Source: Dyadobacter sp. 676
GTDB taxonomy: Bacteria > Bacteroidota > Bacteroidia > Cytophagales > Spirosomataceae
DNA: 64,000 nt
Direction: 5' to 3'
NCBI RefSeq assembly: GCF_040448675.1
Contig: NZ_CP159289.1
Span: 1,302,001 to 1,366,000, forward strand
Position 1 is the first letter of the stretch. The number at the start of each line of letters is the position of its first letter. The position numbers and the translations under genes were made by a program. Shown here one piece after another: positions 1-64,000 of this stretch. The notes below the pieces were generated by a model, which saw only the letters and a list, made by a program, of their open reading frames with translations, was not told the origin of the DNA and did not search any database.

Positions 1-348
1 ACAGACCGGTATTATGAGGAAGAACTGAAATTCCAGGGTAAGATCGATAAAATGCGACGGGCGGCCGCATTGTCCGGTCCGCTCGTCTGGGAGGTAACGG
101 GAGACCGGCTGCAAATACGCTACCCCTCCTTTTTCGCCGATTCGGCCGTTTCCGGCACCATCCGGATGTATTGTCCCTCCGACAGCCGTAACGACCGCCA
201 ATTTGCAGTCGGTTCAAATCGTGGCGAACAGACTATTGCATTAACGCAGGTTCCTGCCGGCCGCTACAGGATCCAGATCGACTGGAAAGCCGCGAACGAA
301 ACTTACTGGCACGAAGGAGTGATCGTGATCGCTCCTCAAACACATTGA
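1..348 (+). CDS. fixH: FixH/CcoH family protein, C-terminal part (5' end outside window)
   Basis: The reading frame is open from base 1 and ends with TGA at 346-348, so the gene begins upstream of the window; an internal ATG at 52 is not the true start. The visible part opens with a DRYYEEEL segment followed by a beta-rich domain ending in WHEGVIVI, which matches the periplasmic part of FixH. FixH proteins are single-span membrane proteins needed to mature the cbb3-type high-affinity cytochrome oxidase, probably in copper delivery. The next gene starts 2 bases after the stop and is another cbb3-cluster member, so the two are surely co-transcribed. The family assignment is from sequence recall and is fairly secure given this context. 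Confidence 0.8.
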   Translation, partial: TDRYYEEELKFQGKIDKMRRAAALSGPLVWEVTGDRLQIRYPSFFADSAVSGTIRMYCPSDSRNDRQFAVGSNRGEQTIALTQVPAGRYRIQIDWKAANETYWHEGVIVIAPQTH

Positions 349-350
349 CC

Positions 351-1049
351 ATGATCACCACCCTGCCTTACCTCGCCATTTCGATGGGGCTTGTCAGCAG
401 CTTCCACTGCATGGGCATGTGCGGGCCCGTCGCGCTTGCGCTGCCCGCACGCAATGGTACGCTCGCGCGGCAGGCGGCGGGTGTGCTCGCGTACAATGCG
501 GGACGGGCGCTAACCTACGCGATGTTTGGAATAGTGATCGGAACGCTGGGCGCTTCGCTGGCCTGGCTGGGCGTGTTGCGGTATGCATCGGTTGCTGTCG
601 GCATTCTTATGCTGGGACATGTTTTCTGGCCTTTGGGCCTGGATCAGAGGCTACATATGCCGCCATTCTGGCAAAGGGCCATTATCCGTGTGAAGCAGAA
701 AATGGGTTTGTATCTCAAAAAGACCGGCCTGAGCAGCATGCTGCTCCTCGGAATGCTTAATGGCGCGATCCCCTGCGGATTGGTATACCTGGCACTGACG
801 AGCTCCGTGGCAACAGGCAGTCCCTGGGGCGGGAGCGCTTTTATGGCACTTTTCGGCCTCGGCACAATGCCTGCCATGCTTGTGATTGGCCTTGCAAAAC
901 AGCGTTTCACGCCTGCATTGCGCTCGCGGGTCCGTAAACTGGCGCCGATAATGGTGGCCATTGCGGGTCTCTGGCTAGTGACGCGCGGCATTATGGCCCC
1001 CGACCCCGACCATTCGAAAAACGCCGCCGGCGTCACAATCTGCCGCTAA
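351..1049 (+). CDS. SafE/DsbD_2-like membrane protein of the cbb3 oxidase cluster
   Basis: This 232-aa polytopic membrane protein has the diagnostic first helix with SFHCMGMCGPVALALP at about residues 17-32 (H19, C20, C24), typical of the sulfite-exporter/urease-accessory-like (UreH_2, DsbD_2) family. A second family signature, NGAIPCGLVYLAL, lies near residue 140 and carries another cysteine. Six helices can be seen. In Bacteroidota and Epsilonproteobacteria this family sits directly after fixH/ccoH in cbb3 clusters and is thought to help copper or thiol handling during oxidase assembly. A TTG at 345 overlapping the fixH stop could also start it, but ATG 351 is preferred. Confidence 0.8.
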   Translation: MITTLPYLAISMGLVSSFHCMGMCGPVALALPARNGTLARQAAGVLAYNAGRALTYAMFGIVIGTLGASLAWLGVLRYASVAVGILMLGHVFWPLGLDQRLHMPPFWQRAIIRVKQKMGLYLKKTGLSSMLLLGMLNGAIPCGLVYLALTSSVATGSPWGGSAFMALFGLGTMPAMLVIGLAKQRFTPALRSRVRKLAPIMVAIAGLWLVTRGIMAPDPDHSKNAAGVTICR

Positions 1050-1088
1050 GCACTTGAAACGGTGCGATACATGGCTTACCTTGCCGGT

Positions 1089-1439
1089 ATGAAAACTTAC
1101 AAAGCCATTATCCAGCTTACTTCGGACGATCCCAAGGTCCATCGCAGTATGATCCGGCAAATCGGGAACCTTTTCACGCATTTGAATGGTGCGGTCGACG
1201 TGCGGATTGTGTGCCACGGTGCTTCCCTGCCATTCTGTCTGCAAGCGGACAATCCGTTCGCCGGCGAAATACATGCCCTTATCGAGCAACGCGTTACAAT
1301 TGCCGCCTGCCGCAATATGCTGGCGGCCAACGGCGCCGATCCCGCCCGGCTGATCGAGGGTATTGAGGTGGTCCCGTCAGGCATCGCCGAGATCGTCATC
1401 CTGCAACAGGAGGGATGGAGCTATGTAAAGGCTGGTTAG
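1089..1439 (+). CDS. DsrE family protein
   Basis: This 116-aa cytoplasmic protein begins YKAIIQLTSDDPKVHRSMIRQ, followed by an alternating beta/alpha pattern typical of the DsrE/DsrF-like fold. A central CHGASLPF segment and a later cysteine in IAACRNML are the likely reactive positions. DsrE-like proteins bind or relay sulfur or are used as small redox partners; the substrate here is unknown. I chose ATG 1089; a longer frame from 1062 is possible but begins with a poor context. It follows the membrane protein by 39 bases and precedes the hemN regulatory region, so it is probably the last gene of the cbb3 cluster transcript. Confidence 0.65.
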   Translation: MKTYKAIIQLTSDDPKVHRSMIRQIGNLFTHLNGAVDVRIVCHGASLPFCLQADNPFAGEIHALIEQRVTIAACRNMLAANGADPARLIEGIEVVPSGIAEIVILQQEGWSYVKAG

Positions 1440-1453
1440 AAGTCTGTTTCCCG

Positions 1454-1469
1454 CATGACGAAAGTCATG
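1454..1469. promoter_or_regulatory. Predicted Crp/Fnr-family operator upstream of hemN
   Basis: The sequence CATGACGAAAGTCATG is a perfect 6-4-6 palindrome. It contains TGA-N6-TCA half sites in exactly the Fnr/FixK geometry (compare TTGAT-N4-ATCAA). Its centre, 1461.5, lies about 41.5 bp upstream of the start point predicted from the -7 element at 1491-1498, the classic class II activator position. A Crp/Fnr-type regulator is encoded 3 kb downstream. The palindrome could also be a GAAA-loop hairpin ending the preceding transcript, because TTTT follows it. Binding is inferred. Confidence 0.55.
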
Positions 1470-1490
1470 TTTTCCGCTTCTGGTCCTGGG

Positions 1491-1498
1491 TAGTTTTG
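1491..1498 (+). promoter_or_regulatory. hemN promoter, -7 element
   Basis: TAGTTTTG fits the Bacteroidota -7 consensus TAnnTTTG exactly and lies 29 bases before the hemN ATG. No good TTTG -33 element is present at 19-21 bp upstream, which would fit a promoter that needs an activator. The element is also part of a 9-bp inverted repeat, AGTTTTGAT (1492-1500) and ATCAAAACT (1512-1520). Confidence 0.5.
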
Positions 1499-1527
1499 AT
1501 TCGTCAACTACATCAAAACTTTAACCG

Positions 1528-2892
1528 ATGGACAAGGACCTGTTATTCAAATACAACATTCCGGGGCCGCGCTATACCAGCTACCCGACCATCCCGTACT
1601 GGCAGAAAACCCCTCCGGCCATTCGCGATTGGAAAGAACTGGTACGGGACGCCTTCGCGGTTTCGAACCGGAGGGACGGGATCAGCCTTTACGTGCACCT
1701 GCCGTTCTGCGAGAGCCTGTGTACCTATTGCGGCTGCAACACGCGCATTACCGTCAACCACGCCGTTGAAACCAAATATATAGGGGCCGTTTTGAAGGAG
1801 TGGAAAATGTACTGCGAACTGTTCGGGACGGAAAAGCCCGTGATCCGGGAACTGCACCTCGGCGGAGGTACTCCCACGTTTTTCAACCCCGGCAATCTTG
1901 TTAAACTGGTCAAAGGTTTACTGGAAAATTCTTTGGTGCACACCGATGCCCGTTTTAGTTTCGAAGCACATCCCGGCAATACTACCGACGCGCATCTGGA
2001 AGCATTGTATTCCGTCGGTTTCCGCAGGATCAGCATCGGTGTTCAGGACTTTAACCCGGTAGTGCTGGCGATGATCAACCGGCGCCAGACTTTCGAACAG
2101 GTAAGGCACCTGACATTGAAAGCCCGCGAAATCGGCTACACGTCCATCAACTACGACATTGTATACGGCCTTCCGCAGCAGAAAAACTGCTCCATGATGC
2201 AGACTATGCTGCGCGTGATCCAGCTCCGTCCCGACCGCATCGCATTTTACAGCTACGCCCACGTGCCGTGGATCAAGCCCGGCCAAAGGAGCTATACCGA
2301 AAACGACCTGCCGGACGCCAACCACAAAATGGCGATCTACGAAACCGGCCGCAATGCACTGGAGCTGGCAGGTTACGAAGACATCGGCATGGATCATTTC
2401 GCCCTCAAAACCGACGGGCTCTACAAAGCCGCTACCGAAGCAAGCCTCCACCGGAATTTCATGGGCTACACCGACACCCGCACACAGTTGCTGATCGGGC
2501 TCGGCGCTTCGGCGATTTCCGACTCCTGGCGGGGTTATGTACAAAACGAGAAGAAAGTGGAGGGCTATTACAAACGGCTTGCCGCAAACGAGCTGCCCGT
2601 ATTTCGCGGCCATGAGCTGAGCCGCGAAGACCTGATCCTGAGAACGCACATTCTCCGGTTGATGACCCGCTTCGAAACTTCCTGGGCCGATACCCCGGAG
2701 GTTTGTATGGAACTGTACCAGGCCCTCGAACGGCTCTCCGAAATGGAACTCGACGGGCTCGTGGAACTGGGACCTTTCCGGCTTAGGATCACGGAGAAAG
2801 GCAGAACATTCGTGCGCAACGTGTGCATGGCGTTCGATGCCCGCCTGTGGGCCGACTTCCCCCAAACGACCCTTTTCAGCCAGACAGTTTAA
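1528..2892 (+). CDS. hemN: Oxygen-independent coproporphyrinogen III oxidase (radical SAM)
   Basis: This 454-aa protein is full length for HemN. It starts MDKDLLFKYNIPGPRYTSYP, a clear HemN amino terminus, and has the radical-SAM 4Fe-4S motif C61-x3-C65-x2-C68 followed by C70, then the SAM-binding GGGTPT near residue 113. The carboxy-terminal HemN domain (LRLMTRFE, then a small winged helix) is intact. HemN converts coproporphyrinogen III to protoporphyrinogen IX without oxygen. Its position after cbb3 genes and before a PAS kinase and an Fnr-type regulator fits haem supply under low oxygen. It is preceded by a predicted operator and promoter. Confidence 0.97.
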   Translation: MDKDLLFKYNIPGPRYTSYPTIPYWQKTPPAIRDWKELVRDAFAVSNRRDGISLYVHLPFCESLCTYCGCNTRITVNHAVETKYIGAVLKEWKMYCELFGTEKPVIRELHLGGGTPTFFNPGNLVKLVKGLLENSLVHTDARFSFEAHPGNTTDAHLEALYSVGFRRISIGVQDFNPVVLAMINRRQTFEQVRHLTLKAREIGYTSINYDIVYGLPQQKNCSMMQTMLRVIQLRPDRIAFYSYAHVPWIKPGQRSYTENDLPDANHKMAIYETGRNALELAGYEDIGMDHFALKTDGLYKAATEASLHRNFMGYTDTRTQLLIGLGASAISDSWRGYVQNEKKVEGYYKRLAANELPVFRGHELSREDLILRTHILRLMTRFETSWADTPEVCMELYQALERLSEMELDGLVELGPFRLRITEKGRTFVRNVCMAFDARLWADFPQTTLFSQTV

Positions 2893-2934
2893 CCATGAAT
2901 TCTTGCGGTGTTCACCTGTGTCCTGTACTTTGGT

Positions 2935-4206
2935 ATGTTTGATACGGATATTTTAATTCATACGCAGGTGATGACACGGCATATCGAAATGCTGGATGCC
3001 CTGTTCAAGCACGCGACCGAGGGGATCGTGGTGGTGGACAAACAGGCAAACATTGTAATGCTTAACCCAAAGGCAAAGGAGCTTTTCGGCTATACCGACC
3101 GGGAACTGATCGGTAAAAAAGTGGAGACGCTGATCCCGCAGCGGTTCAACCGAAACCATGTCGGATACCGCGACGAGTATCTCGAAGCGCCCCGCGCGCG
3201 CGGTATGGGCCACATGATGGACCTTTTTGCCCGGCGCAAGGATGGCACCGAATTCCCGGTCGAAGTGAGCCTAAGCCCCTTCACTACCAGCGATGGCGAA
3301 TTCGTCGTAAGTTTTGTGATCGACATTACCGAACGCAAAAAACAGGAGAGTCGCATTATCGAAGCCAATCTTGAAATACAAAAACTGAACGCGGAGCTGG
3401 AAGTGCGCGTGCAGCAGCGAACGGAAGAACTCGCCGCGGCCATCAAGCGCATCGAACAATCGCAAGAGGAAGTGGTACGCGCGCTGGCGAAGGAACGCGA
3501 GCTGAACAATATGAAAAGCCAGTTTGTGACAATCGCCTCTCACGAATTCCGTACGCCGCTCGCGACGATCCTGTCGTCGGCGTCGCTCATCGGTCGCTAT
3601 TCACGTACGGAAGACGAAGAAAAGCGCCGGAAACACGTGCAACGCATTAAATCTACTGTAACCAATCTTACCGAGATTCTGAACGACTTCCTGTCCATCG
3701 GCAAGCTGGAAGAAGGCCGCATCCATGCTATTCCGGTGCTGACCGACCTGAATGAATTTTCCAGGAACCTGATCGAAGAAATCAAAGGACTTTGCAAGGA
3801 AGGGCAGCAGTTGTTTTTTTCGTACGAGGGGGAAGCCGACGCGTGGCTCGACAAGCAATTGTTGCGCAACGTGCTTTTCAATCTTCTCTCGAATGCCATT
3901 AAGTATTCGGAACCTGGAAAATCGATTTTCCTGAGGCTTAAAAACCGGGGCGGGATGATCCGCATGGAAGTACAAGACCAGGGTATCGGTATCCCGCAAC
4001 AGGACCAGGACCATATTTTCGACCGCTTTTTCCGCGCGAACAACGCGGGCAACGCACAGGGGACCGGTCTGGGCCTGAATATCGTACAAAACTATATCGA
4101 ACTGATGGGCGGTACCGTACGCTTTCAGAGCGAACTGGGCGTTGGCACCACATTCTTTGTGGAGTTACCCAACCGCGAACCAGCATCTGTAAAAATCGAC
4201 GCCTGA
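2935..4206 (+). CDS. PAS-domain sensor histidine kinase, FixL-like arrangement
   Basis: Numbered from ATG 2935, the protein has 423 aa: a PAS domain (about 20-135), a coiled-coil linker (135-195), a HisKA domain with SHEFRTPL (H203), and HATPase_c with N box NLLSNAIKYS and G boxes DQGIGIP and GTGLGLNIV. No transmembrane segment is seen, so it is soluble. The PAS part has NRNHVGYRDEY followed by an FARRKDGTEFPVEV strand. The histidine (H75) lines up roughly with the haem ligand of FixL, but many haem-free PAS domains share this segment and the FixL distal arginine appears not to be conserved. A GTG at 2908 or ATG at 2971 could also start it. Its cognate regulator begins 17 bases downstream. 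Confidence 0.9.
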   Translation: MFDTDILIHTQVMTRHIEMLDALFKHATEGIVVVDKQANIVMLNPKAKELFGYTDRELIGKKVETLIPQRFNRNHVGYRDEYLEAPRARGMGHMMDLFARRKDGTEFPVEVSLSPFTTSDGEFVVSFVIDITERKKQESRIIEANLEIQKLNAELEVRVQQRTEELAAAIKRIEQSQEEVVRALAKERELNNMKSQFVTIASHEFRTPLATILSSASLIGRYSRTEDEEKRRKHVQRIKSTVTNLTEILNDFLSIGKLEEGRIHAIPVLTDLNEFSRNLIEEIKGLCKEGQQLFFSYEGEADAWLDKQLLRNVLFNLLSNAIKYSEPGKSIFLRLKNRGGMIRMEVQDQGIGIPQQDQDHIFDRFFRANNAGNAQGTGLGLNIVQNYIELMGGTVRFQSELGVGTTFFVELPNREPASVKIDA

Positions 4207-4223
4207 CCAAAACGGAATCAGAA

Positions 4224-5288
4224 TTGGAGACTAGAAAAATACTTTTGATCGAAGACAATCCCGAAATGCGGGAGAATACCGCCGAAATCCTCGAACTCGC
4301 CAACTACGAGGTGGTAACCGCCCGAAATGGCAAGGAAGGTGTGCAGATTGCTACCCAGCACCATCCCGATCTTATCATATGCGACATCATGATGCCGGAA
4401 CTCGACGGTTACGGCGTGCTGCATATGCTCGGAAAAGACGAGTGTACCGCCTCCATTCCATTCATTTTCCTTACGGCAAAGGCTGAAAAGGAGGATTATC
4501 GCAAAGGCATGACTATGGGCGCCGACGATTACCTTACCAAACCCTACGACGACGTGGAGCTGCTCAATGCCGTGGAAATGCGCCTCAAAAAGAGCGACCG
4601 ACTGAAAAAGCAGTTCGAACGTTCCGCCGAAGGCCTCGACCACTTTATCAGGGAAGCTCAGGCTTTCGACCCGATCATGAAACTGGCGGAAGACAAAAAG
4701 GTGAAAGTGCTGAAAAAAAAGGAGACCATTTACACGGAAGGCAGCTTTCCTTCTCACGTTTATTTTCTTCAGAAAGGAAAGGTAAAAGCCTACAAATCGA
4801 ATGAAAACGGCAAGGAATACATTACCGATCTGCTGAAAGAGGGTGAGTTTTTCGGCTATCTCGATCTGCTTCAGGGGGCAGCCTACGAAGAAACGGCGAT
4901 TGCACTCGAAAAGTCCGAAGTAGCGATGATCCCTAAAGACGATTTTTTCAACCTGCTTCAAGGCAACCGCGAGGTAGCTTCCAAGTTCATCCGCATGCTT
5001 TCCAACGAGATCAAGGAACGGGAGGAGCGACTGTTGCAGCTCGCTTACAACTCCGTCCGCAAACGCGTGGCGCAAGCGCTCGTGATGCTCGTACAGCGTT
5101 ATCAGGAAGACCGTTCGAAACCGTTTTCAATGGCCGTCACCCGCGAAGACATCGCGTCGATGGTAGGAACCGCTACCGAAACGGTGATCCGGACACTTTC
5201 CGACTTCAAGGACGAACGCCTCGTCGATATGAAGGGCAGCCAAATCACGGTTTTGGAATACGAAAAGCTGGCGCGAATGCGGAATTAG
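4224..5288 (+). CDS. Response regulator with receiver, cNMP-binding and Crp/Fnr HTH domains
   Basis: This 354-aa protein fuses an amino-terminal receiver (about 1-122; acidic E10/D11, phospho-acceptor D54, T85, K106) to a Crp-type beta-roll (about 155-250) and a Crp/Fnr winged helix (about 300-350) with the recognition helix TATETVIRTL. E319 and R323 occupy the positions that read the TGA core in Crp and Fnr. No cysteine cluster for an Fnr-type Fe-S centre is present, so oxygen sensing would be by the kinase. There is no usable ATG; the start is TTG at 4224, 17 bases after the kinase stop. It is the likely regulator for the hemN operator at 1454-1469. Confidence 0.92.
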   Translation: METRKILLIEDNPEMRENTAEILELANYEVVTARNGKEGVQIATQHHPDLIICDIMMPELDGYGVLHMLGKDECTASIPFIFLTAKAEKEDYRKGMTMGADDYLTKPYDDVELLNAVEMRLKKSDRLKKQFERSAEGLDHFIREAQAFDPIMKLAEDKKVKVLKKKETIYTEGSFPSHVYFLQKGKVKAYKSNENGKEYITDLLKEGEFFGYLDLLQGAAYEETAIALEKSEVAMIPKDDFFNLLQGNREVASKFIRMLSNEIKEREERLLQLAYNSVRKRVAQALVMLVQRYQEDRSKPFSMAVTREDIASMVGTATETVIRTLSDFKDERLVDMKGSQITVLEYEKLARMRN

Positions 5289-5404
5289 GTGGAGAAAAAT
5301 AGCCCAGATCCTCCTCCCGAATCTTTTATTTGCCGTTTGTTAATTGAAATGCCACCCCTGATCATTCGTAAGTATTCAGCGACAATCGTTCATTTTGCTT
5401 GCCT

Positions 5405-5412
5405 TAGTTTTG
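5405..5412 (+). promoter_or_regulatory. Predicted promoter -7 element for the small gene at 5441
   Basis: TAGTTTTG matches TAnnTTTG and lies 28 bases before ATG 5441. As at hemN, it is followed by ATT and then, after a spacer, by CATCAAAA (5431-5438), which makes an inverted repeat. No proper -33 TTTG is seen. Confidence 0.4.
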
Positions 5413-5440
5413 ATTGAAACGTATAGCAATCATCAAAATC

Positions 5441-5696
5441 ATGGAACAAACAAAACTAACAGAGGTTCCGAAGGATACCGATGCAACCGGTGCCGGAAAT
5501 CGTCCGCCAGTCGTTACCCTGGAAATTCATTATCGAGAGAATGATGCAGACAAATAGAGATATACGAGCTTATGAGAGGGGTGAAATGACATTGGATGAG
5601 CTTAAAGCATTAGGCGTGGAGATTGGTGCTCCTGCGAAAAACGCATCCCGATTATCAGGTCGCCATTCGCCTTTTTCACTCGGGGGACTCGGATAA
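5441..5696 (+). CDS. Small protein of unknown function, probably frameshifted
   Basis: An ATG at 5441 opens a frame encoding MEQTKLTEVPKD and running to a TAG at 5555. A second frame, one base out of phase, carries a convincing helical segment (FIIERMMQTNRDIRAYERGE, then MTLDELKALGVEI) and ends at 5696. Joining them near 5520 with one base removed gives an 84-aa protein whose start has a promoter. The alternative is a separate 71-aa protein beginning at ATG 5481 in the second frame. I do not recognise a function. Its 3' end overlaps the end of the convergent gene by 21 bases. Confidence 0.4.
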
Positions 5697-7504
5697 AACG
5701 GGCAAGTTATGAAAGCCTGCCTCAATCGCCTCCAACTGCGCCATCATTTCCTGCCGGCAGGCCATTGTCTGGTTAGTAATTTTCGGGATCAGCGTTTTGT
5801 AATAGTTAATCCCTTCCAGCAAGTTTGCACGGAATTTGGCGAAGTATTTCATCTTCTTGTCGTTCAGCGCTGCCGTGTGCCGTTCAATGTCTTTTTTGAG
5901 ATAATCTACATACAAATTCAACTCGTTGATGAACATATTGGGCCGGACGTTTCTGGCCAGCAGGTCTATTTTTCCATAGATATGACCTACCATTTCGTCG
6001 AGCGAGTAAACTCCTGAAAACCAAGCAAGGTTCGGTCCGGGACAAATCGCCACAGCCTTGTTTTCCTTCGGCTTCGTGAGGCCATTCTTGATGAGCGCCG
6101 CGGTGCTTAGTCCGTCACAAAGACACAGTTTTTCAGTCACAGCGTCGATCTGCGCCTGCAAGTCGACCGGTTTCGGCTCTTGCGCGAGTAATTGTCCGAT
6201 TTTTAAATTCTGATACTCGCGCGATGCCGTGCAGACAGGTTCCCGGGTAAATTCCGTGTTCGAAACCAGGTAGCGTTTGTGGCAGGGGCTGCCGGGCCGG
6301 CCTTTGGCAATGCGATCCAAACGCTGCCTCTCGGCGCTGCTGTTTCTGAAATTATTGAAAAGGACGCCCAACGGCGACGAATCGCTGAGGTAATAGGCGT
6401 CGCTGTCGGCCATCGCAAGCGCATCCAGCGTGGCTTGGTCGACATTCGTTACTTCGGGCACAAGCAAAAACGGACTCCCCCAGCCGGTGGCGTCTATGCC
6501 GTAATGTTCGAGCAGGAAAGCGTTTTCTGCCGCGGTGCCAATGCCCCCTTGCACGGATATGCGGGTATGCGGCAAGCCCACGAGCGCAATGCCCTTGCTG
6601 GTCAATGCCGGTTCGTAAGCGCCAGTATTTCGGTGAACATTTCGGTACGGCGACTTTTGAACTCCTCTAAAACCGGCCCCAGGAGGTTCCCTTCGGTCGC
6701 GAATGCGTGCCCGCCGCAATTCAGCCCCGATTCGATGCGGAATTCCGAAACCCAAATCCCCTTTTTTGCCAAAAATCTGGCCTGAATGAGCGCCGAACGG
6801 TAATCACTCACTTTGAGGATCACTTTCTTGCGGAAATTGCCCGACTCGTCCGGGAAAAAGTCGGCGAAGTTTTCGAGGTAACTGTACAGCCGCGGGTTCA
6901 TACCGGCCGAAAGAACCACCGAGGACGACAACTTGCTCGACGCAAATCCGCGGAGCGCCGCCAATGCATCGGAATCAATGTCGTTGGGCAGGTTACCACC
7001 CGCGCCCGCATTCATTTTATCGACTTTCGACATAATGTTTACATCGATATCACCTACCGTCATACATCCACGAAGTGCAATTGCCTCGGCGTCGCGTTCG
7101 GGGCCGCCAGGCATTTCCAGCATTTTCTGATAGCGGTGTTTAAGGCCTGAACTGGCAGGTAACAAGCTGAAATAGCGATCGATATCGCTGTCCTGGTCGA
7201 AGGGCTGCAATTTAAGCGCATTAAATTCCTCATCCACAACGTGCTGCATGAGGTCCAGATAAGCGGTAATGCGGCGGCTCCGGTAATCGGGTTCTGTTTT
7301 AGAAATAGGCCTGTCGTCTCCATGATACCGGCGCGCGTAATGTATGCGCATGCGCTCGATCAGTTCGTCGTCGACGATCGACACAACCGATGATATGCCG
7401 TATTTGGCGACTTTAACGGGTGTATCGATGGAGTATCCCAGTCCTAGGACCGGGATATGGAATGTATGAGGCGTCATATGCTGGATGAAGACTTGGTAAT
7501 TCAT
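5676..7504 (-). pseudogene. Large conserved protein of unknown function, split by a one-base deletion
   Basis: Two frames cover one protein of about 609 aa. The first, from ATG 7504, runs through FHIPVLGLGYSIDTP and SGLNCGGHAFATEG and reaches a stop at 6602. The second frame continues at once with LTSKGIALVG, VQGGIGTAAE, GWGSPFLLVPEVTNVD and ends at 5676. One added G near 6608-6609 joins them as LTNRALTSKG without loss. The glycine-rich and GGIGTA segments recall FMN-binding TIM barrels of the nitronate-monooxygenase type, but this is tentative. Several cysteines (CHKRY, CLCDG, ICPG) are grouped in the second half and could bind metal. No programmed slippery heptamer is present, so this is a mutation or sequence error. 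Confidence 0.7.
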
Positions 7505-7579
7505 CCAAAAGTACGCGACCGCCGTTGCCCGAAAACTGACGCTGCTTAGGCGGGATCCTGAGAAATGTCATACAGGTCA

Positions 7580-7975
7580 TTATTTCTTTTTGGACTTCTG
7601 CGGCCTGGAAGCCTCAGCAGCTTCATTTTCCTTCACCCGGTATTCGACGATCCGCCTGATCAGATCGGTCGGCAGCGGGTCTTTATCGGGAAACTGGATG
7701 GCCGATTTACTCATTTTATATTTGGAAAGCTCCGTCCTGAACTCCGCCAGCAAAGCCTCGCTGAAAGGATATGACAATGAAATGTGATTCGTGGCCGCCG
7801 AATAATAAACCAGGAAACCAAAATACTTGTAAGCCGGTATCTGGTAACTGATTACTTCTTCTGCTTGCGGCGCCGCTTCACGGATAATGCTTCGGATCGT
7901 CGCCAACCGTTGTTTTTTCTCTCCCTGAAATGTATCCTGGTATTCGTCCACGGATTTAAAATCTGTTTTAGCCAT
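7580..7975 (-). CDS. DUF1801 (YdhG-like) protein
   Basis: This 131-aa protein starts MAKTDFKSVDEYQDTF and has the family core AAPQAEEVISYQIPAYKYFG followed by a strand with NHISLSYP and a carboxy-terminal helix ending in a lysine tail (PQKSKKK). The DUF1801/YdhG family adopts a frataxin-like alpha/beta fold; a few members bind iron or act in stress responses, and no reaction is established for this branch. Length is normal. It stands alone: the neighbour at 7504 is separated by 75 bases and reads the same way, so they may share a transcript. Confidence 0.75.
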   Translation of the reverse strand: MAKTDFKSVDEYQDTFQGEKKQRLATIRSIIREAAPQAEEVISYQIPAYKYFGFLVYYSAATNHISLSYPFSEALLAEFRTELSKYKMSKSAIQFPDKDPLPTDLIRRIVEYRVKENEAAEASRPQKSKKK

Positions 7976-8095
7976 GCCAAGCGTTTTTGAGTGTTTGATT
8001 TAATAAAGCACCCGGATCGTTCGACTTAACCGATTCGGTAATTTAATTTAAGTAACCAAATAAACATTTAAATATATTTTTAAAATTTTCATTGA

Positions 8096-8462
8096 AAAAA
8101 TCATAACACGACTATTGTAAAAAAAGACAAGGAAGTTGGTCCGGACGAAATCCTGCACGACAACCGGTTCCTGAGGTCGGTGAAGGTTGCAGGGGCAAAA
8201 AAAATAGAACTGGATACCGCGAGAAACTACATTCAGATCGTACTGCCGGAAGAATTCGGGAATGATATGCTGCACTTCAACGATATTTCCCGCTATTGGA
8301 CGCGGATGGTACCACCGTGGGCATCGAATATGGCGAGAAGACTTTTACTACGGTGCCTATCGCATTCCGTCCGACCTCGCCCGGGGGAAATACGAAGCGA
8401 CCATAGTACCGGGCAGGGAACGGTATTCGTTGCCTTACCGGAGCCTGATTGAAGTTCGCTAA
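8096..8462 (+). pseudogene. Decayed or error-broken gene fragment of unknown function
   Basis: Three frames in sequence read like one protein: first KDKEVGPDEILHDNRFLRS and AGAKKIELDTARNYIQIVLP up to about 8290, then LDADGTTVGIEYGEK, then FYYGAYRIPSDLARGKYEAT to the TAA at 8460-8462. Adding one C near 8293 and one G near 8340 restores about 120 codons. There is no ATG on this strand between 8040 and 8180; the upstream 60 bases are AT-rich and promoter-like. I do not recognise the family; a beta-rich, possibly secreted domain is likely. The stop overlaps the end of the convergent kinase gene by three bases. Confidence 0.5.
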
Positions 8463-10594
8463 CTGGTCGTACCCGGCCTGTTGAATGCCTGCCCGAGCAC
8501 TGTAAGGAATTCCTTTTCGGAGAACGGCTTGCCTAGCACACCTGTAATACCAAGACCCGCGTAAAAATCCTTGTCGCGGTCGGACAGATCACCGGTGAAC
8601 CCTACCACGGGCGTCATGGCCCTGGATAAATCCGCATTGCTCCGAATTTGCCTCGTCAGCTCGGCTCCATCCATTCCGGGCATGTGGATGTCGGTAATCA
8701 CGAGGTCGTAATGTTGTTTTTCGAAAAGTTCGAGCGCATCGTCCCCCGAGCCGACCAGATCGTATGAAAGCCCGTGCTTTTCGAGCAACCTGCTCATCAG
8801 CACCAGGTTCAGTTTCGTATCGTCGGCGACGAGTACTTTTTTACCTTTAAAATCAACCGGCGATATTGCAGGCGGCCGTGTTCCCGCAGGCCGTACTTTT
8901 ACTTTTTCAGCAACCTGCATCGGAATGTCGACCTTAAATTCAGACCCCTTCCCCAGCACACTTTGGACGGAAATTTTTCCTCCGTGCAGTTCTACGATGC
9001 GCTTGCAAATAGCAAGCCCGAGTCCTGTTCCCTGCTTCACAACCGACGGACCGTCGATCTGGCTGAAATCCTTGAATATTTCCCCCAAATGTTCCTGCGC
9101 GATGCCAATCCCCGAATCCTTCACACCGATATTCAGGTGCTTTTTCTGCCCGTCGGCATTGTCGAGACTGGCTTCAACGATCACATTTCCGCGTGCCGGC
9201 GTGAATTTAATCGCATTGCTGAGAAGGTTGATCATCACCTGTTTTATCCGAAACTCGTCACCTAACAGATAAATCTCCCGCGCGATGTTCAACTCAGGAA
9301 CGATGCGGATGTCCTTTTCATCGGCCAGAACGCTCATCAATGCGAGCACCTCGTTGATCAGCTCCACAGGATTAAAAGGCTGGTATTGAAGCGATAATTT
9401 ACCCCGTTCCAGTTTCGAGAAATCGAGGAGGTCGTTCACGAGCGTCAGCAAAATCCGCGAGGAGCTTTGAATAGCCTCGACACTTTCTTTCATTTGCCCG
9501 TCGAGCCGGCCGGTGTCCATCAATTGGGAAAAACCGATGATCGCATTCAGCGGCGTCCTGATCTCGTGCGTTACCTGTGCGAGGAACTCGCCTTTCTGTT
9601 TGGCCGTCTCGGTCGTCAATGCGGCATATCGGAGGATTGTGACGTCGTTACGGTATAGCTTAATCACATTCCGGATGATAATGACCGTCATCACCAGGAC
9701 TACCAGGGCACCTACCCACAGCAGGTGGTTAACCTCTTCGAATTTGTCGGACGTTTCCGTTAACAGCAGTCTTCTGAACTGCCTCGCTTTTGCCTCCTCG
9801 GCTGCTTTCAGCCCTTTCAGCGTCAGTTGCAGATTTGCAAAGAGCTCGCCGTTCAGGAACAGCAACCTTTGCTCTGCTTCATTCAACTGCCTTTTTACCC
9901 TGTTATATTCATCGTAACGGCTCAGGTCTAGCTCCTGTGCGAGCAGGTAAGGCATTATCAGCGAATCGCGCTGGATAATCACTTTGGTCTTTTCTTTGGT
10001 TACTTCGTCGTCACGCTTGTTGATGATGGCGTCGGCCAGCCGCTTGAAAAGGCCACGTTTCTTCTTTCTCGGATCGGCCACTACCACCGAATCGACCTTC
10101 GACGTCTTTTTTACCCGAATGGCCGGCCGGTGTTGTTTCGAAAGTTCCTGCTTGTCCTGCTCGCTGCGCTGGACCGACAGCGCCAGCAGGCTGTCGACAA
10201 GAATTTTCATCCGGATGAATTCGTCGTTACTTTCCCGCTTGCTTTCTATCAGTCCCGACAATGCAGACGACCGGTTGGCCCGCTCGGTTTCGAATTCGGT
10301 AAGGATATTGGAAACGGTTTGCAACTGGCTGGTAAACAACCGCAAATAGGTAGAATCCTGGGTAATGATAAAAAGCCGGCTGTTGTTTTCGGCGACGTAT
10401 AATAGCGAAATACAGGTATCAATTTTCTGATAGCCATTCACATCCTTACGGAGTTCCTGGATGTTCTCACGGATGGTTTGCGACTTCACACGCGTGAGCA
10501 ATATCACGAATACGAACGAGCCCAGTATGACAACCAACAGGATGGTCCAGATCACTAATGCCCGTGACAGGGGGCGTAAAGGAATTTTCATCAT
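8459..10594 (-). CDS. Hybrid sensor histidine kinase with carboxy-terminal receiver
   Basis: This 711-aa protein has two membrane helices (about 13-33 and 291-309) enclosing a 255-residue extracytoplasmic region that is highly charged and contains a lysine/arginine-rich stretch (RKKKRGLFKR at 176-185). Then follow HisKA with THEIRTPLN (H343), HATPase_c with N box NLLSNAIKF and G boxes DSGIGIA and GTGLGLAI, and a receiver with D591/D592 and phospho-acceptor D635 in ITDIHMPGMDG. The sensory region has no domain I recognise. There is no HTH or Hpt domain, so the output must be another protein. It stands alone; the adjacent LytTR system at 10753 has its own kinase. Confidence 0.93.
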   Translation of the reverse strand: MMKIPLRPLSRALVIWTILLVVILGSFVFVILLTRVKSQTIRENIQELRKDVNGYQKIDTCISLLYVAENNSRLFIITQDSTYLRLFTSQLQTVSNILTEFETERANRSSALSGLIESKRESNDEFIRMKILVDSLLALSVQRSEQDKQELSKQHRPAIRVKKTSKVDSVVVADPRKKKRGLFKRLADAIINKRDDEVTKEKTKVIIQRDSLIMPYLLAQELDLSRYDEYNRVKRQLNEAEQRLLFLNGELFANLQLTLKGLKAAEEAKARQFRRLLLTETSDKFEEVNHLLWVGALVVLVMTVIIIRNVIKLYRNDVTILRYAALTTETAKQKGEFLAQVTHEIRTPLNAIIGFSQLMDTGRLDGQMKESVEAIQSSSRILLTLVNDLLDFSKLERGKLSLQYQPFNPVELINEVLALMSVLADEKDIRIVPELNIAREIYLLGDEFRIKQVMINLLSNAIKFTPARGNVIVEASLDNADGQKKHLNIGVKDSGIGIAQEHLGEIFKDFSQIDGPSVVKQGTGLGLAICKRIVELHGGKISVQSVLGKGSEFKVDIPMQVAEKVKVRPAGTRPPAISPVDFKGKKVLVADDTKLNLVLMSRLLEKHGLSYDLVGSGDDALELFEKQHYDLVITDIHMPGMDGAELTRQIRSNADLSRAMTPVVGFTGDLSDRDKDFYAGLGITGVLGKPFSEKEFLTVLGQAFNRPGTTS

Positions 10595-10752
10595 GTACAG
10601 TTTGTCGATTCATCCCCGGCGTCTGTCGTAGGGAAACCGATCTTTCGAGGATTGGTTAAACAAAGGTAAAAAACCGCATACAAATCAGGAATATGCGGAC
10701 ATTTTATTTGGTATACCTTACTTCAAAACCGGTTACATGATGACCTTCGACG

Positions 10753-11520
10753 CTATATTTCAAGCCACGCTTTGAATGCCGGGGCCTTTTCCCTGCTTAC
10801 GACAACCTCCTGCGAAGCCTGCGGCCGAAGCTCGACTTTCAATTTGCCGTTAAAATACGTATGAATCTTCCGGATAGCGTCGATACGGGCGATAAACTGA
10901 CGGTTCAACCGGAAAAAATTCGCCGGGTCCAGCAAAGATTCCAGTTCTTCCAACTTGTAGTCCACCAGGTATTGCCGGCCGTCGGTCGCTACGAGGCATG
11001 CCATTTCATTGGTGGTGTAAAAATAAGCGACATGTTCCTGATTGACCGGGATCAGCTGCTCGCCATTTTTGACCAGAAACCGCGTTTTAAATGGCCTTCT
11101 GGTCATTTCCAGGCTATCCAGCAGCGTCTCCACTTTTCTTGCGTAAGCCTTTGGTGAAAAGTCTTCACGGATATTCTCGTATTTCCGGATAGCTTCCGCC
11201 AGTTCGGGCGCCTTAATGGGTTTCAGCAAATAATCGATGCTTTTGACCCGGAAAGCCTTGATCGCGTACTCATCGTAGGATGTCGTAAAAATGATCGGGC
11301 TATGTGCCGGAAACTCTTCGAATATCTGAAAACTGAGCCCGTCGGCGAGCTGTATGTCGGAAAAAATCAGGTCCACAGGCTCCGCATGGGCGAACCATTC
11401 CCGTCCGGCTTCCACACTTTCCAGCACAGCCGTCACTTCCATGCGTGGGTCGAGCTTTTTAATCAGCTTTTCCAGCCTCTCCGCAGCCGGATATTCGTCT
11501 TCAATGATCAGTATTTTCAT
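10753..11520 (-). CDS. LytTR-type response regulator
   Basis: This 255-aa protein has a receiver (acidic E7-D8-E9, phospho-acceptor D55 in FSDIQL, K at DYLLKPIK) and a carboxy-terminal LytTR DNA-binding domain (about 150-255) with the FFRLNRQFIARIDAI signature. I use ATG 11520; a TTG at 11538 directly after the kinase stop would add six residues and is less likely. It is the last gene of a three-gene unit, TonB receptor - LytS kinase - this regulator, with an 18-base gap after the kinase. LytTR proteins bind direct repeats as dimers; targets here are unknown. Confidence 0.93.
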   Translation of the reverse strand: MKILIIEDEYPAAERLEKLIKKLDPRMEVTAVLESVEAGREWFAHAEPVDLIFSDIQLADGLSFQIFEEFPAHSPIIFTTSYDEYAIKAFRVKSIDYLLKPIKAPELAEAIRKYENIREDFSPKAYARKVETLLDSLEMTRRPFKTRFLVKNGEQLIPVNQEHVAYFYTTNEMACLVATDGRQYLVDYKLEELESLLDPANFFRLNRQFIARIDAIRKIHTYFNGKLKVELRPQASQEVVVSREKAPAFKAWLEI

Positions 11521-11538
11521 AGCCACTTCATTATCCAA

Positions 11539-12567
11539 TTAACCGGCCTGCTGCCCAAGCAGCGGGATTTTAACGGTAAATTTCTCCCCTCCCCGAACCA
11601 CCTCCACGGCCCTGTCTGTCAACAGATTGTATCGATTGACGATGTTCTGCAGGCCCACCCGCGTCGATTTTTCGAGAATGGTCTTTTCGGAAATATTGTT
11701 TTCAACCACCAGATATCCCTCCGCTTCCTCACGGATCAGGATATTTAACGGGTTTTCCCGCGAGGCCACATTGTGCTTGATCGCATTCTCGATCAACATT
11801 TGCAGGCTGAGCGGTGCAATATGCCGCGTCAATGCAACCGGCGACAGCTGCTTTTCAACCCGCAAATTATCCCTGAAACGGATCTTGTTGAGATACACGT
11901 AAGCGTCCACAAACGCCAGTTCCTCGCCCAGCAGCACCGTATTTTTATTGCGGCTCACAAGCACATAACGATATACGTCCGACAGCCTTTCGAGGTAATC
12001 CTGCGCAGCGGTATTCTCATCGTCGATTAACGCTGCCAGCGTATTCATGCTATTGAATAAAAAATGCGGGTCGAGCTGATTTTTAAGCACTTCCAGCTGC
12101 GACTGTACATTTTCCCGCATGAATGCCTCCGTTTTCCGAACATTCATTTTCCAGGCATCAAAAAAGTAAACGGCTTCATAAACCAGGTAGACGATCACGG
12201 TAGGCACGATACTGATCCGGAAACCCATTGCGAGGGCGCTTATGTGATAAACCGGTTTATAGTAAAGCTCATCGAGCAGCAGCGACACCAGCAATACATA
12301 CGCGACAGCCAATACGGCCTCGGCCGCTATCCGTTTACTGGTTTGGGCATACTCCGGGAAAATCCGTCGCATCCGGATAATAATGTACCTGTTACCCTCC
12401 CAGAAAGTAAGCGTAAGCAGCGTCGAAAAAAGTACACTAACGAAGAAAAGCCGGCTCAGTTTCAGAAATTCATCGAAATTGACCATTACCGCAATCGACA
12501 ACCCCATGAGCGGAATGCCGATCATCCTCCATTTCCGGTCGTTGAGCGTGTAGGCCTTTTCTTTCAT
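11539..12567 (-). CDS. LytS-family sensor histidine kinase
   Basis: This 342-aa protein has four predicted membrane helices in residues 10-140, a short coiled coil, and a His_kinase domain with the phospho-site NQLDPHFLFNSMNTLAALI. The N box is LQMLIENAIKHN and the G box region reads GLQNIVNRYNLL. No separate sensory domain is visible beyond the membrane part, as usual in this family. ATG 12567 is chosen over a TTG at 12591. It lies between a TonB-dependent receptor (51 bases upstream) and its LytTR partner, and all three read the same way, which suggests co-transcription. Confidence 0.92.
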   Translation of the reverse strand: MKEKAYTLNDRKWRMIGIPLMGLSIAVMVNFDEFLKLSRLFFVSVLFSTLLTLTFWEGNRYIIIRMRRIFPEYAQTSKRIAAEAVLAVAYVLLVSLLLDELYYKPVYHISALAMGFRISIVPTVIVYLVYEAVYFFDAWKMNVRKTEAFMRENVQSQLEVLKNQLDPHFLFNSMNTLAALIDDENTAAQDYLERLSDVYRYVLVSRNKNTVLLGEELAFVDAYVYLNKIRFRDNLRVEKQLSPVALTRHIAPLSLQMLIENAIKHNVASRENPLNILIREEAEGYLVVENNISEKTILEKSTRVGLQNIVNRYNLLTDRAVEVVRGGEKFTVKIPLLGQQAG

Positions 12568-12618
12568 CCGTGTATGAAATTTGGCGGGCAAACTACTCGT
12601 TTACCGGCCAAATTTCAA

Positions 12619-14994
12619 TTAAAATGTGTATCGGAAATAGGGTACAGGGAAAAATGGCTGCTGGTACTGATTTGCCAGCTCGTTGGTCCTCGGATTATAC
12701 GTTTGCTGGAAAATATTTTTGCGGGCAGTCACGTTCTGCAAATCCATCGAAAACTCCATTGTGCTTCGGCGCATTTCGCGACGGTAGGAAAAACGGATGT
12801 CGGTTCGGAAGTAGGCTGTTTGCCGAAGGGAGTACGCCTGGTTTTCATCGTAAACGGCAGAGCCTTTGATACGCGACGCCGCCAGATTCAGCGGTGTGAC
12901 ATACTTGCCGCCTACCAGCGATGTTTTAATGTTTGCGCTGAGAACATTGTTCTTACCGAATCGGAACTCCTTGCCTCCGAGCGCATTGAGCACATATCTG
13001 GTATTAAAGGCGGTGTTACGCTCCACCCTGTCGCTGCCTTTGTATTTCGAATCGAACAGGGAGCTCGTTAATAGGAAGTAGTAGCCTTTGTTGAAATATC
13101 TCTCCAAAGTGAGTTCGACGCCCATATTGTGCCCGGTACCTTCGTTCACCAGACTGTCGCGATCGGAGGGCCCAAACGACGCACCCATGTTCAGCGCCGA
13201 ATAACCCGACGCCCGGCGCTCCACCGGAACGTTGAACAATACCTGGTAGTACGGCTCAATTTTCAGAAGCAGGTTCTCGGTCAGACGGTTCCGATAACCG
13301 AGTACAAAATGGTGGCTTTGGGTAAAACCCAGATTCCTGTTCGTTTGCACGGGTCCCGATTCACCAGGTGTTTGCACAAAATAGGTGTAGATGTTCTGTG
13401 CCTGGCTGTTCAAACCGTAACCGGCACTCACCGACTGTCCTTCCCCAAACGCATATTGCAGGCCTACCCGCGGCTCCACAGCGACATTGTTGCTCAAATC
13501 ATAATGCTGAAAGTGGACACCCGTCGTGAAAATCACACGCTGCGAAACACGGTACTTCCATTGCGCATACGCCTGTGTGAGCACGGTTCTTTCCCCGCTC
13601 ACATCCGCCCGGACGATATCGATTTTCCCTGCCTGATAGATAGAGCGGTTGTACAGGGCAAAATCAAGCAAGTCGACCGTCACACCTCCGTACAGGCTGC
13701 TTTTTGCATTTATTTTATGTCTCAGGTTCAAAACAGCCGAGTATTTGGAGGTATTATATCTGGCTTCTCCGCTCAAAAACGCCTCACGGCTAACGTTGCT
13801 GATGGAATCGCCGCTAAACCGCTCCCGGGTGGCGCTCATGCCCAAAGTGAGTCTGGCAAACGTTTTAGGGGTAAGATTGTGCTCATAAGCCAGTCCGAAA
13901 ATGCGGGTGCCATATTTGACCCGCGTGTTCGTATTTTCAGTGCCATATAAATTCGTAAGCGTTGTATCAACCTCATTCCCCAGGAAAGTCACGTCGCTGC
14001 TTCCAACGATCCCAAAAAGTGCCAGTTTGCCTTTGTTTCCCTTGGGCACTGCGATTTTAAAATTCAGGTCCTGATAATCCGGAATGGCCGTGCCTGTACC
14101 GAACTGCAAGCCAAGCGCCTTGAAAAGCCCCATCGTGGAATAGCGGTAATTCAAAAGGAAGGATGCTTTGGAATTCCTGGTAAAAGGCCCCTCCGCGCCC
14201 AGTTCGAAGCCGTTGAAACCGACCTGCCCCATCAGCTCATGTTTCTGATTATTGCCTTCCCGCAATTGCAGGTCAAATACCGCCGATAAGGCATTCCCAT
14301 ACTGAGCGGGAAAGGCACCGGTAAGAAAGTCGGATTTCCCAAGAACATTGTTGTTGAGCATGCTTACAGGCCCGCCTGTGGCCGCAAACGAGCCGAAATG
14401 GTTGGGATTAGGAATGTTAAGGCCTTCGAGCTGCCACAATGTGCCTGAGGGCGAGTTGCCACGCACGACGATATCGTTTCGTGAGTCATCGCCCGACACT
14501 ACACCGGCGAAATTGGCCGCCATCCTCGATGGATCTCCTAATGCCCCCGCGTAGCGTTTGGTATCTTCCACATTAAAAGACCGGCCGCTCACGACCGACA
14601 ATTCATTATTCGTCCTCGTTTTGTCATTCTTCCGGTCGGCGGTAACCAGTACTTCATTCAGGTTTTGCACAGCCTCGGTCAGGGTTACATTCAAAATCAC
14701 CTCTTTCCCAGCGGTAACGATAATATTCGACAATTGCTGAGGCTCATACCCAATCATCGTCACCTGAAAAGTCCGCCGGCCCGTGGGCACCCCAACGATA
14801 ATGAAGTCTCCGTGAACATCTGTAACCGCGCCTACCGGGCCCTCCGCTGATTCCCCGACCAGTAGTATCGATGCGCCGATCACCGGTGATTTGGAAACTT
14901 CGTCGCGTATGTTTCCCCGGATTGTTTGCGTGCCTTCCTGTGCGTAAAGGTTAGCAGCGTAAATAAATGTCATGGCTAATAGTAATGCTTTCAT
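12619..14994 (-). CDS. TonB-dependent receptor with CarboxypepD_reg-like domain
   Basis: This 791-aa outer-membrane protein has a signal peptide (MKALLLAMTFIYAANLYAQ), a CarboxypepD_reg-like beta-sandwich (about 24-105, IRGNIRDEVSKSPVIGASI), a plug domain (about 110-230, with IVVRGNSPSGTLWQLEGLNI) and a carboxy-terminal beta-barrel ending PYFRYTF. It resembles receptors sold as general nutrient importers, with no SusD partner nearby, so a sugar-polymer role is not indicated. The gene is the first of a unit with a LytS kinase and LytTR regulator, an arrangement that suggests signalling or self-regulated uptake. The ligand is unknown. Confidence 0.93.
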   Translation of the reverse strand: MKALLLAMTFIYAANLYAQEGTQTIRGNIRDEVSKSPVIGASILLVGESAEGPVGAVTDVHGDFIIVGVPTGRRTFQVTMIGYEPQQLSNIIVTAGKEVILNVTLTEAVQNLNEVLVTADRKNDKTRTNNELSVVSGRSFNVEDTKRYAGALGDPSRMAANFAGVVSGDDSRNDIVVRGNSPSGTLWQLEGLNIPNPNHFGSFAATGGPVSMLNNNVLGKSDFLTGAFPAQYGNALSAVFDLQLREGNNQKHELMGQVGFNGFELGAEGPFTRNSKASFLLNYRYSTMGLFKALGLQFGTGTAIPDYQDLNFKIAVPKGNKGKLALFGIVGSSDVTFLGNEVDTTLTNLYGTENTNTRVKYGTRIFGLAYEHNLTPKTFARLTLGMSATRERFSGDSISNVSREAFLSGEARYNTSKYSAVLNLRHKINAKSSLYGGVTVDLLDFALYNRSIYQAGKIDIVRADVSGERTVLTQAYAQWKYRVSQRVIFTTGVHFQHYDLSNNVAVEPRVGLQYAFGEGQSVSAGYGLNSQAQNIYTYFVQTPGESGPVQTNRNLGFTQSHHFVLGYRNRLTENLLLKIEPYYQVLFNVPVERRASGYSALNMGASFGPSDRDSLVNEGTGHNMGVELTLERYFNKGYYFLLTSSLFDSKYKGSDRVERNTAFNTRYVLNALGGKEFRFGKNNVLSANIKTSLVGGKYVTPLNLAASRIKGSAVYDENQAYSLRQTAYFRTDIRFSYRREMRRSTMEFSMDLQNVTARKNIFQQTYNPRTNELANQYQQPFFPVPYFRYTF

Positions 14995-15255
14995 TGGCTA
15001 TGTTTATGAATTACTATGCCAAAATTCCCGGTAACACTCCCGGTTTGAAATACGCCGGAAGGTTAACCGTATGGATCGGGGGGGCGAAACGGCGGGAGAA
15101 TGCGGGGAATCGTTGCGGCGCAGGCATCGGGAGGACCAATTCCGCAGAAACAAATAAACTAAGGGCAATACGCCATTATCCGATCCGCGCACGGATCACT
15201 CTGAAAGCAGTCGTGAAAGAGCTAAGGTTGAAGCAGCTAAGGGAAAAGATATTCG

Positions 15256-16003
15256 CTAAGCATTTTTGATCTCCCCGACCGACAACCCGGTTATTTCGGC
15301 GATCGTTTGGAGGTCGAATCCTTTGGCTTTCATATTGCGGGCGGTAAGGAGCAGGCCTTCTTCTCTACCTTCTTCCCTGCCTTTGGCTATACCTTTTGCA
15401 AAACCTTCCTTCATTCCCTCTTCTATTGCTTCTTCCTTCGCGTACGCCATGGAATTTTCATTATCCCATTTGGCCTTCAAATATGCATCCCACGCCATCT
15501 TTTCTTGCTGATTAAGGTTACAAACTTCTGCAATTTTGAAAGCTTTGTCGAAAACGGGCGTCCTGAGAACGACCGGGATCTCATCTAATTTACTCAGATT
15601 TTCAACAAATACAGCCATCTGTCCAATTCCATGACAAGCTCAGTCCTATTAAATCGTACTCCCAGTTAGCCCCACCCGCTTTCGCCTGGTCGCGAATCAG
15701 CGAAGCCGCATAATACAGGCACCTGTCTTTAAAGTATTTCTGCCTTATTCGTTGCACCTCGATGATAAACTGTTCGCCGTCGACTCCGGTACAAACCAGG
15801 TCGAAAATAGCCTTGCGGGCGCCGGGCTGCTGACCACCATTCTCATTCTGATTATATGTCAAATCGGCGATCCGGCGCTCACCGGCAAGCACTTCATTCA
15901 GAAAATTGATTAATACATCCTTGCCAGCCTCGGTACCGAACATTCTCTTAAAACCAAAATCGGTAAACGGATCAATGAACCTGCCGGAGCGAACTTCCTG
16001 CAT
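15256..16003 (-). pseudogene. Rpn/PD-(D/E)XK nuclease family transposase-like protein, degraded
   Basis: The start at ATG 16003 encodes DPFTDFGFKRMFGTE, VLINFLNEVL and FIIEVQRIRQ with a conserved nuclease core, typical of the Rpn (PF12784) family, which is usually about 290 aa. After YDLIGLS an internal segment of roughly 50-60 residues is missing. A piece reading ELVMELDRWLYLLK appears in another frame, and after a further one-base loss in an A run (15599-15602) the frame resumes as NLSKLDEIPVVLRTP and ends with repeated EEG/KEG units and a final stop at 15256. The deletion plus a frameshift make it a true pseudogene. Such genes are recombination-promoting nucleases often found in multiple decayed copies. 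Confidence 0.85.
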
Positions 16004-16057
16004 GGATAATGGTATTTAGTGTGTGATGATAAAAAATTCGATCTCGGAACATACAGA

Positions 16058-16231
16058 ATTACCCGCTACCGAACTTCTGCAAAGCCCGTTCGCTGACTTC
16101 CATTTTATCAAACGGCAGTAGGGAAATGAGGGATCGCATCATTCCTGTTAAGAGACCTGCGCCGGCGGTTTTCCATACACTTCATCAGCCATTAATCCCC
16201 GACTTTCGTACGTTGCCCGGTGATCCGCCAT
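16058..16231 (-). pseudogene. Possible small gene remnant of unknown function
   Basis: From ATG 16231 the minus strand reads MADHRATYESRGLMADEVYG and KPPAQVS, then hits TAA. Adding one T there lets it continue as LTGMMRSLISLLPFDKMEV and ALQKFGSG to a stop at 16058, for 57 residues. The upstream sequence also stays open (AQVLLGN), so this may be the tail of a longer decayed gene. The composition looks coding, but I know no family and cannot exclude chance. The 290-base gap between the nuclease pseudogene and the YdcF-like gene holds nothing else that I can see. Confidence 0.3.
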
Positions 16232-16291
16232 GTTGCCTAAGAGGACTTGGGCGCTAACCCATAGTGGCGATCTCAGCCAGAGCGGTTAATC

Positions 16292-17554
16292 CTAGGGATC
16301 AAGCGGCTCATCGGCGTCGATGTGCAAAGCATCCAGTACCGGATAAAACTCGAAATCAGTTTCACTGAGCCGCTTCCCCAACTTATAAGGCACGTGATTG
16401 ATTTCCCTCAAACACCGGGTCACGAAAGCGTCGTTGGTGATATAGTAGCTTTGTGAGCGCATTGTCGAAACCAGGCAAGGCTTATCGACCGGCATTCCAT
16501 AGCGGTACAACAACCTCACGCCATTACGCATGTTCGTAGTAGTGTGGCGCGCATGCGGGTCCATGATAATCGCGTTTTCGGGCACTTTCAACACCTCCAT
16601 CAAAAACTTTTTCATTTCAAACGCCTCGCTGAACTTCGTTTTGAACGGGTGCACCCGCCCTCCTGAAACCAGAATGTAAGGTGCCAGTCCTTCAAAATAG
16701 CGCAATGCGGCCACCCGGCAACGCAGCATTCCCCCTTCGCTCAACCCGCGGTCATAGGTATCCGGGCCTGCCCCCGGAACGAGAATCAGTGTATATTTGA
16801 ATTTATTCCAGTCGATTTTTTTTACACGCTCGAATGCCGCCTTGTTCACCGTCGCAACCATCGGCTCATAATCAGCCGCTTCGTGCCTTTCGTTCACTTC
16901 CAGAAATTGCAGCGCGTAGTGCATCGACGGCCCAAAGAACAGCCCCGTACTTTTCCTTTCCTGACGAACAATGTCGGTTACGTCATAAACCAGAACCGGA
17001 TAACTTTTCGCGGTGGTTTTGAATTCAATGGAGTCGATGGCAGGATAGTTCGGCTTTTTGCCTTCCGCGTATACCTCAATGGCGTGGTTAACACTCCTGG
17101 CGTCCTGCTCCCAGGCCTTTCTCAGCAATTCCCGGCCGCTTGCGCCTTTGAAAAGGATATACGTTCCGGAAGGAACGAGGTGCTGTTTCATCAGCTCTCC
17201 CAACGCATTGTTTTCGTCGTAAAGCGCTTCCAGCCGCATTCCTATCGCGTTAACTTCTTCGGGTGAGAACTTCATTTTATCCGTATAGCAACGGAAGTCG
17301 TTCTTGCATTCCCTTACAGACGTTTCGAGGCTTTTGTATTTCGAAGAAGCCACATTTGCCAGTTCGCTGTCCTTTTCCAGTAAAGTCTTCACATCGGGCA
17401 GGGACTCAAACAGCGTGAGTAAATACCAGTTTTTGGATTGTACAAATGATTTTCCGGGCAGCAGCTGGTACTCTTGCTTCGGCGCGCGGCTGGTTTGGGC
17501 GAAACTGTTCAGCGCGAGGACCATTAAAAAGCCAAGGATCAAAGGTTTAGTCAT
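16292..17554 (-). CDS. Exported YdcF/ElyC (DUF218) family protein
   Basis: This 420-aa protein has a signal peptide (MTKPLILGFLMVLALNSFAQ) and a long amino-terminal region followed by a DUF218 domain at about 250-400. The domain shows LILVPGAGPDTYDRGLSEGG, YILVSGGRVHPFK, EAFEMKKFLMEVLKVPENAI and HARHTTTNMRNG, the conserved family signatures. DUF218 proteins (YdcF, SanA, ElyC) are linked to envelope integrity and peptidoglycan metabolism, with no firm enzymatic activity. The amino-terminal 230 residues are an addition not found in the small YdcF proteins. It has no clear operon partner; a 900-base non-coding stretch lies upstream. Confidence 0.82.
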   Translation of the reverse strand: MTKPLILGFLMVLALNSFAQTSRAPKQEYQLLPGKSFVQSKNWYLLTLFESLPDVKTLLEKDSELANVASSKYKSLETSVRECKNDFRCYTDKMKFSPEEVNAIGMRLEALYDENNALGELMKQHLVPSGTYILFKGASGRELLRKAWEQDARSVNHAIEVYAEGKKPNYPAIDSIEFKTTAKSYPVLVYDVTDIVRQERKSTGLFFGPSMHYALQFLEVNERHEAADYEPMVATVNKAAFERVKKIDWNKFKYTLILVPGAGPDTYDRGLSEGGMLRCRVAALRYFEGLAPYILVSGGRVHPFKTKFSEAFEMKKFLMEVLKVPENAIIMDPHARHTTTNMRNGVRLLYRYGMPVDKPCLVSTMRSQSYYITNDAFVTRCLREINHVPYKLGKRLSETDFEFYPVLDALHIDADEPLDP

Positions 17555-17769
17555 AGGGATAAAAGGAATTTAAAAAGGTCTGCAAACTAAGTGATTCCGT
17601 TTTATGGAAGCATTAACTGAAAGTTAAGAAACAAAAAAGCATCAGCGAATGCGGCGACCCGTCGTAGCTATACCACCATACAAGAAAGAAAACGTCCGCC
17701 GTGCACTCGTGGAACGCTTCTCGATATACGCATTGTCCCGGACGATATTGCGCACGTCGCAGAGCACGC

Positions 17770-17787
17770 TGTGACGGCTTTGTCACA
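17770..17787. promoter_or_regulatory. TGTGAC-N6-GTCACA palindrome
   Basis: A perfect 6-bp inverted repeat with a 6-base spacer. The half site TGTGA resembles that of Crp, but the true Crp spacing is TGTGA-N6-TCACA, and here it is two bases wider. It lies 216 bases upstream of the YdcF-like gene start and 690 bases before the LytTR gene. It may be chance. Confidence 0.2.
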
Positions 17788-17902
17788 TAATTAGAATGAT
17801 TGCCGTAATAATGCAGACGGACCTGGCCGCGGAGGTGAAGGGAAGAAATGTAGAATAACCAGCGGCTTATTATTTGTCGAGATTTAACTACAAAGTGACT
17901 TG

Positions 17903-17996
17903 TATTTTTGTATCAAAACCGGAATTAATTAAACAACTTGTTAACAAATACTGAAACAAAAAAGCCCCCGACAAAATGCCAGGAGCTTTTTATTTT
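17903..17996 (+). ncRNA. Possible short transcript between a -7 element and a terminator
   Basis: TATTTTTG at 17903-17910 matches TAnnTTTG. About 50 bases later an imperfect hairpin (AAAAAGCCCCC at 17960 against GGAGCTTTTT near 17984) is followed by a T-rich run. The predicted RNA of about 80 nt has no open frame of note. A -33 element is missing and the hairpin stem is poor, so the evidence is weak. Confidence 0.2.
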
Positions 17997-18458
17997 TTAA
18001 GCACCCATTTTACTTATAAAAGTTAACGTTTTCCGGTACACGTCGCGATATGCCGTTTGCTAGATAAAAATTGCGCTTTTCCCGCTTAAATCCAAATCAA
18101 ACAGCTTATAAATACGCTGGTAACACCTGGAAGTCAGAGACCACGTGAAAAATCTCCGAAATTAAACTGTGCAAAGCCGGGTCACCGGCGTTGTTTGCAA
18201 TGAAGTATAATCTGATTTATATGAAGCTGCGCCGCACGCATCTTTTTCCTCTCGTTCAATACAATTATGTATGTTTTTTTTGTCATGGCCAATAGGGTCT
18301 TTATTTCTTTCTCAAAACGTCCGGTTCGTTATCGGGTTTAAAGTAATCCCAAATAGATCTGGAACTAAAATAATTTCGCCGAATTGTGTATTTATTTCGA
18401 CCAATACCTATATTATTGCAGACGAATGAAAATTTGATACAGTAGTTAAGGTCAGAGT

Positions 18459-19253
18459 ATGTTGTCTCCCGGCAGGTTGCGGTGTATAATTGTAGACGAT
18501 GAGGCTGATGCACGCCGATTGATTGAAAAATATGTGCAGAAGGTTCCCTTTCTTGAACTGGCAGGTTTCGCCGAAAGCGCTACCGACGCCCTTTTTCTGA
18601 TCAGGGAAATGAAACCGGACGTTATTTTCCTGGATATTGAAATGCCGGAAATGACTGGTTTTGAACTCTTAAAACTTCTTCCGGCCACCCGACCGGCCAT
18701 CGTTATGATTACCGCCGACCCCTCGTATGCATTGGAAGGCTACGAACACGAGTTAACCGACTACCTGCTCAAACCTGTATCCTTTGAAAGGTTTTTAAAG
18801 GCTGTCAATAAAGTCGACAGTGCACGTCTTCAAAAACGTTTGCCCACCACTATGGAGGCGGAACAGGTCTATTTGACGAAACCCGAAGAATGGGCGGAGC
18901 CGGTGCAGGAGGCTGAGTTTACCGGTACCCGAAACGACTTCCTTTTATTAAAAGAGAATAAGAAACTCATTAAAGTTGCACCTGGTGAAATCCATTTCAT
19001 CGAGGGCATGCGCGATTATCTGAAATTATATTGGTCTGACGGTGTTGCGGTTATCCATATGACGATGGCAAAAATCGAAGAAGCATTATCACCCAAGCAG
19101 TTTCTGAGGGTAAATCGTTCGTATATCGTCAATAAAAAAGTAATCCGGGAAATTGAAGGGAATGAGATAACTACCAATAGCGGCCGCAAAATTCCAATCG
19201 GAGTGACCTATCGTGCCAATGTGCTCGCGGCTTTACAGAAGAACAGAATCTGA
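18459..19253 (+). CDS. LytTR-type response regulator
   Basis: This 264-aa protein has a receiver (D13-D14-E15, phospho-acceptor D59 in FLDIEMPEMTGFELL, K in DYLLKPVS) and a LytTR domain at about 160-262 with the signature FLRVNRSYIVNKKVI. A linker of about 25 residues separates them. The gene starts at ATG 18459 and is followed six bases later by its LytS partner, so the order is regulator then kinase, the reverse of the other three pairs in this window. The two genes and the upstream spacer are more AT-rich than their neighbours. Confidence 0.93.
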   Translation: MLSPGRLRCIIVDDEADARRLIEKYVQKVPFLELAGFAESATDALFLIREMKPDVIFLDIEMPEMTGFELLKLLPATRPAIVMITADPSYALEGYEHELTDYLLKPVSFERFLKAVNKVDSARLQKRLPTTMEAEQVYLTKPEEWAEPVQEAEFTGTRNDFLLLKENKKLIKVAPGEIHFIEGMRDYLKLYWSDGVAVIHMTMAKIEEALSPKQFLRVNRSYIVNKKVIREIEGNEITTNSGRKIPIGVTYRANVLAALQKNRI

Positions 19254-19259
19254 GAGGTT

Positions 19260-20486
19260 ATGCGTTTCGATCCTATTTCGTCTGAGAAACGGGCAAATAT
19301 AATCAGGGTTATATGTCACGTGCTGGCCTGGATTGCGCTTTGGTGCGTGGTCCGTTATTACAGTATCCCCGCGTTTGCGAAAGACAATATCCATGTTATC
19401 GCACATGCTTCGATAGTAGTCTTTTTGCAATCGGTTTCCGTATTCTATCTGCTCGGGTACGTCATTTTTCCCCGCTTTTTGTACACCAGGAAGATAATCT
19501 TGCTTATAATCAGCTTACTTGCGATCTTTCTGCTCATTCACCTTACCAACTATCATGAGTTCAGATACCTTTCCACAATAACCAACGGGTCCGTAGAAAA
19601 CCCGTCTTATATCGACAAATTATGGGATTTTTATCAAACGGGTAACTATTTGACCAGCTGCTTCACCAATTTCGACATTGCCTATACCGATTATGCGTGG
19701 AGCTTGTACTATATCACACCGCTGCTTGCAATAAAAGTTATGCGGGACATTATTAATTCCAGGACAAAAAATATGCAACTGGAAATGGAGCGGCTCCAAC
19801 TCGAAAAAGCCAATCTGAATTTACAAACCCAAAGCCTCCAGTTACAAAAAAACAACCTGAACCTCGAACTCAGTTTTCTAAAATCCCAGATCAATCCGCA
19901 TTTCCTCTTCAACACCCTCAATGCAATTTATACCAAAACAGTCGACGTCGATGAACAAGCGGCCGACCTCGTCCTTAAACTATCCGACCTGATGCGGTAT
20001 AGCTTATATGAATCGAGCAAGGAAAGCGTGGTACTGGCAAAAGAGATCAGTTATATAGAAACGTATCTGGCCCTCGAACGTGCGCGGTTTTCCGACAAGG
20101 TCACCATTAATTATCGCCTGTCGGGCAATCCCGAGGAATATATGATCGCTCCTTTGCTGCTGGTTTCGTTTGTCGAGAACGCATTCAAACATGGCCCGGC
20201 CAAAAGCAAATACGGGTCTTATGTAAATATTTCTATCGACCTGTACGACAACACTTTGCACTTCTCCATTAAAAATAATATCCCCCAAAATACGCGTCTG
20301 CAAAAGCCGGCGGGAAAATCCGGTGAAAAGGTAGGCGGATTCGGGCTGAGCAACACGTCCAAGCGATTGCAATTGCTTTACCCGGAAAAACACAAGCTGT
20401 CGGTGCAACAAACAGAGTCGGAATTCAGCGTGGACCTGGTTCTGGAACTGGACATGTCCGGCGTTGCCAGACACGTAATATCCTGA
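19260..20486 (+). CDS. LytS-family sensor histidine kinase
   Basis: This 408-aa protein has four membrane helices (about 15-35, 50-70, 80-97, 150-165), a strong coiled coil (EMERLQLEKANLNLQTQSLQ, about 170-205) and a His_kinase domain with SQINPHFLFNTLNAIYTK. The N box is LVSFVENAFKHG and the G box reads GGFGLSNTSKRLQLLYP. It begins six bases after the LytTR gene and is translationally close to it. The predicted extracytoplasmic loop between helices 3 and 4, of about 45 residues, is the only place a ligand might be sensed. No terminator is seen in the 384 bases that follow. Confidence 0.93.
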   Translation: MRFDPISSEKRANIIRVICHVLAWIALWCVVRYYSIPAFAKDNIHVIAHASIVVFLQSVSVFYLLGYVIFPRFLYTRKIILLIISLLAIFLLIHLTNYHEFRYLSTITNGSVENPSYIDKLWDFYQTGNYLTSCFTNFDIAYTDYAWSLYYITPLLAIKVMRDIINSRTKNMQLEMERLQLEKANLNLQTQSLQLQKNNLNLELSFLKSQINPHFLFNTLNAIYTKTVDVDEQAADLVLKLSDLMRYSLYESSKESVVLAKEISYIETYLALERARFSDKVTINYRLSGNPEEYMIAPLLLVSFVENAFKHGPAKSKYGSYVNISIDLYDNTLHFSIKNNIPQNTRLQKPAGKSGEKVGGFGLSNTSKRLQLLYPEKHKLSVQQTESEFSVDLVLELDMSGVARHVIS

Positions 20487-20870
20487 ACGGCGGTCGTCCC
20501 TGTTGGCTCCGTATATATGCGAGCGTCAGGTGCTCAAAACATCCGAACACATTTCTGATCAATTACTTAACATCGACAGCATCAACACGCTGGCAACCTT
20601 ATAATACGCTGCACATGTCCCGATCTTGTCAAAAGATCTTACTAAACAATTAGTTTGCTTTTATTTTTGAGATTAACTTTTCATATTGAAACGCCTGTCT
20701 AAAACGCAGGTTCAAACACCCTCACTTTCCATTGATTTTAAACAGGTAATTTTCTGGAATCTTGAAAAGTTTCTTTTTTCTGCTCCACGGAGTTTCTTTT
20801 ATGGTTGTTTTAGTCATTGGGCCTTCCACAACAGAAAATGGAAATGATTTTTGTATTTGACCATGTCTGA
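20487..20870. other. Intergenic region before the NarL-type regulator
   Basis: No gene is visible. A small hairpin GATCTT-N5-AAGATC lies at about 20622-20638. TATTTTTG at 20662-20669 fits a -7 element, but without a -33 box and 200 bases from the next ATG. Close to the next gene the sequence is AT-rich with several TTTG runs, none correctly spaced. Confidence 0.4.
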
Positions 20871-21509
20871 ATGAAGAACATTTTAATTGTAGAAGACTAT
20901 CAGATTATCAGGCTCGCCACGAAAATACTCGTTCAGGATTTGTACAAAGATGCCGTCATTTACGAAGCAGGCTCTTTCAATTCGGCCCTGGCGGAACTGG
21001 AAGCGCGGCCGCTGGACCTCGTAATCCTCGACGTTCGGATTCCTGAGGGTCTCGGGTTCGAAATGATAGGGACCATGCGCGCCATTCAGAAGAACATTGC
21101 GATCCTGATCTTCTCTTCCGCCGAAGAACGAATCTACGGGATCCATTATCTCCGCTCGGGAGCGAACGGTTTTATATCCAAGAACTCGAATACCGAAGAA
21201 TTTCGGGCTGCCCTCGTTTCGGTGGTCGACACCGGCAGGTATGTAAGCCCCCGAATCAAGGCTGAGCTGTTGAACCAGCTCGACAAACACAACTACCGCG
21301 CCGACAATCCCCTGCTCGAACTTTCGACCCGCGAGATTACGATCATGGACCTGCTGATCGAAGGATTCTGGATCAAGGAGATAGCTTCCAAACTGGACCT
21401 GACCGAAAGCTCCGTCAGCACGTACAAGGCACGGCTATTTGAAAAGCTGCAAGTGTCCACACTCATCGAAATGTTCCAGAAAGTGAGGCATTACAAGGAT
21501 ATGGATTGA
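20871..21509 (+). CDS. NarL/LuxR-type response regulator
   Basis: This 212-aa protein has a receiver (E8-D9, phospho-acceptor D54 in ILDVRIPEG, K in FISKNSN) and a carboxy-terminal LuxR HTH (about 148-208) with LSTREITIMDLLIEGFWIKE and LTESSVSTYKARLFEKL. It has no kinase next to it; the nearest is the LytS kinase upstream, which belongs to a different output class. It is therefore an orphan regulator whose kinase must lie elsewhere, possibly a hybrid kinase such as the one at 8459-10594, though nothing here shows that. Confidence 0.93.
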   Translation: MKNILIVEDYQIIRLATKILVQDLYKDAVIYEAGSFNSALAELEARPLDLVILDVRIPEGLGFEMIGTMRAIQKNIAILIFSSAEERIYGIHYLRSGANGFISKNSNTEEFRAALVSVVDTGRYVSPRIKAELLNQLDKHNYRADNPLLELSTREITIMDLLIEGFWIKEIASKLDLTESSVSTYKARLFEKLQVSTLIEMFQKVRHYKDMD

Positions 21510-21634
21510 AGATCTTTTCCCCATTACCGCTCCACGTACCGCAACCTCCATTTCGGAAGGAATAACGGCAATGGCATTGCGCACCGGGCACAATTGTTGC
21601 CCATAGCGCTTTGAACCAAAACCCGATCGCAACT

Positions 21635-22135
21635 ATGCATAATTTCGCATTCTTTCTCTTTACGGCGCTGTCATTAGCTGCGGTGACGGCCCACGCCGGG
21701 TCTCAAAACCATCCCCGGTACACCAAGATTCCTGTTGGCTACCTGATGGTACTCCGGCAGGGTGACGACGTTTTCGCCGAAATCGAAAAAATGGCCGTGG
21801 AGCAGAAAATCCCGTCGGCTACACTCGCGGGAATGGGATTCGTAAATGCGCGGTTCGGCTTTTTCAATTTCGAAACGAAGGAATACGAGCCAAAAGAGTT
21901 CGAAGGAGTGGAACTGGCGTCCATGACCGGCTCCATTGCCTGGCAAGACGGCAAACCTTCCCTGCATTGCCACGGCGTCGCGACGGGAAAGGATTTCCGG
22001 GCGTATGGCGGCCATTTGCTGGGCGCTACCGTGAGCACGGGCTCACTGGAAATTACCGTAATCGTTCACGAAAAGCCGCTGAAACGGGTTACGGAACACC
22101 CCCTCGGCGCCAACGTGCTTCAATTGAAAGACTGA
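21635..22135 (+). CDS. Exported PPC/DUF296 domain protein
   Basis: This 166-aa protein has a signal peptide (MHNFAFFLFTALSLAAVTAHA) followed by a single PPC (DUF296) domain: YLMVLRQGDDVFAEIEKMAV, LAGMGFVNARFGFF, then SLHCHGVATGKDFRAYGGHL with the conserved HCH and GGHL metal-binding-type histidines. In plants this fold is attached to AT-hook proteins; bacterial stand-alone versions are trimers of unknown function. Export of a PPC protein is unusual because most are cytoplasmic. ATG 21635 is preferred to TTG 21611, since it starts the signal peptide directly. Confidence 0.82.
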   Translation: MHNFAFFLFTALSLAAVTAHAGSQNHPRYTKIPVGYLMVLRQGDDVFAEIEKMAVEQKIPSATLAGMGFVNARFGFFNFETKEYEPKEFEGVELASMTGSIAWQDGKPSLHCHGVATGKDFRAYGGHLLGATVSTGSLEITVIVHEKPLKRVTEHPLGANVLQLKD

Positions 22136-22167
22136 TGTGCGCCTCGGGGTGTGGGTTGATGAAGTGC

Positions 22168-22635
22168 TTAATGCACGGCAAACTGGCCGGGCTCATAGCT
22201 CCCTGCTTCGGTGCGGAATGCAATATTGAAGCGGTTGTAGGAATTGATCGTCGTGATCGCCAGAGTCAGATCGATGATTTCCTCCTCAGAAAAATGCGCG
22301 CTGACCGCTTCGAATATTTCATCGGACACTTCGTGGCCTTCGAGAACCGTGACGGCTTCGGCATAGGCGAGCGCGGCTCGCTCACGTTCGGAGTAAAACG
22401 GAGCTTCACGCCAGGCATTCAGAAGATATAACCGCTGCTCGGTCTCGCCTTCCGCCCGCAGGTCTTTCGAATGCATATCCAGGCAGAACGCGCAACCGTT
22501 AATCTGCGATACCCTGAAATAGATGAGGTTCAACAAACGCCTCTCGATCGGCGATTTGGCCAGGTAACCACCGAGCGCGTACATGGCTTTCAATGCTTTC
22601 TGTCCTTTTTCCTGAAAATTGATTCTTTGTGTCAT
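22168..22635 (-). CDS. AhpD-like carboxymuconolactone decarboxylase family protein
   Basis: This 155-aa protein has the AhpD/CMD core with GCAFCLDMHSKDLR, containing the redox pair C48-x2-C51 and H55, and the helix SERERAALAYAEAV. Family members act as alkylhydroperoxidase-type disulfide reductases, with a general role in peroxide defence; this branch has no assigned substrate. Length is normal. It is convergent with the PPC gene (32 bases between stops) and divergent from the Oar-like receptor, with a 236-base upstream spacer shared with that gene. Confidence 0.87.
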   Translation of the reverse strand: MTQRINFQEKGQKALKAMYALGGYLAKSPIERRLLNLIYFRVSQINGCAFCLDMHSKDLRAEGETEQRLYLLNAWREAPFYSERERAALAYAEAVTVLEGHEVSDEIFEAVSAHFSEEEIIDLTLAITTINSYNRFNIAFRTEAGSYEPGQFAVH

Positions 22636-22871
22636 GGGATTTTGAATGATTGAATGATCCGCCGTGAAACGGGGAATGAGTGAACGGATTCATATCAATG
22701 ACGAGTGGCTTTTTCGGGATTGGACAGTGTCGACAAAAAAAATTCAGTTTTTTAAAGTGCGCCTGGGATAAAATCGGTTGTTACCTTGACTTTACAATAA
22801 CATAACATTTCAATAACATTCCGGATAAGCAGATACTCTTCTTTTGCGGCAAATTTTGTTTAACCAATAAC

Positions 22872-25800
22872 ATGCCCATGCATAAGAGATTTTTACTTCC
22901 TATTATCCTGACATTGCTCTGCTGCTTCGGCAACATCGCGGTACTCAGGGCACAAACCACGCAGGCATCGATCTCCGGTACGGTCACCGACGATCAAAAC
23001 GCCGGATTGGCCGGCGCGACCGTCCAGGTGAAAAACGAATCGACAGGCTTCACGACAGGAACCGTTACCAACGCCAAAGGTGAATATGCTTTCAAAGAAC
23101 TTCCGTTGGGCGGCCCGTACACCGTAACGGCAACCTATGTTGGCTTTGGCGAGCAGAAACTGACCGGTTATATCCTCCACCAGGGCGACGCGATAAAGGT
23201 TAAAATGAGTATGAAAGAAGCGGGTCAGACGCTCGAAGTGGTGAGCGTGGTAGCTTCCGGGATCAAGAACAAGATCGAAAACCTGGGTGCTTCTACGGCC
23301 ATTTCTGCCAGGGATATTACCAGGTTGCCGGTAAATGGCCGGAACTTTACCTCGCTGATGGATTTATCGCCATTGAGCCGCGGAGGTAACATCGCCGGCC
23401 AGCTGGGTTCTTCGACTAACTATACCATCGACGGCATGAACGCGAAAAATCCGACTTCCGCCGGCTCTACCACCAGCCGGAGCGGCGCCCCATATTCGAT
23501 CTCGATCGAAGCGGTACGCGAGTTCCAGGTGGTTACCAACCAGTACGATGTAACCTACGGCCGGAGCGGCGGCGGTACGATCAGCGCGGTCACCAAATCG
23601 GGCACCAACCAGCTGAGCGGCAGCGCATTCAACTACACCCGCGCCGACTGGCTATCGAGCCCCTACGACATCCGCGGCAACAAGCAGAACAACAAGTTCT
23701 CCACCAACCAGTTCGGTTTCTCCCTTGGCGGACCGATCCTGAAAGACAAGTTGCATTTCTTCGTGGCCTGGGACCATCAGCAGGACAGCCGCCCATTGAT
23801 CATTGCCGATATTCTCAGTCCCGTCGACGAAAACCGCTTCAATGTAACCCGTGCTACACTCGACCAGTTCGTGAGCATCGCCCGCAGCAAATACGGTGTT
23901 TCCAACGACCCGCAGTTTGGTTCATTTGACAAAAAACGCGGTTCCGACGCCGTATTTGCCCGTATTGACTGGCAGTTGAACAACAGGAACCTTTTGACGA
24001 TCCGTGACAACTACACCAACGATCGTAACAAACTCGGCCTGGCCGATAACACCACGATCAACATTTACGAATCGTACGGTAACGATTTCAACCAGGACAA
24101 CAGCCTGCTCGCATCGCTCCGCTCCACACTTAGCCCGAAGGTGACTAATGAGCTGAAAGTGCAGCATTTGTTTACAAAACAAAGAAGTGTCCCCGGCGAC
24201 CAGCTTCCATCGGCCAACATCCCCAGGGCGATCGTGGAGAATATCAACTCGGTCCTAAGCGACGGATCTTCGCGTTCGACCAATATCCAGATGGGCGGGC
24301 ACCGTTTCGCGCAGGAGCGCTTCACCAACAATGTGGTCCAGCTGGTGGATAACCTGTATTACAACACCGATAAAGTAGAATACACATTCGGTGCGGATAT
24401 CATGATGACACGCTCGCATTCCACTTATGGTTCCGAGGTGAACGGCCGTTTCCATTACACGGTGGATGCCGCTGCGGGCAAAACGGCCCTCGACCAGTTC
24501 CAGGACCTGAAACCTTACCGCTATTACCGTGAAGTGCCGTTGATGGACGACTGGTCGGTAAAAGGGACCATCTGGAATGCAGGCATTTACGGGCAATTGA
24601 AAACTACGCTGGCAACAGGCCTCGATGTGGTTGCCGGGCTCCGCCTCGACTATGCGCATTACCCCGGCTCGCCGTTGAACCAGACGTTGTACGACGCATT
24701 GAAAATCCGTACCGACAACAAAATCAAGTCGTTCGTGGTGCAGCCGCGCGTACAGTTCACCTGGGATGTTAACGACAGGCATACCGATATTTTCCGTATC
24801 GGCGGCGGCGTGTTCGCATCGGACATCAATAACTATGTGGTAATCAACAACCTTACATTCGACGGAAAACACCTGGCGACAGTCGACGTGCGCAGCCCGA
24901 ACATCCCGACGCCGGATTTCGCCGCTTACCGCGCCAATTACAACAGCATTCCTACATTGGCCCAGTTCCAGTTGCCGACAATCAATACCAACGGCTCCGA
25001 TGCCCGCGTACCTATCATGTACAAGGCCAACGTATCCTACAATAAATACCTGACCGACAAGCTGAAAGTAGGAATTGCCGGATATATGACCCTCGGCCGC
25101 AACAATTATATGTACGTGGATAGAAACATGGTGGACGAACCATTCTTCCGTCTGGCCAACGAAGGTAACCGCGGGGTATTCGTACCCGGTGGCACCGAAA
25201 TGCCGGCGAATGGCGCGGGCGACTGGCTGAAAGGACGTAAATCCACCCAATTCGGTCGCGTGCTGGAACTGAACAGTGAGGGAAAAGTCAATTCATTTTC
25301 TTTTGTAGCCGACGTGAAATATCAATATTTCCGCGACGGGGAGATCACTTTGAGCTACACCTATAACGATGTTAAAGACAACACGTCTTTCAATGGAAAC
25401 GTAGCGAACAGCGCGACGCTTTCGCTACCGGTTCGTGACGACCCCCGCGATTTGAGCCGGATGTCGTACTCCGACAACCAGTTCCGTCACAAAATCGTAT
25501 TCTATGGCTCGCTGCCCAGCTTTTGGGGAATCAATGTGGGGGTTCGTTACTCTGGGGTCGGCGGCACGCGCTATACCCTGTTGTCGGGCGGTAACACCAA
25601 CGGCGACTTCGTCGCGGGCCAGAACGACCTTGCATTCGTTTTCGACAGAAACGACCCGAACGTACCTGAAAACGTGCGTACAGGTCTTCAGGCCATCCTC
25701 GATAACCCGAATGCCAGCCAGAGCATCAAGGATTATATCATCAAAAACTCAGGCAAAATCGCCGAGAGGAACGGTGGTATCAATGGCTTCTACGGCGTAT

Positions 25801-26090
25801 TCGATGTTCGCGCATCGAAGCGTTTCAAAATCGCCGGAACCCACGCTATCGAAGTATCTGCCGATGTTTTCAACTTTGCCAACTTCCTCAATAAGGAATG
25901 GGGCCGCAACAAGTCGCTCGGTACGCAGGCGCTTTACGCCCTCGGTATTCCGGCCGCGAACGGTAAACCAGCGGTACCAGCATTCAACCAGAAGGAAAAC
26001 CAGTTTGTATACCGCGTGAACACTGCGGGTATAGTTACGCCATCGGGTAATCCTTACCAGGTGCAGATCGGCTTGCGTTATAGTTTCTAA
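22872..26090 (+). CDS. Oar-like TonB-dependent receptor
   Basis: This 1072-aa outer-membrane protein has a signal peptide (to about residue 28, ...AVLRAQ), a carboxypeptidase-regulatory-like domain (ISGTVTDDQNAGLAGATVQV), a plug with RLPVNGRNFTSLMDLSPLSR and YTIDGMNAKNP, and a large barrel ending QIGLRYSF. The NGRNF plug and YGRSGGG segments are typical of the Oar family, named after a Myxococcus adhesion and development protein. Cargo is unknown; some Oar proteins export or import proteins through TonB power. ATG 22872 is used; ATG 22878 would drop two residues. A strong terminator follows at once. Confidence 0.92.
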   Translation: MPMHKRFLLPIILTLLCCFGNIAVLRAQTTQASISGTVTDDQNAGLAGATVQVKNESTGFTTGTVTNAKGEYAFKELPLGGPYTVTATYVGFGEQKLTGYILHQGDAIKVKMSMKEAGQTLEVVSVVASGIKNKIENLGASTAISARDITRLPVNGRNFTSLMDLSPLSRGGNIAGQLGSSTNYTIDGMNAKNPTSAGSTTSRSGAPYSISIEAVREFQVVTNQYDVTYGRSGGGTISAVTKSGTNQLSGSAFNYTRADWLSSPYDIRGNKQNNKFSTNQFGFSLGGPILKDKLHFFVAWDHQQDSRPLIIADILSPVDENRFNVTRATLDQFVSIARSKYGVSNDPQFGSFDKKRGSDAVFARIDWQLNNRNLLTIRDNYTNDRNKLGLADNTTINIYESYGNDFNQDNSLLASLRSTLSPKVTNELKVQHLFTKQRSVPGDQLPSANIPRAIVENINSVLSDGSSRSTNIQMGGHRFAQERFTNNVVQLVDNLYYNTDKVEYTFGADIMMTRSHSTYGSEVNGRFHYTVDAAAGKTALDQFQDLKPYRYYREVPLMDDWSVKGTIWNAGIYGQLKTTLATGLDVVAGLRLDYAHYPGSPLNQTLYDALKIRTDNKIKSFVVQPRVQFTWDVNDRHTDIFRIGGGVFASDINNYVVINNLTFDGKHLATVDVRSPNIPTPDFAAYRANYNSIPTLAQFQLPTINTNGSDARVPIMYKANVSYNKYLTDKLKVGIAGYMTLGRNNYMYVDRNMVDEPFFRLANEGNRGVFVPGGTEMPANGAGDWLKGRKSTQFGRVLELNSEGKVNSFSFVADVKYQYFRDGEITLSYTYNDVKDNTSFNGNVANSATLSLPVRDDPRDLSRMSYSDNQFRHKIVFYGSLPSFWGINVGVRYSGVGGTRYTLLSGGNTNGDFVAGQNDLAFVFDRNDPNVPENVRTGLQAILDNPNASQSIKDYIIKNSGKIAERNGGINGFYGVFDVRASKRFKIAGTHAIEVSADVFNFANFLNKEWGRNKSLGTQALYALGIPAANGKPAVPAFNQKENQFVYRVNTAGIVTPSGNPYQVQIGLRYSF

Positions 26091-26115
26091 AACGCCCCGG
26101 TTGATACAATGCCAG

Positions 26116-26149
26116 GTCCCGGCCGCGCGAGCAGCCGGGACTTTTTTTA
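26116..26149 (+). terminator. Intrinsic terminator after the Oar-like receptor
   Basis: GTCCCGGC (26116-26123) pairs perfectly with GCCGGGAC (26134-26141) and is followed by seven T residues and a T-rich tail. It begins 25 bases after the receptor stop. Confidence 0.9.
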
Positions 26150-26449
26150 TTTTTCTCCTTTTTTATCCAATCCCCGGCCCATTGCAAAAGACATTCCCTC
26201 CTGTGGTGAGATTGGCTGGCTTATGTCTCTAAAATCAAATTTCCTGCAACGCATCGACACATTTCTGCGAAATGATCGTTAACGAGGGGACAGGCTACAC
26301 CAATTTTCGGCCGGTTTAACCCCTGGTTTCGGCAGTTCATCACATTGGCGTTCCGTATGTTTAATTTCTGACATTATTTTAGAACATGTTTCATCCCAGC
26401 GGAGCGTATACAGGGAATGCGTTTTCGGGAACATCAAGATCAATTAGCC
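26150..26449. other. Intergenic region
   Basis: About 300 bases with no gene that I can see. The last 70 bases are AT-rich around 26360-26385 (TTTAATTTCTGACATTATTTTAG), which could hold a promoter for the truncated methyltransferase gene, but no consensus element is present. Confidence 0.4.
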
Positions 26450-26890
26450 ATGAATACTATCGAAATCGAACAAGAGCAGGAAATCACTCCTGTGAACATT
26501 ATCCGGATCGGAACAGGGTTCTGGTCTGCCAAGCCATTAATGACCGCGATCAGGCTGGGCCTGTTTACCGAACTGGCGGAGGGGCCGCTGTTTGTCTCGG
26601 AAATCAGGCAAAAACTCGGCCTGCACAGCGGAACCTCCCTGGAATTTCTCGATGCACTGGTATCGTGGGGCATTATCAGGCGCCAGGGCAAAGGCTTCAC
26701 CGCCATTTACCGCAATTCCCCCGAGGCCGACACCTTCCTGAACCGGAAAAAACCGGATTACCTGGGCGATTTGCTCGAAATGTTGCACGACAAGAAATTG
26801 CCGCTGGCACATAGCCTCAAAGAAGTTGTAAGCATAGCAAGCAGCCAAAACCGGTGGGACTTGAACCGGCTTTCGACAATGGTGGCGTAG
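26450..26890 (+). pseudogene. O-methyltransferase dimerisation domain, truncated
   Basis: From ATG 26450 the protein shows the amino-terminal winged-helix dimerisation domain of acetylserotonin-type O-methyltransferases: ATRL-like PLMTAIRLGLFTELAEGPL, then VSEIRQKLGLHSGTSLEFLD and LVSWGIIRRQGKGF. Such enzymes have about 340 aa, yet this one stops after 146 aa. The last 20 residues (SSQNRWDLNRLSTMVA) do not fit the family and the sequence beyond carries no SAM-binding domain. The catalytic half is therefore lost, so this is a remnant, not a working enzyme, unless the short product is a regulator. Confidence 0.7.
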
Positions 26891-27083
26891 GGAACATCAT
26901 CGAGGGGATGGCAATAACCCTCCCCTTTTCTTAACTTCTTACTTCTCCCGCACCTCTGCGCATTCCTGAAATTCTCCTCCCGACGTTCCGCCCCGAACGG
27001 CTCGCAGCGACGAGCCGCCCGCAGCCGGAACAGACGATCGGAAGCGCATCTTATCACTTCAAATCTGCCCGTGGTCAATCCGA

Positions 27084-27115
27084 TTTGCCATCCCCCCGGC
27101 CCTATTCTACATTTG
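27084..27115 (+). promoter_or_regulatory. Promoter of the IorAB-type operon
   Basis: TTTG at 27084-27087 and TACATTTG at 27108-27115 are separated by 20 bases. This is a full match to the Bacteroidota primary sigma factor consensus TTTG-N19/20-TAnnTTTG. The start point would be near 27120, giving a leader of about 27 bases before ATG 27147. Confidence 0.75.
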
Positions 27116-27146
27116 AAGTATTCAAAAACTTCAATCCAACCTGCCT

Positions 27147-27608
27147 ATGCCTTCCTACACGCTTTCTGTAAACGGCAGACAGTATACCGTCGAAGCCGAC
27201 GAGCAAATGCCGTTGCTTTGGACGATCCGCGACCTGATTGGCCTCACCGGCACGAAATATGGCTGCGGGATTGCACAGTGCGGGGCCTGTACAGTACATC
27301 TGGGCGGCGCGCCGGTCCGGTCTTGCTCTTTCCCGGTTTCTGCGGTGGGTGAGCAGCCGGTTTTAACGATCGAGGGGCTTTCCGACGACAATTCGCATCC
27401 GGTACAAAAAGCGTGGATCGCGGAGCAGGTGCCGCAATGCGGCTATTGTCAGAGCGGACAAATTATGTCGGCTGTGGCATTACTGGCCGGAAACCCGAAC
27501 CCCGACGACGACGCTATTAACGCGGCCATGAGCGGCAATATTTGTCGGTGCGGCACGTATCCCCGCATTCGCAAGGCGATTAAAACGGCTGCCGGCTACA
27601 CCCGTTAA
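27147..27608 (+). CDS. (2Fe-2S)-binding small subunit of an IorA-type molybdenum hydroxylase
   Basis: This 153-aa protein has a plant-type ferredoxin fold with [16 protein letters not shown] and a later C in VRSCSFPV for the first 2Fe-2S cluster, then [10 protein letters not shown] and [11 protein letters not shown] for the second. It matches the small subunit of isoquinoline 1-oxidoreductase-like and aldehyde oxidoreductase-like enzymes. It passes electrons from the molybdopterin subunit encoded nine bases downstream to an outside acceptor. It has no signal peptide; it is probably exported bound to the Tat-targeted large subunit. The substrate cannot be read from sequence. Confidence 0.93.
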
Positions 27609-27617
27609 GCATTTGCC

Positions 27618-29789
27618 ATGAAATCACGGGACATTTCACGCAGGGTTTTCCTCCGGCAGGCCGCGTGGTCGGGGGCGGCGCTTACGCTTGCTGCCTGCTT
27701 GCCTGCCGAGGGGCACGGGGCGGCCGAAATTATCAATCCGGTTACAGACAAGGTTACGCCGGGTACCGTGCTGATGTCGTGGGTCACCATCGATCCGACA
27801 GGCAGGGTTACGCTAATGTGTAACCGCTCCGAAATGGGCCAGGGAACTTTCCAGGCCCTCCCGCAAATGCTGGCCGAAGAGCTGGAAGTCCGGCTGGAAG
27901 ACGTTAATGTCATTTTCGCACCGGCTAATCCGGAAAAATATGGCCCTCAGCCACAGGAAGGCAGCTTTTCCGTACGCGGATGGGCCCCGCGGCTGTTACG
28001 CGCCGGCGCCTGTGCAAGGGAAATGCTGATCGAGGCGGCAGCAACGGAATGGAAGGTCCCGAAGCACGAATGCCATGCTGAAAATGGCGGGGTAATCCAT
28101 CGGATTTCTCTAAAAAAACTGGCTTACGGCACATTGGTCGAAAAAGCGGCGAAACTCGCTCCGCCCAGAGGCGTCGTGCTGAAAAAACGGGCCGATTACA
28201 AGGTCATCGGCAAATCCATTCCCAGGAAGGACATTCCGCTGAAAACCAATGGTGCCGCCGTTTTCGGACTCGATAAAAAGATACCCGGTATGCGATATGC
28301 CGTGATCGAACGAAGCAAACGGTTCAGGGAAAAGGTTAAGGGTTTCGATGATTCCGAAGCACGGAAAGTGCACGGTGTCACCGACGTCTTTAAGGTGTGC
28401 AGGCCGGTATTCTCGCAATTCTGTGAAGGAGTGGCCGTTGTGGCCGATTCGCTTTGGGCCGCCATGCAGGCAAGGAAGGTTTTGAAAGTGGATTGGGAAG
28501 ATGCGGAATTTGAATACCCCGGCTCGCAATCACTCGAAAAACAAATGCGTGAAAACCTGGAAAAGATTGGCCCGCAGCCCCGATTCGAAAACGAATATGC
28601 GGGCTCTCCCCAAAAACTGGAAGCGTTCTATGAAACACCCTACCAGTCGCACACTTGCATGGAACCGTTGAACTGCATTGCGGACTTCCGGACCGGCGGG
28701 ATCGAAATATGGGGGCCAATACAGGAGCCCAACTGGGTCCAGGCCGATCTGAGCCAGCGGTTCGATATCCCTATTGAACGTGTAACGGTGCACATGACCT
28801 TCCTCGGCGGCGGATTCGGCCGGAAGGCTTTCCCCGACTATCCCTATGAAGCCGCATTCATTTCCAAAGAGATTGGCGCGCCGGTACAGGTCGTTTGGAC
28901 ACGTGAGGACGACATGACCGCCGGTCCTTTTCGCCCGGGAGCATTTTACAGGCTAAGAAGCGGACTAACCGCCCAGGGAAAAATCCACGCGTTTCAGGCC
29001 CATACCGCCACCCAATGGATCGGGCAGGAATGGTCACCCATTCCGCCGGCCGGGCCGGAAGCGGCAAGTTACAATACCGGCGATTTTGAGGGGTTACTGC
29101 CCTCGTACAAACAGGGGATTCCGCATTACAGCTTCGGCGGGGCGGGAATCCATTCGCCTATACCCGTAATGTGGTGGCGCTCGGTATTCGCGTCTACGAA
29201 CGGCTTTGCCTGCGAAAGCTTTATCGACGAGCTGGCGCACCTGGCCGGCAAAGATCCATTGGCTTTTCGGCGCGAGCATTTGCCCGACAAACGTTACCAG
29301 GCGTTGATCGACCATATGGCGAAACTTACCAATTGGCATTTGCGAGGCAAAAACCACGGCTGGGGTGTCGCTTTTACTGAATGCTTCACCGGCATTTGCG
29401 GCCATGTGGTGAAGGTGACGCGCAACGCGGAAGGCAAAGTAAGGATCGAGAAAGTGATTGCACTGATGGATTGCGGATGGTATGTGAACCCCGACATCAT
29501 CCGCGCCCAGGTCGAAGGAAGTATTGTGATGGCGTTAGGCGCTGCTACCACCCACGCAACGACATTCGACGACGGCAAGGCTGTCCAGCAAAATTTCGAC
29601 ACTTATCCGATGCCGCGCATCGCCGACGTTCCGCCTATCGAAGTACATATTATGGAAAACGACGAAAAGCCCGGCGGCGTAGGCGAGCCGGGGCTTCCGC
29701 CGTTCGCCCCGGCCCTGGCCAATGCCATTTTCGACCTCACAGGCCGCCGCATCCGGCGGTTGCCGTTTAGTCTCGATGATATTTCCTGA
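27618..29789 (+). CDS. Molybdopterin-binding large subunit, IorB/xanthine dehydrogenase family
   Basis: This 723-aa protein starts with a twin-arginine signal (SRRVFLRQAAWSGAALTLAA), then the IorB-type fold. Seen are SEMGQGTFQALPQMLAEEL, FLGGGFGRKAFPDYPYEA for cofactor binding, MWWRSVFAS, and the carboxy-terminal GGVGEPGLPPFAPALANAIF with the glutamate expected to be catalytic in this family. It would hydroxylate an N-heterocycle or oxidise an aldehyde in the periplasm using the molybdenum cytosine-dinucleotide type cofactor. It pairs with the 2Fe-2S subunit just upstream. A haem-c protein is encoded tail-to-tail three bases away and could accept electrons, but that is only inference. Confidence 0.93.
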   Translation: MKSRDISRRVFLRQAAWSGAALTLAACLPAEGHGAAEIINPVTDKVTPGTVLMSWVTIDPTGRVTLMCNRSEMGQGTFQALPQMLAEELEVRLEDVNVIFAPANPEKYGPQPQEGSFSVRGWAPRLLRAGACAREMLIEAAATEWKVPKHECHAENGGVIHRISLKKLAYGTLVEKAAKLAPPRGVVLKKRADYKVIGKSIPRKDIPLKTNGAAVFGLDKKIPGMRYAVIERSKRFREKVKGFDDSEARKVHGVTDVFKVCRPVFSQFCEGVAVVADSLWAAMQARKVLKVDWEDAEFEYPGSQSLEKQMRENLEKIGPQPRFENEYAGSPQKLEAFYETPYQSHTCMEPLNCIADFRTGGIEIWGPIQEPNWVQADLSQRFDIPIERVTVHMTFLGGGFGRKAFPDYPYEAAFISKEIGAPVQVVWTREDDMTAGPFRPGAFYRLRSGLTAQGKIHAFQAHTATQWIGQEWSPIPPAGPEAASYNTGDFEGLLPSYKQGIPHYSFGGAGIHSPIPVMWWRSVFASTNGFACESFIDELAHLAGKDPLAFRREHLPDKRYQALIDHMAKLTNWHLRGKNHGWGVAFTECFTGICGHVVKVTRNAEGKVRIEKVIALMDCGWYVNPDIIRAQVEGSIVMALGAATTHATTFDDGKAVQQNFDTYPMPRIADVPPIEVHIMENDEKPGGVGEPGLPPFAPALANAIFDLTGRRIRRLPFSLDDIS

Positions 29790-29792
29790 CGG

Positions 29793-32555
29793 TTATTTTC
29801 CCGAAAGCGATTTGATAAACAGGATCACCGACTCGATATCATTGTCGGATAGCACGCCTACAAACGACGGCATTTCCTCATTGTAGCCTTTTACAATGCG
29901 TTTCGAAGGTGTCAGGATCGATTCGCGGAGATAGGCTTCGTCGGCGATTACCTTGCTGCCGTCGTCGAATGTACGCTCCGATTTGTACAGGTTCTGAAAA
30001 GGCGGACCGTACATACCTTTGGTACGGGTCCCTTCCGAATGACAGCCCGCGCATGCCATTTTCTGAAATATTTCCCGACCCTTTTCTGCCGAGGCCGCAG
30101 TTTCGGCAACCACCGCTGCCGGCTGTTCGGGGCGTTTGGCATTCAACAGGGCAAGGTCTACACCCCCGAAGCCGCTCAGATCCACGTCCGTCGATTGGTT
30201 TAAGGTAAACCAGAACTGGTCGTTCACCTTCTTGCCATCCGCCGCCTGCAACCGGTAACTTACCTCCATTTGCATTACCTCCGTCATTCCGGGGACGAGC
30301 AGGAACACGCTTCTTTTATCCTTCGACAGATAAGAAGCCGCTACGTGCATGACCTCCTGCCCCGTCGAGCCGTCGAGTTTGAAATGCCCTGAGCCATACT
30401 CTTCCGTGCGTTTGTAATTCCATCTCCTGACTTCGAAATTCCCCGGATTGGTAGCGGTTACCTTATCGAGCGGCGAATCGAACCGCAGCATAATGCCCTG
30501 CTTACCCGCGCGAAAATGGTTGGGCAGATAACTCGGCTTACCGGCATATCGCAGCCGCAGCAATGCGCTGATGCCATTCGAGCTGGACCCCCAGAGGTTA
30601 AAGCCGGCAATGTACAGCTGCCCATCCGCAGGGTTCATCGCTCCTTTCGAAGTCGGGGCGGGGTAATTGGCATGGATTACGGAAACACCGCCCTGAACGA
30701 CGCTCGTAGTGCTGTCGATCAGCACGCGGAAAAGCCCCGGACGGCCAAACGAGCAATGGATAAGATTTCCGTTCAAAGGCCCCATTTTCGAACCGGTGAT
30801 CCACACCTGGCTAATCGCCGAGCGGTCGACGCTGTGCGGGATCCAGGTCAATGGCGGGGTCACCGCCGGATTGTCGCTACGGTGCAACGTCGGTTCCACC
30901 CCGAAGTAATCGCCCTGGTGAATGACGAAAATAGGGGTCGACGGCACAAAGTTACCTTGCTGATCGGAAGCCGTCAGAATGCCTTTGGTAGGATGTATGC
31001 CAAGATAAGGCCCGCGTAATCCGGTCGCCACGACTTCCGCATTCCGTCCGTCCTTCGATATTCTGAGAATAGCACCATTCTGGTCCGAACCGGCCCGAAA
31101 ACCTTTGCCGGTGACTTTCGTCATGCCCGGCCCGTTACTCAAACTGCCGCCTTTGGCAATATAAAAACTGCCGTCGGGTGCGGTGACGAGATCGGCCGCC
31201 CATTCCCGCGACTCGGCCGACTGGGCCATAACATTGGAGAAATTTTCATAATAGTCCGCTACGCCGTCATTGTTCAGATCGCGTAAATGCACGATGCCGT
31301 TTCGGTCGAAAACGTAGATACTGTCCTTCACGATTTCAATGCTCATCGGCTCATGAAGTCCGGAAGCAAAACGCCGCCATTTAATACTCTGAAGGTTTTT
31401 GTCGATTCCCTCGATCGTCCAGACGTCGCCTTCAAAAGTTACCACCGCCGCCCGGCCATCCTCAAAAAAGCCCACATCCGCCACCCGCACATTCCTCTTC
31501 CACGGATTGTTCAAAGGCAATGTAAGCTGGTCGGTTACGAATGCTGCGGTATCAGGTGAGAGTTTTCCTTGTGTTACAACCGTTCCTTTCCACAATGCGG
31601 GGCCTCCGTTTTTGAAATCAGGGAGCGGGTTATGTTTTGTTTTGCAAAATTTCTCGAATGCCTTTTTGTCCTTCGAGAGCCCTTTCCAGATCGCCACAGT
31701 CGCTTCGCCATCTGCACCGACCTTCACCGTGAGATATTTGCCTTCCTCCACGCCGGACTGCCAAGCCGGTTTTCCCTTACCTAACACCGCCACAGCCGTA
31801 ACCGTATCCTTGTCGGCCCCCTGATATACATAAGCAATACGGCCCTTTACCTCGCTGCCTGTCGCATTATCGACCTCCGCCGCAGTCAGGTACAAGTCCG
31901 ACAAAACGCCGTTTGCACGAATGCTTCTCGTAAAAGCCACTCCGGCATCAAATCGGGCACTGCCGGGCATCTCGTAAATGTGGGCCTTGCCTACAGAATA
32001 GTCGAGTACCGAGCGGTTGCCGTAAACATACATCCCGTTATACCGCCCCTGGCTGGCAGGAAGCGGTTTCCAGGCAGGTGGCAGCGACTGATCCGTGCGA
32101 TAGGCGGGTTTGCCGGTTGTCCAGCCCGCGTAGGCGCCCGTCGCAAGCACGGGCGAGCCCGGTACCGTTGCTATATTATTGTTTTTATTAAAAAAATCCT
32201 TGTAGGAAACCTGGGCCATGAGTACCATCGGAAGGAATTTCCCCGTCCAGGCTACCGACCACCGCAGCAGGTCCGTGTCAAAGCAGGCATAGGCGCTGTC
32301 GCCCAGCTGCAACGCGAGCGTACGGGCCGCCTGATTATCTTTCGGAAATCCGCCGCCGAGCTTGCGGGCATCTACCGATGTTGAAATGTAGGGGAAGCCG
32401 GGTTCGACAAACGAGGCCAGTTGCAACGAATCGGGGCGGTCGGGTCTGGTACTGCGGGTATAGGTGTAGCCCGTCATCAGCACGGACGCCAGGGAAATAC
32501 CGCCCAGCAGGGCCGCCCCCCACCGCTTGCCGCGGTACTTGGAAATGTTAAGCAT
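29793..32555 (-). CDS. Large exported beta-propeller protein with carboxy-terminal cytochrome c domain
   Basis: This 920-aa protein starts with a membrane anchor or signal segment (KRWGAALLGGISLASVLMTG). The first half is DUF6797-like in style and the middle is a beta-propeller with repeated RDLNNDGVADYYENF and GPYLGIHPTKG units, typical of sugar-dehydrogenase-like propellers in Bacteroidota and Planctomycetes. The last 90 residues are a class I cytochrome c domain with CAGCHSEG and a later MPSF methionine ligand. A role in extracytoplasmic oxidation is likely, with a quinoprotein or partner unknown. It may accept electrons from the adjacent molybdenum hydroxylase, though the two genes are on opposite strands and convergent. 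Confidence 0.8.
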   Translation of the reverse strand: MLNISKYRGKRWGAALLGGISLASVLMTGYTYTRSTRPDRPDSLQLASFVEPGFPYISTSVDARKLGGGFPKDNQAARTLALQLGDSAYACFDTDLLRWSVAWTGKFLPMVLMAQVSYKDFFNKNNNIATVPGSPVLATGAYAGWTTGKPAYRTDQSLPPAWKPLPASQGRYNGMYVYGNRSVLDYSVGKAHIYEMPGSARFDAGVAFTRSIRANGVLSDLYLTAAEVDNATGSEVKGRIAYVYQGADKDTVTAVAVLGKGKPAWQSGVEEGKYLTVKVGADGEATVAIWKGLSKDKKAFEKFCKTKHNPLPDFKNGGPALWKGTVVTQGKLSPDTAAFVTDQLTLPLNNPWKRNVRVADVGFFEDGRAAVVTFEGDVWTIEGIDKNLQSIKWRRFASGLHEPMSIEIVKDSIYVFDRNGIVHLRDLNNDGVADYYENFSNVMAQSAESREWAADLVTAPDGSFYIAKGGSLSNGPGMTKVTGKGFRAGSDQNGAILRISKDGRNAEVVATGLRGPYLGIHPTKGILTASDQQGNFVPSTPIFVIHQGDYFGVEPTLHRSDNPAVTPPLTWIPHSVDRSAISQVWITGSKMGPLNGNLIHCSFGRPGLFRVLIDSTTSVVQGGVSVIHANYPAPTSKGAMNPADGQLYIAGFNLWGSSSNGISALLRLRYAGKPSYLPNHFRAGKQGIMLRFDSPLDKVTATNPGNFEVRRWNYKRTEEYGSGHFKLDGSTGQEVMHVAASYLSKDKRSVFLLVPGMTEVMQMEVSYRLQAADGKKVNDQFWFTLNQSTDVDLSGFGGVDLALLNAKRPEQPAAVVAETAASAEKGREIFQKMACAGCHSEGTRTKGMYGPPFQNLYKSERTFDDGSKVIADEAYLRESILTPSKRIVKGYNEEMPSFVGVLSDNDIESVILFIKSLSGK

Positions 32556-32688
32556 GTATGGTTCAGGTAATAAAAGAACAATTTTTAAAGTAATGCAAAA
32601 TAGGAACTTACTGGGATATCTATGACCAATTTTCGGCCCTTAGTCCCTTACAGGCCTGAAAAAAGCTGACCCATTGCATTTAAATCGA

Positions 32689-32696
32689 TATATTTG
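32689..32696 (+). promoter_or_regulatory. Predicted -7 element of the purine permease operon
   Basis: TATATTTG matches TAnnTTTG and lies 18 bases before ATG 32715. No TTTG is found 19-21 bases upstream, so the promoter is incomplete or regulated. The 159-base spacer is shared with the divergent haem-c gene. Confidence 0.5.
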
Positions 32697-32714
32697 GACT
32701 TAACCTAAACGAAT

Positions 32715-34007
32715 ATGTTCTCTTTCTCCGGTCTTCGCAAAGAGCAGGTCCCCACCGAAATCCTGGCCGGGGTGTCCTCATTCCTGGCAACAGCTTATAT
32801 CATCGTCGTCAATCCGTCTATACTCAGCCAAACCGGCATGCCGTTCGCGGCCGTACTCACTGCTACGATCCTGGTCTCGTTTTTCAGCAGCCTGATGATG
32901 GGCCTTTACGCCGATAATCCCATCCTGGTCGCCCCCGGAATGGGCCTGAATGCCTTTTTTACATTCACGGCGGTACTTACCGAGGGGCTGTCGTGGCAGG
33001 TAGCGCTGGGTACGGTGTTTTGGTCGGGTGTCTTTTTTCTGATCCTATCCGCATTCAACATCCGGTCCTATATTGTTAAAGCAATTCCAAAACCATTGCG
33101 GTTCGGCATTGCGGCGGGTATCGGGCTGTTTATCACGCTGATAGGTTTTGCGAATGCCAAATTCATCGTGCCCAATCCGGCGACGATGATCAGCCTCGGC
33201 AACCTCAACGCTCCCACCATCACATTCATTGCCGGATTGCTTATTACGGTTATCCTGCTGATCCGCAATGTGAAAGGAAGCATTCTGATGGGCATTGTGG
33301 CGACGAGCCTGCTGGCCTGGCCTATCGGGCGCTGGTGGGGCGGTACGGAAACTGTGATTACCATCGATCAGATCGTCGCCAGGCCGGATTTCAGCCTGCT
33401 ATTTCAGCTCGATATCGTCAACTCGCTGCAATGGAGCCTCGCGCCGATCATCCTTGCATTTGTATTCACCGACATGTTCGACAGCCTTTCGACTTTCGTA
33501 GGATTGGCCGAAGCCTCCAATCTGCTCGATGAAAACGGCGAACCACGCCATATTCGCCGGTCGTTGATGGTCGACGCCGTTTCCACGACCATCGCCGGGC
33601 TCGTCGGCAGCAGTCCGGGCACGGCGTACATCGAATCGGCGGTGGGTATCGAGCAAGGCGGAAAAACCGGTCTTACAGCAGTTACCGGCGCCATTTTGTT
33701 TCTCCCGTTCCTGTTCCTTTCCCCCCTGCTGAGCGCTGTTCCGGCCATTGCTACCGCACCGGCGTTGGTACTGGTAGGTGTTTTTATGATGAAACCGGTG
33801 ATCCGCATCAACTGGAACGATCTTTCGGAAGCGTTTCCCGCTTTTCTGGCGATGGTACTCATCCCGTTCACCTATTCCATTACCCAAGGCATTATCTGGG
33901 GATTTCTGAGCTGGACCGCCCTGAAAGTACTTTCGGGCCGGGCCAGGGACATTAGTATCGCCCTTATTATAATCGACGTTTTTGCCATCCTGGCGCTTAT
34001 TTTTTGA
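32715..34007 (+). CDS. NCS2 family purine permease, AzgA-like
   Basis: This 430-aa protein has about 12-14 membrane helices. The AzgA-type signatures are present: TEILAGVSSFLATAYIIVVNP, APGMGLNAFFTFT, TDMFDSLSTFVGLAEASNLL and SSPGTAYIESAVGIEQGGKTGL. These are proton-coupled hypoxanthine, adenine and guanine importers of the inner membrane. The stop at 34005-34007 lies eight bases before the ATG of an exported nucleosidase, which would make adenine in the periplasm. Together they look like a scavenging pair for adenine moieties. Confidence 0.93.
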   Translation: MFSFSGLRKEQVPTEILAGVSSFLATAYIIVVNPSILSQTGMPFAAVLTATILVSFFSSLMMGLYADNPILVAPGMGLNAFFTFTAVLTEGLSWQVALGTVFWSGVFFLILSAFNIRSYIVKAIPKPLRFGIAAGIGLFITLIGFANAKFIVPNPATMISLGNLNAPTITFIAGLLITVILLIRNVKGSILMGIVATSLLAWPIGRWWGGTETVITIDQIVARPDFSLLFQLDIVNSLQWSLAPIILAFVFTDMFDSLSTFVGLAEASNLLDENGEPRHIRRSLMVDAVSTTIAGLVGSSPGTAYIESAVGIEQGGKTGLTAVTGAILFLPFLFLSPLLSAVPAIATAPALVLVGVFMMKPVIRINWNDLSEAFPAFLAMVLIPFTYSITQGIIWGFLSWTALKVLSGRARDISIALIIIDVFAILALIF

Positions 34008-34015
34008 ATCCCGAA

Positions 34016-34822
34016 ATGAAGAAAATTTCACTACTCACATTCCTCGTTTTTTCAATCCTTTTTACCTCCAAAGCACAAGGCGTCACAGGTATCTTGGCCG
34101 CGTTTCCGCCGGAGCTGATATTGCTCGAAAGCCAGATGACACAGAAGCAGGATACGGTCATCAGCCAGGTCCGTTTCATTCATGGCGAATTGCGCGGCAG
34201 GCGTGTGGTGCTGGCCGAAACCGGGGTCGGGAAAGTCAACGCCGCGATTACGACCTTGTTGATGATCGAACATTTCAAACCCCGGGAAATCGTGTTTTCC
34301 GGCATTGCGGGCGGCATCGATCCCGCATTGTCGCCCGGCGACCTGGTGATCGGGACGCAAATCGCCTACCACGATTTCGGTCAGATCGACGACGCGGGGA
34401 TGCATTACTGGGCCACGAAAAACCCGTTTACCAGAAAAGAAAACCCGTTGAAATTCCATTGCGATTCGGCATTAGTGAGCAAAGCCTTTTCCGTTTCGCG
34501 CAATCTGGACTTCGCGAAAGTAGAGCGGAATAACGGCAGCTTCGCTCCTGCCGTCAAAAAGGGCATCATCGTGACCGGAGATGTATTTGTGTCCTCGGAA
34601 AAAACCACCCGCCGCTTGCTGAACGATCTGCATGCCGCCGCCACGGAAATGGAAGGCGCGGCGATAGCCCAGACCTGCTACCAGCAAAATACGCCCTTCC
34701 TGATCATCCGCAGCCTGAGCGACAAAGCCGACGGCGGTGCGATCCGCGACATGGACAAGTTCCTCAACGTGGCGGCGCACAATGCAGCCACGCTGGTAAT
34801 GGCCGTGGTGGGCGAAAAGTAG
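34016..34822 (+). CDS. mtnN: Exported 5'-methylthioadenosine/S-adenosylhomocysteine nucleosidase
   Basis: This 268-aa protein starts with a signal peptide (KKISLLTFLVFSILFTSKAQ), which is unusual, because MTA/SAH nucleosidases are normally cytoplasmic. After it comes the PNP/UDP fold with AETGVGKVNAAITTLLMI, SGIAGGIDPALSPGDLVIG, the substrate-contact EMEGAAIAQ and the catalytic SLSDKADGGAI aspartate. The reaction is release of adenine from MTA or SAH. ATG 34016 is chosen, since an upstream TTG at 34004 would spoil the signal peptide. It follows the purine permease by eight bases and is almost certainly co-transcribed, so adenine made outside the inner membrane could be imported. Confidence 0.9.
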   Translation: MKKISLLTFLVFSILFTSKAQGVTGILAAFPPELILLESQMTQKQDTVISQVRFIHGELRGRRVVLAETGVGKVNAAITTLLMIEHFKPREIVFSGIAGGIDPALSPGDLVIGTQIAYHDFGQIDDAGMHYWATKNPFTRKENPLKFHCDSALVSKAFSVSRNLDFAKVERNNGSFAPAVKKGIIVTGDVFVSSEKTTRRLLNDLHAAATEMEGAAIAQTCYQQNTPFLIIRSLSDKADGGAIRDMDKFLNVAAHNAATLVMAVVGEK

Positions 34823-34823
34823 G

Positions 34824-36089
34824 CTATGCGCGTTTCACCTGATAAGTATAAACCGAATACGGGAAAATCGCTGCCGCGACCCATTTTGAAACCAGGCTCG
34901 CTACCACGATAGGAATGAAAAGAATGTAGTTATCGGCAAGGGCGCAAACCAGGAATATGGATGTAAAAGGCGCGTGAATGCTGCCACTCAGCACAGCCGC
35001 CATACCGACGAGCACAAAGTTCACGGGGATTAGTCCCAGGCCGAAGAAATGGTTGAGCACCACACACACGATCAGCCCGAGAAATGCACCGATAAACAAG
35101 CTGGGGGCAAAAACACCGCCATCGCCGCCGGCACCGAGCGTTACGGAAGTAGCAACCGGTTTCAACAGCAGCACCGCCAGCAATGGCAGGACGACGGCCA
35201 GCGAAGGCGCGCCCGCGTGGCGAAACACGTGCCTGATCCCTTCATACCCTTCTCCGTACAGATTGGGCACGAAGAAAATCAGTGTCGAAATAATCAGCGA
35301 ACCGCCTATAATGCGGATATAATCATTTTGCAGCGAACCGAAGAATTTCTTGAAAAACAGCACGCATTTGGTAAGATATACCGAATTCAATCCGGCCAGA
35401 ATGCCCAGCAAAACCATGTAAGGCAACGCTTCCGTGCGCCAGTTGGTTACACTGAAATGGAAGACCTGTTTGTAAAAGAAAAAGCTGGTGACGAAATACG
35501 ATGTCAGCACGGCCGTTACCACGGCGGCCGTATGCAGCTTGCTTTTTCTCCTTGTAAAAACTTCGAACGCAAAGAGAAAACCCGCAACCGGCGCATTGAA
35601 AAGCGCCGTCACGCCGGCCGCCAGGCCCGCGCACACGAGGTCGGTGCGGTATCTGCGCAAGTAACTTACCTTTCTGGACGACAACGCGCCGATGGCGGCC
35701 GTCGAAACCACGGTGGACACTTCGATACCCGTCGAGCCCCCGAAAATGACAGTCAGCAAACCATTGAAGTAATGTGAAGGTATTTTATAGGAAGGTAATG
35801 TGTGCGCGTTCTTGTTGATGGTGTCGAGCACTTCCTTGATACCTTTGTTGGCCTTGTTGCGAAAAAGGAAGAATCGCAGCAAATGAATGGTAGTGAGCCC
35901 GATCAGCGGGATCACGAAAATCAGATAGCGGTTATGCCGCAGGTTTTCGAGGAAAGCCTCTTCGTAATGCTCGGTAATGACTTTAAGGGTGTCGGCCACC
36001 AGGGCAGAAAAGACGCCCGTTATCGCAGCTGCCAGGATTACCGCAAATACTCTTTTTAACTTCTTGAACTGGTAAGAATTATAATCCAT
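34824..36089 (-). CDS. ClC family chloride channel or antiporter
   Basis: This 421-aa protein has about 12 helices. The ClC selectivity-filter segments can be seen: the GSTGIEVSTV region replaces the usual GREGP motif but keeps the glutamate, GFLFAFEVF is the FAxEV-like helix, and GGDGGVFAPSLFIGAFLG carries the GxFAP motif. There are no carboxy-terminal CBS domains. Whether it is a channel or a proton/chloride exchanger cannot be told. It is convergent with the nucleosidase gene (one base between stops) and alone on its transcript. An open frame begins at ATG 36089. Confidence 0.92.
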   Translation of the reverse strand: MDYNSYQFKKLKRVFAVILAAAITGVFSALVADTLKVITEHYEEAFLENLRHNRYLIFVIPLIGLTTIHLLRFFLFRNKANKGIKEVLDTINKNAHTLPSYKIPSHYFNGLLTVIFGGSTGIEVSTVVSTAAIGALSSRKVSYLRRYRTDLVCAGLAAGVTALFNAPVAGFLFAFEVFTRRKSKLHTAAVVTAVLTSYFVTSFFFYKQVFHFSVTNWRTEALPYMVLLGILAGLNSVYLTKCVLFFKKFFGSLQNDYIRIIGGSLIISTLIFFVPNLYGEGYEGIRHVFRHAGAPSLAVVLPLLAVLLLKPVATSVTLGAGGDGGVFAPSLFIGAFLGLIVCVVLNHFFGLGLIPVNFVLVGMAAVLSGSIHAPFTSIFLVCALADNYILFIPIVVASLVSKWVAAAIFPYSVYTYQVKRA

Positions 36090-36221
36090 TATCGTATCTT
36101 GAATCGGGAGGCAGATTAATGCCCGCTTAAGTGCAACACTTGTCGGCGCGTTTTTGTTTTCCCCGACCGCCAGGATTTATGACGGCCGCGGAAATTCCCG
36201 TTCATTATCCCGCTACTTGAT

Positions 36222-36941
36222 CTACCGGTTCTTATCCATCAGTCGCCGGTTTACCACGTGCTCGATTACCTGTTCGCGGTAATTGCGGCTGATAGGAATG
36301 CGGTGCGGCCGGATGAAAATTTCGTTGCCGTCTATCCCTTCGATTTTTCCGATAGAAACAATGAACGACTTGTGTACCCGTATGAAATGGCGGCTATCCA
36401 GGTTCTGTTCGAGGTGTTTGAGGTTCAGCAGCGTAATGTATTTGCCTTTGCCCGTATGGATCGTCACATAGTTTTGCAGACCTTCGATATACAGGATCTC
36501 GTCGAACAAAATCTTTTCGTATTTGCTTCCGCATTTGATAAAGAAATAGTCTTCGTCGGATTTCGGCGTTGCCGACCTGGTTAATAGCTTGTGGTAATCC
36601 CGCGCTTTGCTCGCGGATTTGAAAAAACGCTCGAATGTGACCGGTTTGAGCAGGTAGTCCATCACATCGAGCTGGAAACCTTCGAGCGCGTAGCTGGGAT
36701 AGGCCGTGGTAATGACTACCATCGGCGGGTTTCGTCCAATTTTCAGGAAATCGATACCGCTCATTTTCGGCATCTGGATATCCAGGAAAATCAGGTCCAC
36801 CTGTGCAGCGTCCATGAGGTTCATCAGTTCCACCGGATTTTCACAAATACCGGTCAGTTTCAGGAAATCTACCTCCCTGACATAGTCCGCCAACCCTTCC
36901 CGCGCCAGCGGCTCATCGTCGATTATCGCACAATTGATCAT
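36222..36941 (-). CDS. LytTR-type response regulator
   Basis: This 239-aa protein has a receiver (D8-D9-E10, phospho-acceptor D54 in FLDIQMPKM, K in DYLLKPVT) and a LytTR domain at about 135-235 with FIRVHKSFIVSIGKI and IPISRNYREQVIEH. It starts at ATG 36941, with no gap after the stop (36942-36944) of the preceding kinase gene, so translation is likely coupled. It reads away from the ClC gene. The 130 bases beyond its stop show no terminator. Confidence 0.93.
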   Translation of the reverse strand: MINCAIIDDEPLAREGLADYVREVDFLKLTGICENPVELMNLMDAAQVDLIFLDIQMPKMSGIDFLKIGRNPPMVVITTAYPSYALEGFQLDVMDYLLKPVTFERFFKSASKARDYHKLLTRSATPKSDEDYFFIKCGSKYEKILFDEILYIEGLQNYVTIHTGKGKYITLLNLKHLEQNLDSRHFIRVHKSFIVSIGKIEGIDGNEIFIRPHRIPISRNYREQVIEHVVNRRLMDKNR

Positions 36942-38103
36942 CTAGCCAATTTGATTTAAAGACATTTGCGGCATTTCCACCATTTCCGTTTTTTCGAGTT
37001 CGGCTTCAAAATGGACTGAAAACCGGTCGGCGTCGTGACGGATATCCAGTACATACCTGCCGGGATAGATCAGGTCCAACCGTCGCCGCACATTCCGGAG
37101 ACCGATGCCGCCATAGCGGACGGCTTCCGTTTTTTGCTCACCGGAAATGCTGTTTTCCAGATCAAAAATCAGACTATTATCGTCCACCCGCAGATCGCCG
37201 CTAACCCAGTTAGGCCGGTCATGATGCCTGGAAACGTGCTTGAATGCATTTTCCATGAAGGTCATCAGGATAAACGGCGCAATGCCGAGCTCTTGTCGCG
37301 GCTCCGCTTCCACTTTGAATTTTACTTCAAGATCGTCGTTCTGACGGAGCTTTTCCAGCTCGATGAAGTTTTCGAGATAAGCGATTTCCTTGCTCAGCGG
37401 AATCTGATGGTCGTTGCACTCGTAGAGCTGGTGCCTAAGCAGTTCCGAAAACTTCGCCAGCGACGCCGAGGCCATATCGGGATTTTTATGGATCAGGAAA
37501 AAAATCGAATTGATGCTGTTGAAGAGGAAATGGGGGTTAAACTGGTATTTCAAAAAATTCAGTTCGGTTTCCAGCTTTTCCCTTTCCAGCGCCTGTTGCC
37601 TGCGACGGGTTTCAAGCCAGTTTTTGGCAAGTTTAATGCTCATCGCAAAGGTTGTAGCCGCCACCGTGGAAGACAAGGGCCCACCGAGCATCATATGAAA
37701 AAAATCATAATTCCCCCGCCCGAAAAACGCTTCCAATGTCTTACCCGCCGCCCACGCCCCCCAGGTAGTAACCCGGCACGATCATCGCGGCGGTAACCAG
37801 GATGGTCAGGCATAAATAGACAAGGAACTGCGCATATTTACCTTTTTCGAGATAGCGCGGAATAAGAAAGTACAGGTTAAAATAAACCGCCAGGGCCTGC
37901 AAGATGACGTAAAAGAAGAACTTGATTATGGAAGTCGTGAAAAGCGCCTCTACGACTTTGAGCGGGTTACCCAGCGCGACCACCCACCATATATAATGAT
38001 AAACGATCCAGAAAGGGATGTGGTAAAGTTTATACCTGAAAAACCAATGCGCCCGCCGGGGCGATGTAGCGAAGTCCGGATCGGATTGGAATGGATTGGT
38101 CAT
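36942..38103 (-). pseudogene. LytS-family sensor histidine kinase, broken by one extra base in a C6 run
   Basis: The amino-terminal membrane part starts at ATG 38103 (MTNPFQSDPDF) with helices such as IPFWIVYHYIWWVVALG and VYFNLYFLIPRYLE, and ends early at 37741 with GYYLGGVGGG. The kinase core is one frame out of phase from about 37736 and reads FGRGNYDFFHMMLGG, ELNFLKYQFNPHFLFNSINS and FMENAFKHV, ending at 36942. Removing one C from the run of six at 37757-37762 joins the two as YYLGAWAAGKTLEAFFGRGN, giving a 387-aa protein of normal length. It precedes its LytTR partner without gap. See the finding on homopolymer frameshifts. Confidence 0.88.
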
Positions 38104-38213
38104 ACAGGAGTAGCGAGGCGATATTACGCTACAATTTACGGCAATAAGCACGAAATAGCATCCAACCGGACGAACGGCCCTTAATATTTGATGAACGACA
38201 CCGCCTGTTACAT

Positions 38214-38244
38214 AAAAAGACCCGGCAGAGCGCCCGCCAGGTCT
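38214..38244 (-). terminator. Intrinsic terminator of the small gene at 38267
   Basis: Reading on the minus strand, GACCTGGC pairs with GCCGGGTC (one mismatch) and is followed by TTTTT at 38218-38214. It is located 22 bases beyond the stop. Confidence 0.75.
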
Positions 38245-38266
38245 TCGTTCAGTACTTTTCCGCCTG

Positions 38267-38503
38267 TCAGGCCAGTGTAACGCCGCACGGGCATGCCGAT
38301 CCGCGTTTAGAGCCGTTGGCGTATTCCAGTTTCAGCTTTTTACCTTTTTCGTCCGCCTCTTCCAGCAGCTCGAAAGTACGTCGCTCGCCAAGCATCAGGA
38401 GCGACTGGAAAAGAACGCCGGCATATTTACTTTCTTCGCTACCCGGGCCTTTTTCCTTGGCGAGGTCATTGTAGTGTCCGAAAAGATCTTTTCCTTTTCC
38501 CAT
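38267..38503 (-). CDS. Small protein of unknown function
   Basis: From ATG 38503 the product has 78 aa: MGKGKDLFGHYNDLAKEKGP, a helical segment (KYAGVLFQSLLMLGERRTFEL) and a final Cys pair in GSACPCGVTLA. It is acidic and lysine-rich and has no signal peptide. A longer frame from 38608 exists, but its amino-terminal part does not look coding. A terminator follows. I do not recognise the family and found no neighbour that explains it. Confidence 0.6.
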   Translation of the reverse strand: MGKGKDLFGHYNDLAKEKGPGSEESKYAGVLFQSLLMLGERRTFELLEEADEKGKKLKLEYANGSKRGSACPCGVTLA

Positions 38504-38636
38504 GGTTTTATACTTTGCTTTGAATTTCAGAATCTTGGTTTCCGGCCCGAAAAACCGCGCCGGATTTCCTTTTCGCCAATTTAGAAAAATATTTATAAAA
38601 AATCTCAAAAAATGTATGCCAAGTCGGCACGAATGG

Positions 38637-39272
38637 CTACCCGTGGCCAGGTCGATGGCCTGCCCTTCGCTCCGCCAGTATTTTCCGCATATTACGGAAG
38701 GTCTCTATGGGTGCACGGCAGGCGAACATATTAATAACGTGGGCCGGAATGTTTCCTCCGGGATCCACCTGTAACATATATTCGACCCACACACTACCAT
38801 CCGGCGAGGGCCTAATGATCCACCGGTTCACCGACCGCCCTATCCTTACAACGCCCTTCCGCACCGGCACGATGCCCGGCACGGCTGGCGCATCTACCGT
38901 AACAATCCCGCTCCGGTCGTCGTGCGTCACTTTCAGGTGCGTAACAAAATCGCGGTTGTCCAGCGGCCACGGCAGGCTTACCTCTGTGTGGTAATACAGT
39001 TCTTTATCGGAAACCGCCTTGACGAGCGTGCAGGATTTCGTGTGGCAAACCCATCTTTCAGCCGCCTTCACATCCATCAACAGCGCAATTACCTCCCCGG
39101 TGGTCGCTTCCAGGGCACATTCGGCCTTCATTGCCCTGATCTTTGAACCGGGTATCGTTTTCACATACACTTTAATCCCCTCCCGTGCAGCCGCAGGCCT
39201 CCATTCCGCCTGCGCTTTTGCACCTGTAACATGCAGGGATACAATCATTAAAGTGAATATCAAGTGCCTCAT
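38637..39272 (-). CDS. Exported START/polyketide-cyclase-like lipid-binding protein
   Basis: This 211-aa protein has a signal peptide (MRHLIFTLMIVSLHVTGAKA) followed by a START-type helix-grip fold. Typical are the RDFVTHLKVTHDDRSG and VWVEYMLQVDPGGNIPAHVI segments and the late helix NMFACRAPIETFRNMRKI. START-fold proteins bind a hydrophobic ligand such as a lipid or sterol; the ligand of this bacterial branch is unknown. It stands alone, 208 bases from the PorV gene start of the same strand. Confidence 0.82.
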   Translation of the reverse strand: MRHLIFTLMIVSLHVTGAKAQAEWRPAAAREGIKVYVKTIPGSKIRAMKAECALEATTGEVIALLMDVKAAERWVCHTKSCTLVKAVSDKELYYHTEVSLPWPLDNRDFVTHLKVTHDDRSGIVTVDAPAVPGIVPVRKGVVRIGRSVNRWIIRPSPDGSVWVEYMLQVDPGGNIPAHVINMFACRAPIETFRNMRKILAERRAGHRPGHG

Positions 39273-39480
39273 AACGGCACAAAATTCCTATTTCGGCGAC
39301 CATAACCGAAGCCATTTCCCCGCGTGGTGCCGGAAAGCATGTTTCAACTGACGGAATACCTGTTTGAACTGACGAAGGGCGGCTATCTAAGCGTCGGCAA
39401 TCAATTTAAAACGAGCCCTGTCGCGCAATACGATTGCAAAATGTATAATTCCGTGTTGATGCATTGAAGGCACCTGGTCA

Positions 39481-40567
39481 TCAAAAATAGACCGCCCCGG
39501 AGACCTGGTACGCGTTCCTTAGCGGACTGCCTTTATCGACCGGAAACAAATAGGCGAAATCGATCCCGTAGTGCGTCAGAAAGCGGGCACCGGCGCCGGC
39601 GGTAAAAATTTTGCGGTCGCCCTTTTCTTTATTTTCGGCCTGATAGCCACAGCGGAGCGCATATCGTTCCTTGTACCAGTATTCGGCCCCCATCGTAATG
39701 GTGATCTCCCGCATTTCCTCCCTAAACCCGCCCGGTGCATCCGAAAATGATTGGAGGACGCCTTCGAAATAAGGTTTTTGATTGGCATTCCGTCCCGGAA
39801 CCGGCGTCGGGACCAGCAGCTTGCCCGCATCGGCTGCTACATTGAGTTTATGGTGCCCCTCTACCGTATACGAAAGTCCGCCACCGACGCGCAATGTTGT
39901 AGGCAGGAAATACGAACCACCCGAGCCATAATCCACCTTGGGACCGATATTGGTCAAAGTAGCGGCAGCCGTCCACACCAGATGATCGATTCGTTCGGGA
40001 TCATGGGGCTGACTTTTGTAATATGCGCCGATATCTCCGGCGACCATATGTGCGGTTTCAAGGATATTACCTCCGATTACCGCCGTCCGGCCCACGTTAG
40101 AGGAAATGTATTTCAAGGTTGCGCCCATCGAAAAGTGCCGCCCGAGTTGCCTCGAATAAGCCCCGCTGATGATGATGTCATTGCCGGGTGCCGGCGTCGG
40201 GATATTATCGTTTTCCGATTTGTTGAAATAATGTACGGACGCTCCGACAACCTGTCTGTTTCCCAGCTTCTTGTAACCGGACAGGAACCCTGTCCAGGTG
40301 CTATTTTTAACGGAGGGCAACCAGCGCGCGTAGGTCGCAGAAACCCCTAAGTCGCGATCCGCGTCGGCAAGCTTGCCGGGGTTCCAGTAAATTGCATTGG
40401 CATCGGCACTGGTTGCAGCGCCTGTAAATCCCATCCCGGCTGCCCGGGCATCAGGGGCGAGGGAAAGAGAGGAAACCGCGGGTTGGGGGGATTCGCCACG
40501 CAGTTTGGGCACAAACTGACATTGTGCTGCCTATAAGGCATGCGGATGCGAGCCAGATGACTTTCAT
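39481..40567 (-). pseudogene. porV: T9SS outer-membrane protein PorV, broken by one extra base in a G6 run
   Basis: The mature part reads SSLSLAPDARAAGMGFTGAA, NAIYWNPGKLADAD, GFLSGYKKLGNRQVVGASV and ends as a beta-barrel at 39481, which is the PorV/LptO family. The signal peptide (MKVIWLASACLIGSTMSVCA, ATG 40567) lies in another frame and stops at about 40451. Removing one base from the run of six G at 40485-40490 joins them as AWRIPQPAVSS, giving about 361 aa. PorV shuttles type IX cargo from the translocon to the attachment complex and is needed for gliding and secretion where present. It is isolated here, with no porU beside it. Confidence 0.88.
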
Positions 40568-40705
40568 AGGGGCTTGATTTACGTTAAAACAGGACACGAA
40601 CGGTTACAAAAGCAAACGACAGAGGCTATCGTATTATTTTAACACAGTGCTGTTGCCGAACCCGCAGTCGGAAGAATTATTTATCGATATTTTAAAGATC
40701 AAAAA

Positions 40706-40736
40706 TTTGGTATTTAAAATATCTTCACTATTTTTA
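40706..40736 (+). promoter_or_regulatory. Promoter of the 2H phosphoesterase gene
   Basis: TTTG at 40706-40709, a 19-base spacer and TATTTTTA at 40729-40736 match the Bacteroidota promoter with a single change in the last base of TAnnTTTG. The start point would be near 40741, about 40 bases before ATG 40781. Confidence 0.55.
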
Positions 40737-40780
40737 CGAATGAAATTTTTATCGCGAAAATTTTATTACACTTCATCAAC

Positions 40781-41428
40781 ATGAAAGCTATTCACTTCAA
40801 CAACAACGATTTGAGTACGATCAGGAACATCCGGGAGCATTTATACGAATACCTCCTGGTTTTTTCCTGTGATCCGGTGACGGAAGCTGCCATCGGAAGC
40901 ATTAAACAGTATTTTCAAAAGGCCTATGGCTGCGAGCAGGCTGCCAATCTTCGTCCGCATCTGACGCTGTTCAATTGCATTATCCACGAATACAAGCTCG
41001 ACCGGGTGGTCCAGGGTTTCGAAAAAGTGGCGAGGCACATTGCGCCGTTCCGTATTGGGCTGGATGGAATCAACAAGTACGAAAGCGGCACGTTCTACGT
41101 GGACCTTGAAGAAGGCTCGTCCGGCGAGATTAATAGTCTGGTCAAAAATCTCAAAAGGGAAACCTTCGATCATCTTTCCAAATGGGCATCCGGCGAATTC
41201 CGGTTCTGCACCGATCCGCACGTAACCATAGCCCGTCGCATGACGCCCGCACAAATAAACAGCGCCTCACGCGAATGGACGTACAAGAAATTCCGGTCTT
41301 CCTTTCGGGTTACAGAGATGATTTTATTGAAGCGATCCCTCGTCAGTGGTTCAAAATGCCGGGAAATCGCGCGTATGCCGCTCCTCGGTTTGCCTGGGCA
41401 GACGTTTGTGCAGGGGAGTTTGTTTTAG
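40781..41428 (+). CDS. 2H phosphoesterase (2'-5' RNA ligase-like) family protein
   Basis: This 215-aa protein has the two family histidine motifs, RPHLTLFNCII (H near residue 68) and DPHVTIARRMT (H near residue 147), that together form the HxT active site of LigT-like enzymes. These proteins cleave or ligate cyclic 2',3'- or 2',5'-linked nucleotides or cyclic phosphates, depending on branch. The substrate here is not predictable. The frame is full length and begins at ATG 40781 with an upstream promoter. The next gene starts 80 bases after its stop and is not obviously related. Confidence 0.82.
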   Translation: MKAIHFNNNDLSTIRNIREHLYEYLLVFSCDPVTEAAIGSIKQYFQKAYGCEQAANLRPHLTLFNCIIHEYKLDRVVQGFEKVARHIAPFRIGLDGINKYESGTFYVDLEEGSSGEINSLVKNLKRETFDHLSKWASGEFRFCTDPHVTIARRMTPAQINSASREWTYKKFRSSFRVTEMILLKRSLVSGSKCREIARMPLLGLPGQTFVQGSLF

Positions 41429-41507
41429 TGAATTGATAAAATTTATAGTCCGGCCTCTGGTAGCAAGCGGCGGGTTTCGTAATTTGAGGTGTCCTAAACA
41501 CCTTTTT

Positions 41508-43380
41508 ATGAAACCAAAACTCCTTCTTTGCTCGACGATCGGACTGGTGCTCTGCGGCCTTACGGCCTTCTCGCAGTCGTTCAACAACTTCCCGGTTACC
41601 ACCCAGAAACCGCCGTTACATGGCAAACATTGGATGGGCATTACCGGCAAGCCACTGGCGGCGACCGCCGGGGCAATAATTTTCAGTAAGGGCGGCAATG
41701 CCGTCGATGCTTCCTGTGCCATGCTGGCCGCTACCTGCACCATGTGGGACGTGCTGAGCTGGGGCGGCGAAACGCAGGCGTTGATCTACAATCCCAAAAC
41801 CAAAAAAGTGATTGCGATCAATGCAATGGGCGTCGCGCCAACAGGCGCAACTCCCGATTTTTTTAAGAGTAAAGGCATGAAATACCCGCCGGAATACGGT
41901 CCGCTGGCAGCTACTACGCCCGGTACGCCGGGCGGGTTGATGACCATGCTGGCCGAATTTGGTACGATGAGCCTGAAAGAGGTGCTCGCACCGGCCATGC
42001 AAATGGCTGAGGGCTACCCTATCGAAGCGCAAACGGCCAATTCCATTGAAAAAGGCAAGGATGAAATCAAGAAATGGCCCTATTCCACAAGGGTTTTCCT
42101 GCCGCACCTGGGGCAAAAACGAGAGGCACCGGACGCGGGCGAGATATTCGTCCAAAAAAGACCTGCACGCGACGTTGCAAAAGCTGGTTGATGCCGAGCA
42201 GCAAGCCCTGAAAAATGGCAAGAGCCGCAAGGAAGCCATTTACGCGGCTTACGACCGCTTCTACAAAGGCGATATCGCAAAAGAGATCGCGAGGGGTTGC
42301 CGGGAGCAGGGCGGGCTCATTACCGAACAGGATATGGCTAACTGGAAGGTCAGGATCGAGGAACCGTTAATGACTAACTACAAAGGGATCGAAGTGTATA
42401 AAATGCAACAATGGACGCAGGGCCCGGTAATGCTGCAAGCGCTCAATATGCTGGAAAACTTCGATTTGAAAAGCATGGGGTATAATTCTGCCCGTTATGT
42501 ACATACGTTGTACCAGGTCATGAACCTGGCATTCGCCGATCGCGACTTTTATTATGGCGATCCGGCATTCGCCCCCGAGGAGCCTATGAAAGGCCTCCTT
42601 TCGAAGGAATACGCGAAAGAAAGGATCAAGCTGATCAACTGGGAGCGGAACGATGCGAAGGCGTTACCGGGTGACCCTTATCCCTTCGAAGGTAAAAAGA
42701 ACCCGTTCACCGAGCAGATCAAAACTTGGGGCAGCTCGCAGGCTTCCCTGAACCGCAACGCGAACGGTTTGGACGAGAAGTTTATGGAGGAGTTTACCGC
42801 TGGAACGACTTCCGTTGAAGCGGCCGACGAAGAAGGCTGGGTAGTGAGTATCACGCCAAGCGGAGGCTGGGTGCCCGCCTGCATTGCCGGCAATACCGGG
42901 GTAGGCCTGAGCCAACGCATGCAGTCGTTCGTACTCGACGCACGCGAGAACCCGTTCAATGTGGTAGCGCCAGGCAAACGTCCCCGTGTTACGCTAACGC
43001 CGAGCCTCGCCCTGAAAGATGGCAAACCTTTCCTTTCTTTCGCGAAACAGGCCGGCGACGAACAGGATCAGTTACTCCTTCAATTTTTCCTCAACGTGGT
43101 CGAATTCGGAATGACCGTACAGGAAGCGACGGAAGCGCCTAGTTTCAAAACATTGCAGATGTACGCCAGTTTCGGGCAACATGAAAAAGATCCGGGAGGG
43201 CTGATACTCAACGAATCCATGCCCGACTGGACCCGGAAGGACCTTTCGCGGATGGGATATAAACTCAGCTACCAGCCACGCACCAGCGGCCCCATTAACG
43301 CGATTTACTTCGATTGGCAGCATGGCAGCTTCTGGGGAGGATCGAGCAACCACGGAGAAGATTATGGCTTTGGATGGTAA
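41508..43380 (+). pseudogene. ggt: Gamma-glutamyltransferase, broken by one extra base in an A6 run
   Basis: An exported enzyme (signal MKPKLLLCSTIGLVLCGLTA, ATG 41508) starts the gene and stays in frame to about 42160, where GEIFVQK is followed by a spurious tail. The second frame continues with DLHATLQKLVDAEQQAL and runs to 43380. Dropping one A from the run of six at about 42155-42160 joins them as FVQKDLHATLQ, giving 623 aa. The catalytic threonine lies in AGTTSVEAADEEGW, followed by VPACIAGNTGVGLSQRM and the glycine-rich GGWVPACI. The enzyme transfers or hydrolyses gamma-glutamyl groups in the periplasm. Confidence 0.87.
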
Positions 43381-43409
43381 TGGGTTTGCCGTCGGCTGTT
43401 TCCGGTGCG

Positions 43410-44234
43410 CTATTGTGAGCGATCGATAATACGGATCATTCCGAATGCCTCGCTGAACCCTGTTTGCTGGTAAAACGACGCCAGTCCTTCACCGGTAAAC
43501 AGGCCCACCAGCGCGCCATCGGGGGCATTGGTATCCAGCCAGCGCTTGATTTCGCGCATAATCGCCGAGCCGACCCGCCTGCGCTGCCATTCGCGACCCA
43601 CCATCACATCTTTGATGTAGAAAAAACTGAGCCCGTCGCCCAGCACAAGTGCGCAACCGATCGCCTCGCCCGTTTCCACATTTTCGGCGACGGCGGTAAA
43701 TAGCGTTGCATTCAGCTTTTTTTGCAGGATTTCGTCCGGTTGTGTATTGGTCCATCCCACCGATCCTGCAAGCTTCCTGTATTCAGCGACGGCGAGCGTA
43801 CGCCCGACGACCCTCACCGGCAGCGGTTCCGATTTGAGGGCGCCAGCCGCCTGAGCGGGCGCCGCGAATGTGATGTAGTTTCCGTCAAGATCGTTTACAA
43901 CATATTCTTCAAATCCCCACGGCTGCCTTTCCAGGCCGGTTATAATACGCGCTTTCCGGCTCTGATGTATCTCATAAAGCGCACGGATATTCCTGACCCT
44001 TAGCCAGACACATTGCCCTCCTATACGATCGGCCGCTGTTGTATCCTGCGAAAACTGGACAAATGCCCCATGCCAGCTGACACCGCCGTGATTAGATGGC
44101 GTACCCCAGGTCCAATGACCCGGAAAGCCAAGCACTTCGTGCCAATACCTGACGGTCTCGACGACATCCCGTACCAATATCACCGGTTCGGCATGGACAA
44201 TGAAAGGTTCATGCAAATCGTCAGTGGTTTCCAT
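43410..44234 (-). CDS. Fusion of a glyoxalase/VOC domain and a GNAT acetyltransferase
   Basis: This 274-aa protein joins a VOC domain (about 10-125; EPVILVRDVVETVRYWHEVL, GFEEYVVNDLDGNYITFA) to a GNAT domain (about 135-270; AVAEYRKLAGSVGWTN, FYIKDVMVGREWQRRRVG, GLASFYQQTGFSEAFGMI). The acetyl-CoA loop Q/RxxGxG/A is present as RRRVGSAI. VOC-GNAT fusions may pair recognition or resistance to a small molecule with acetylation, but no substrate is visible. The gene is followed by a tail-to-head neighbour, the ankyrin protein, and lies on the same strand, with only nine bases between. Confidence 0.85.
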   Translation of the reverse strand: METTDDLHEPFIVHAEPVILVRDVVETVRYWHEVLGFPGHWTWGTPSNHGGVSWHGAFVQFSQDTTAADRIGGQCVWLRVRNIRALYEIHQSRKARIITGLERQPWGFEEYVVNDLDGNYITFAAPAQAAGALKSEPLPVRVVGRTLAVAEYRKLAGSVGWTNTQPDEILQKKLNATLFTAVAENVETGEAIGCALVLGDGLSFFYIKDVMVGREWQRRRVGSAIMREIKRWLDTNAPDGALVGLFTGEGLASFYQQTGFSEAFGMIRIIDRSQ

Positions 44235-44243
44235 GACTGCTAT

Positions 44244-45863
44244 TTAAGTTCCGTTATAGTTCCAGGTATAACCGCGCCTTTCTGCCCACGCACGGGGACG
44301 TGCCCACGGTTTTTCAGCCGGCAAATCGGGGTTAGCCCCTTTTCGGAGCAGAAATTGCACCATTTCCGTTTTTCCGGCCTTTGCCGCCCAACCCAGCGGT
44401 GTGGTACAATGCTGCTCGTCGATGGCATCGATATCTGCTCCGTTTTCAAGGAAAATTTCTGCATTAAATACATCTCCGCGTTCGGCGAAGCGATGCAAAG
44501 GTGTGATTCCTAGCCAGTTCTTGAAATTGGGGTCCATTCACCGTTCGAAAAGGAATTGGGTAAGCTGCCGGCTTTTGACCGCATCCTGCGGGCCGCGGCC
44601 CTGCACGCCCACCGCAATCCGTTGTGCCAGGTCGGGCTGATAGCGGAGCATTAGCCTCACAAAATCCTCGTGGCCCTGCCCCGCTGCCGATTCCAGCGCA
44701 GAAGCATCGTCGGCAAGCGCGGGATTTGCCTTCAAAACGGCGGCGGCGGTCTGAATATCTCCATAATAGGCCAGCAGATCCATAGACCTGGCCGCACCGT
44801 ACGAGCACAGCATATTGATCATAACCTTGTCGCCACGTTCCAGGGCGACCGTCAGCGTGTCCGCAGAGCTTTCTACCGGCACATTCGGATAGGTACCGTG
44901 TTCGAGCAGCAGTTTTACGATTTCGATATGGTTGTAAACCACCGCCGAATGCAATGCATGCCCCATCGGAGCAATGCCTTCTTCCGGCAGATTGGGATCG
45001 GCCCCTCTTTCAAGCAGCAGTTTCACAATTGGCATTCGCCCGGCCATAGCCGCGTTTTTCAGCGGAGTGCCCGAGCCTGCATAGTATGTGATATATTCCG
45101 AGGGCCTATTCGCCAGCGATGGGTCGAGGTCCAGCAACGTCCTTACACGTGCTTCGTCGCCTTTCAGGGCGGCCATGCAAATGTCCACATAAGCCCCCTT
45201 ACTCAACAGGTGCAGATAAATATCGTTCGGCTTCCATTTCCAATCTTCCGGCACGTCGCGCCAGCCGCGGTACGAATAATCGCCATTGGTAAGTTGAATG
45301 GGACGTGCGCCGTCGGGCCTTTTTGCATTGATATCGGCCCCACACGCCAGCAGCGCATCGATCATTTCCGGCTGGCGCGTCATCGTAGCCCAATGAATAG
45401 GCTGGTTACCCCCGTCGTCGGCAGCATGTACGTACTCGTCGCCGCTGTTCAGCAATGTGTTAAACGTCGTAAAATCGTGGCTACGAATGGCCGCAGCGAT
45501 CTGCTTTCCGGCTTCCGAGCCCTTATGACGGTTCAACGCCCGTTCAAGGAGCTCCTCCATGGCAGCGAAACCCCGGTCACGCGCCATTTGAATGAGCGGA
45601 TCGCCCGTCCCGGAGTCAACCGGGCTTGCGCCGTGTTGTAAAAGGTAACCGGCCACATCCACACGGTTTTCAGCCACCGCAAACGACATAGGCGTACGGT
45701 AATCATAACTGCTGCGCACGAGCGAAGCGTCTCTTGCTAGAAGTTTTTTCACCTCTTCCAGATCGCCGTCGCGGGCGGCGCAGAACATCTGCCATACATC
45801 GGTACCGAGGCCCGTCGACCAGAACAACGGTTCTTTCTTTTGGAGTGCGGCTGGCTGTGTCAT
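44244..45863 (-). pseudogene. Ankyrin-repeat protein interrupted by an in-frame TGA
   Basis: The first part, from ATG 45863, has about ten ankyrin repeats (CAARDGDLEEVKKLLARDAS, NQPIHWATMTRQPEMIDAL, PIVKLLLERGADPNLPEEGI) and ends ...RQLTQFLFER at a TGA (44538-44540). The same frame goes on with MDPNFKNWLGITPLHRFAER and more repeats to 44244. Changing TGA to GGA would give ...FERGMDPNFKNWLG, a perfect repeat junction. So this is one gene of about 539 aa with a nonsense change, or a source of two products. Ankyrin arrays bind proteins; no partner is suggested by the neighbours. Confidence 0.8.
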
Positions 45864-45941
45864 CTTTGAAATGGCGCGTTCGGACGTATTTTTGTTTTAA
45901 AGCGATGTTTAGTTAGCTATTTTTTGTATTAAATAAAAGAA

Positions 45942-46355
45942 ATGGATCCGATTGAAATTCAAAAAGTTAACGCCGACGACGTGATGGATATCCGTCACTC
46001 CGTGCTCTGGCCGGACAAGCCCCGGGAATTTGTAAAGGTACCCGAAGATGAAAATGGCATTCATCTCGGCTTATATTTCGATAGCATACTCGTTTCGGTG
46101 ATTTCGCTCTTTGCCGACGGGCGGAATATCCGGTTCCGCAAGTTTGCGACTTTACCTGAGAAGCAAGGGAAAGGATTGGGTTCCAGGCTCCTTCTGCATG
46201 CCATCGCACATGCGCAGGCAGAGGGATACACCCGCATGTGGTGCGACGCCCGGACCGACGCGCTGGGATTTTACGAACGGTTCGGCTTCAAAAAGTTCTC
46301 GGAGCCGTTTTTTAAGGAACAAATCGAGTACTACAAAATCGAGCGGATGCTCTGA
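45942..46355 (+). CDS. GNAT family N-acetyltransferase
   Basis: This 137-aa protein shows a GNAT fold with ATLPEKQGKGLGSRLLLHAI (acetyl-CoA Q/RxxGxG/A loop) and the final strand YERFGFKKFSEPFFK, preceded by RMWCDARTDALGFYE. The amino-terminal part (IQKVNADDVMDIRHSVLWPD) is normal for a small member with an unknown amine substrate. It lies between the ankyrin gene and the HTH_42 gene, and its stop at 46353-46355 abuts the end of the convergent gene (46356). No operon. Confidence 0.88.
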   Translation: MDPIEIQKVNADDVMDIRHSVLWPDKPREFVKVPEDENGIHLGLYFDSILVSVISLFADGRNIRFRKFATLPEKQGKGLGSRLLLHAIAHAQAEGYTRMWCDARTDALGFYERFGFKKFSEPFFKEQIEYYKIERML

Positions 46356-47429
46356 TCAGCCTAATGTCGCGTTCTTTTTACCAATGAACCGGGCATAGGC
46401 GGCACCTGCGACGAGCAGCGACTTTTCGGCAGCCGCCGGCATTTGTGCCAGAGGAGTGATTTCGATATTAACCGAATCCTTTTTCTCGGTACGCCTCCAC
46501 GCGCCTACGATCTTCCCTTTTACCATCACCACCGGCTTGAATATGCCATTTCCCGAGTCGGGGTTCCGGGCAACCGCGGCGTCCATTGCGACGCTACGAT
46601 CGGCGTAGCCGACGGTCAGTTCGTCGTAGGGTGGAAGCAGCATAGCCCTCGACGGCATTTTGGGTACCTCTCCGAAACCGGCAAAAATGTATTCGCGGCC
46701 CCCGACTTTGGCCGTCTCGAACTCGCCCCGCACGGCTTCGAAACCCAGCCGGGCATCCGCAACCGGCAAACCGGTCCACCACACAAAGTCCTGGATCGTG
46801 GCTGGCCCGTGACTTGTAAAATAACGTTTCGCCAATGCGGCCAGCCCTTGTTCCCGTGGCAAAGCGGGCGCTGAGGGCACTTTTTTGTCGAACAATGCAT
46901 AGGTGAACTTTTTCCCGCGGCGTGCACCGTTACAAATTACCTTATCCAGTTCGGCCTGGAACACGATGTGGGTAGCGCGCAGGTTGTCGGTCTCAATACC
47001 AGCCTTGTTCACTTCGGCAATGATCTCCTCGCGCGTAAGCTCCTGCCCGTCGGCCAGCAATCTGCCTATCAGGTCGTTTGTCATGTTGAATACCGACCTG
47101 TCGAGTTTCAATTGCCGGTACATGGTTCCCGCGAGCTTCACAATGTGCGGCGCGGTAAGTTCCATCATCCACCGAATATCCCCGGTAGCCACGAAATGCC
47201 ATGTGGGTCGCATCACGTGCGTCCGGATAATGCCCCCGGCATCGATGGCCTCCTCTACCGAGTCGTCCGTCGCCTTTTTCAGTCTTAAACCCAGCGCCCA
47301 TTTGGCCATTGCGAAATCCTGGGCCTGAACAGCGCCCATCCAGGCTACCAGCCCGGCGGGGTCGGTGAAACGGGTATCGAGAACTTGCTGGTTGGCAAGG
47401 CGCACGGCGGCGATATCGGATAATGTCAT
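46356..47429 (-). CDS. HTH_42 winged-helix protein, AlkZ-like DNA glycosylase
   Basis: This 357-aa protein belongs to the HTH_42 superfamily of tandem winged helices. It contains WMGAVQAQDFAMAKWALGL with the QxQ motif (Q, A, Q) known to be catalytic in AlkZ glycosylases that unhook DNA crosslinks. Also seen are THVMRPTWHFVATGDIRWM, VWWTGLPVADAR and MLLPPYDELTVGYADRSVAM. Proteins with this architecture repair bulky or crosslinked DNA lesions, often as natural-product resistance functions. ATG 47429 is chosen over ATG 47453. No biosynthetic cluster is adjacent, so a general repair role is more likely. Confidence 0.85.
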   Translation of the reverse strand: MTLSDIAAVRLANQQVLDTRFTDPAGLVAWMGAVQAQDFAMAKWALGLRLKKATDDSVEEAIDAGGIIRTHVMRPTWHFVATGDIRWMMELTAPHIVKLAGTMYRQLKLDRSVFNMTNDLIGRLLADGQELTREEIIAEVNKAGIETDNLRATHIVFQAELDKVICNGARRGKKFTYALFDKKVPSAPALPREQGLAALAKRYFTSHGPATIQDFVWWTGLPVADARLGFEAVRGEFETAKVGGREYIFAGFGEVPKMPSRAMLLPPYDELTVGYADRSVAMDAAVARNPDSGNGIFKPVVMVKGKIVGAWRRTEKKDSVNIEITPLAQMPAAAEKSLLVAGAAYARFIGKKNATLG

Positions 47430-47487
47430 GGGCCGGATAATCGGGAGAAACAAATATTGTTAGTCGCTAAAATGACGATTTATATAC

Positions 47488-47525
47488 AAAAAAAGAAAAC
47501 CCCGCCGGCGTAAAGCTCAACGGGG
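47488..47525 (-). terminator. Intrinsic terminator of the small membrane protein gene
   Basis: Read on the minus strand, CCCCG pairs with CGGGG and the stem is followed by TTTTCTTTTTTT. It lies 59 bases beyond the stop at 47584. Confidence 0.75.
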
Positions 47526-47583
47526 ACTGTACTTGCAGTTCTTCTATTCGCGGACAAAGACGGTCCGCCCATTGCCTTTCCGG

Positions 47584-47967
47584 TTATTTCAAAACGGCTG
47601 TTTGCCTCAAACCGGCAGCTTGCAGGTACGCCATCGCAGCCACCCACACCCCCACCGCGCCGATGGCCCCATATCCCAAAAGCGATATCGGCAATGGCTG
47701 GAAAAGAACGATCGCCGCGCTGCAAACCACCCAAAGCGAGTCCAGCACGATTACCAGCCTCACCGCACGGGCATTCACAGGATTCCCCCTGGCGACCGAA
47801 AATACCAGCGCGGCAAATGCAATCAGGAAAACACCGACCCCGATAAACGGCTTGGTAGCCGTGGTTTCAAACAATCCCGCTACGAACTCCGGAAAAGCGG
47901 CGAGCCCCAAACCTGTTGCACCTGAACTGATTGCATTGATAAGCATTACATTTTTGAGCGTTTTCAT
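47584..47967 (-). CDS. Small four-helix membrane protein of unknown function
   Basis: From ATG 47967 the product has 127 aa (MKTLKNVMLINAISSGATGL), with four membrane helices at about 10-30, 42-62, 72-92 and 100-120. It resembles small transporters or pairs of membrane-spanning proteins annotated as unknown in Bacteroidota. A longer frame upstream of 47967 is not used because its sequence is not protein-like. No neighbours in operon arrangement; a terminator follows. I cannot suggest a role beyond being in the inner membrane. Confidence 0.65.
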   Translation of the reverse strand: MKTLKNVMLINAISSGATGLGLAAFPEFVAGLFETTATKPFIGVGVFLIAFAALVFSVARGNPVNARAVRLVIVLDSLWVVCSAAIVLFQPLPISLLGYGAIGAVGVWVAAMAYLQAAGLRQTAVLK

Positions 47968-48078
47968 ATTTCGATTGTTTAGTTGTTTGGATACGACAAA
48001 GGTATGGCCGTCACTCCGCCACAGGCTTACCAGTACACGCCAACGGCTTATCATTTCATGACACCGCACGATAAACTC

Positions 48079-48114
48079 AAAAAAGAAACCCCGAAGGCGA
48101 CGGACCTCCGGGGT
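48079..48114 (-). terminator. Intrinsic terminator of the GNAT gene at 48140
   Basis: On the minus strand ACCCCG (48114-48109) pairs with CGGGGT (48093-48088) around a loop of about 15 bases, and the stem is followed by TTCTTTTTT. It begins 26 bases after the gene stop. Confidence 0.7.
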
Positions 48115-48139
48115 GCGAAAAAAATGGTCTGGTACAATT

Positions 48140-48607
48140 TCAAATGCTTGTGGCAAGTCGCATTTCTGTCAATATCTTCCTGAAACCGACTTTTTCGTAA
48201 GCAGTTACCGCGGAGGCGTTGTCTGAATACACTTGCAGCCGGACCTCGTCCAAGCCTTTTTTGCGTGCCCATACCACCAGTTCGTCGATGATGAGCTTAT
48301 TGATCCCCCGCCCCCGCATATCGGGTTCGGTGTACATGAAACCCAAAAACGCATATCGTTGAAAGCGATTGTAAGATTTTCCTTCCAAAATACGCGCATG
48401 CCCGCTCGCCACCAGCCTGTCGCCCAGCACCGCCACCAACACTTCCGCGTCGTCGCTGCGGATCATTTTTTCGAGGTCATAGTAATGAAACGTGTGCTCC
48501 ACAAGCGTATCGTCGAAAGGCCGCTCATTGGCAATGAGATTTTGTTCAAATGCAAGAAGTGTCGGCAGTTCGTCAAGCCGCGCTTGCCGGATCTGGATGT
48601 TTTCCAT
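48140..48607 (-). CDS. GNAT family N-acetyltransferase
   Basis: From ATG 48607 the product has 155 aa: ENIQIRQARLDELPTLLAFE, then the acetyl-CoA binding YTEPDMRGRGINKLIIDELV and the last strand YSDNASAVTAYEKVGFRKIL. These are normal GNAT motifs (RxxGxG/N). An upstream extension to 48733 is open but not protein-like and overlaps the SDR end. The substrate is unknown. It lies 37 bases downstream of the SDR gene stop on the same strand, so both may be transcribed together. Confidence 0.87.
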   Translation of the reverse strand: MENIQIRQARLDELPTLLAFEQNLIANERPFDDTLVEHTFHYYDLEKMIRSDDAEVLVAVLGDRLVASGHARILEGKSYNRFQRYAFLGFMYTEPDMRGRGINKLIIDELVVWARKKGLDEVRLQVYSDNASAVTAYEKVGFRKILTEMRLATSI

Positions 48608-48644
48608 GAGAATGTCGATGTGGTACTGCCACAAATCTATCATT

Positions 48645-49236
48645 TCAGGCGAGGATTTCCGCAACCCGGTCTGCCGATTCCTTGCCCGCATATACAGGCA
48701 AGGCAATGGTATGGATGCGGAGGCCGGCGTCATTCAATTCCGCATCGAGGTGGCCGGCAAAGCGCATGTTGAACGCCATTAAAGCCTGTTCCCAAACCGG
48801 TAACGGCTGCGAATGGCACCAGATGTTGATCACCCGGGAATGCGCGTAGAGCAGCAGGTTCGGCAATAGCTGATGCAGGTAGAGGATGCCGCTTGCGTGG
48901 CTGGTTTTAAGTTTCCTGTCCAGTGCCCAGACATCATAATCGTCCAGCCGCTGCGACCAGCCGGTTTCGGTATAATTTATTAGCATATCCACTTCGAAGC
49001 CCTCGTTGATCTTTTCGCAGGCCGAAATAATGCTTCCGGTATCCGCGTCGTCGACGACCCGGTAATGCACAAGCACCCGGTAGTTTTGTACGATATCCCG
49101 CACGAGTGTTTCCAAAGCGGCTTCCCTTGTTCCTATCAGGATCAGATGTCGTTTGCCGGACGCAAGCGTTTTGGCGAAGGCCCGCCCCCAGGGCGTATCG
49201 CCCCCCCCGAACTACGGAAAAATTCATGGCTTCCAT
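48645..49236 (-). pseudogene. Short-chain dehydrogenase-like protein, broken by one extra base in a G8 run
   Basis: From ATG 49236 (MEAMNFSVV) the frame reads RGG and then goes astray because of a run of eight C on the plus strand (49201-49208). With one base removed it continues as DTPWGRAFAKTLASGKRHLI and LIGTREAALETLVRDIVQNY and runs to 48645, giving about 196 aa. The amino-terminal RGGDTPWGRAFAKTLASG is a degenerate Rossmann glycine motif, and the rest (SIISACEKINEGFEVDMLIN and IHTIALPVYAG) fits an atypical SDR. The catalytic YxxxK is not obvious. Function is unknown. Confidence 0.65.
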
Positions 49237-49324
49237 GTTTTTGGCAAAAAAATCGGACAATACAAAGGTTAAATGCCCTTAGAGTTGTCATCAAAATACA
49301 CCTGCAAAGAAAACGGGACCGCTC

Positions 49325-50131
49325 ATGAGAGGAAATACTGATTTATCATTACAGAAATCGTCGGCGAACCCGGTGAGGATCGCGCCCGACTATATGCCGC
49401 TGCTGAACAGATATTACGATTTCGACGGCGTCGAACCAGGTCGGCTGGACAAGCAGCTTGCGCTTATCCGGACCGTAGCACAATTCAGCAGCAGCGGTAT
49501 GACCGTGTACGACCTGCAAAAACAGACGCACGTTTACGTTTCGAGGAATTTTTATCAACTCTACGGATACGATTTCAGTGAAGCCGGATCCTGCATTCCG
49601 AATGAGGTCTTTGACCAGAAAATCCATCCTGACGATCGTCATGCGCTGGCACGCAGCGGATACGATGCCATGAAATACGTAATGGCACAGCCCGCCCACC
49701 TTCGCAAGCAGTTCAAGATGCTCACAGAATACCGGATAATCACCAGCGATGGGGCCGCTATCCGCGTTACGGAGCAGCATCAGGTGCTTGAATTGGACGC
49801 ATCCGGGAATATCTGGCTTTCGCTGGGAGTGATCGACATTTCGCCCGATCAGACGGCCGCGGGGACCAAATGCCAGATCGTCAACCTCGATACCGGCGAA
49901 CTTATCCAACTGGAAAATAACCGCATAGCAGACAACGCAAGGCTGACCGCCCGCGAAAGAGAAATCCTTGGCATGATCGGTAAAGGGAAACTGAGTAAAG
50001 AAATCTCCGCATTACTGGACATCAGTGTCCATACTGTCAACACTCACCGGCAGCGGATATTGGAAAAACTCCGGGCCGACAACTCGATCGAAGCATTACA
50101 AAGCGCGAAGATGATCGGATTATTAGCCTGA
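49325..50131 (+). CDS. PAS-like sensory and LuxR HTH transcriptional regulator
   Basis: This 268-aa protein has an amino-terminal PAS-like fold (about 50-175) with FYQLYGYDFSEAGSCIPNEV and IHPDDRHALARSGYDAMKYV, then a LuxR HTH (about 200-262) with LTAREREILGMIGKGKLSKE and ISVHTVNTHRQRILEKLRAD. This architecture is common in Bacteroidota and is thought to sense a small ligand or redox state in one protein. It is divergent from the SDR gene, with an 88-base spacer. No transmembrane part is present. Confidence 0.9.
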   Translation: MRGNTDLSLQKSSANPVRIAPDYMPLLNRYYDFDGVEPGRLDKQLALIRTVAQFSSSGMTVYDLQKQTHVYVSRNFYQLYGYDFSEAGSCIPNEVFDQKIHPDDRHALARSGYDAMKYVMAQPAHLRKQFKMLTEYRIITSDGAAIRVTEQHQVLELDASGNIWLSLGVIDISPDQTAAGTKCQIVNLDTGELIQLENNRIADNARLTAREREILGMIGKGKLSKEISALLDISVHTVNTHRQRILEKLRADNSIEALQSAKMIGLLA

Positions 50132-50269
50132 AAATCATTGAAACGAGTCTTAGGATAATTGAAACTACATTTGTGAGATAATTCGACAAATCAATTCAAC
50201 AAATTGGTACACTTTTAATGCTAACCGGGGTTACAAACGATTACTATTCAAAAGTTTAACCTGGTAGCT

Positions 50270-50578
50270 ATGGAAAGTGCAACACAGAAACAGGCCGTTA
50301 TCACACTGAACGGCGAAAGCTTTAAGCACTACCTGATCGAACGTTATGGCAATGCTGTCGAAAATTCCAATTGGCAAAGGTTCAAAAATGCTTCGCAGGA
50401 GCTGATCTCCGCCGAAACGTGGATACAACTGTATAACCGGGCCAAGGAAGACCTGGCTCAGAAAGGCGGCTCGTTGATCGGCTATGAGCTGGTCGATAAT
50501 ATTCTGCTAAGCCACGACGGCATCGGTTCTCACTGGCCGATGAACTGGATGTGGGTGATCCGTTTCGGGCACGATTAA
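50270..50578 (+). CDS. Small hypothetical protein
   Basis: This 102-aa protein (MESATQKQAVITLNGESFKH) is a soluble, helix-rich polypeptide with a Trp/Met-rich end (GSHWPMNWMWVIRFGHD). TACATTTG at 50166-50173 fits a -7 element about 97 bases before the ATG, but its -33 box is at the wrong distance. I know no family; the frame, start context and codon use look genuine. It does not share an obvious function with neighbours. Confidence 0.6.
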   Translation: MESATQKQAVITLNGESFKHYLIERYGNAVENSNWQRFKNASQELISAETWIQLYNRAKEDLAQKGGSLIGYELVDNILLSHDGIGSHWPMNWMWVIRFGHD

Positions 50579-50662
50579 TTCTGCAAAACCGGTGTTTTTT
50601 AGGGCTGTCGTTTTTGTTCTATTTTTCCGCCATGGCTCACCCGAACTTTGAAAGAAAAAGCT

Positions 50663-51154
50663 ATGACGACAATTAACCTGTTCCTGCTCGTAACGGCGCT
50701 TGCCAGCGGTCTTATCGCCGGATTGTTTTACAGCTATTCCTGCTCGGTGAACCCCGGCCTGGCCGGCATTCCGGATGCGGGTTACCTGACTTCCGTGCAA
50801 TCCATCAACCGCGCTATTCTCAATCCCGTATTTTTTTTCAGCTTTACAGGCACGCTGTTGCTTTTACCTGTGAGCACTTATCAGCATTTCGGAACCGGAC
50901 GCTTTTACTGGCTGCTCGGCGCCACGATCCTGTATGCGACCGGGACTTTCGGCGTGACGATGTTCGGGAATGTGCCTTTAAATAACGCACTGGACAAGAT
51001 TAATCTCGCAAATGCCACTGCCCAGGAACTAGCCGGGCACCGTTTGCGGTTTGAGATTCCGTGGAACAGGCTGCACACGATCCGCACCTGTGCCTCGGTG
51101 GCTTCGTTTGTGCTGGTGCTCCTGGCCTGCCTGGCCACAACCGACAAACACTGA
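50663..51154 (+). CDS. DUF1772 family membrane protein
   Basis: From ATG 50663 the product has 163 aa and four membrane helices. MTTINLFLLVTALASGLIAG and SYSCSVNPGLAGIPDAGYL, then IPWNRLHTIRTCASVASFVL with the conserved N-x-x-H-T-x-R-T pattern, are typical of DUF1772 (anthrone-oxygenase-like) proteins. These are found as small membrane oxygenase-type or unknown proteins. A start from TTG 50648 would add five residues. It lies nine bases before the GNAT gene and is likely transcribed with it. Confidence 0.8.
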   Translation: MTTINLFLLVTALASGLIAGLFYSYSCSVNPGLAGIPDAGYLTSVQSINRAILNPVFFFSFTGTLLLLPVSTYQHFGTGRFYWLLGATILYATGTFGVTMFGNVPLNNALDKINLANATAQELAGHRLRFEIPWNRLHTIRTCASVASFVLVLLACLATTDKH

Positions 51155-51163
51155 TCAGCAAAC

Positions 51164-51643
51164 ATGTCCATACGTCCGTACGAACCTGCCGACTATGCCG
51201 GTTGCATACGTGCATTCGAGAGCAACCAACCTGCTTTTTTCGCCGACCATGAAAAGGAGGAATTTGAAACATTGCTGGAAGAAATAGCCGCGCCGGGCGG
51301 ATCGACCGTCTACTACTATGTTGTAGAACATGAGGGAGTCATAGCAGCATGCGCGGGCTTTTGTATGCAACCCGACAAAGCGTCGGCCGGGCTCGTGTGG
51401 GGAATGGTTGCACGCGATTTTCACCGCCAGGGCATTGGCAAACAGCTTTTGACCTACCGTTTGAATAAAATCCGGGAGCTTCTGCCGGGCGTGCCCGTGA
51501 TCCTCGACACAACGCAGCTCAGCTATCCTTTTTTCGAAAAATCAGGCTTCCGGGTTACCCGGATCACCAGGGATTATTATGCACCGGGCCTGGATCGCTA
51601 TGATATGATCCTGGAACCGGCTGGCATATCCGCACCGGCCTGA
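51164..51643 (+). CDS. GNAT family N-acetyltransferase
   Basis: This 159-aa protein begins MSIRPYEPADYAGCIRAFES and has the acetyl-CoA binding segment GMVARDFHRQGIGKQLLTYR (RxxGxG), then LDTTQLSYPFFEKSGFRVTR. These match GNAT motifs A and B. It closely follows DUF1772 (nine bases) and ends inside a long hairpin that also marks the end of the convergent TonB receptor gene. The amine or amino-acid substrate is unknown. Confidence 0.9.
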   Translation: MSIRPYEPADYAGCIRAFESNQPAFFADHEKEEFETLLEEIAAPGGSTVYYYVVEHEGVIAACAGFCMQPDKASAGLVWGMVARDFHRQGIGKQLLTYRLNKIRELLPGVPVILDTTQLSYPFFEKSGFRVTRITRDYYAPGLDRYDMILEPAGISAPA

Positions 51644-51667
51644 CCGGCACAACCGGTGCGGATATGC
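51624..51667. terminator. Perfect 15-bp hairpin between convergent genes
   Basis: GCATATCCGCACCGG (51624-51638) pairs without mismatch with CCGGTGCGGATATGC (51653-51667) around a 14-base loop. The stop of the GNAT gene (51641-51643) is inside the loop, and the stop of the convergent TonB receptor gene is at 51675. T residues after it are few (TCAATTTTC), so it is more likely a transcript-end stabiliser or a collision barrier than a strict terminator. Confidence 0.65.
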
Positions 51668-51674
51668 TCAATTT

Positions 51675-54114
51675 TCACTCGACCCGGCCCTTTTCGTCGT
51701 CCGAAGCGGTATTAGCGTGTCTGCGCTTGCGGACAAAGGATTCCTTTCCAAACTTATAGCTGAATGCAATGCCGATGCGTCGGGTGTCCGTCGTATTGAT
51801 CTGATAATAATCGGATTGCCGGATACCGAAGGATTTGTTATGATAGACCCATGAATGGAACAAATCTTCAAAATTCATTGCAATGGCGCCTTTCCCTTTC
51901 CAGATTTTCTTCTGTATCCCGCCGTTGACCCGGAACATCCCCGAAGTCTGAGCCTGGCCGTTTACATCCCGGCTCGCATAGTAGCCCCCCCAGTTCGGCA
52001 TTCCAGCCGTTGCCCAGATTGAAATAATTGCTGATTTCCAGCCGAGCAACGTTGGTAGCATAGTTCAGCGATTCGGTATAAGCGATTCCCTTCATAATGA
52101 TGCGCGACAGCCGAAGCGTTGTATTACTGTACCACCAGTTCGTTAGCTGTCCCGAAACGGTTGTATTTAACAATAGCATATACCCTCGCGCAATATTATC
52201 GGGGCGACTGATGAAGGTATCGCCCCGTGCCTCGATCGTCGTGAAAATACTGTTAGTGAACCGGTTGTAGCTCAAACCCATATTAAGGAAGTTCTTGTGC
52301 TGGTATTTCAGCTCCACACGGTTCTGGTACTGCGGTATCAGGTTCGGGTTTCCCGCACTGTATGTATATTGGTCTTTGTAGAGAACGAAAGGGTTGAGCA
52401 TCTGGTAGTTCGGGCGGCTGATCCTCCTCACGACCATGAGTACGAATGCATTCCGGTTATCGGGTTTATAATTCAGGAAGATACTGGGGAAAAGCCGGGT
52501 GTAATTCCTGGTGAAACGCGTTGCCGCAACCGAGTCATTCCCCAACTGGTTTCCTCTGGCAACTGTATTTTCCAGCCGGAGTCCCGCCTGTATCCCGAAG
52601 TGCGCCCATCTTTTTTCGCCGCTTGCGTAAGCCGCATGAATGTGCTCGCGGTATTGAAAATGGTTTGACCGGCGGTTATCGATTACCTCATTGCCACCTT
52701 CCCTATTGAAATGATTGAACACAAAGTCATTATCCACGTAGCTCGACTTGAAGCCTGCCTCCATACGTGCCTTGTTTTCGAACGGGTGCGTATAATCGGC
52801 TTTCAGGGTATAAATGTTGATATCGGAAGGTGTACGATAGCGGAAGCGCTCCCGGCCCGTCAGTGTCCCGTCGGCATCGAACAGCCGGTTTTCCAATTCC
52901 TGATCACCACGGGTATCATATTTCAGATAATTGGCATCCACAGCCAGCTCCCGGCCCCTGTCGTCGAACTTATGTAATACATTGAAATTCAAACCTGTAT
53001 TATGGCGAACATCTTTTGCGCCGGTATTGCCGTTCCCGCTGCCCGTCGGTTGGCCCGGCGCATCCAGCTGCGTACTCTCGTAGGTAAAATCGCCGGTCCG
53101 CGAGGAGCCATTGAGATTGATGATCGTACCTAAAACCGTTTTAGAAGTCACGGCCCAATCCATGCCCCAATTCACATTACAGCCGTTCGTCGTATTCTTC
53201 TGGTCGTTTTGCAGATTCACGCGGGATTTCAGTCCGCCGGTTGCATTGTAATATCTCCGGCTGAAATCGTCTGCCGCATAATTTTTTTCCCGGTTATAAC
53301 CGAGGTTCGCGAATACATTCAGCTTTCCCAGGTTATAGTTCAGATTAACGGCGTCATTGTTTCTTCCATAACGCCCCTGGCTACCGCCCAGCGCCACGCT
53401 GCCTGTCAGGCCACTGATACGCGTTTTTTTCAAACGGATGTCGATCACCGCGTTACCGGCGGCGTCGTAGCGCGCCGGCGGATTGTCCATCAGCTCGATT
53501 TTATCGAGCACGCCGCCTGGCAGCGATTTCAGGTAGGCGGCCAGATCGCTTCCCGACATATAAGTGCTCCGGCCATCGATGAGCACCATTACGCCACTTT
53601 TCCCATTCAGACTGATCTCGCCATTTGCGTTGACAGTCACGCCCGGCGTTTTGCCCAGCACATCGAAGGTGTTGCCCGTGGCACTGCCGATCATTGCATC
53701 CACATGCACGATAGTCCGGTCTATTTCCTGTTCGATCACCGGTTTCCTTGCTTTCACGGTTACCTCGTTCAGCTCGATACTCTTTGCCGGCAGCAGGATT
53801 ATCGCCGGTAACGCAATCACCGGGTGCGCCGCGTCGACCGTCAATGGCATACTCACAAAATCCTTCTGCCCCATCGCCGAGATTGCCAGCAGGTAGGTAT
53901 TATTTTCGAGGTTAGCGAAGCGGAAATTGCCATTGCCGTCGGTCAGTTTACCCGCGACGAGCGTAGAATCGGCGGATTTGAGCAAACGAATGGTGGCACC
54001 TGGCAGAACTTCGCCGCCGGAATCTTTAACGGTACCGGAAATAGCATTGCCGGTTTGGCCAAATGCCCTGGCGGTTATCAGGAAGTAAGTCAGGATAGCG
54101 AAAAACGTTTTCAT
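51675..54114 (-). pseudogene. TonB-dependent receptor (OMP_b-brl_3), broken by one extra base in a C7 run
   Basis: From ATG 54114 the product has a signal peptide (MKTFFAILTYFLITARAFGQ), a CarboxypepD_reg-like domain (ISGTVKDSGGEVLPGATIRL), a plug with NGKSGVMVLIDGRSTYMSG and LPGGVLDKIELMDNPPARYD, and a beta-barrel. It goes out of frame after NLGNGWNAELGG. With one base removed from the run of seven C (51985-51991), the frame continues as YYASRDVNGQAQTSGMFRVN to a stop at 51675, giving 813 aa with the usual barrel end FSYKFGKESF. It lacks a SusD partner and faces a divergent LytS/LytTR pair across a 251-base gap. Confidence 0.87.
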
Positions 54115-54365
54115 GGCCGGGATATTTACATCGGTTGAGTGATGAGGCAAATATTACCCCGCCATGTAGCCCCCTGAAATAAATGTGTTGTAACTTCCCC
54201 GAACGATGACGGAAAGCGCCTGGCGGCTGACGAACCATTTCGACCTGCGCCACCTGTTTTCTGTCATGGAACCTGGCCTGTTTGCCCCCCACAATGCCGA
54301 ACTTATAAGCTGAACAGGCATATTTGCAGCATGGACAAGCCGCGGTCGTCAAAACCGGATAATGC

Positions 54366-55406
54366 ATGAGCATCAAAATCAGCGATAAAAACAGGGAAGC
54401 TACCAAGACCGGCATTTATACGGTGCTCACCGCCGCTACCGCCGTGCCGGTCTATTTTGGGATAGACACCTATCTGAACACCATCGGCGCTCAACATGAC
54501 GAAGCGTTGGCGGTCGCGGGGACGATCGTCTTTTTCGGCTGCGTTTACATTGGCAGGCACCTTTCGACGATCTGGTCGGCGCGGCAGCGCGAAATCCCTA
54601 AAAATGTGCTCAATGGCCTGGCGGGAGCCATCGCGGTCTGTTTTGTATGGCTTTTTATCCATGCCGATTTTCAGTTCCGCACCTTTCCGGGCATTAACCT
54701 GCTCTTGTACTGGATGCCTTTTGTGACAATCGGGCTTTGTACCGGGGCGCTTATCAAACTGTTCAGAATGAGTACCCAAAAAGAGCTGGAAGCTGCCAGG
54801 ACCCAGGCCGCACACAGCCAGAGCGAGCTATTTCTGCTGCAATCCCAATTGAGCCCGCATTTTTTGTTCAATACATTAAATAACCTTTACGGCCTGTCGA
54901 TTAGCCAGCACGAAAAAATCCCGCCGCTGATATTGAAGCTGTCGGATCTGCTGAGGTATTCCGTTTATGAGGCAAGCGAAACCTATGTACCGCTCCGCGA
55001 CGAGTTGACCTACATTCGCAACTATATCGACTTCGAGCAACTCCGGATGGGCGACCGGCTCGAACTGCAAACCGACATCGAACAAGTCGGCGGGCCCGAT
55101 ATCCGCATTGCGCCGATGCTTCTTATCGTGTTTATTGAAAATGCGTTCAAGCACTCCCGAAATACGATCGATTCAAAAGTCTTTATTGAAATGCGCCTGA
55201 AAATATGGGGTAATTCGATTCTTTTTTACCTTAGAAATTCACACAACCGCTCCGCACAAAATGACCAGCACGTTGAAAAACACAGCGGTTTCGGCCTGGC
55301 GAACGTCAGAAAACGGCTGCAACTGCTTTACCCTGGCCAGCACTACCTCGTTATTGACAACGAGGAAAATACCTACACCGTAAATTTGCGCCTGAACCTT
55401 CGATGA
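54366..55406 (+). CDS. LytS-family sensor histidine kinase
   Basis: This 346-aa protein has four membrane helices (about 16-35, 50-68, 83-100, 110-130), a coiled coil, and a His_kinase domain with SQLSPHFLFNTLNNLYGLSI. The N box is VFIENAFKHSRN and the G box reads HSGFGLANVRKRLQLLYP. It is divergent from the TonB receptor gene (ATG 54114 on the minus strand), with a 251-base shared control region. Its stop at 55404-55406 lies one base before the ATG of the LytTR partner, so the two are surely co-transcribed. Confidence 0.93.
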   Translation: MSIKISDKNREATKTGIYTVLTAATAVPVYFGIDTYLNTIGAQHDEALAVAGTIVFFGCVYIGRHLSTIWSARQREIPKNVLNGLAGAIAVCFVWLFIHADFQFRTFPGINLLLYWMPFVTIGLCTGALIKLFRMSTQKELEAARTQAAHSQSELFLLQSQLSPHFLFNTLNNLYGLSISQHEKIPPLILKLSDLLRYSVYEASETYVPLRDELTYIRNYIDFEQLRMGDRLELQTDIEQVGGPDIRIAPMLLIVFIENAFKHSRNTIDSKVFIEMRLKIWGNSILFYLRNSHNRSAQNDQHVEKHSGFGLANVRKRLQLLYPGQHYLVIDNEENTYTVNLRLNLR

Positions 55407-55407
55407 T

Positions 55408-56121
55408 ATGACCCGGATAGAATGCCTGATTGTGGACGACGAGCCCATTGCGCGTGACATTATACGCACCTATTGCGGGCACCTGCCCTACTTGAACGTG
55501 GCGGGTACCTGCGGAACCGCGCTCGAAGCCCGAACGGTGTTAATGCAGCAAAAAATCCATATTTTGTTTCTGGATATTAATATGCCGGTCATGGATGGCA
55601 TTTCGTTTCTCAAAACACTCAAAACGCCACCGCAGGTTATCTTTACGACCGCTTACAAAGAGTTCGCCGTCGACGCCTTCGACCTCTCGGCCTGCGATTA
55701 TCTGCTCAAACCTTTCTCACTCGAACGCTTCGTGGTGGCCGTCGACAAAGCCATGGGAAGCTTGCATTCCTCCGCCCAAATGCAGGAACCGGAAGCCGCA
55801 AAGGAAGATGGCTTTTTCTTTTTAAAGGCCGACGGTAAAATATACAAGATCATGCACAACGACCTGCTTTATGCGGAGGCTAATGGAAATTATACCAAAG
55901 TAAGGACTACGCAACACACACTGATGCCAGCTATGACTTTCTCGGGTTTCGAGGAACTGGTACCGCGCTCGAAGTTCCTGCGGATCCACCGGTCGTTTAT
56001 CGTCAACAAATCCAAAATAGACCACATCGAAGGCAATCGCGTTTTCATTGGCAGCACCGAAATACCGATCGGCAGCAACTACCGCGAGCAATTTCTGAAA
56101 CAAATCGGGCTAAACGGTTGA
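55408..56121 (+). CDS. LytTR-type response regulator
   Basis: This 237-aa protein has a receiver (D10-D11-E12, phospho-acceptor D56 in LFLDINMPVMDGISFL, K in DYLLKPFS) and a LytTR domain at about 130-232 with FLRIHRSFIVNKSKI and IPIGSNYREQFLKQ. It starts one base after the kinase stop. Its end faces the convergent outer-membrane barrel gene, and a strong hairpin lies between. The two regulators of this window that accompany TonB receptors (this and 10753-11520) are similar in length and order. Confidence 0.93.
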   Translation: MTRIECLIVDDEPIARDIIRTYCGHLPYLNVAGTCGTALEARTVLMQQKIHILFLDINMPVMDGISFLKTLKTPPQVIFTTAYKEFAVDAFDLSACDYLLKPFSLERFVVAVDKAMGSLHSSAQMQEPEAAKEDGFFFLKADGKIYKIMHNDLLYAEANGNYTKVRTTQHTLMPAMTFSGFEELVPRSKFLRIHRSFIVNKSKIDHIEGNRVFIGSTEIPIGSNYREQFLKQIGLNG

Positions 56122-56142
56122 CTTACCACCGCAATGCCCATG

Positions 56143-56167
56143 AAAAAAGCAGGGTCACCCCTGCTTT
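56143..56167. terminator. Bidirectional terminator between convergent genes
   Basis: AAAGCAGGG (56146-56154) pairs perfectly with CCCTGCTTT (56159-56167) around the tetraloop TCAC. On the minus strand it is followed by TTTTTT, which suits the barrel gene at 56189. On the plus strand only TTT follows, weaker for the LytTR gene. Confidence 0.85.
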
Positions 56168-56188
56168 CCGATATCGGTTATCCAGTGC

Positions 56189-56764
56189 CTACTTGTGCGC
56201 CGGGATTGCGAAGAACAAACTGAACTGTATGACGCTGTTTTTAAAGTCGGGATTCATCGCCGCATTTTTGTCGAAATCGCCTACCTTCGAGAAGCCGGCA
56301 ATATATCTCGCGCCGATCCCGAGGCCGAAATTAGCCTGATAACCCAGCCCTACACCACCTGCCAGGTCGAGATTTTTAGCAAAGTTGTCGATCGTCTGAT
56401 CTGGAATGTCCTCCCCTGTCTTGAACGAAGCCTGCGGTCCGAATTCGAAATAGAAACCGCCTCTGGTACGGAATTTCAGCATTACCGGCACCGACACGTA
56501 GGTTGTTTTGAATTCCTGCTTGCCACCGTTTTTGATTTTAGCGCCCTGTGTCGAAAACAACACTTCGGGCTGGATTGAAAACACTTGTCCGATGCCGAAA
56601 TTCAGGATCCCGCCGAGGTGGAAACCCACGCGGGCGTCGGATTCGATATCGCTTCCGGTGTAGTTGCTGATGTTGAGCCCGGCTTTCGGCCCTATGGAAA
56701 AAGATTGCGCAAATGCCGCGCTGCTAAGCACCGACAGAAGAACGAGCAAAGAAATTTTTCTCAT
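56189..56764 (-). CDS. Outer-membrane beta-barrel protein (porin-like, PF13568 type)
   Basis: This 191-aa protein has a signal peptide (RKISLLVLLSVLSSAAFAQS) and an eight-stranded beta-barrel pattern beginning FSIGPKAGLNISNYTG, with GGILNFGIGQVFSIQPEVLF and the typical aromatic end IQFSLFFAIPAHK. It is the usual small Bacteroidota barrel of unknown function, often called outer membrane protein beta-barrel domain. A strong terminator follows. ATG 56764 is the only sensible start. Confidence 0.88.
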   Translation of the reverse strand: MRKISLLVLLSVLSSAAFAQSFSIGPKAGLNISNYTGSDIESDARVGFHLGGILNFGIGQVFSIQPEVLFSTQGAKIKNGGKQEFKTTYVSVPVMLKFRTRGGFYFEFGPQASFKTGEDIPDQTIDNFAKNLDLAGGVGLGYQANFGLGIGARYIAGFSKVGDFDKNAAMNPDFKNSVIQFSLFFAIPAHK

Positions 56765-56930
56765 GGTTTGTTGAGGTTATGTTGGTTTTTTGAAATGTAA
56801 ATTAACCTGACCAAATTCAAAAACCGTGCCAGGTATTCGTAAATATACATCAATGTTTAACTATTCATAAAAAGATTGGGTATTCCATTCCGACCAACAT
56901 TCTTTAAAATAGACGGTTAAATACCAGACA

Positions 56931-57176
56931 ATGAAATACTTTATGTTTAAACTCGCCGCCAAAGGCCCGGACGGGCGACAATATACATGCACCATGTTTC
57001 ATCAGCATGAAAGCGAACCCGATCCGCAATACGTCGTCGATAATGCGTGCCGGCAATACCCAATTTTCACCGAAATCCGGGTTCTATCCGTGCAACCCGT
57101 TTCCCTGGAAGAATACTCGTTCCGGGTGCGCCAAATGTCGGATTCCGACGAATGGGGCTTCCATCCGCTTGTGTAA
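56931..57176 (+). CDS. Small hypothetical protein
   Basis: This 81-aa protein (MKYFMFKLAAKGPDGRQYTC) is a soluble, beta-rich polypeptide with several acidic residues and one Cys pair (C20 and C40). It ends RQMSDSDEWGFHPLV. I know no family. It starts 167 bases upstream from the neighbouring barrel gene, whose start faces away, so they share a control region. No consensus promoter is present. Confidence 0.55.
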   Translation: MKYFMFKLAAKGPDGRQYTCTMFHQHESEPDPQYVVDNACRQYPIFTEIRVLSVQPVSLEEYSFRVRQMSDSDEWGFHPLV

Positions 57177-57334
57177 CGAATCGTAGCAGACGTTTTGATC
57201 GGCAAAAACGCCGGTAAAATTCAGACTCATAATGAACCACTTACCAACACCCGCAATAAAATCTACGAAAAAATCTTGCGCTTATCGATAATAACTGTAC
57301 CTTTGCACCATGAATCGTATTCGGCGAATCAGAT

Positions 57335-57419
57335 AGAGAGATGGCAGAGTGGTCGATTGCGACGGTCTTGAAAACCGTTGACTGTAACAGGTCCGGGGGT
57401 TCGAATCCCTCTCTCTCTG
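57335..57419 (+). tRNA. tRNA-Ser (anticodon UGA)
   Basis: The acceptor stem AGAGAGA (57335-57341) pairs with TCTCTCT (57412-57418), and G at 57419 is the discriminator. The anticodon loop CTTGAAA places TGA at 57369-57371. A long variable arm (GACTGTAACAGGTC) and the T-arm GGGGGTTCGAATCCCTC are typical of a serine tRNA. CCA is not encoded. A clear terminator follows. Confidence 0.97.
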
Positions 57420-57420
57420 C

Positions 57421-57455
57421 AAAATGCCCGTCCTGGTAGCAGGATGGGCATTTTT
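57421..57455 (+). terminator. Terminator after tRNA-Ser
   Basis: AATGCCCGTCCT pairs with AGGATGGGCATT (one bulge) around GGTAGC and is followed by TTTTT. It begins two bases after the tRNA. Confidence 0.85.
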
Positions 57456-57575
57456 CGTTTTCGGGACATGCCCGAGAACTAAACTCGTGTATGTTTTTCC
57501 TGGTTTACTTGCCGCCTGTATATTTCAATTTATATTGGCTATAATTGCAGACTGAATATCTTTATCAGGAATATC

Positions 57576-57959
57576 GTGTCCAAAATACAAAATGTAATCA
57601 CCGCCCTGCTCTTCGCCGGATTGTGTTGGAGTGTGTTCATCAAATACAAAAAGCTATCGACTCCGAAATACTACACCGAATTGGACAGCTTGGATGCGAT
57701 GCTGGCCCCTCTCGAAAAAGTTTTACCAGCAGGTTCGACAGTCGGATTTAATACAAACACCCCTGACGGCAGAAAGGGCGTTCTTTATTTCAAGTCGGCA
57801 CTCGTTCTGGCTCCCGTAATTGTTACTCTCGAGAAAAGTGATACAGTCTTAATAATACAGGAAGATTATTTTCCATCCATGCCTACCGACAATTACGAAT
57901 GTATTGCAGAAGGCAAATATAAAAATCGAAATTATCAATTGGTCCGCCGGAGACACTGA
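57576..57959 (+). CDS. Small hypothetical protein of the AT-rich block
   Basis: This 127-aa protein starts at GTG 57576 (SKIQNVITALLFAGLCWSVF) with an amino-terminal membrane anchor at about 5-22. The rest is a soluble domain with LDAMLAPLEKVLPAGSTVGF and ends YQLVRRRH. It looks like the periplasmic partner protein often found beside a large glycosyltransferase. Its stop lies one base before the ATG of that protein. Base composition is clearly more AT-rich than the neighbours. The family is not known to me. Confidence 0.6.
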   Translation: MSKIQNVITALLFAGLCWSVFIKYKKLSTPKYYTELDSLDAMLAPLEKVLPAGSTVGFNTNTPDGRKGVLYFKSALVLAPVIVTLEKSDTVLIIQEDYFPSMPTDNYECIAEGKYKNRNYQLVRRRH

Positions 57960-57960
57960 T

Positions 57961-59313
57961 ATGCTGCCTGTTTTTCTAATCGAGATTTTAGTTATTTTCT
58001 TTGGGATCAGTCGGGTCCTAAGTCGGGTAGATTGGTCGCTACGGGGTGTTAAGTATCCGGTTTCGTTTGGAATAACCATAAGCGGAGCGGCCTGCCTGTA
58101 TTATTTGAGTTTGGTTACTTCCTTCCGAATCGAACCGATCCTTGCCTTTTTCAGTGGCTGCTTTGGAACTTTCACCCTAACAGCATTACTTAAAAAGAAA
58201 GACAGTCCGGAGAGTGTAAGCAAGCGACTTAGCGCGAGCAATTTGCTGATTTTTTCGATCGGTATACTGGTTCTCACCTTGCGTTTTAACAAACACCTGC
58301 ATAGATGGGGCGATTGGGACGCCTATGCGATCTGGACACATCATGCCAAGTTTCTTTTTTATCCGGAGTACTGGAAGACAATGTTCACTCAGAAACTCGC
58401 AAGCACTCACCCCGATTATCCACTGATGCTTCCTTCCATAATTGCACTTACCTGGCGTAACGTTAATCTCATTACACCCATTGTCCCAATGGCAATATCC
58501 TATTTCACCTTTTTGTCGATTTCTGCAACAATATTCCTTTCATTAAACCAGCACCGCCGCTTGTTCTTCTCAATTTTATCATTGCTCATATTTGCACTTG
58601 ATTCAAAGTATCTCAATATCGCTGCTTCTCAATATGCGGACACAATGTTGGCATTCTTTATATTAATAGCTTTCGTGCTTTACAAGCAAATCGACGATAA
58701 AAGAACTTATAATATTGCCATTCTGCTAGGCTTCGTAGCCGGAAGTGCCGCATGGGTAAAAAATGAAGGAATTCTATTCTTTCTGATTTTCTCTGCCACG
58801 CTTTGCTATTTCAAATTCAAACAACCGCATGTAATTGTAAAATACATACTGGGTGCCTTAGTGCCTGTTTTAATTGTCATACATTTCAAAATCACCCTTG
58901 CTCCACCAAATGACCTGGTTCATTCAAACCGAGGTGAAGATATATTGAAGATGATTGCTGATCCTGCTCGTTACTTGCTGATCGTAAAACACTTCGTAAT
59001 CACATCTGCCTCGTATTACTGGATTTTATTTGTGTTATTTTTAGCATTATTAATGCACAAAACGGCGTTTTCAAATAGTTTCCCATTCATAGTAATCAGC
59101 CTCATACTTTGTGGCTACTTTGTCATTTACCTCACCACTCCGAACGACCTGAACTGGCACCTTGGCGCTTCACTTGACAGGCTGCTTCATCATCTGTTCC
59201 CATCGTGCATTTACTTGTTTCTTTTTAGACTGAGTTCTGTTTCAAATATCCGTCAGGCACTTGGAGGGTCAGAACCTAGGACAGGTTTCGCCAATGCCGA
59301 TCGATCAACCTGA
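57961..59313 (+). CDS. Membrane glycosyltransferase-like protein (GT39/GT83 style)
   Basis: From ATG 57961 the product has 450 aa and about 11-12 membrane helices. The first extracellular loop contains HRWGDWDAYAIWTHHAKFLF, an acidic DWDAY pattern like the catalytic D-x-D loop of polyprenol-phosphate-dependent GT-C glycosyltransferases. HPDYPLMLPSIIALTWR follows, a known second motif. Such enzymes move a sugar from a lipid carrier to an acceptor outside the membrane. The block is AT-rich (about 41% GC by eye, against about 50% around), suggesting lateral acquisition beside tRNA-Ser. No acceptor can be named. Confidence 0.75.
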   Translation: MLPVFLIEILVIFFGISRVLSRVDWSLRGVKYPVSFGITISGAACLYYLSLVTSFRIEPILAFFSGCFGTFTLTALLKKKDSPESVSKRLSASNLLIFSIGILVLTLRFNKHLHRWGDWDAYAIWTHHAKFLFYPEYWKTMFTQKLASTHPDYPLMLPSIIALTWRNVNLITPIVPMAISYFTFLSISATIFLSLNQHRRLFFSILSLLIFALDSKYLNIAASQYADTMLAFFILIAFVLYKQIDDKRTYNIAILLGFVAGSAAWVKNEGILFFLIFSATLCYFKFKQPHVIVKYILGALVPVLIVIHFKITLAPPNDLVHSNRGEDILKMIADPARYLLIVKHFVITSASYYWILFVLFLALLMHKTAFSNSFPFIVISLILCGYFVIYLTTPNDLNWHLGASLDRLLHHLFPSCIYLFLFRLSSVSNIRQALGGSEPRTGFANADRST

Positions 59314-59398
59314 CGATCGTCATTTTTCGGCCGACCATTCCTTCCGTTCTTGCGTCCGATAGAGCTAACCGATTCTACATCAGGATAGAAATTAGCAG

Positions 59399-59431
59399 AA
59401 AAAGGTCGGGTTATTGACCCGGCCACTTTTT
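59399..59431. terminator. Terminator between convergent genes
   Basis: AAAAAGGTCGGGT pairs with ACCCGGCCACTTTTT (one bulge) around TATTG. Both strands show runs of T, so it can stop transcripts from the glycosyltransferase gene and from TilS. Confidence 0.75.
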
Positions 59432-59435
59432 ATCT

Positions 59436-60771
59436 TTATTCGTCCGCGATCGAAATCACCAACACATTTGCGGCACTATTGCGAACACGAAAACGCTCGT
59501 CGGCGCGCAGGCCCACCACCCAGATGATCTCGCCGCCTCCATTGAGTAGCACGGCAGTCCGGTCCTTTTCAAAACGGTCCATTTTACGATCGATCAGTAA
59601 ATCGCTCACTTTTTTTGCTTTTCCCCGCCATACCGAGGGGCTGAAAGCTATCTCCTTGCCGCCATTTGCGTAAAGTCAGCGGGAATGTAAGTAAATCCTG
59701 GTCGACGGCAATTGTCGCATTATCAAACACCGGCAATATTCCGGCGGGCAACTTACGGAGCGTAATGCGTATCCCCTGCCAATGCAACGTCGACTCCGGC
59801 TCTCCGATCGTCAGTTCTTCCGGTCCCGAAGGCCCCCGGATTGCTTGCAGAAGAAGAAAGTCCCTATCGAGAAGCAATACGTGCGAAGAGGAGAAAAAAC
59901 GCTTGCCAGGAATACCGGCCAGAGCGGCTACAATGCCTCCCATCTGATTATATTGAAAACCGAAATCCTGTAAAATGATCCAGAGGCGATAAACCGGTTC
60001 GGTTTTACCTGCGACTTCACGGACCGGAATACGCAGGACGTCGTCGTCAAATTGGATGGCCCGGGATTTCCATTCCTGTAAATATTCGTCGAGCAGCGTA
60101 TTGGCTGCCCGCAAACGTTCCGACGACGTATTGAACGTCGCTTCCAGCGACGGATTCAATTGCGATAATACAGGAATCACATGGTGGCGGATCTTATTTC
60201 TCCGGTAATCATCGGTTCGATTAGTCCTGTCCTCCCGCCAATCGAGGCCCTGAACAGCTGCATACCGCTGTACCGCCTCCTTGCTTGAGAGAATAAGAGG
60301 ACGGATCAAACGGCCATGGACGGGCGCAATTCCACATATGCCGGGCAGGCCGGTCCCGCGCGCAAGGTTAAGCAGCAGGGTTTCGAGCGAGTCGTTGGCG
60401 TGATGAGCGGTCGCAATCCATTGAAAGCCAAGCTCAGTTCTGATTTTCTCAAACCATTCATACCGCAGTTCCCTGGCGGCCATCTGCGTGGAAATCGAGG
60501 CCGATTTCACCAAGGCTTTCACATCCGGCCTCGTTGAAAAAAAGGAAAATTGTACCGTTCTGCAAGTTCACGTACAAATGCCTCGTCCCCTTCCGATTCA
60601 TCCCCTCTCAAACCAAAATTACAATGCGCGATGGCTGCCGGAAGTTGTTGGCTATAAAAAAAGATGGGCCATTACCACCGAGTCGATCCCCCCGCTCACG
60701 GCCAGTAAAGTCGGTTGCTGTTTCAGGTCCGGCGCGTGTTGGTTAATAAAAGTTAAAAACGAATCCAACAT
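59436..60771 (-). pseudogene. tilS: tRNA(Ile)-lysidine synthetase TilS, broken by three homopolymer length changes
   Basis: From ATG 60771 the product shows the PP-loop SGGIDSVVMAHLF, then reaches a stop because of an extra base in the run of seven A at 60656-60662. The next segment, QLPAAIAHCNFGLRGDESEG, is followed by a second break at A7 (60537-60543; one base short) and then by QMAARELRYEWFEKI and HHANDSLETLLLNLARGTGL. A third break, one extra base in T7 (59610-59616), splits off the end DLLIDRKMDRFEKDRTAVLL. The whole, repaired, is about 445 aa. TilS puts lysidine on tRNA-Ile(CAU) and is essential in nearly all bacteria, so these breaks are very probably sequence errors. Confidence 0.92.
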
Positions 60772-60794
60772 GAACCTGCGAATCGGATTTGATG

Positions 60795-60802
60795 TACTTT
60801 TG
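60795..60802 (+). promoter_or_regulatory. Predicted -7 element of the OstA-like gene
   Basis: TACTTTTG matches TAnnTTTG and lies 80 bases upstream of ATG 60882. The divergent tilS gene starts at 60771, so the expected -33 position would fall on its start codon, where no TTTG is present. Confidence 0.4.
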
Positions 60803-60881
60803 GATAACTGACTTTGGATTCATCTCTTTGCCCCTGTGGTAGGGGCTTCACCCGGTCAAAGGTAAGAGAAAGAAAAGCAAC

Positions 60882-62486
60882 ATGAAGAAAAAAAATCATG
60901 CGGGAAACTGCAACCCTTTTAAACTTTTCAGCGTCATCTTGATCGAAAGGAATATATTTCAATTAACGTTCTTTGCCTTACTGATTTTTTCGCCTTATCT
61001 GTTCGCACAGAAAGCATTACCTCAGTCATCCCAAAGCGAGGACCTGGTAGAGATCCTGAAATCGGACGAGCTGGAAATTATCAATCAGCCCGGCGACGAT
61101 TCCCGGCGCGTTACCAACGGCGTTTTCAAACATAAAGGCGCGCTTCTGTACAGCAATCTCGCTATCCAGCACCTGAGCAGCAACATGATCGAGGCTTTCG
61201 GCAATGTAAAAATCGTTCAGGGCGATACCGTGACTGTGACGGGAGATACGCTCCTGTACTACGGAAACACGCGCCTGGCTATTGTGAGTGGAAAAAAAAC
61301 GGTCCTGAAAGACCGCAAACGGACACTCACTACCCGTAAAATCGAATACGACATGGCAAACGGGATTGCCTACTACAAGCAGCCGGGGCGCACTGTCGAT
61401 GAAGAGAATGTGCTCACCAGTAAAGAAGGTTTTTATAATACGGCTACCAAGGAATTTACCTATTACAAAAACGTGAAGCTGGTAAATAAAAAGTACACGC
61501 TTACGACGGACACCTTGCTGTATAACTCGATTACGAAATGGTCGTACTTCAACGGGAAAACCAAAATTGTCAACAAGGATGGCACTGTCGCGGCGACGAA
61601 GGGTCAATACAATACGGAATCAACACAGTCGGCATTTCATACACGGACCACGGTTGACAACGAAACGTATACCCTTACCGCGGATTCGCTGGTCGTCGAC
61701 GGGAAAACGAATGACGGCAGAGGAAAGGGAAATGTGGTGATTGTGGCCAAAAAGGACAGGACGATTCTCAATGGCGATGAAGGATATTACTGGAAAACAA
61801 AAGGTTATTCCAAAATTTTCGGCCATGCCTATGTGAGAAATGTCGTTTCCGAAGACACGATGTACATCCGCGCCGATACGCTCTACTCGTTCGAAAACAC
61901 GCGCGATAGCACGCGCAAGCTCGTGGGCGACCGGAATGTATTCATTTACAAATCCGATTTTCAGGGAAAATGCGATTCGATCACTTACGATACGGCCGAT
62001 TCGGTTATCCGCTTTTTCCGCAAACCGATCCTTTGGAGCGACCAGCATTACCAGATGGAAGCCGACTCGATAACCGCATTCCTCGTAAGCAACGAGCTGA
62101 ACCGGATGTTGCTCAAAGGCAAGTCGTTCGTAATCACCGAAGACACGCTCGTAAGACAGTTCAACCAGGTAAAGGGACGGACGATCAACGCGTACTTCCA
62201 GGCCGGCAACAAGCTAAAACAGGTGCTCGTCGACGGCAACGGGGAAAGTGCCTACTATGCGGTAGACGATAAGCAGAAAAATATCGGTTTGAACCGGGTC
62301 GAATGCGGGAAAATGAACCTGCTGTTCGAAGACAACCGGGTCCGGCGGATCGCATTCATCGGAAAGCCCGACGGAAAACTGATTCCTCCGTCGAAAATAA
62401 AACCCGCTGAAAGGCAACTGGAGGGCTTCAAATGGCGTATTGCCGAGAAGCCGACAAAGGGAAAGACGACCTGGCAGGAAAAATGA
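60882..62486 (+). CDS. OstA-like (LptA/LptD amino-terminal domain) exported protein
   Basis: This 534-aa protein has an amino-terminal signal or anchor at about 26-43 (FQLTFFALLIFSPYLFAQ). It continues with repeated OstA-type beta-jelly-roll strands: VTNGVFKHKGALLYSNLAIQ, EAFGNVKIVQGDTVTVTGDT, LTSKEGFYNTATKEFTYYKN and ADSLVVDGKTNDGRGKGNVV. These belong to the LptA/OstA fold that carries lipopolysaccharide between the membranes. The Bacteroidota version of several such domains is often called OstA-like protein. A later start than ATG 60882 is possible because the first 20 residues are charged. Confidence 0.88.
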   Translation: MKKKNHAGNCNPFKLFSVILIERNIFQLTFFALLIFSPYLFAQKALPQSSQSEDLVEILKSDELEIINQPGDDSRRVTNGVFKHKGALLYSNLAIQHLSSNMIEAFGNVKIVQGDTVTVTGDTLLYYGNTRLAIVSGKKTVLKDRKRTLTTRKIEYDMANGIAYYKQPGRTVDEENVLTSKEGFYNTATKEFTYYKNVKLVNKKYTLTTDTLLYNSITKWSYFNGKTKIVNKDGTVAATKGQYNTESTQSAFHTRTTVDNETYTLTADSLVVDGKTNDGRGKGNVVIVAKKDRTILNGDEGYYWKTKGYSKIFGHAYVRNVVSEDTMYIRADTLYSFENTRDSTRKLVGDRNVFIYKSDFQGKCDSITYDTADSVIRFFRKPILWSDQHYQMEADSITAFLVSNELNRMLLKGKSFVITEDTLVRQFNQVKGRTINAYFQAGNKLKQVLVDGNGESAYYAVDDKQKNIGLNRVECGKMNLLFEDNRVRRIAFIGKPDGKLIPPSKIKPAERQLEGFKWRIAEKPTKGKTTWQEK

Positions 62487-62553
62487 GTTTTGGTTATAAA
62501 TAACCCAGGATAACCGCTTTCGGCACGATTTTTTGATATTGAAAAATAAAATT

Positions 62554-62617
62554 GCCCGTTCGTACAATATATTTTGAATATACAATTATTTCTGTATATT
62601 TTTGTAACGGGCTTTTT
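62554..62617 (+). terminator. Long terminator hairpin that encloses the next promoter
   Basis: GCCCGTT (62554-62560) pairs with AACGGGC (62606-62612), followed by TTTTT. Inner pairs TACA/TGTA and TATA/TATA extend the stem. The loop holds a complete promoter (62573-62604). It lies 68 bases after the OstA-like gene. Confidence 0.65.
62573..62604 (+). promoter_or_regulatory. Promoter of the T9SS cargo gene
   Basis: TTTG (62573-62576), a 20-base spacer and TATTTTTG (62597-62604) form a full match to the Bacteroidota consensus. The start point would be at about 62609, inside the terminator stem, giving a leader of about 55 bases before ATG 62664. Confidence 0.75.
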
Positions 62618-62663
62618 CGACTAAAAATACATAACGCATTAGTAAAAAGTACCCGATTGAGCT

Positions 62664-63281
62664 ATGAAAAGAACTATACGTTTTATATATATGATCTTAG
62701 CCCTGGCCCTGAGTTTTCAAGGGTTGCAGGCCCAAAGCGTTTCGGGGGGAAGCCGCCTGAATATCGTCGGCAAGAAGAAGGCCCCCGCTACCCAGAACAT
62801 CAAATTTTCAAACTTTTCGAGTGGCCTCAGTTACCAGCCGCTAACTTTACAAAATCCAAAAGCGCTGAATAGATTCTACACATCGTTTCTTTTTGCATCT
62901 GCCAACCCGGCCGAAAGTAATGTATCGGCCGTCGAAGTTGCCGAGAAAGGCAGCGAAAAGAAAACACCAGCATTGGAAGCACAGTCGAAGGCGGAGGAGC
63001 TTCTTTTTGTAAATGACAAAATTTCGGTTTCCAATGTATATCCCAACCCGGCCAGCGAATACGCTGAAATCGATTTCACGATTTCAGGAGGCCTTCGCGA
63101 TGCGAAACTGATATTTTACAATGTGCTGGGATCACAAATCCAGGAATTTACGCTCAACAAGAACGATCGCAAACTACGTGTCAATACGAGGGATATGCCT
63201 ACCGGCCTGTACTTTTATCAACTATCGGTCGACGGCAAAAAGGTTGCTACCAAGAAAATGCTCGTTCGCCATCAGCAATAG
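62664..63281 (+). CDS. Secreted protein with T9SS type A sorting domain
   Basis: This 205-aa protein has a signal peptide (MKRTIRFIYMILALALSFQG), a short low-complexity middle without a recognised domain, and a carboxy-terminal type IX sorting tail: VSNVYPNPASEYAEIDFTIS, then LIFYNVLGSQIQEF and DMPTGLYFYQLSVDGKKVAT with a final KKMLVRHQQ. The YPNPASE and PTGLYFYQL motifs are diagnostic (Por_Secre_tail). It should be exported via the Sec system and then passed through the T9SS, of which PorV is encoded at 39481. The absence of a catalytic domain suggests a structural or adhesive role. Confidence 0.9.
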   Translation: MKRTIRFIYMILALALSFQGLQAQSVSGGSRLNIVGKKKAPATQNIKFSNFSSGLSYQPLTLQNPKALNRFYTSFLFASANPAESNVSAVEVAEKGSEKKTPALEAQSKAEELLFVNDKISVSNVYPNPASEYAEIDFTISGGLRDAKLIFYNVLGSQIQEFTLNKNDRKLRVNTRDMPTGLYFYQLSVDGKKVATKKMLVRHQQ

Positions 63282-63302
63282 GCTATCTTTTAACACTATA
63301 TC

Positions 63303-63338
63303 AGCTACGCATTCGTTATGGATGATGTAGCTTTTTTT
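63303..63338 (+). terminator. Terminator after the T9SS cargo gene
   Basis: AGCTAC (63303-63308) pairs perfectly with GTAGCT (63327-63332), strengthened by CAT/ATG inside, and is followed by six further T. It precedes the BamD promoter directly. Confidence 0.8.
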
Positions 63339-63340
63339 AT

Positions 63341-63348
63341 TACCTTTG
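63341..63348 (+). promoter_or_regulatory. Predicted -7 element of bamD
   Basis: TACCTTTG matches TAnnTTTG and ends nine bases before ATG 63357, so the transcript leader would be only about five bases. The -33 region lies inside the terminator hairpin (TTATG at 63316-63320), not a good match. Confidence 0.4.
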
Positions 63349-63356
63349 CAGTTAAT

Positions 63357-64000
63357 ATGCGAAAAAACAGTCCGGCAAGCTATTTCTTGCTATTTATTGC
63401 AATCCTTGTTGTTACTTCCTGCAGTAAGTTCTCCAAGTTACAGAAGACGGGTACGGACCAGCAGAAATACGATGCTGCCATGGCCTATTATAAGAAGGCG
63501 GACTATTACCGCGCGGGGCTGCTGTTTGAAGAATTGATCCCTTTGCTAAAAGGAAGTACCGAATCCGAACTGGCGCAGTTTTATTACGCTTACACGCAAT
63601 ACCATCAGGGCCAATACAATACGAGCCAGTTTCTGTTCAAGAAATTTTACGACACCTACGCACGCAGCGACTATGCGCAGGAGGCACTGTACATGCACGC
63701 TTTTTCGCTGTATAAGGATTCGTCGCCTTATAACCTCGACCAGACGAGTACATTCACGGCCGTTTCCGCGATGCAGGATTTTATCAATACCTATCCTGAC
63801 AGTCCGTTCCGGGAAGAATGTACCCGTTATATTCTGGAGTTAAGGTCAAAGCTGGAAAAAAAGCTTACGAGCGTGCCCGGTTATACCACAAGATCAGCGA
63901 TTTCAACCCGATGTCGCTTAAATCCGCGGTTATTTCCATCGAAAACTTCCGGAAAGATTTCCCGGATTCGCAATACAATGAAGAACTTGCTTTCCTGAAA
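63357..64000 (+). pseudogene. bamD: Outer-membrane assembly lipoprotein BamD, frameshifted and cut by window end
   Basis: From ATG 63357 the product has a lipoprotein signal (LFIAILVVTSC, lipobox VTSC, C22) and TPR-like repeats: QQKYDAAMAYYKKADYYRAG, LAQFYYAYTQYHQGQYNTSQ and MQDFINTYPDSPFREECTRY. At the A7 run (63856-63862) the frame is lost. With one A added it continues as KKAYERARLYHKISDFNPMS and KSAVISIENFRKDFPDSQYN to the window edge. BamD works with BamA to insert beta-barrel proteins into the outer membrane and is essential, so the break is probably an error in the sequence. Confidence 0.9.

Follow-up and report, generated by a model that had tools for sequence, protein, structure and literature searches.

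A receiver-fused FNR-type regulator beside cbb3 and haem genes of Dyadobacter, and a conserved palindrome-to-promoter spacing in Bacteroidia

Gene order and domain composition of the hemN locus

The window, a stretch of 64,000 nucleotides, lies inside the single 7.28 Mb contig that makes up the genome of Dyadobacter sp. 676; the genes given below with window coordinates are all on the forward strand, and the best relatives of the window's regulator in the named collection are from Dyadobacter. The cco genes lie 5′ of hemN, partly beyond the window, and comprise ccoI, ccoN (714 amino acids), a cytochrome c subunit, ccoG and ccoH, names that come from our reading of the open reading frames. A membrane protein of SafE/DsbD-like type, part of the cbb3 cluster (357–1049, PF13386), and a DsrE-like protein (1062–1439, with a match in just two of 80 related loci, L028 and L032) precede hemN itself (1528–2892), which encodes an oxygen-independent coproporphyrinogen III oxidase and scores 409.5 bits against TIGR00538 (cut-off 324.95). 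Downstream are a histidine kinase (2935–4206, with PAS, HisKA and HATPase_c domains) and a response regulator (4224–5288, with Response_reg, cNMP_binding and HTH_Crp_2 domains), which we term REC-FNR and of which the kinase is the probable partner. The kinase starts 15–42 bases past the hemN stop, a longer GTG start at 2908 being possible, and no separate copy of the palindromic site described below was seen upstream of it at this locus. It probably shares the hemN promoter, and together with hemN and the regulator gene it is likely to make up a single unit. The 80 related loci, found by regulator match, are not independent of one another, many being closely related. Of these, 28 have hemN and 34 have ccoN no more than 10 kb from the regulator.

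The original prediction had outlined this arrangement, and its coordinates and sequence details (palindrome, promoter box, hemN, PAS kinase and regulator) proved correct on direct reading; its claim of a single protein uniting a receiver with a Crp/Fnr output, adjoining cbb3, maturation and haem genes, is borne out by the domain matches. The kinase contains a PAS domain (2986–3333), in which H75 (3157–3159) aligns with a FixL histidine, and a phospho-accepting histidine, H203 (3541–3543), that is invariant in 79 rows. The receiver of the regulator (4239–4577) is intact: E10, D11, the phospho-accepting D54 (4383–4385, 81 rows) and the K are invariant, and the T is present in 80 of 81 rows. With a kinase match upstream at 79 of the 80 loci, the protein fits a two-component response regulator. 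It is also a member of the Crp/Fnr superfamily, having a cNMP-binding-type beta-roll domain (4704–4964, PF00027) and a Crp-type helix-turn-helix (5061–5279, PF13545) above cut-off. Its best solved-structure match by sequence, over the output half, is the Crp/Fnr protein of PDB 2gau (E 3.7e-29), presumably from Porphyromonas gingivalis, whose chain of 232 residues lacks a receiver.

We compared the regulator with the FNR of PDB 5cvr/5e44 and the 9ql series, 'FNR type regulator' chains that we take to be from Aliivibrio fischeri. The two share the Crp/Fnr fold, the N4 palindrome, a class II-like position, and respiratory and haem targets. E319 and R323, which had been predicted to read the TGA of the site, are present in the recognition helix GTATETVIR and invariant in 81 rows, and the FNR-like helix is accompanied by an N4 palindrome, a putative operator, at one spacing in 23 of 28 hemN loci. 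However, the window's regulator does not have the cysteines of an oxygen-sensing FNR: a receiver replaces the FNR N-terminus, and the segment corresponding to C122 reads SEVAMIPK, with an alanine near the cysteine column.

Spacing between the palindrome and the promoter box

The palindrome CATGAC-GAAA-GTCATG upstream of hemN (1454–1469; CATGAC 1454–1459, GAAA 1460–1463, GTCATG 1464–1469; centre 1461.5) has the FNR form and is, on direct reading and from its conserved spacing, the probable hemN operator. It is followed by a −7 promoter box, TAGTTTTG (1491–1498), which we take to be of the TAnnTTTG type, and a NANNTTTG box stands at the equivalent place in relatives. The spacer between palindrome and TAGTTTTG contains neither TTTG nor TTG, in line with the proposed lack of a −33 box. 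If a −7 box starts at about −12, as we assume, a centre-to-box distance of 29.5 bases corresponds to about −41.5 and one of 52.5 to about −64, and the palindrome would occupy a class II-like position relative to the predicted hemN start point at 1503.

Taken by itself the palindrome is weak evidence, since TGACN4GTCA occurs at 76 places genome-wide versus 50 for a reversed control, an excess of only 1.5-fold. The window holds four copies versus 0.61 expected, the three besides that of hemN standing at 31112, 49630 and 59311; the copy at 31112 falls inside an open reading frame of 920 amino acids. Allowing a loose gap of 20–50 bases between palindrome and NANNTTTG box gave no excess either (5 versus 6 in the control), and we therefore rejected the palindrome as sole evidence. 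At exact distances, TGAYN4RTCA stands 22–24 bases before NANNTTTG at 18 places in this genome and 45–46 bases before it at three, versus none for the reversed control in either case, and over 48 genomes of the genus, rows summed, TGACN4GTCA-TANNTTTG at the exact distance was found at 92 places versus 3.

Orthologous hemN promoters had been named as the place where conservation of the palindrome should be seen, and there 23 of 28 related loci carry TGAYN4RTCA upstream of a −7-like box with a centre-to-box distance of exactly 29.5 bases, the number rising to 24 when the one mismatch of L057 is allowed; the site is absent at that spacing from L030, L061, L062 and L070. This constancy is not a by-product of overall similarity, since the distance from box to ATG varies from 19 to 67 bases among the 24 loci. 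Over all 80 regulator loci, which are not independent of one another, the spacing of TGAYN4RTCA to NANNTTTG peaks at 29.5 (61 cases), 51.5 (48) and 52.5 (20), against a background with a median of 1 and a mean of 2.2 per spacing, and four altered palindromes (14 to 44 sites, versus 590) gave no spacing peak over the same loci.

The longer spacings belong to a second arrangement. In this genome, ccoN and ccoI each have a full site at 52.5, centred 23 bases further up than that of hemN, plus a right half-site, GTCA, at 29.5. The suggested search of relatives for the site at ccoN was also positive, a full site at 29.5, 51.5 or 52.5 being found in 27 of 32 promoters, a count that omits two loci too near a contig end; the promoters without a full site at these spacings are those of L033, L057, L079, L096 and L099. 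One composite site precedes a protein that begins like glutamyl-tRNA reductase, hemA (TIGR01035, E 3e-12, 46 bits over the 59 residues scanned); such a short fragment would not be expected to reach the full-length cut-off, and it does not. Three composite sites lie inside longer open reading frames (L186, L191 and L192) and several others have no clear downstream gene, so that the site list of this genome includes false positives.

Two further sites are recorded as observations in their own right. The composite site TGACATAAGTCAC... at L126:1501 recurs in several Dyadobacter genomes and lies upstream of an apparent sulfide:quinone oxidoreductase, as read from the start of the protein. A palindrome-box site at L193:1501 (G000:C1:4686441), found also at L124 and L142, has no open reading frame of at least 80 amino acids within 420 bases downstream, and a search of L193 against Rfam gave no match.

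Receiver-fused and stand-alone FNR-type proteins in Bacteroidia

The REC-FNR circuit is class-wide in Bacteroidia. Full-length REC-FNR (E below 1e-60) was found in 143 of 295 genomes and ccoN in 168, with the regulator present in 105 of the 168 genomes having ccoN versus 38 of the 127 lacking it; given these 38, the regulator may have other duties as well. Six of 20 sampled genomes lacking the regulator have a stand-alone Crp/Fnr gene within about 10 kb upstream of ccoN, whose helix, GTATE(T/S)xIR, is nearly that of the regulator. These six and 20 further genes, less one row in the wrong frame (L278), gave a set of 25 stand-alone proteins. All 25 have the E and R of the helix and a cysteine at the C122 column of FNR, and 24 have an N-terminal CxxC; a cysteine at the C122 column is found in 5 of 24 regulators. 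One Bacteroidia stand-alone protein aligns with solved FNR over its CxxC and over the MVCEIP segment that holds C122, and the stand-alone form is probably an Fe-S protein. Because the closest stand-alone relatives found in Bacteroidia combine FNR-type cysteines with nearly the same helix, the circuit looks like FNR with its cysteine input swapped for a receiver. The regulator had been described as a one-protein FixJ-FixK equivalent; this is a fair analogy, but receiver-fused FNR is the better description.

A tree of both sets, 24 regulators with 25 stand-alone proteins, places the forms in separate clades (support 97/100); its root is uncertain because the sole outgroup row is very long. The regulator seems to be of old descent, with reciprocal retention, and not a recent fusion. 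Elsewhere in the Dyadobacter genome, at L021:2458-4414 (G000:C1, about 708.5–710.4 kb), the kinase-regulator pair occurs a second time in degraded form: its reading frames are broken, and a TGACCATTGTCA palindrome lies upstream.

The two forms are distributed in a complementary manner. At a stand-alone cut-off of 1e-48, the 168 ccoN genomes divide into 80 with REC-FNR only, 47 with the stand-alone form only, 25 with both and 16 with neither; at 1e-44 the corresponding numbers are 76, 55, 29 and 8. For this complementary presence the Fisher p is about 1e-10, without correction for kinship, and E-value cut-offs of this kind undercount genomes holding both forms; in each of the 15 genomes whose regulator match is weaker, a stand-alone FNR query also matches, at 2.1e-56 or better. 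By a count made by eye, at least eight families (f2, f4, f5, f7, f13, f24, f37 and f55) contain ccoN genomes of each single kind. Family f40 was removed from this group, as its regulator-only genome (G125) also has a match of stand-alone size at 1.2e-44.

Sites occur at 1.22 per Mb in genomes with the regulator versus 0.64 in those without (control 0.02–0.03), which is an association only. Among sampled ccoN promoters, a site at such a spacing is found in 13 of 20 from regulator-less genomes versus 10 of 20 from regulator genomes, the latter sample having ccoN on a different contig from the listed regulator match in 15 of 20 cases. Its ten misses comprise eight promoters where a palindrome is present but no box was recognised at such distances, and two that have no palindrome. 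We therefore rejected the notion that the site marks regulator genomes only. Together the comparisons suggest that REC-FNR and the cysteine-bearing stand-alone FNR replace each other in relatives while serving what would be the same DNA switch.

Proposed circuit and alternative explanations

From these observations we hypothesize that the PAS kinase, which is probably cytosolic, transfers phosphate to D54 of the response regulator, that the output half of the latter would be an FNR-type dimer minus the N-terminal cysteines of FNR, and that this dimer, once activated, binds TGAC-N4-GTCA. From the hemN site at about −41.5 it would contact RNA polymerase in place of a −33 box, in class II fashion; at ccoN and ccoI the full site near −64 would act together with the half-site near −41.5. 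When oxygen or electron flow drops, the regulon would increase haem synthesis (through hemN and probably hemA) along with the cbb3 oxidase and its maturation, and transcription from the hemN promoter would also raise the kinase and the regulator. Across Bacteroidia, REC-FNR and a stand-alone, probably Fe-S, FNR would be alternative readers of the same operator. We place the probability of this proposal as a whole, from PAS kinase to REC-FNR to TGAC-N4-GTCA regulon with stand-alone FNR as the alternative reader, at roughly 0.75. With less confidence, though still leaning in its favour, we extend it to two interchangeable readers, a cysteine FNR and a kinase-driven receiver-fused FNR, that are old sister clades and have replaced each other repeatedly without change to the cbb3 and haem operators or to their exact distance from the promoter; a short RNA ending in a terminator may, in Dyadobacter, be under the same code as well.

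The cue is likely redox or oxygen, judging from the targets. A narrower version, in which the PAS domain of the kinase is a haem-based direct oxygen sensor like that of FixL, seems doubtful to us. The PAS domain has as its best solved-structure match the PAS domain of another multi-sensor kinase (10jx), followed by those of FixL and DosP, and H75 was found, as predicted, in the column of the FixL histidine that we take to be its haem ligand, where it is kept in 70 of 79 partner kinase rows. A histidine at this position is, however, common in haem-free PAS domains, and residues vary (H, I, Q, S or K) in the column aligned with the regulatory arginine of FixL. Moreover, in ten hand-picked partner kinases the first recognised domain is PAS in seven and a receiver in three, so that a haem PAS is no constant component of the circuit; sensing of redox state, quinone or a cofactor is equally compatible with the data.

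That the palindrome is read by another Crp/Fnr protein of this genome, the kinase-regulator pair controlling something else, we consider improbable. The site does not in itself prove the regulator to be the binder, because regulator-less genomes also carry it at ccoN. A PF13545 search of this genome found seven places, four of them over cut-off (the regulator, its broken copy, a Crp protein with helix GTTRVVVSR and a hit that we read as GntR-like), with another Crp protein, of helix GMTPETISR, below it, and divergent sub-threshold ones may exist. Nevertheless, the helices of these two further Crp proteins (L110 and L114) are different ones, whereas that of the regulator nearly equals those of the stand-alone FNRs. 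No stand-alone FNR was recognised in this genome, the query giving one match, at E 7.5e-38 and with its place not listed, which is the level expected of the regulator, and the regulator's recurrent proximity to hemN and ccoN also argues for it as the reader. Still less credible, and already disfavoured by the spacing data, is a chance or general promoter pattern involving no regulator: the poor enrichment of the palindrome alone and the lack of any excess with a wide gap would be compatible with it, but not the exact-spacing peaks above a low background, the counts of 92 versus 3 in the genus and 18 versus 0 in this genome, or a site-to-box distance fixed at 29.5 while box-to-ATG varies.

The REC-FNR circuit can be set beside known systems. 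FixJ output is of the NarL type, and membership of that family requires a NarL/LuxR-type helix-turn-helix; the output of the regulator is Crp-type. It is likewise no FixK, its receiver being fused and its score against NCBIfam NF050806 being 70.5 bits for a cut-off of 300. In the account of Bradyrhizobium diazoefficiens excerpted from PMC6710368, FixL-FixJ-FixK2 is a two-component system with a Crp/Fnr output over cbb3 and hemN genes; FixK2 is there a protein distinct from FixJ, which induces its gene, and its box reads TTGA/C-N6-T/GCAA. On that description the window's system works like the cascade compressed into two proteins and, judged by its operators, like FNR, but with receiver and Crp/Fnr body in one protein and a TGAC-N4-GTCA box. 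The closest parallel to the exchange of REC-FNR and stand-alone FNR, as far as the excerpted text of PMC7888657 goes, is Rhizobium leguminosarum, where a two-component route (hFixL-FxkR-FixK) and an FNR-type sensor (FnrN) share control of fixNOQP, and some rhizobia keep just one of the two; in contrast to REC-FNR, rhizobial FixK is separate, and that text describes no receiver-FNR fusion. CRP/FNR homologues of Flavobacteriales and Saprospiraceae assemblies are assigned to MalR-like carbon sensing in the portion of PMC8510549 concerned, which is a different reading, of other Bacteroidota members of the family. Open-licence PMC text, under the terms searched, yielded no description of a fused regulator over cbb3 in Bacteroidota.

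If the proposed circuit is correct, the cbb3 and haem genes of a large class gain an operator, a promoter geometry and a regulator that can be tested, and the class offers a natural experiment on exchanging the input of a regulator, cysteine cluster or phosphorylation, with the operators unchanged. One could also predict from it, genome by genome, whether oxygen is sensed directly or through a kinase.

An FNR-type palindrome and box at L188:1501-1609 (G000:C1:1254809-1254917) are followed by a stretch of about 65 bases with a terminator hairpin at its end, an element conserved in eight Dyadobacter genomes and possibly a low-oxygen small RNA. The eight loci gave no Rfam match up to E 0.1. A model built from their alignment and searched against 150 sampled genomes, which omit most of the eight source genomes, gave 24 family matches, with the composite promoter present at its own locus only; most of the other matches look like other terminators. 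The element is a candidate only, because ACTCAACGTT, the word at its centre, is found at other places in the genus too. Another word, TACTCAACGTTR after TTTG, also recurs in Dyadobacter, with matches in 31 of 48 genomes versus 2 of 48 for a control. It may represent an RNA family or a repeated element; at L240, L243, L245, L251, L259 and L260 we read it as being followed by an apparent terminator hairpin.
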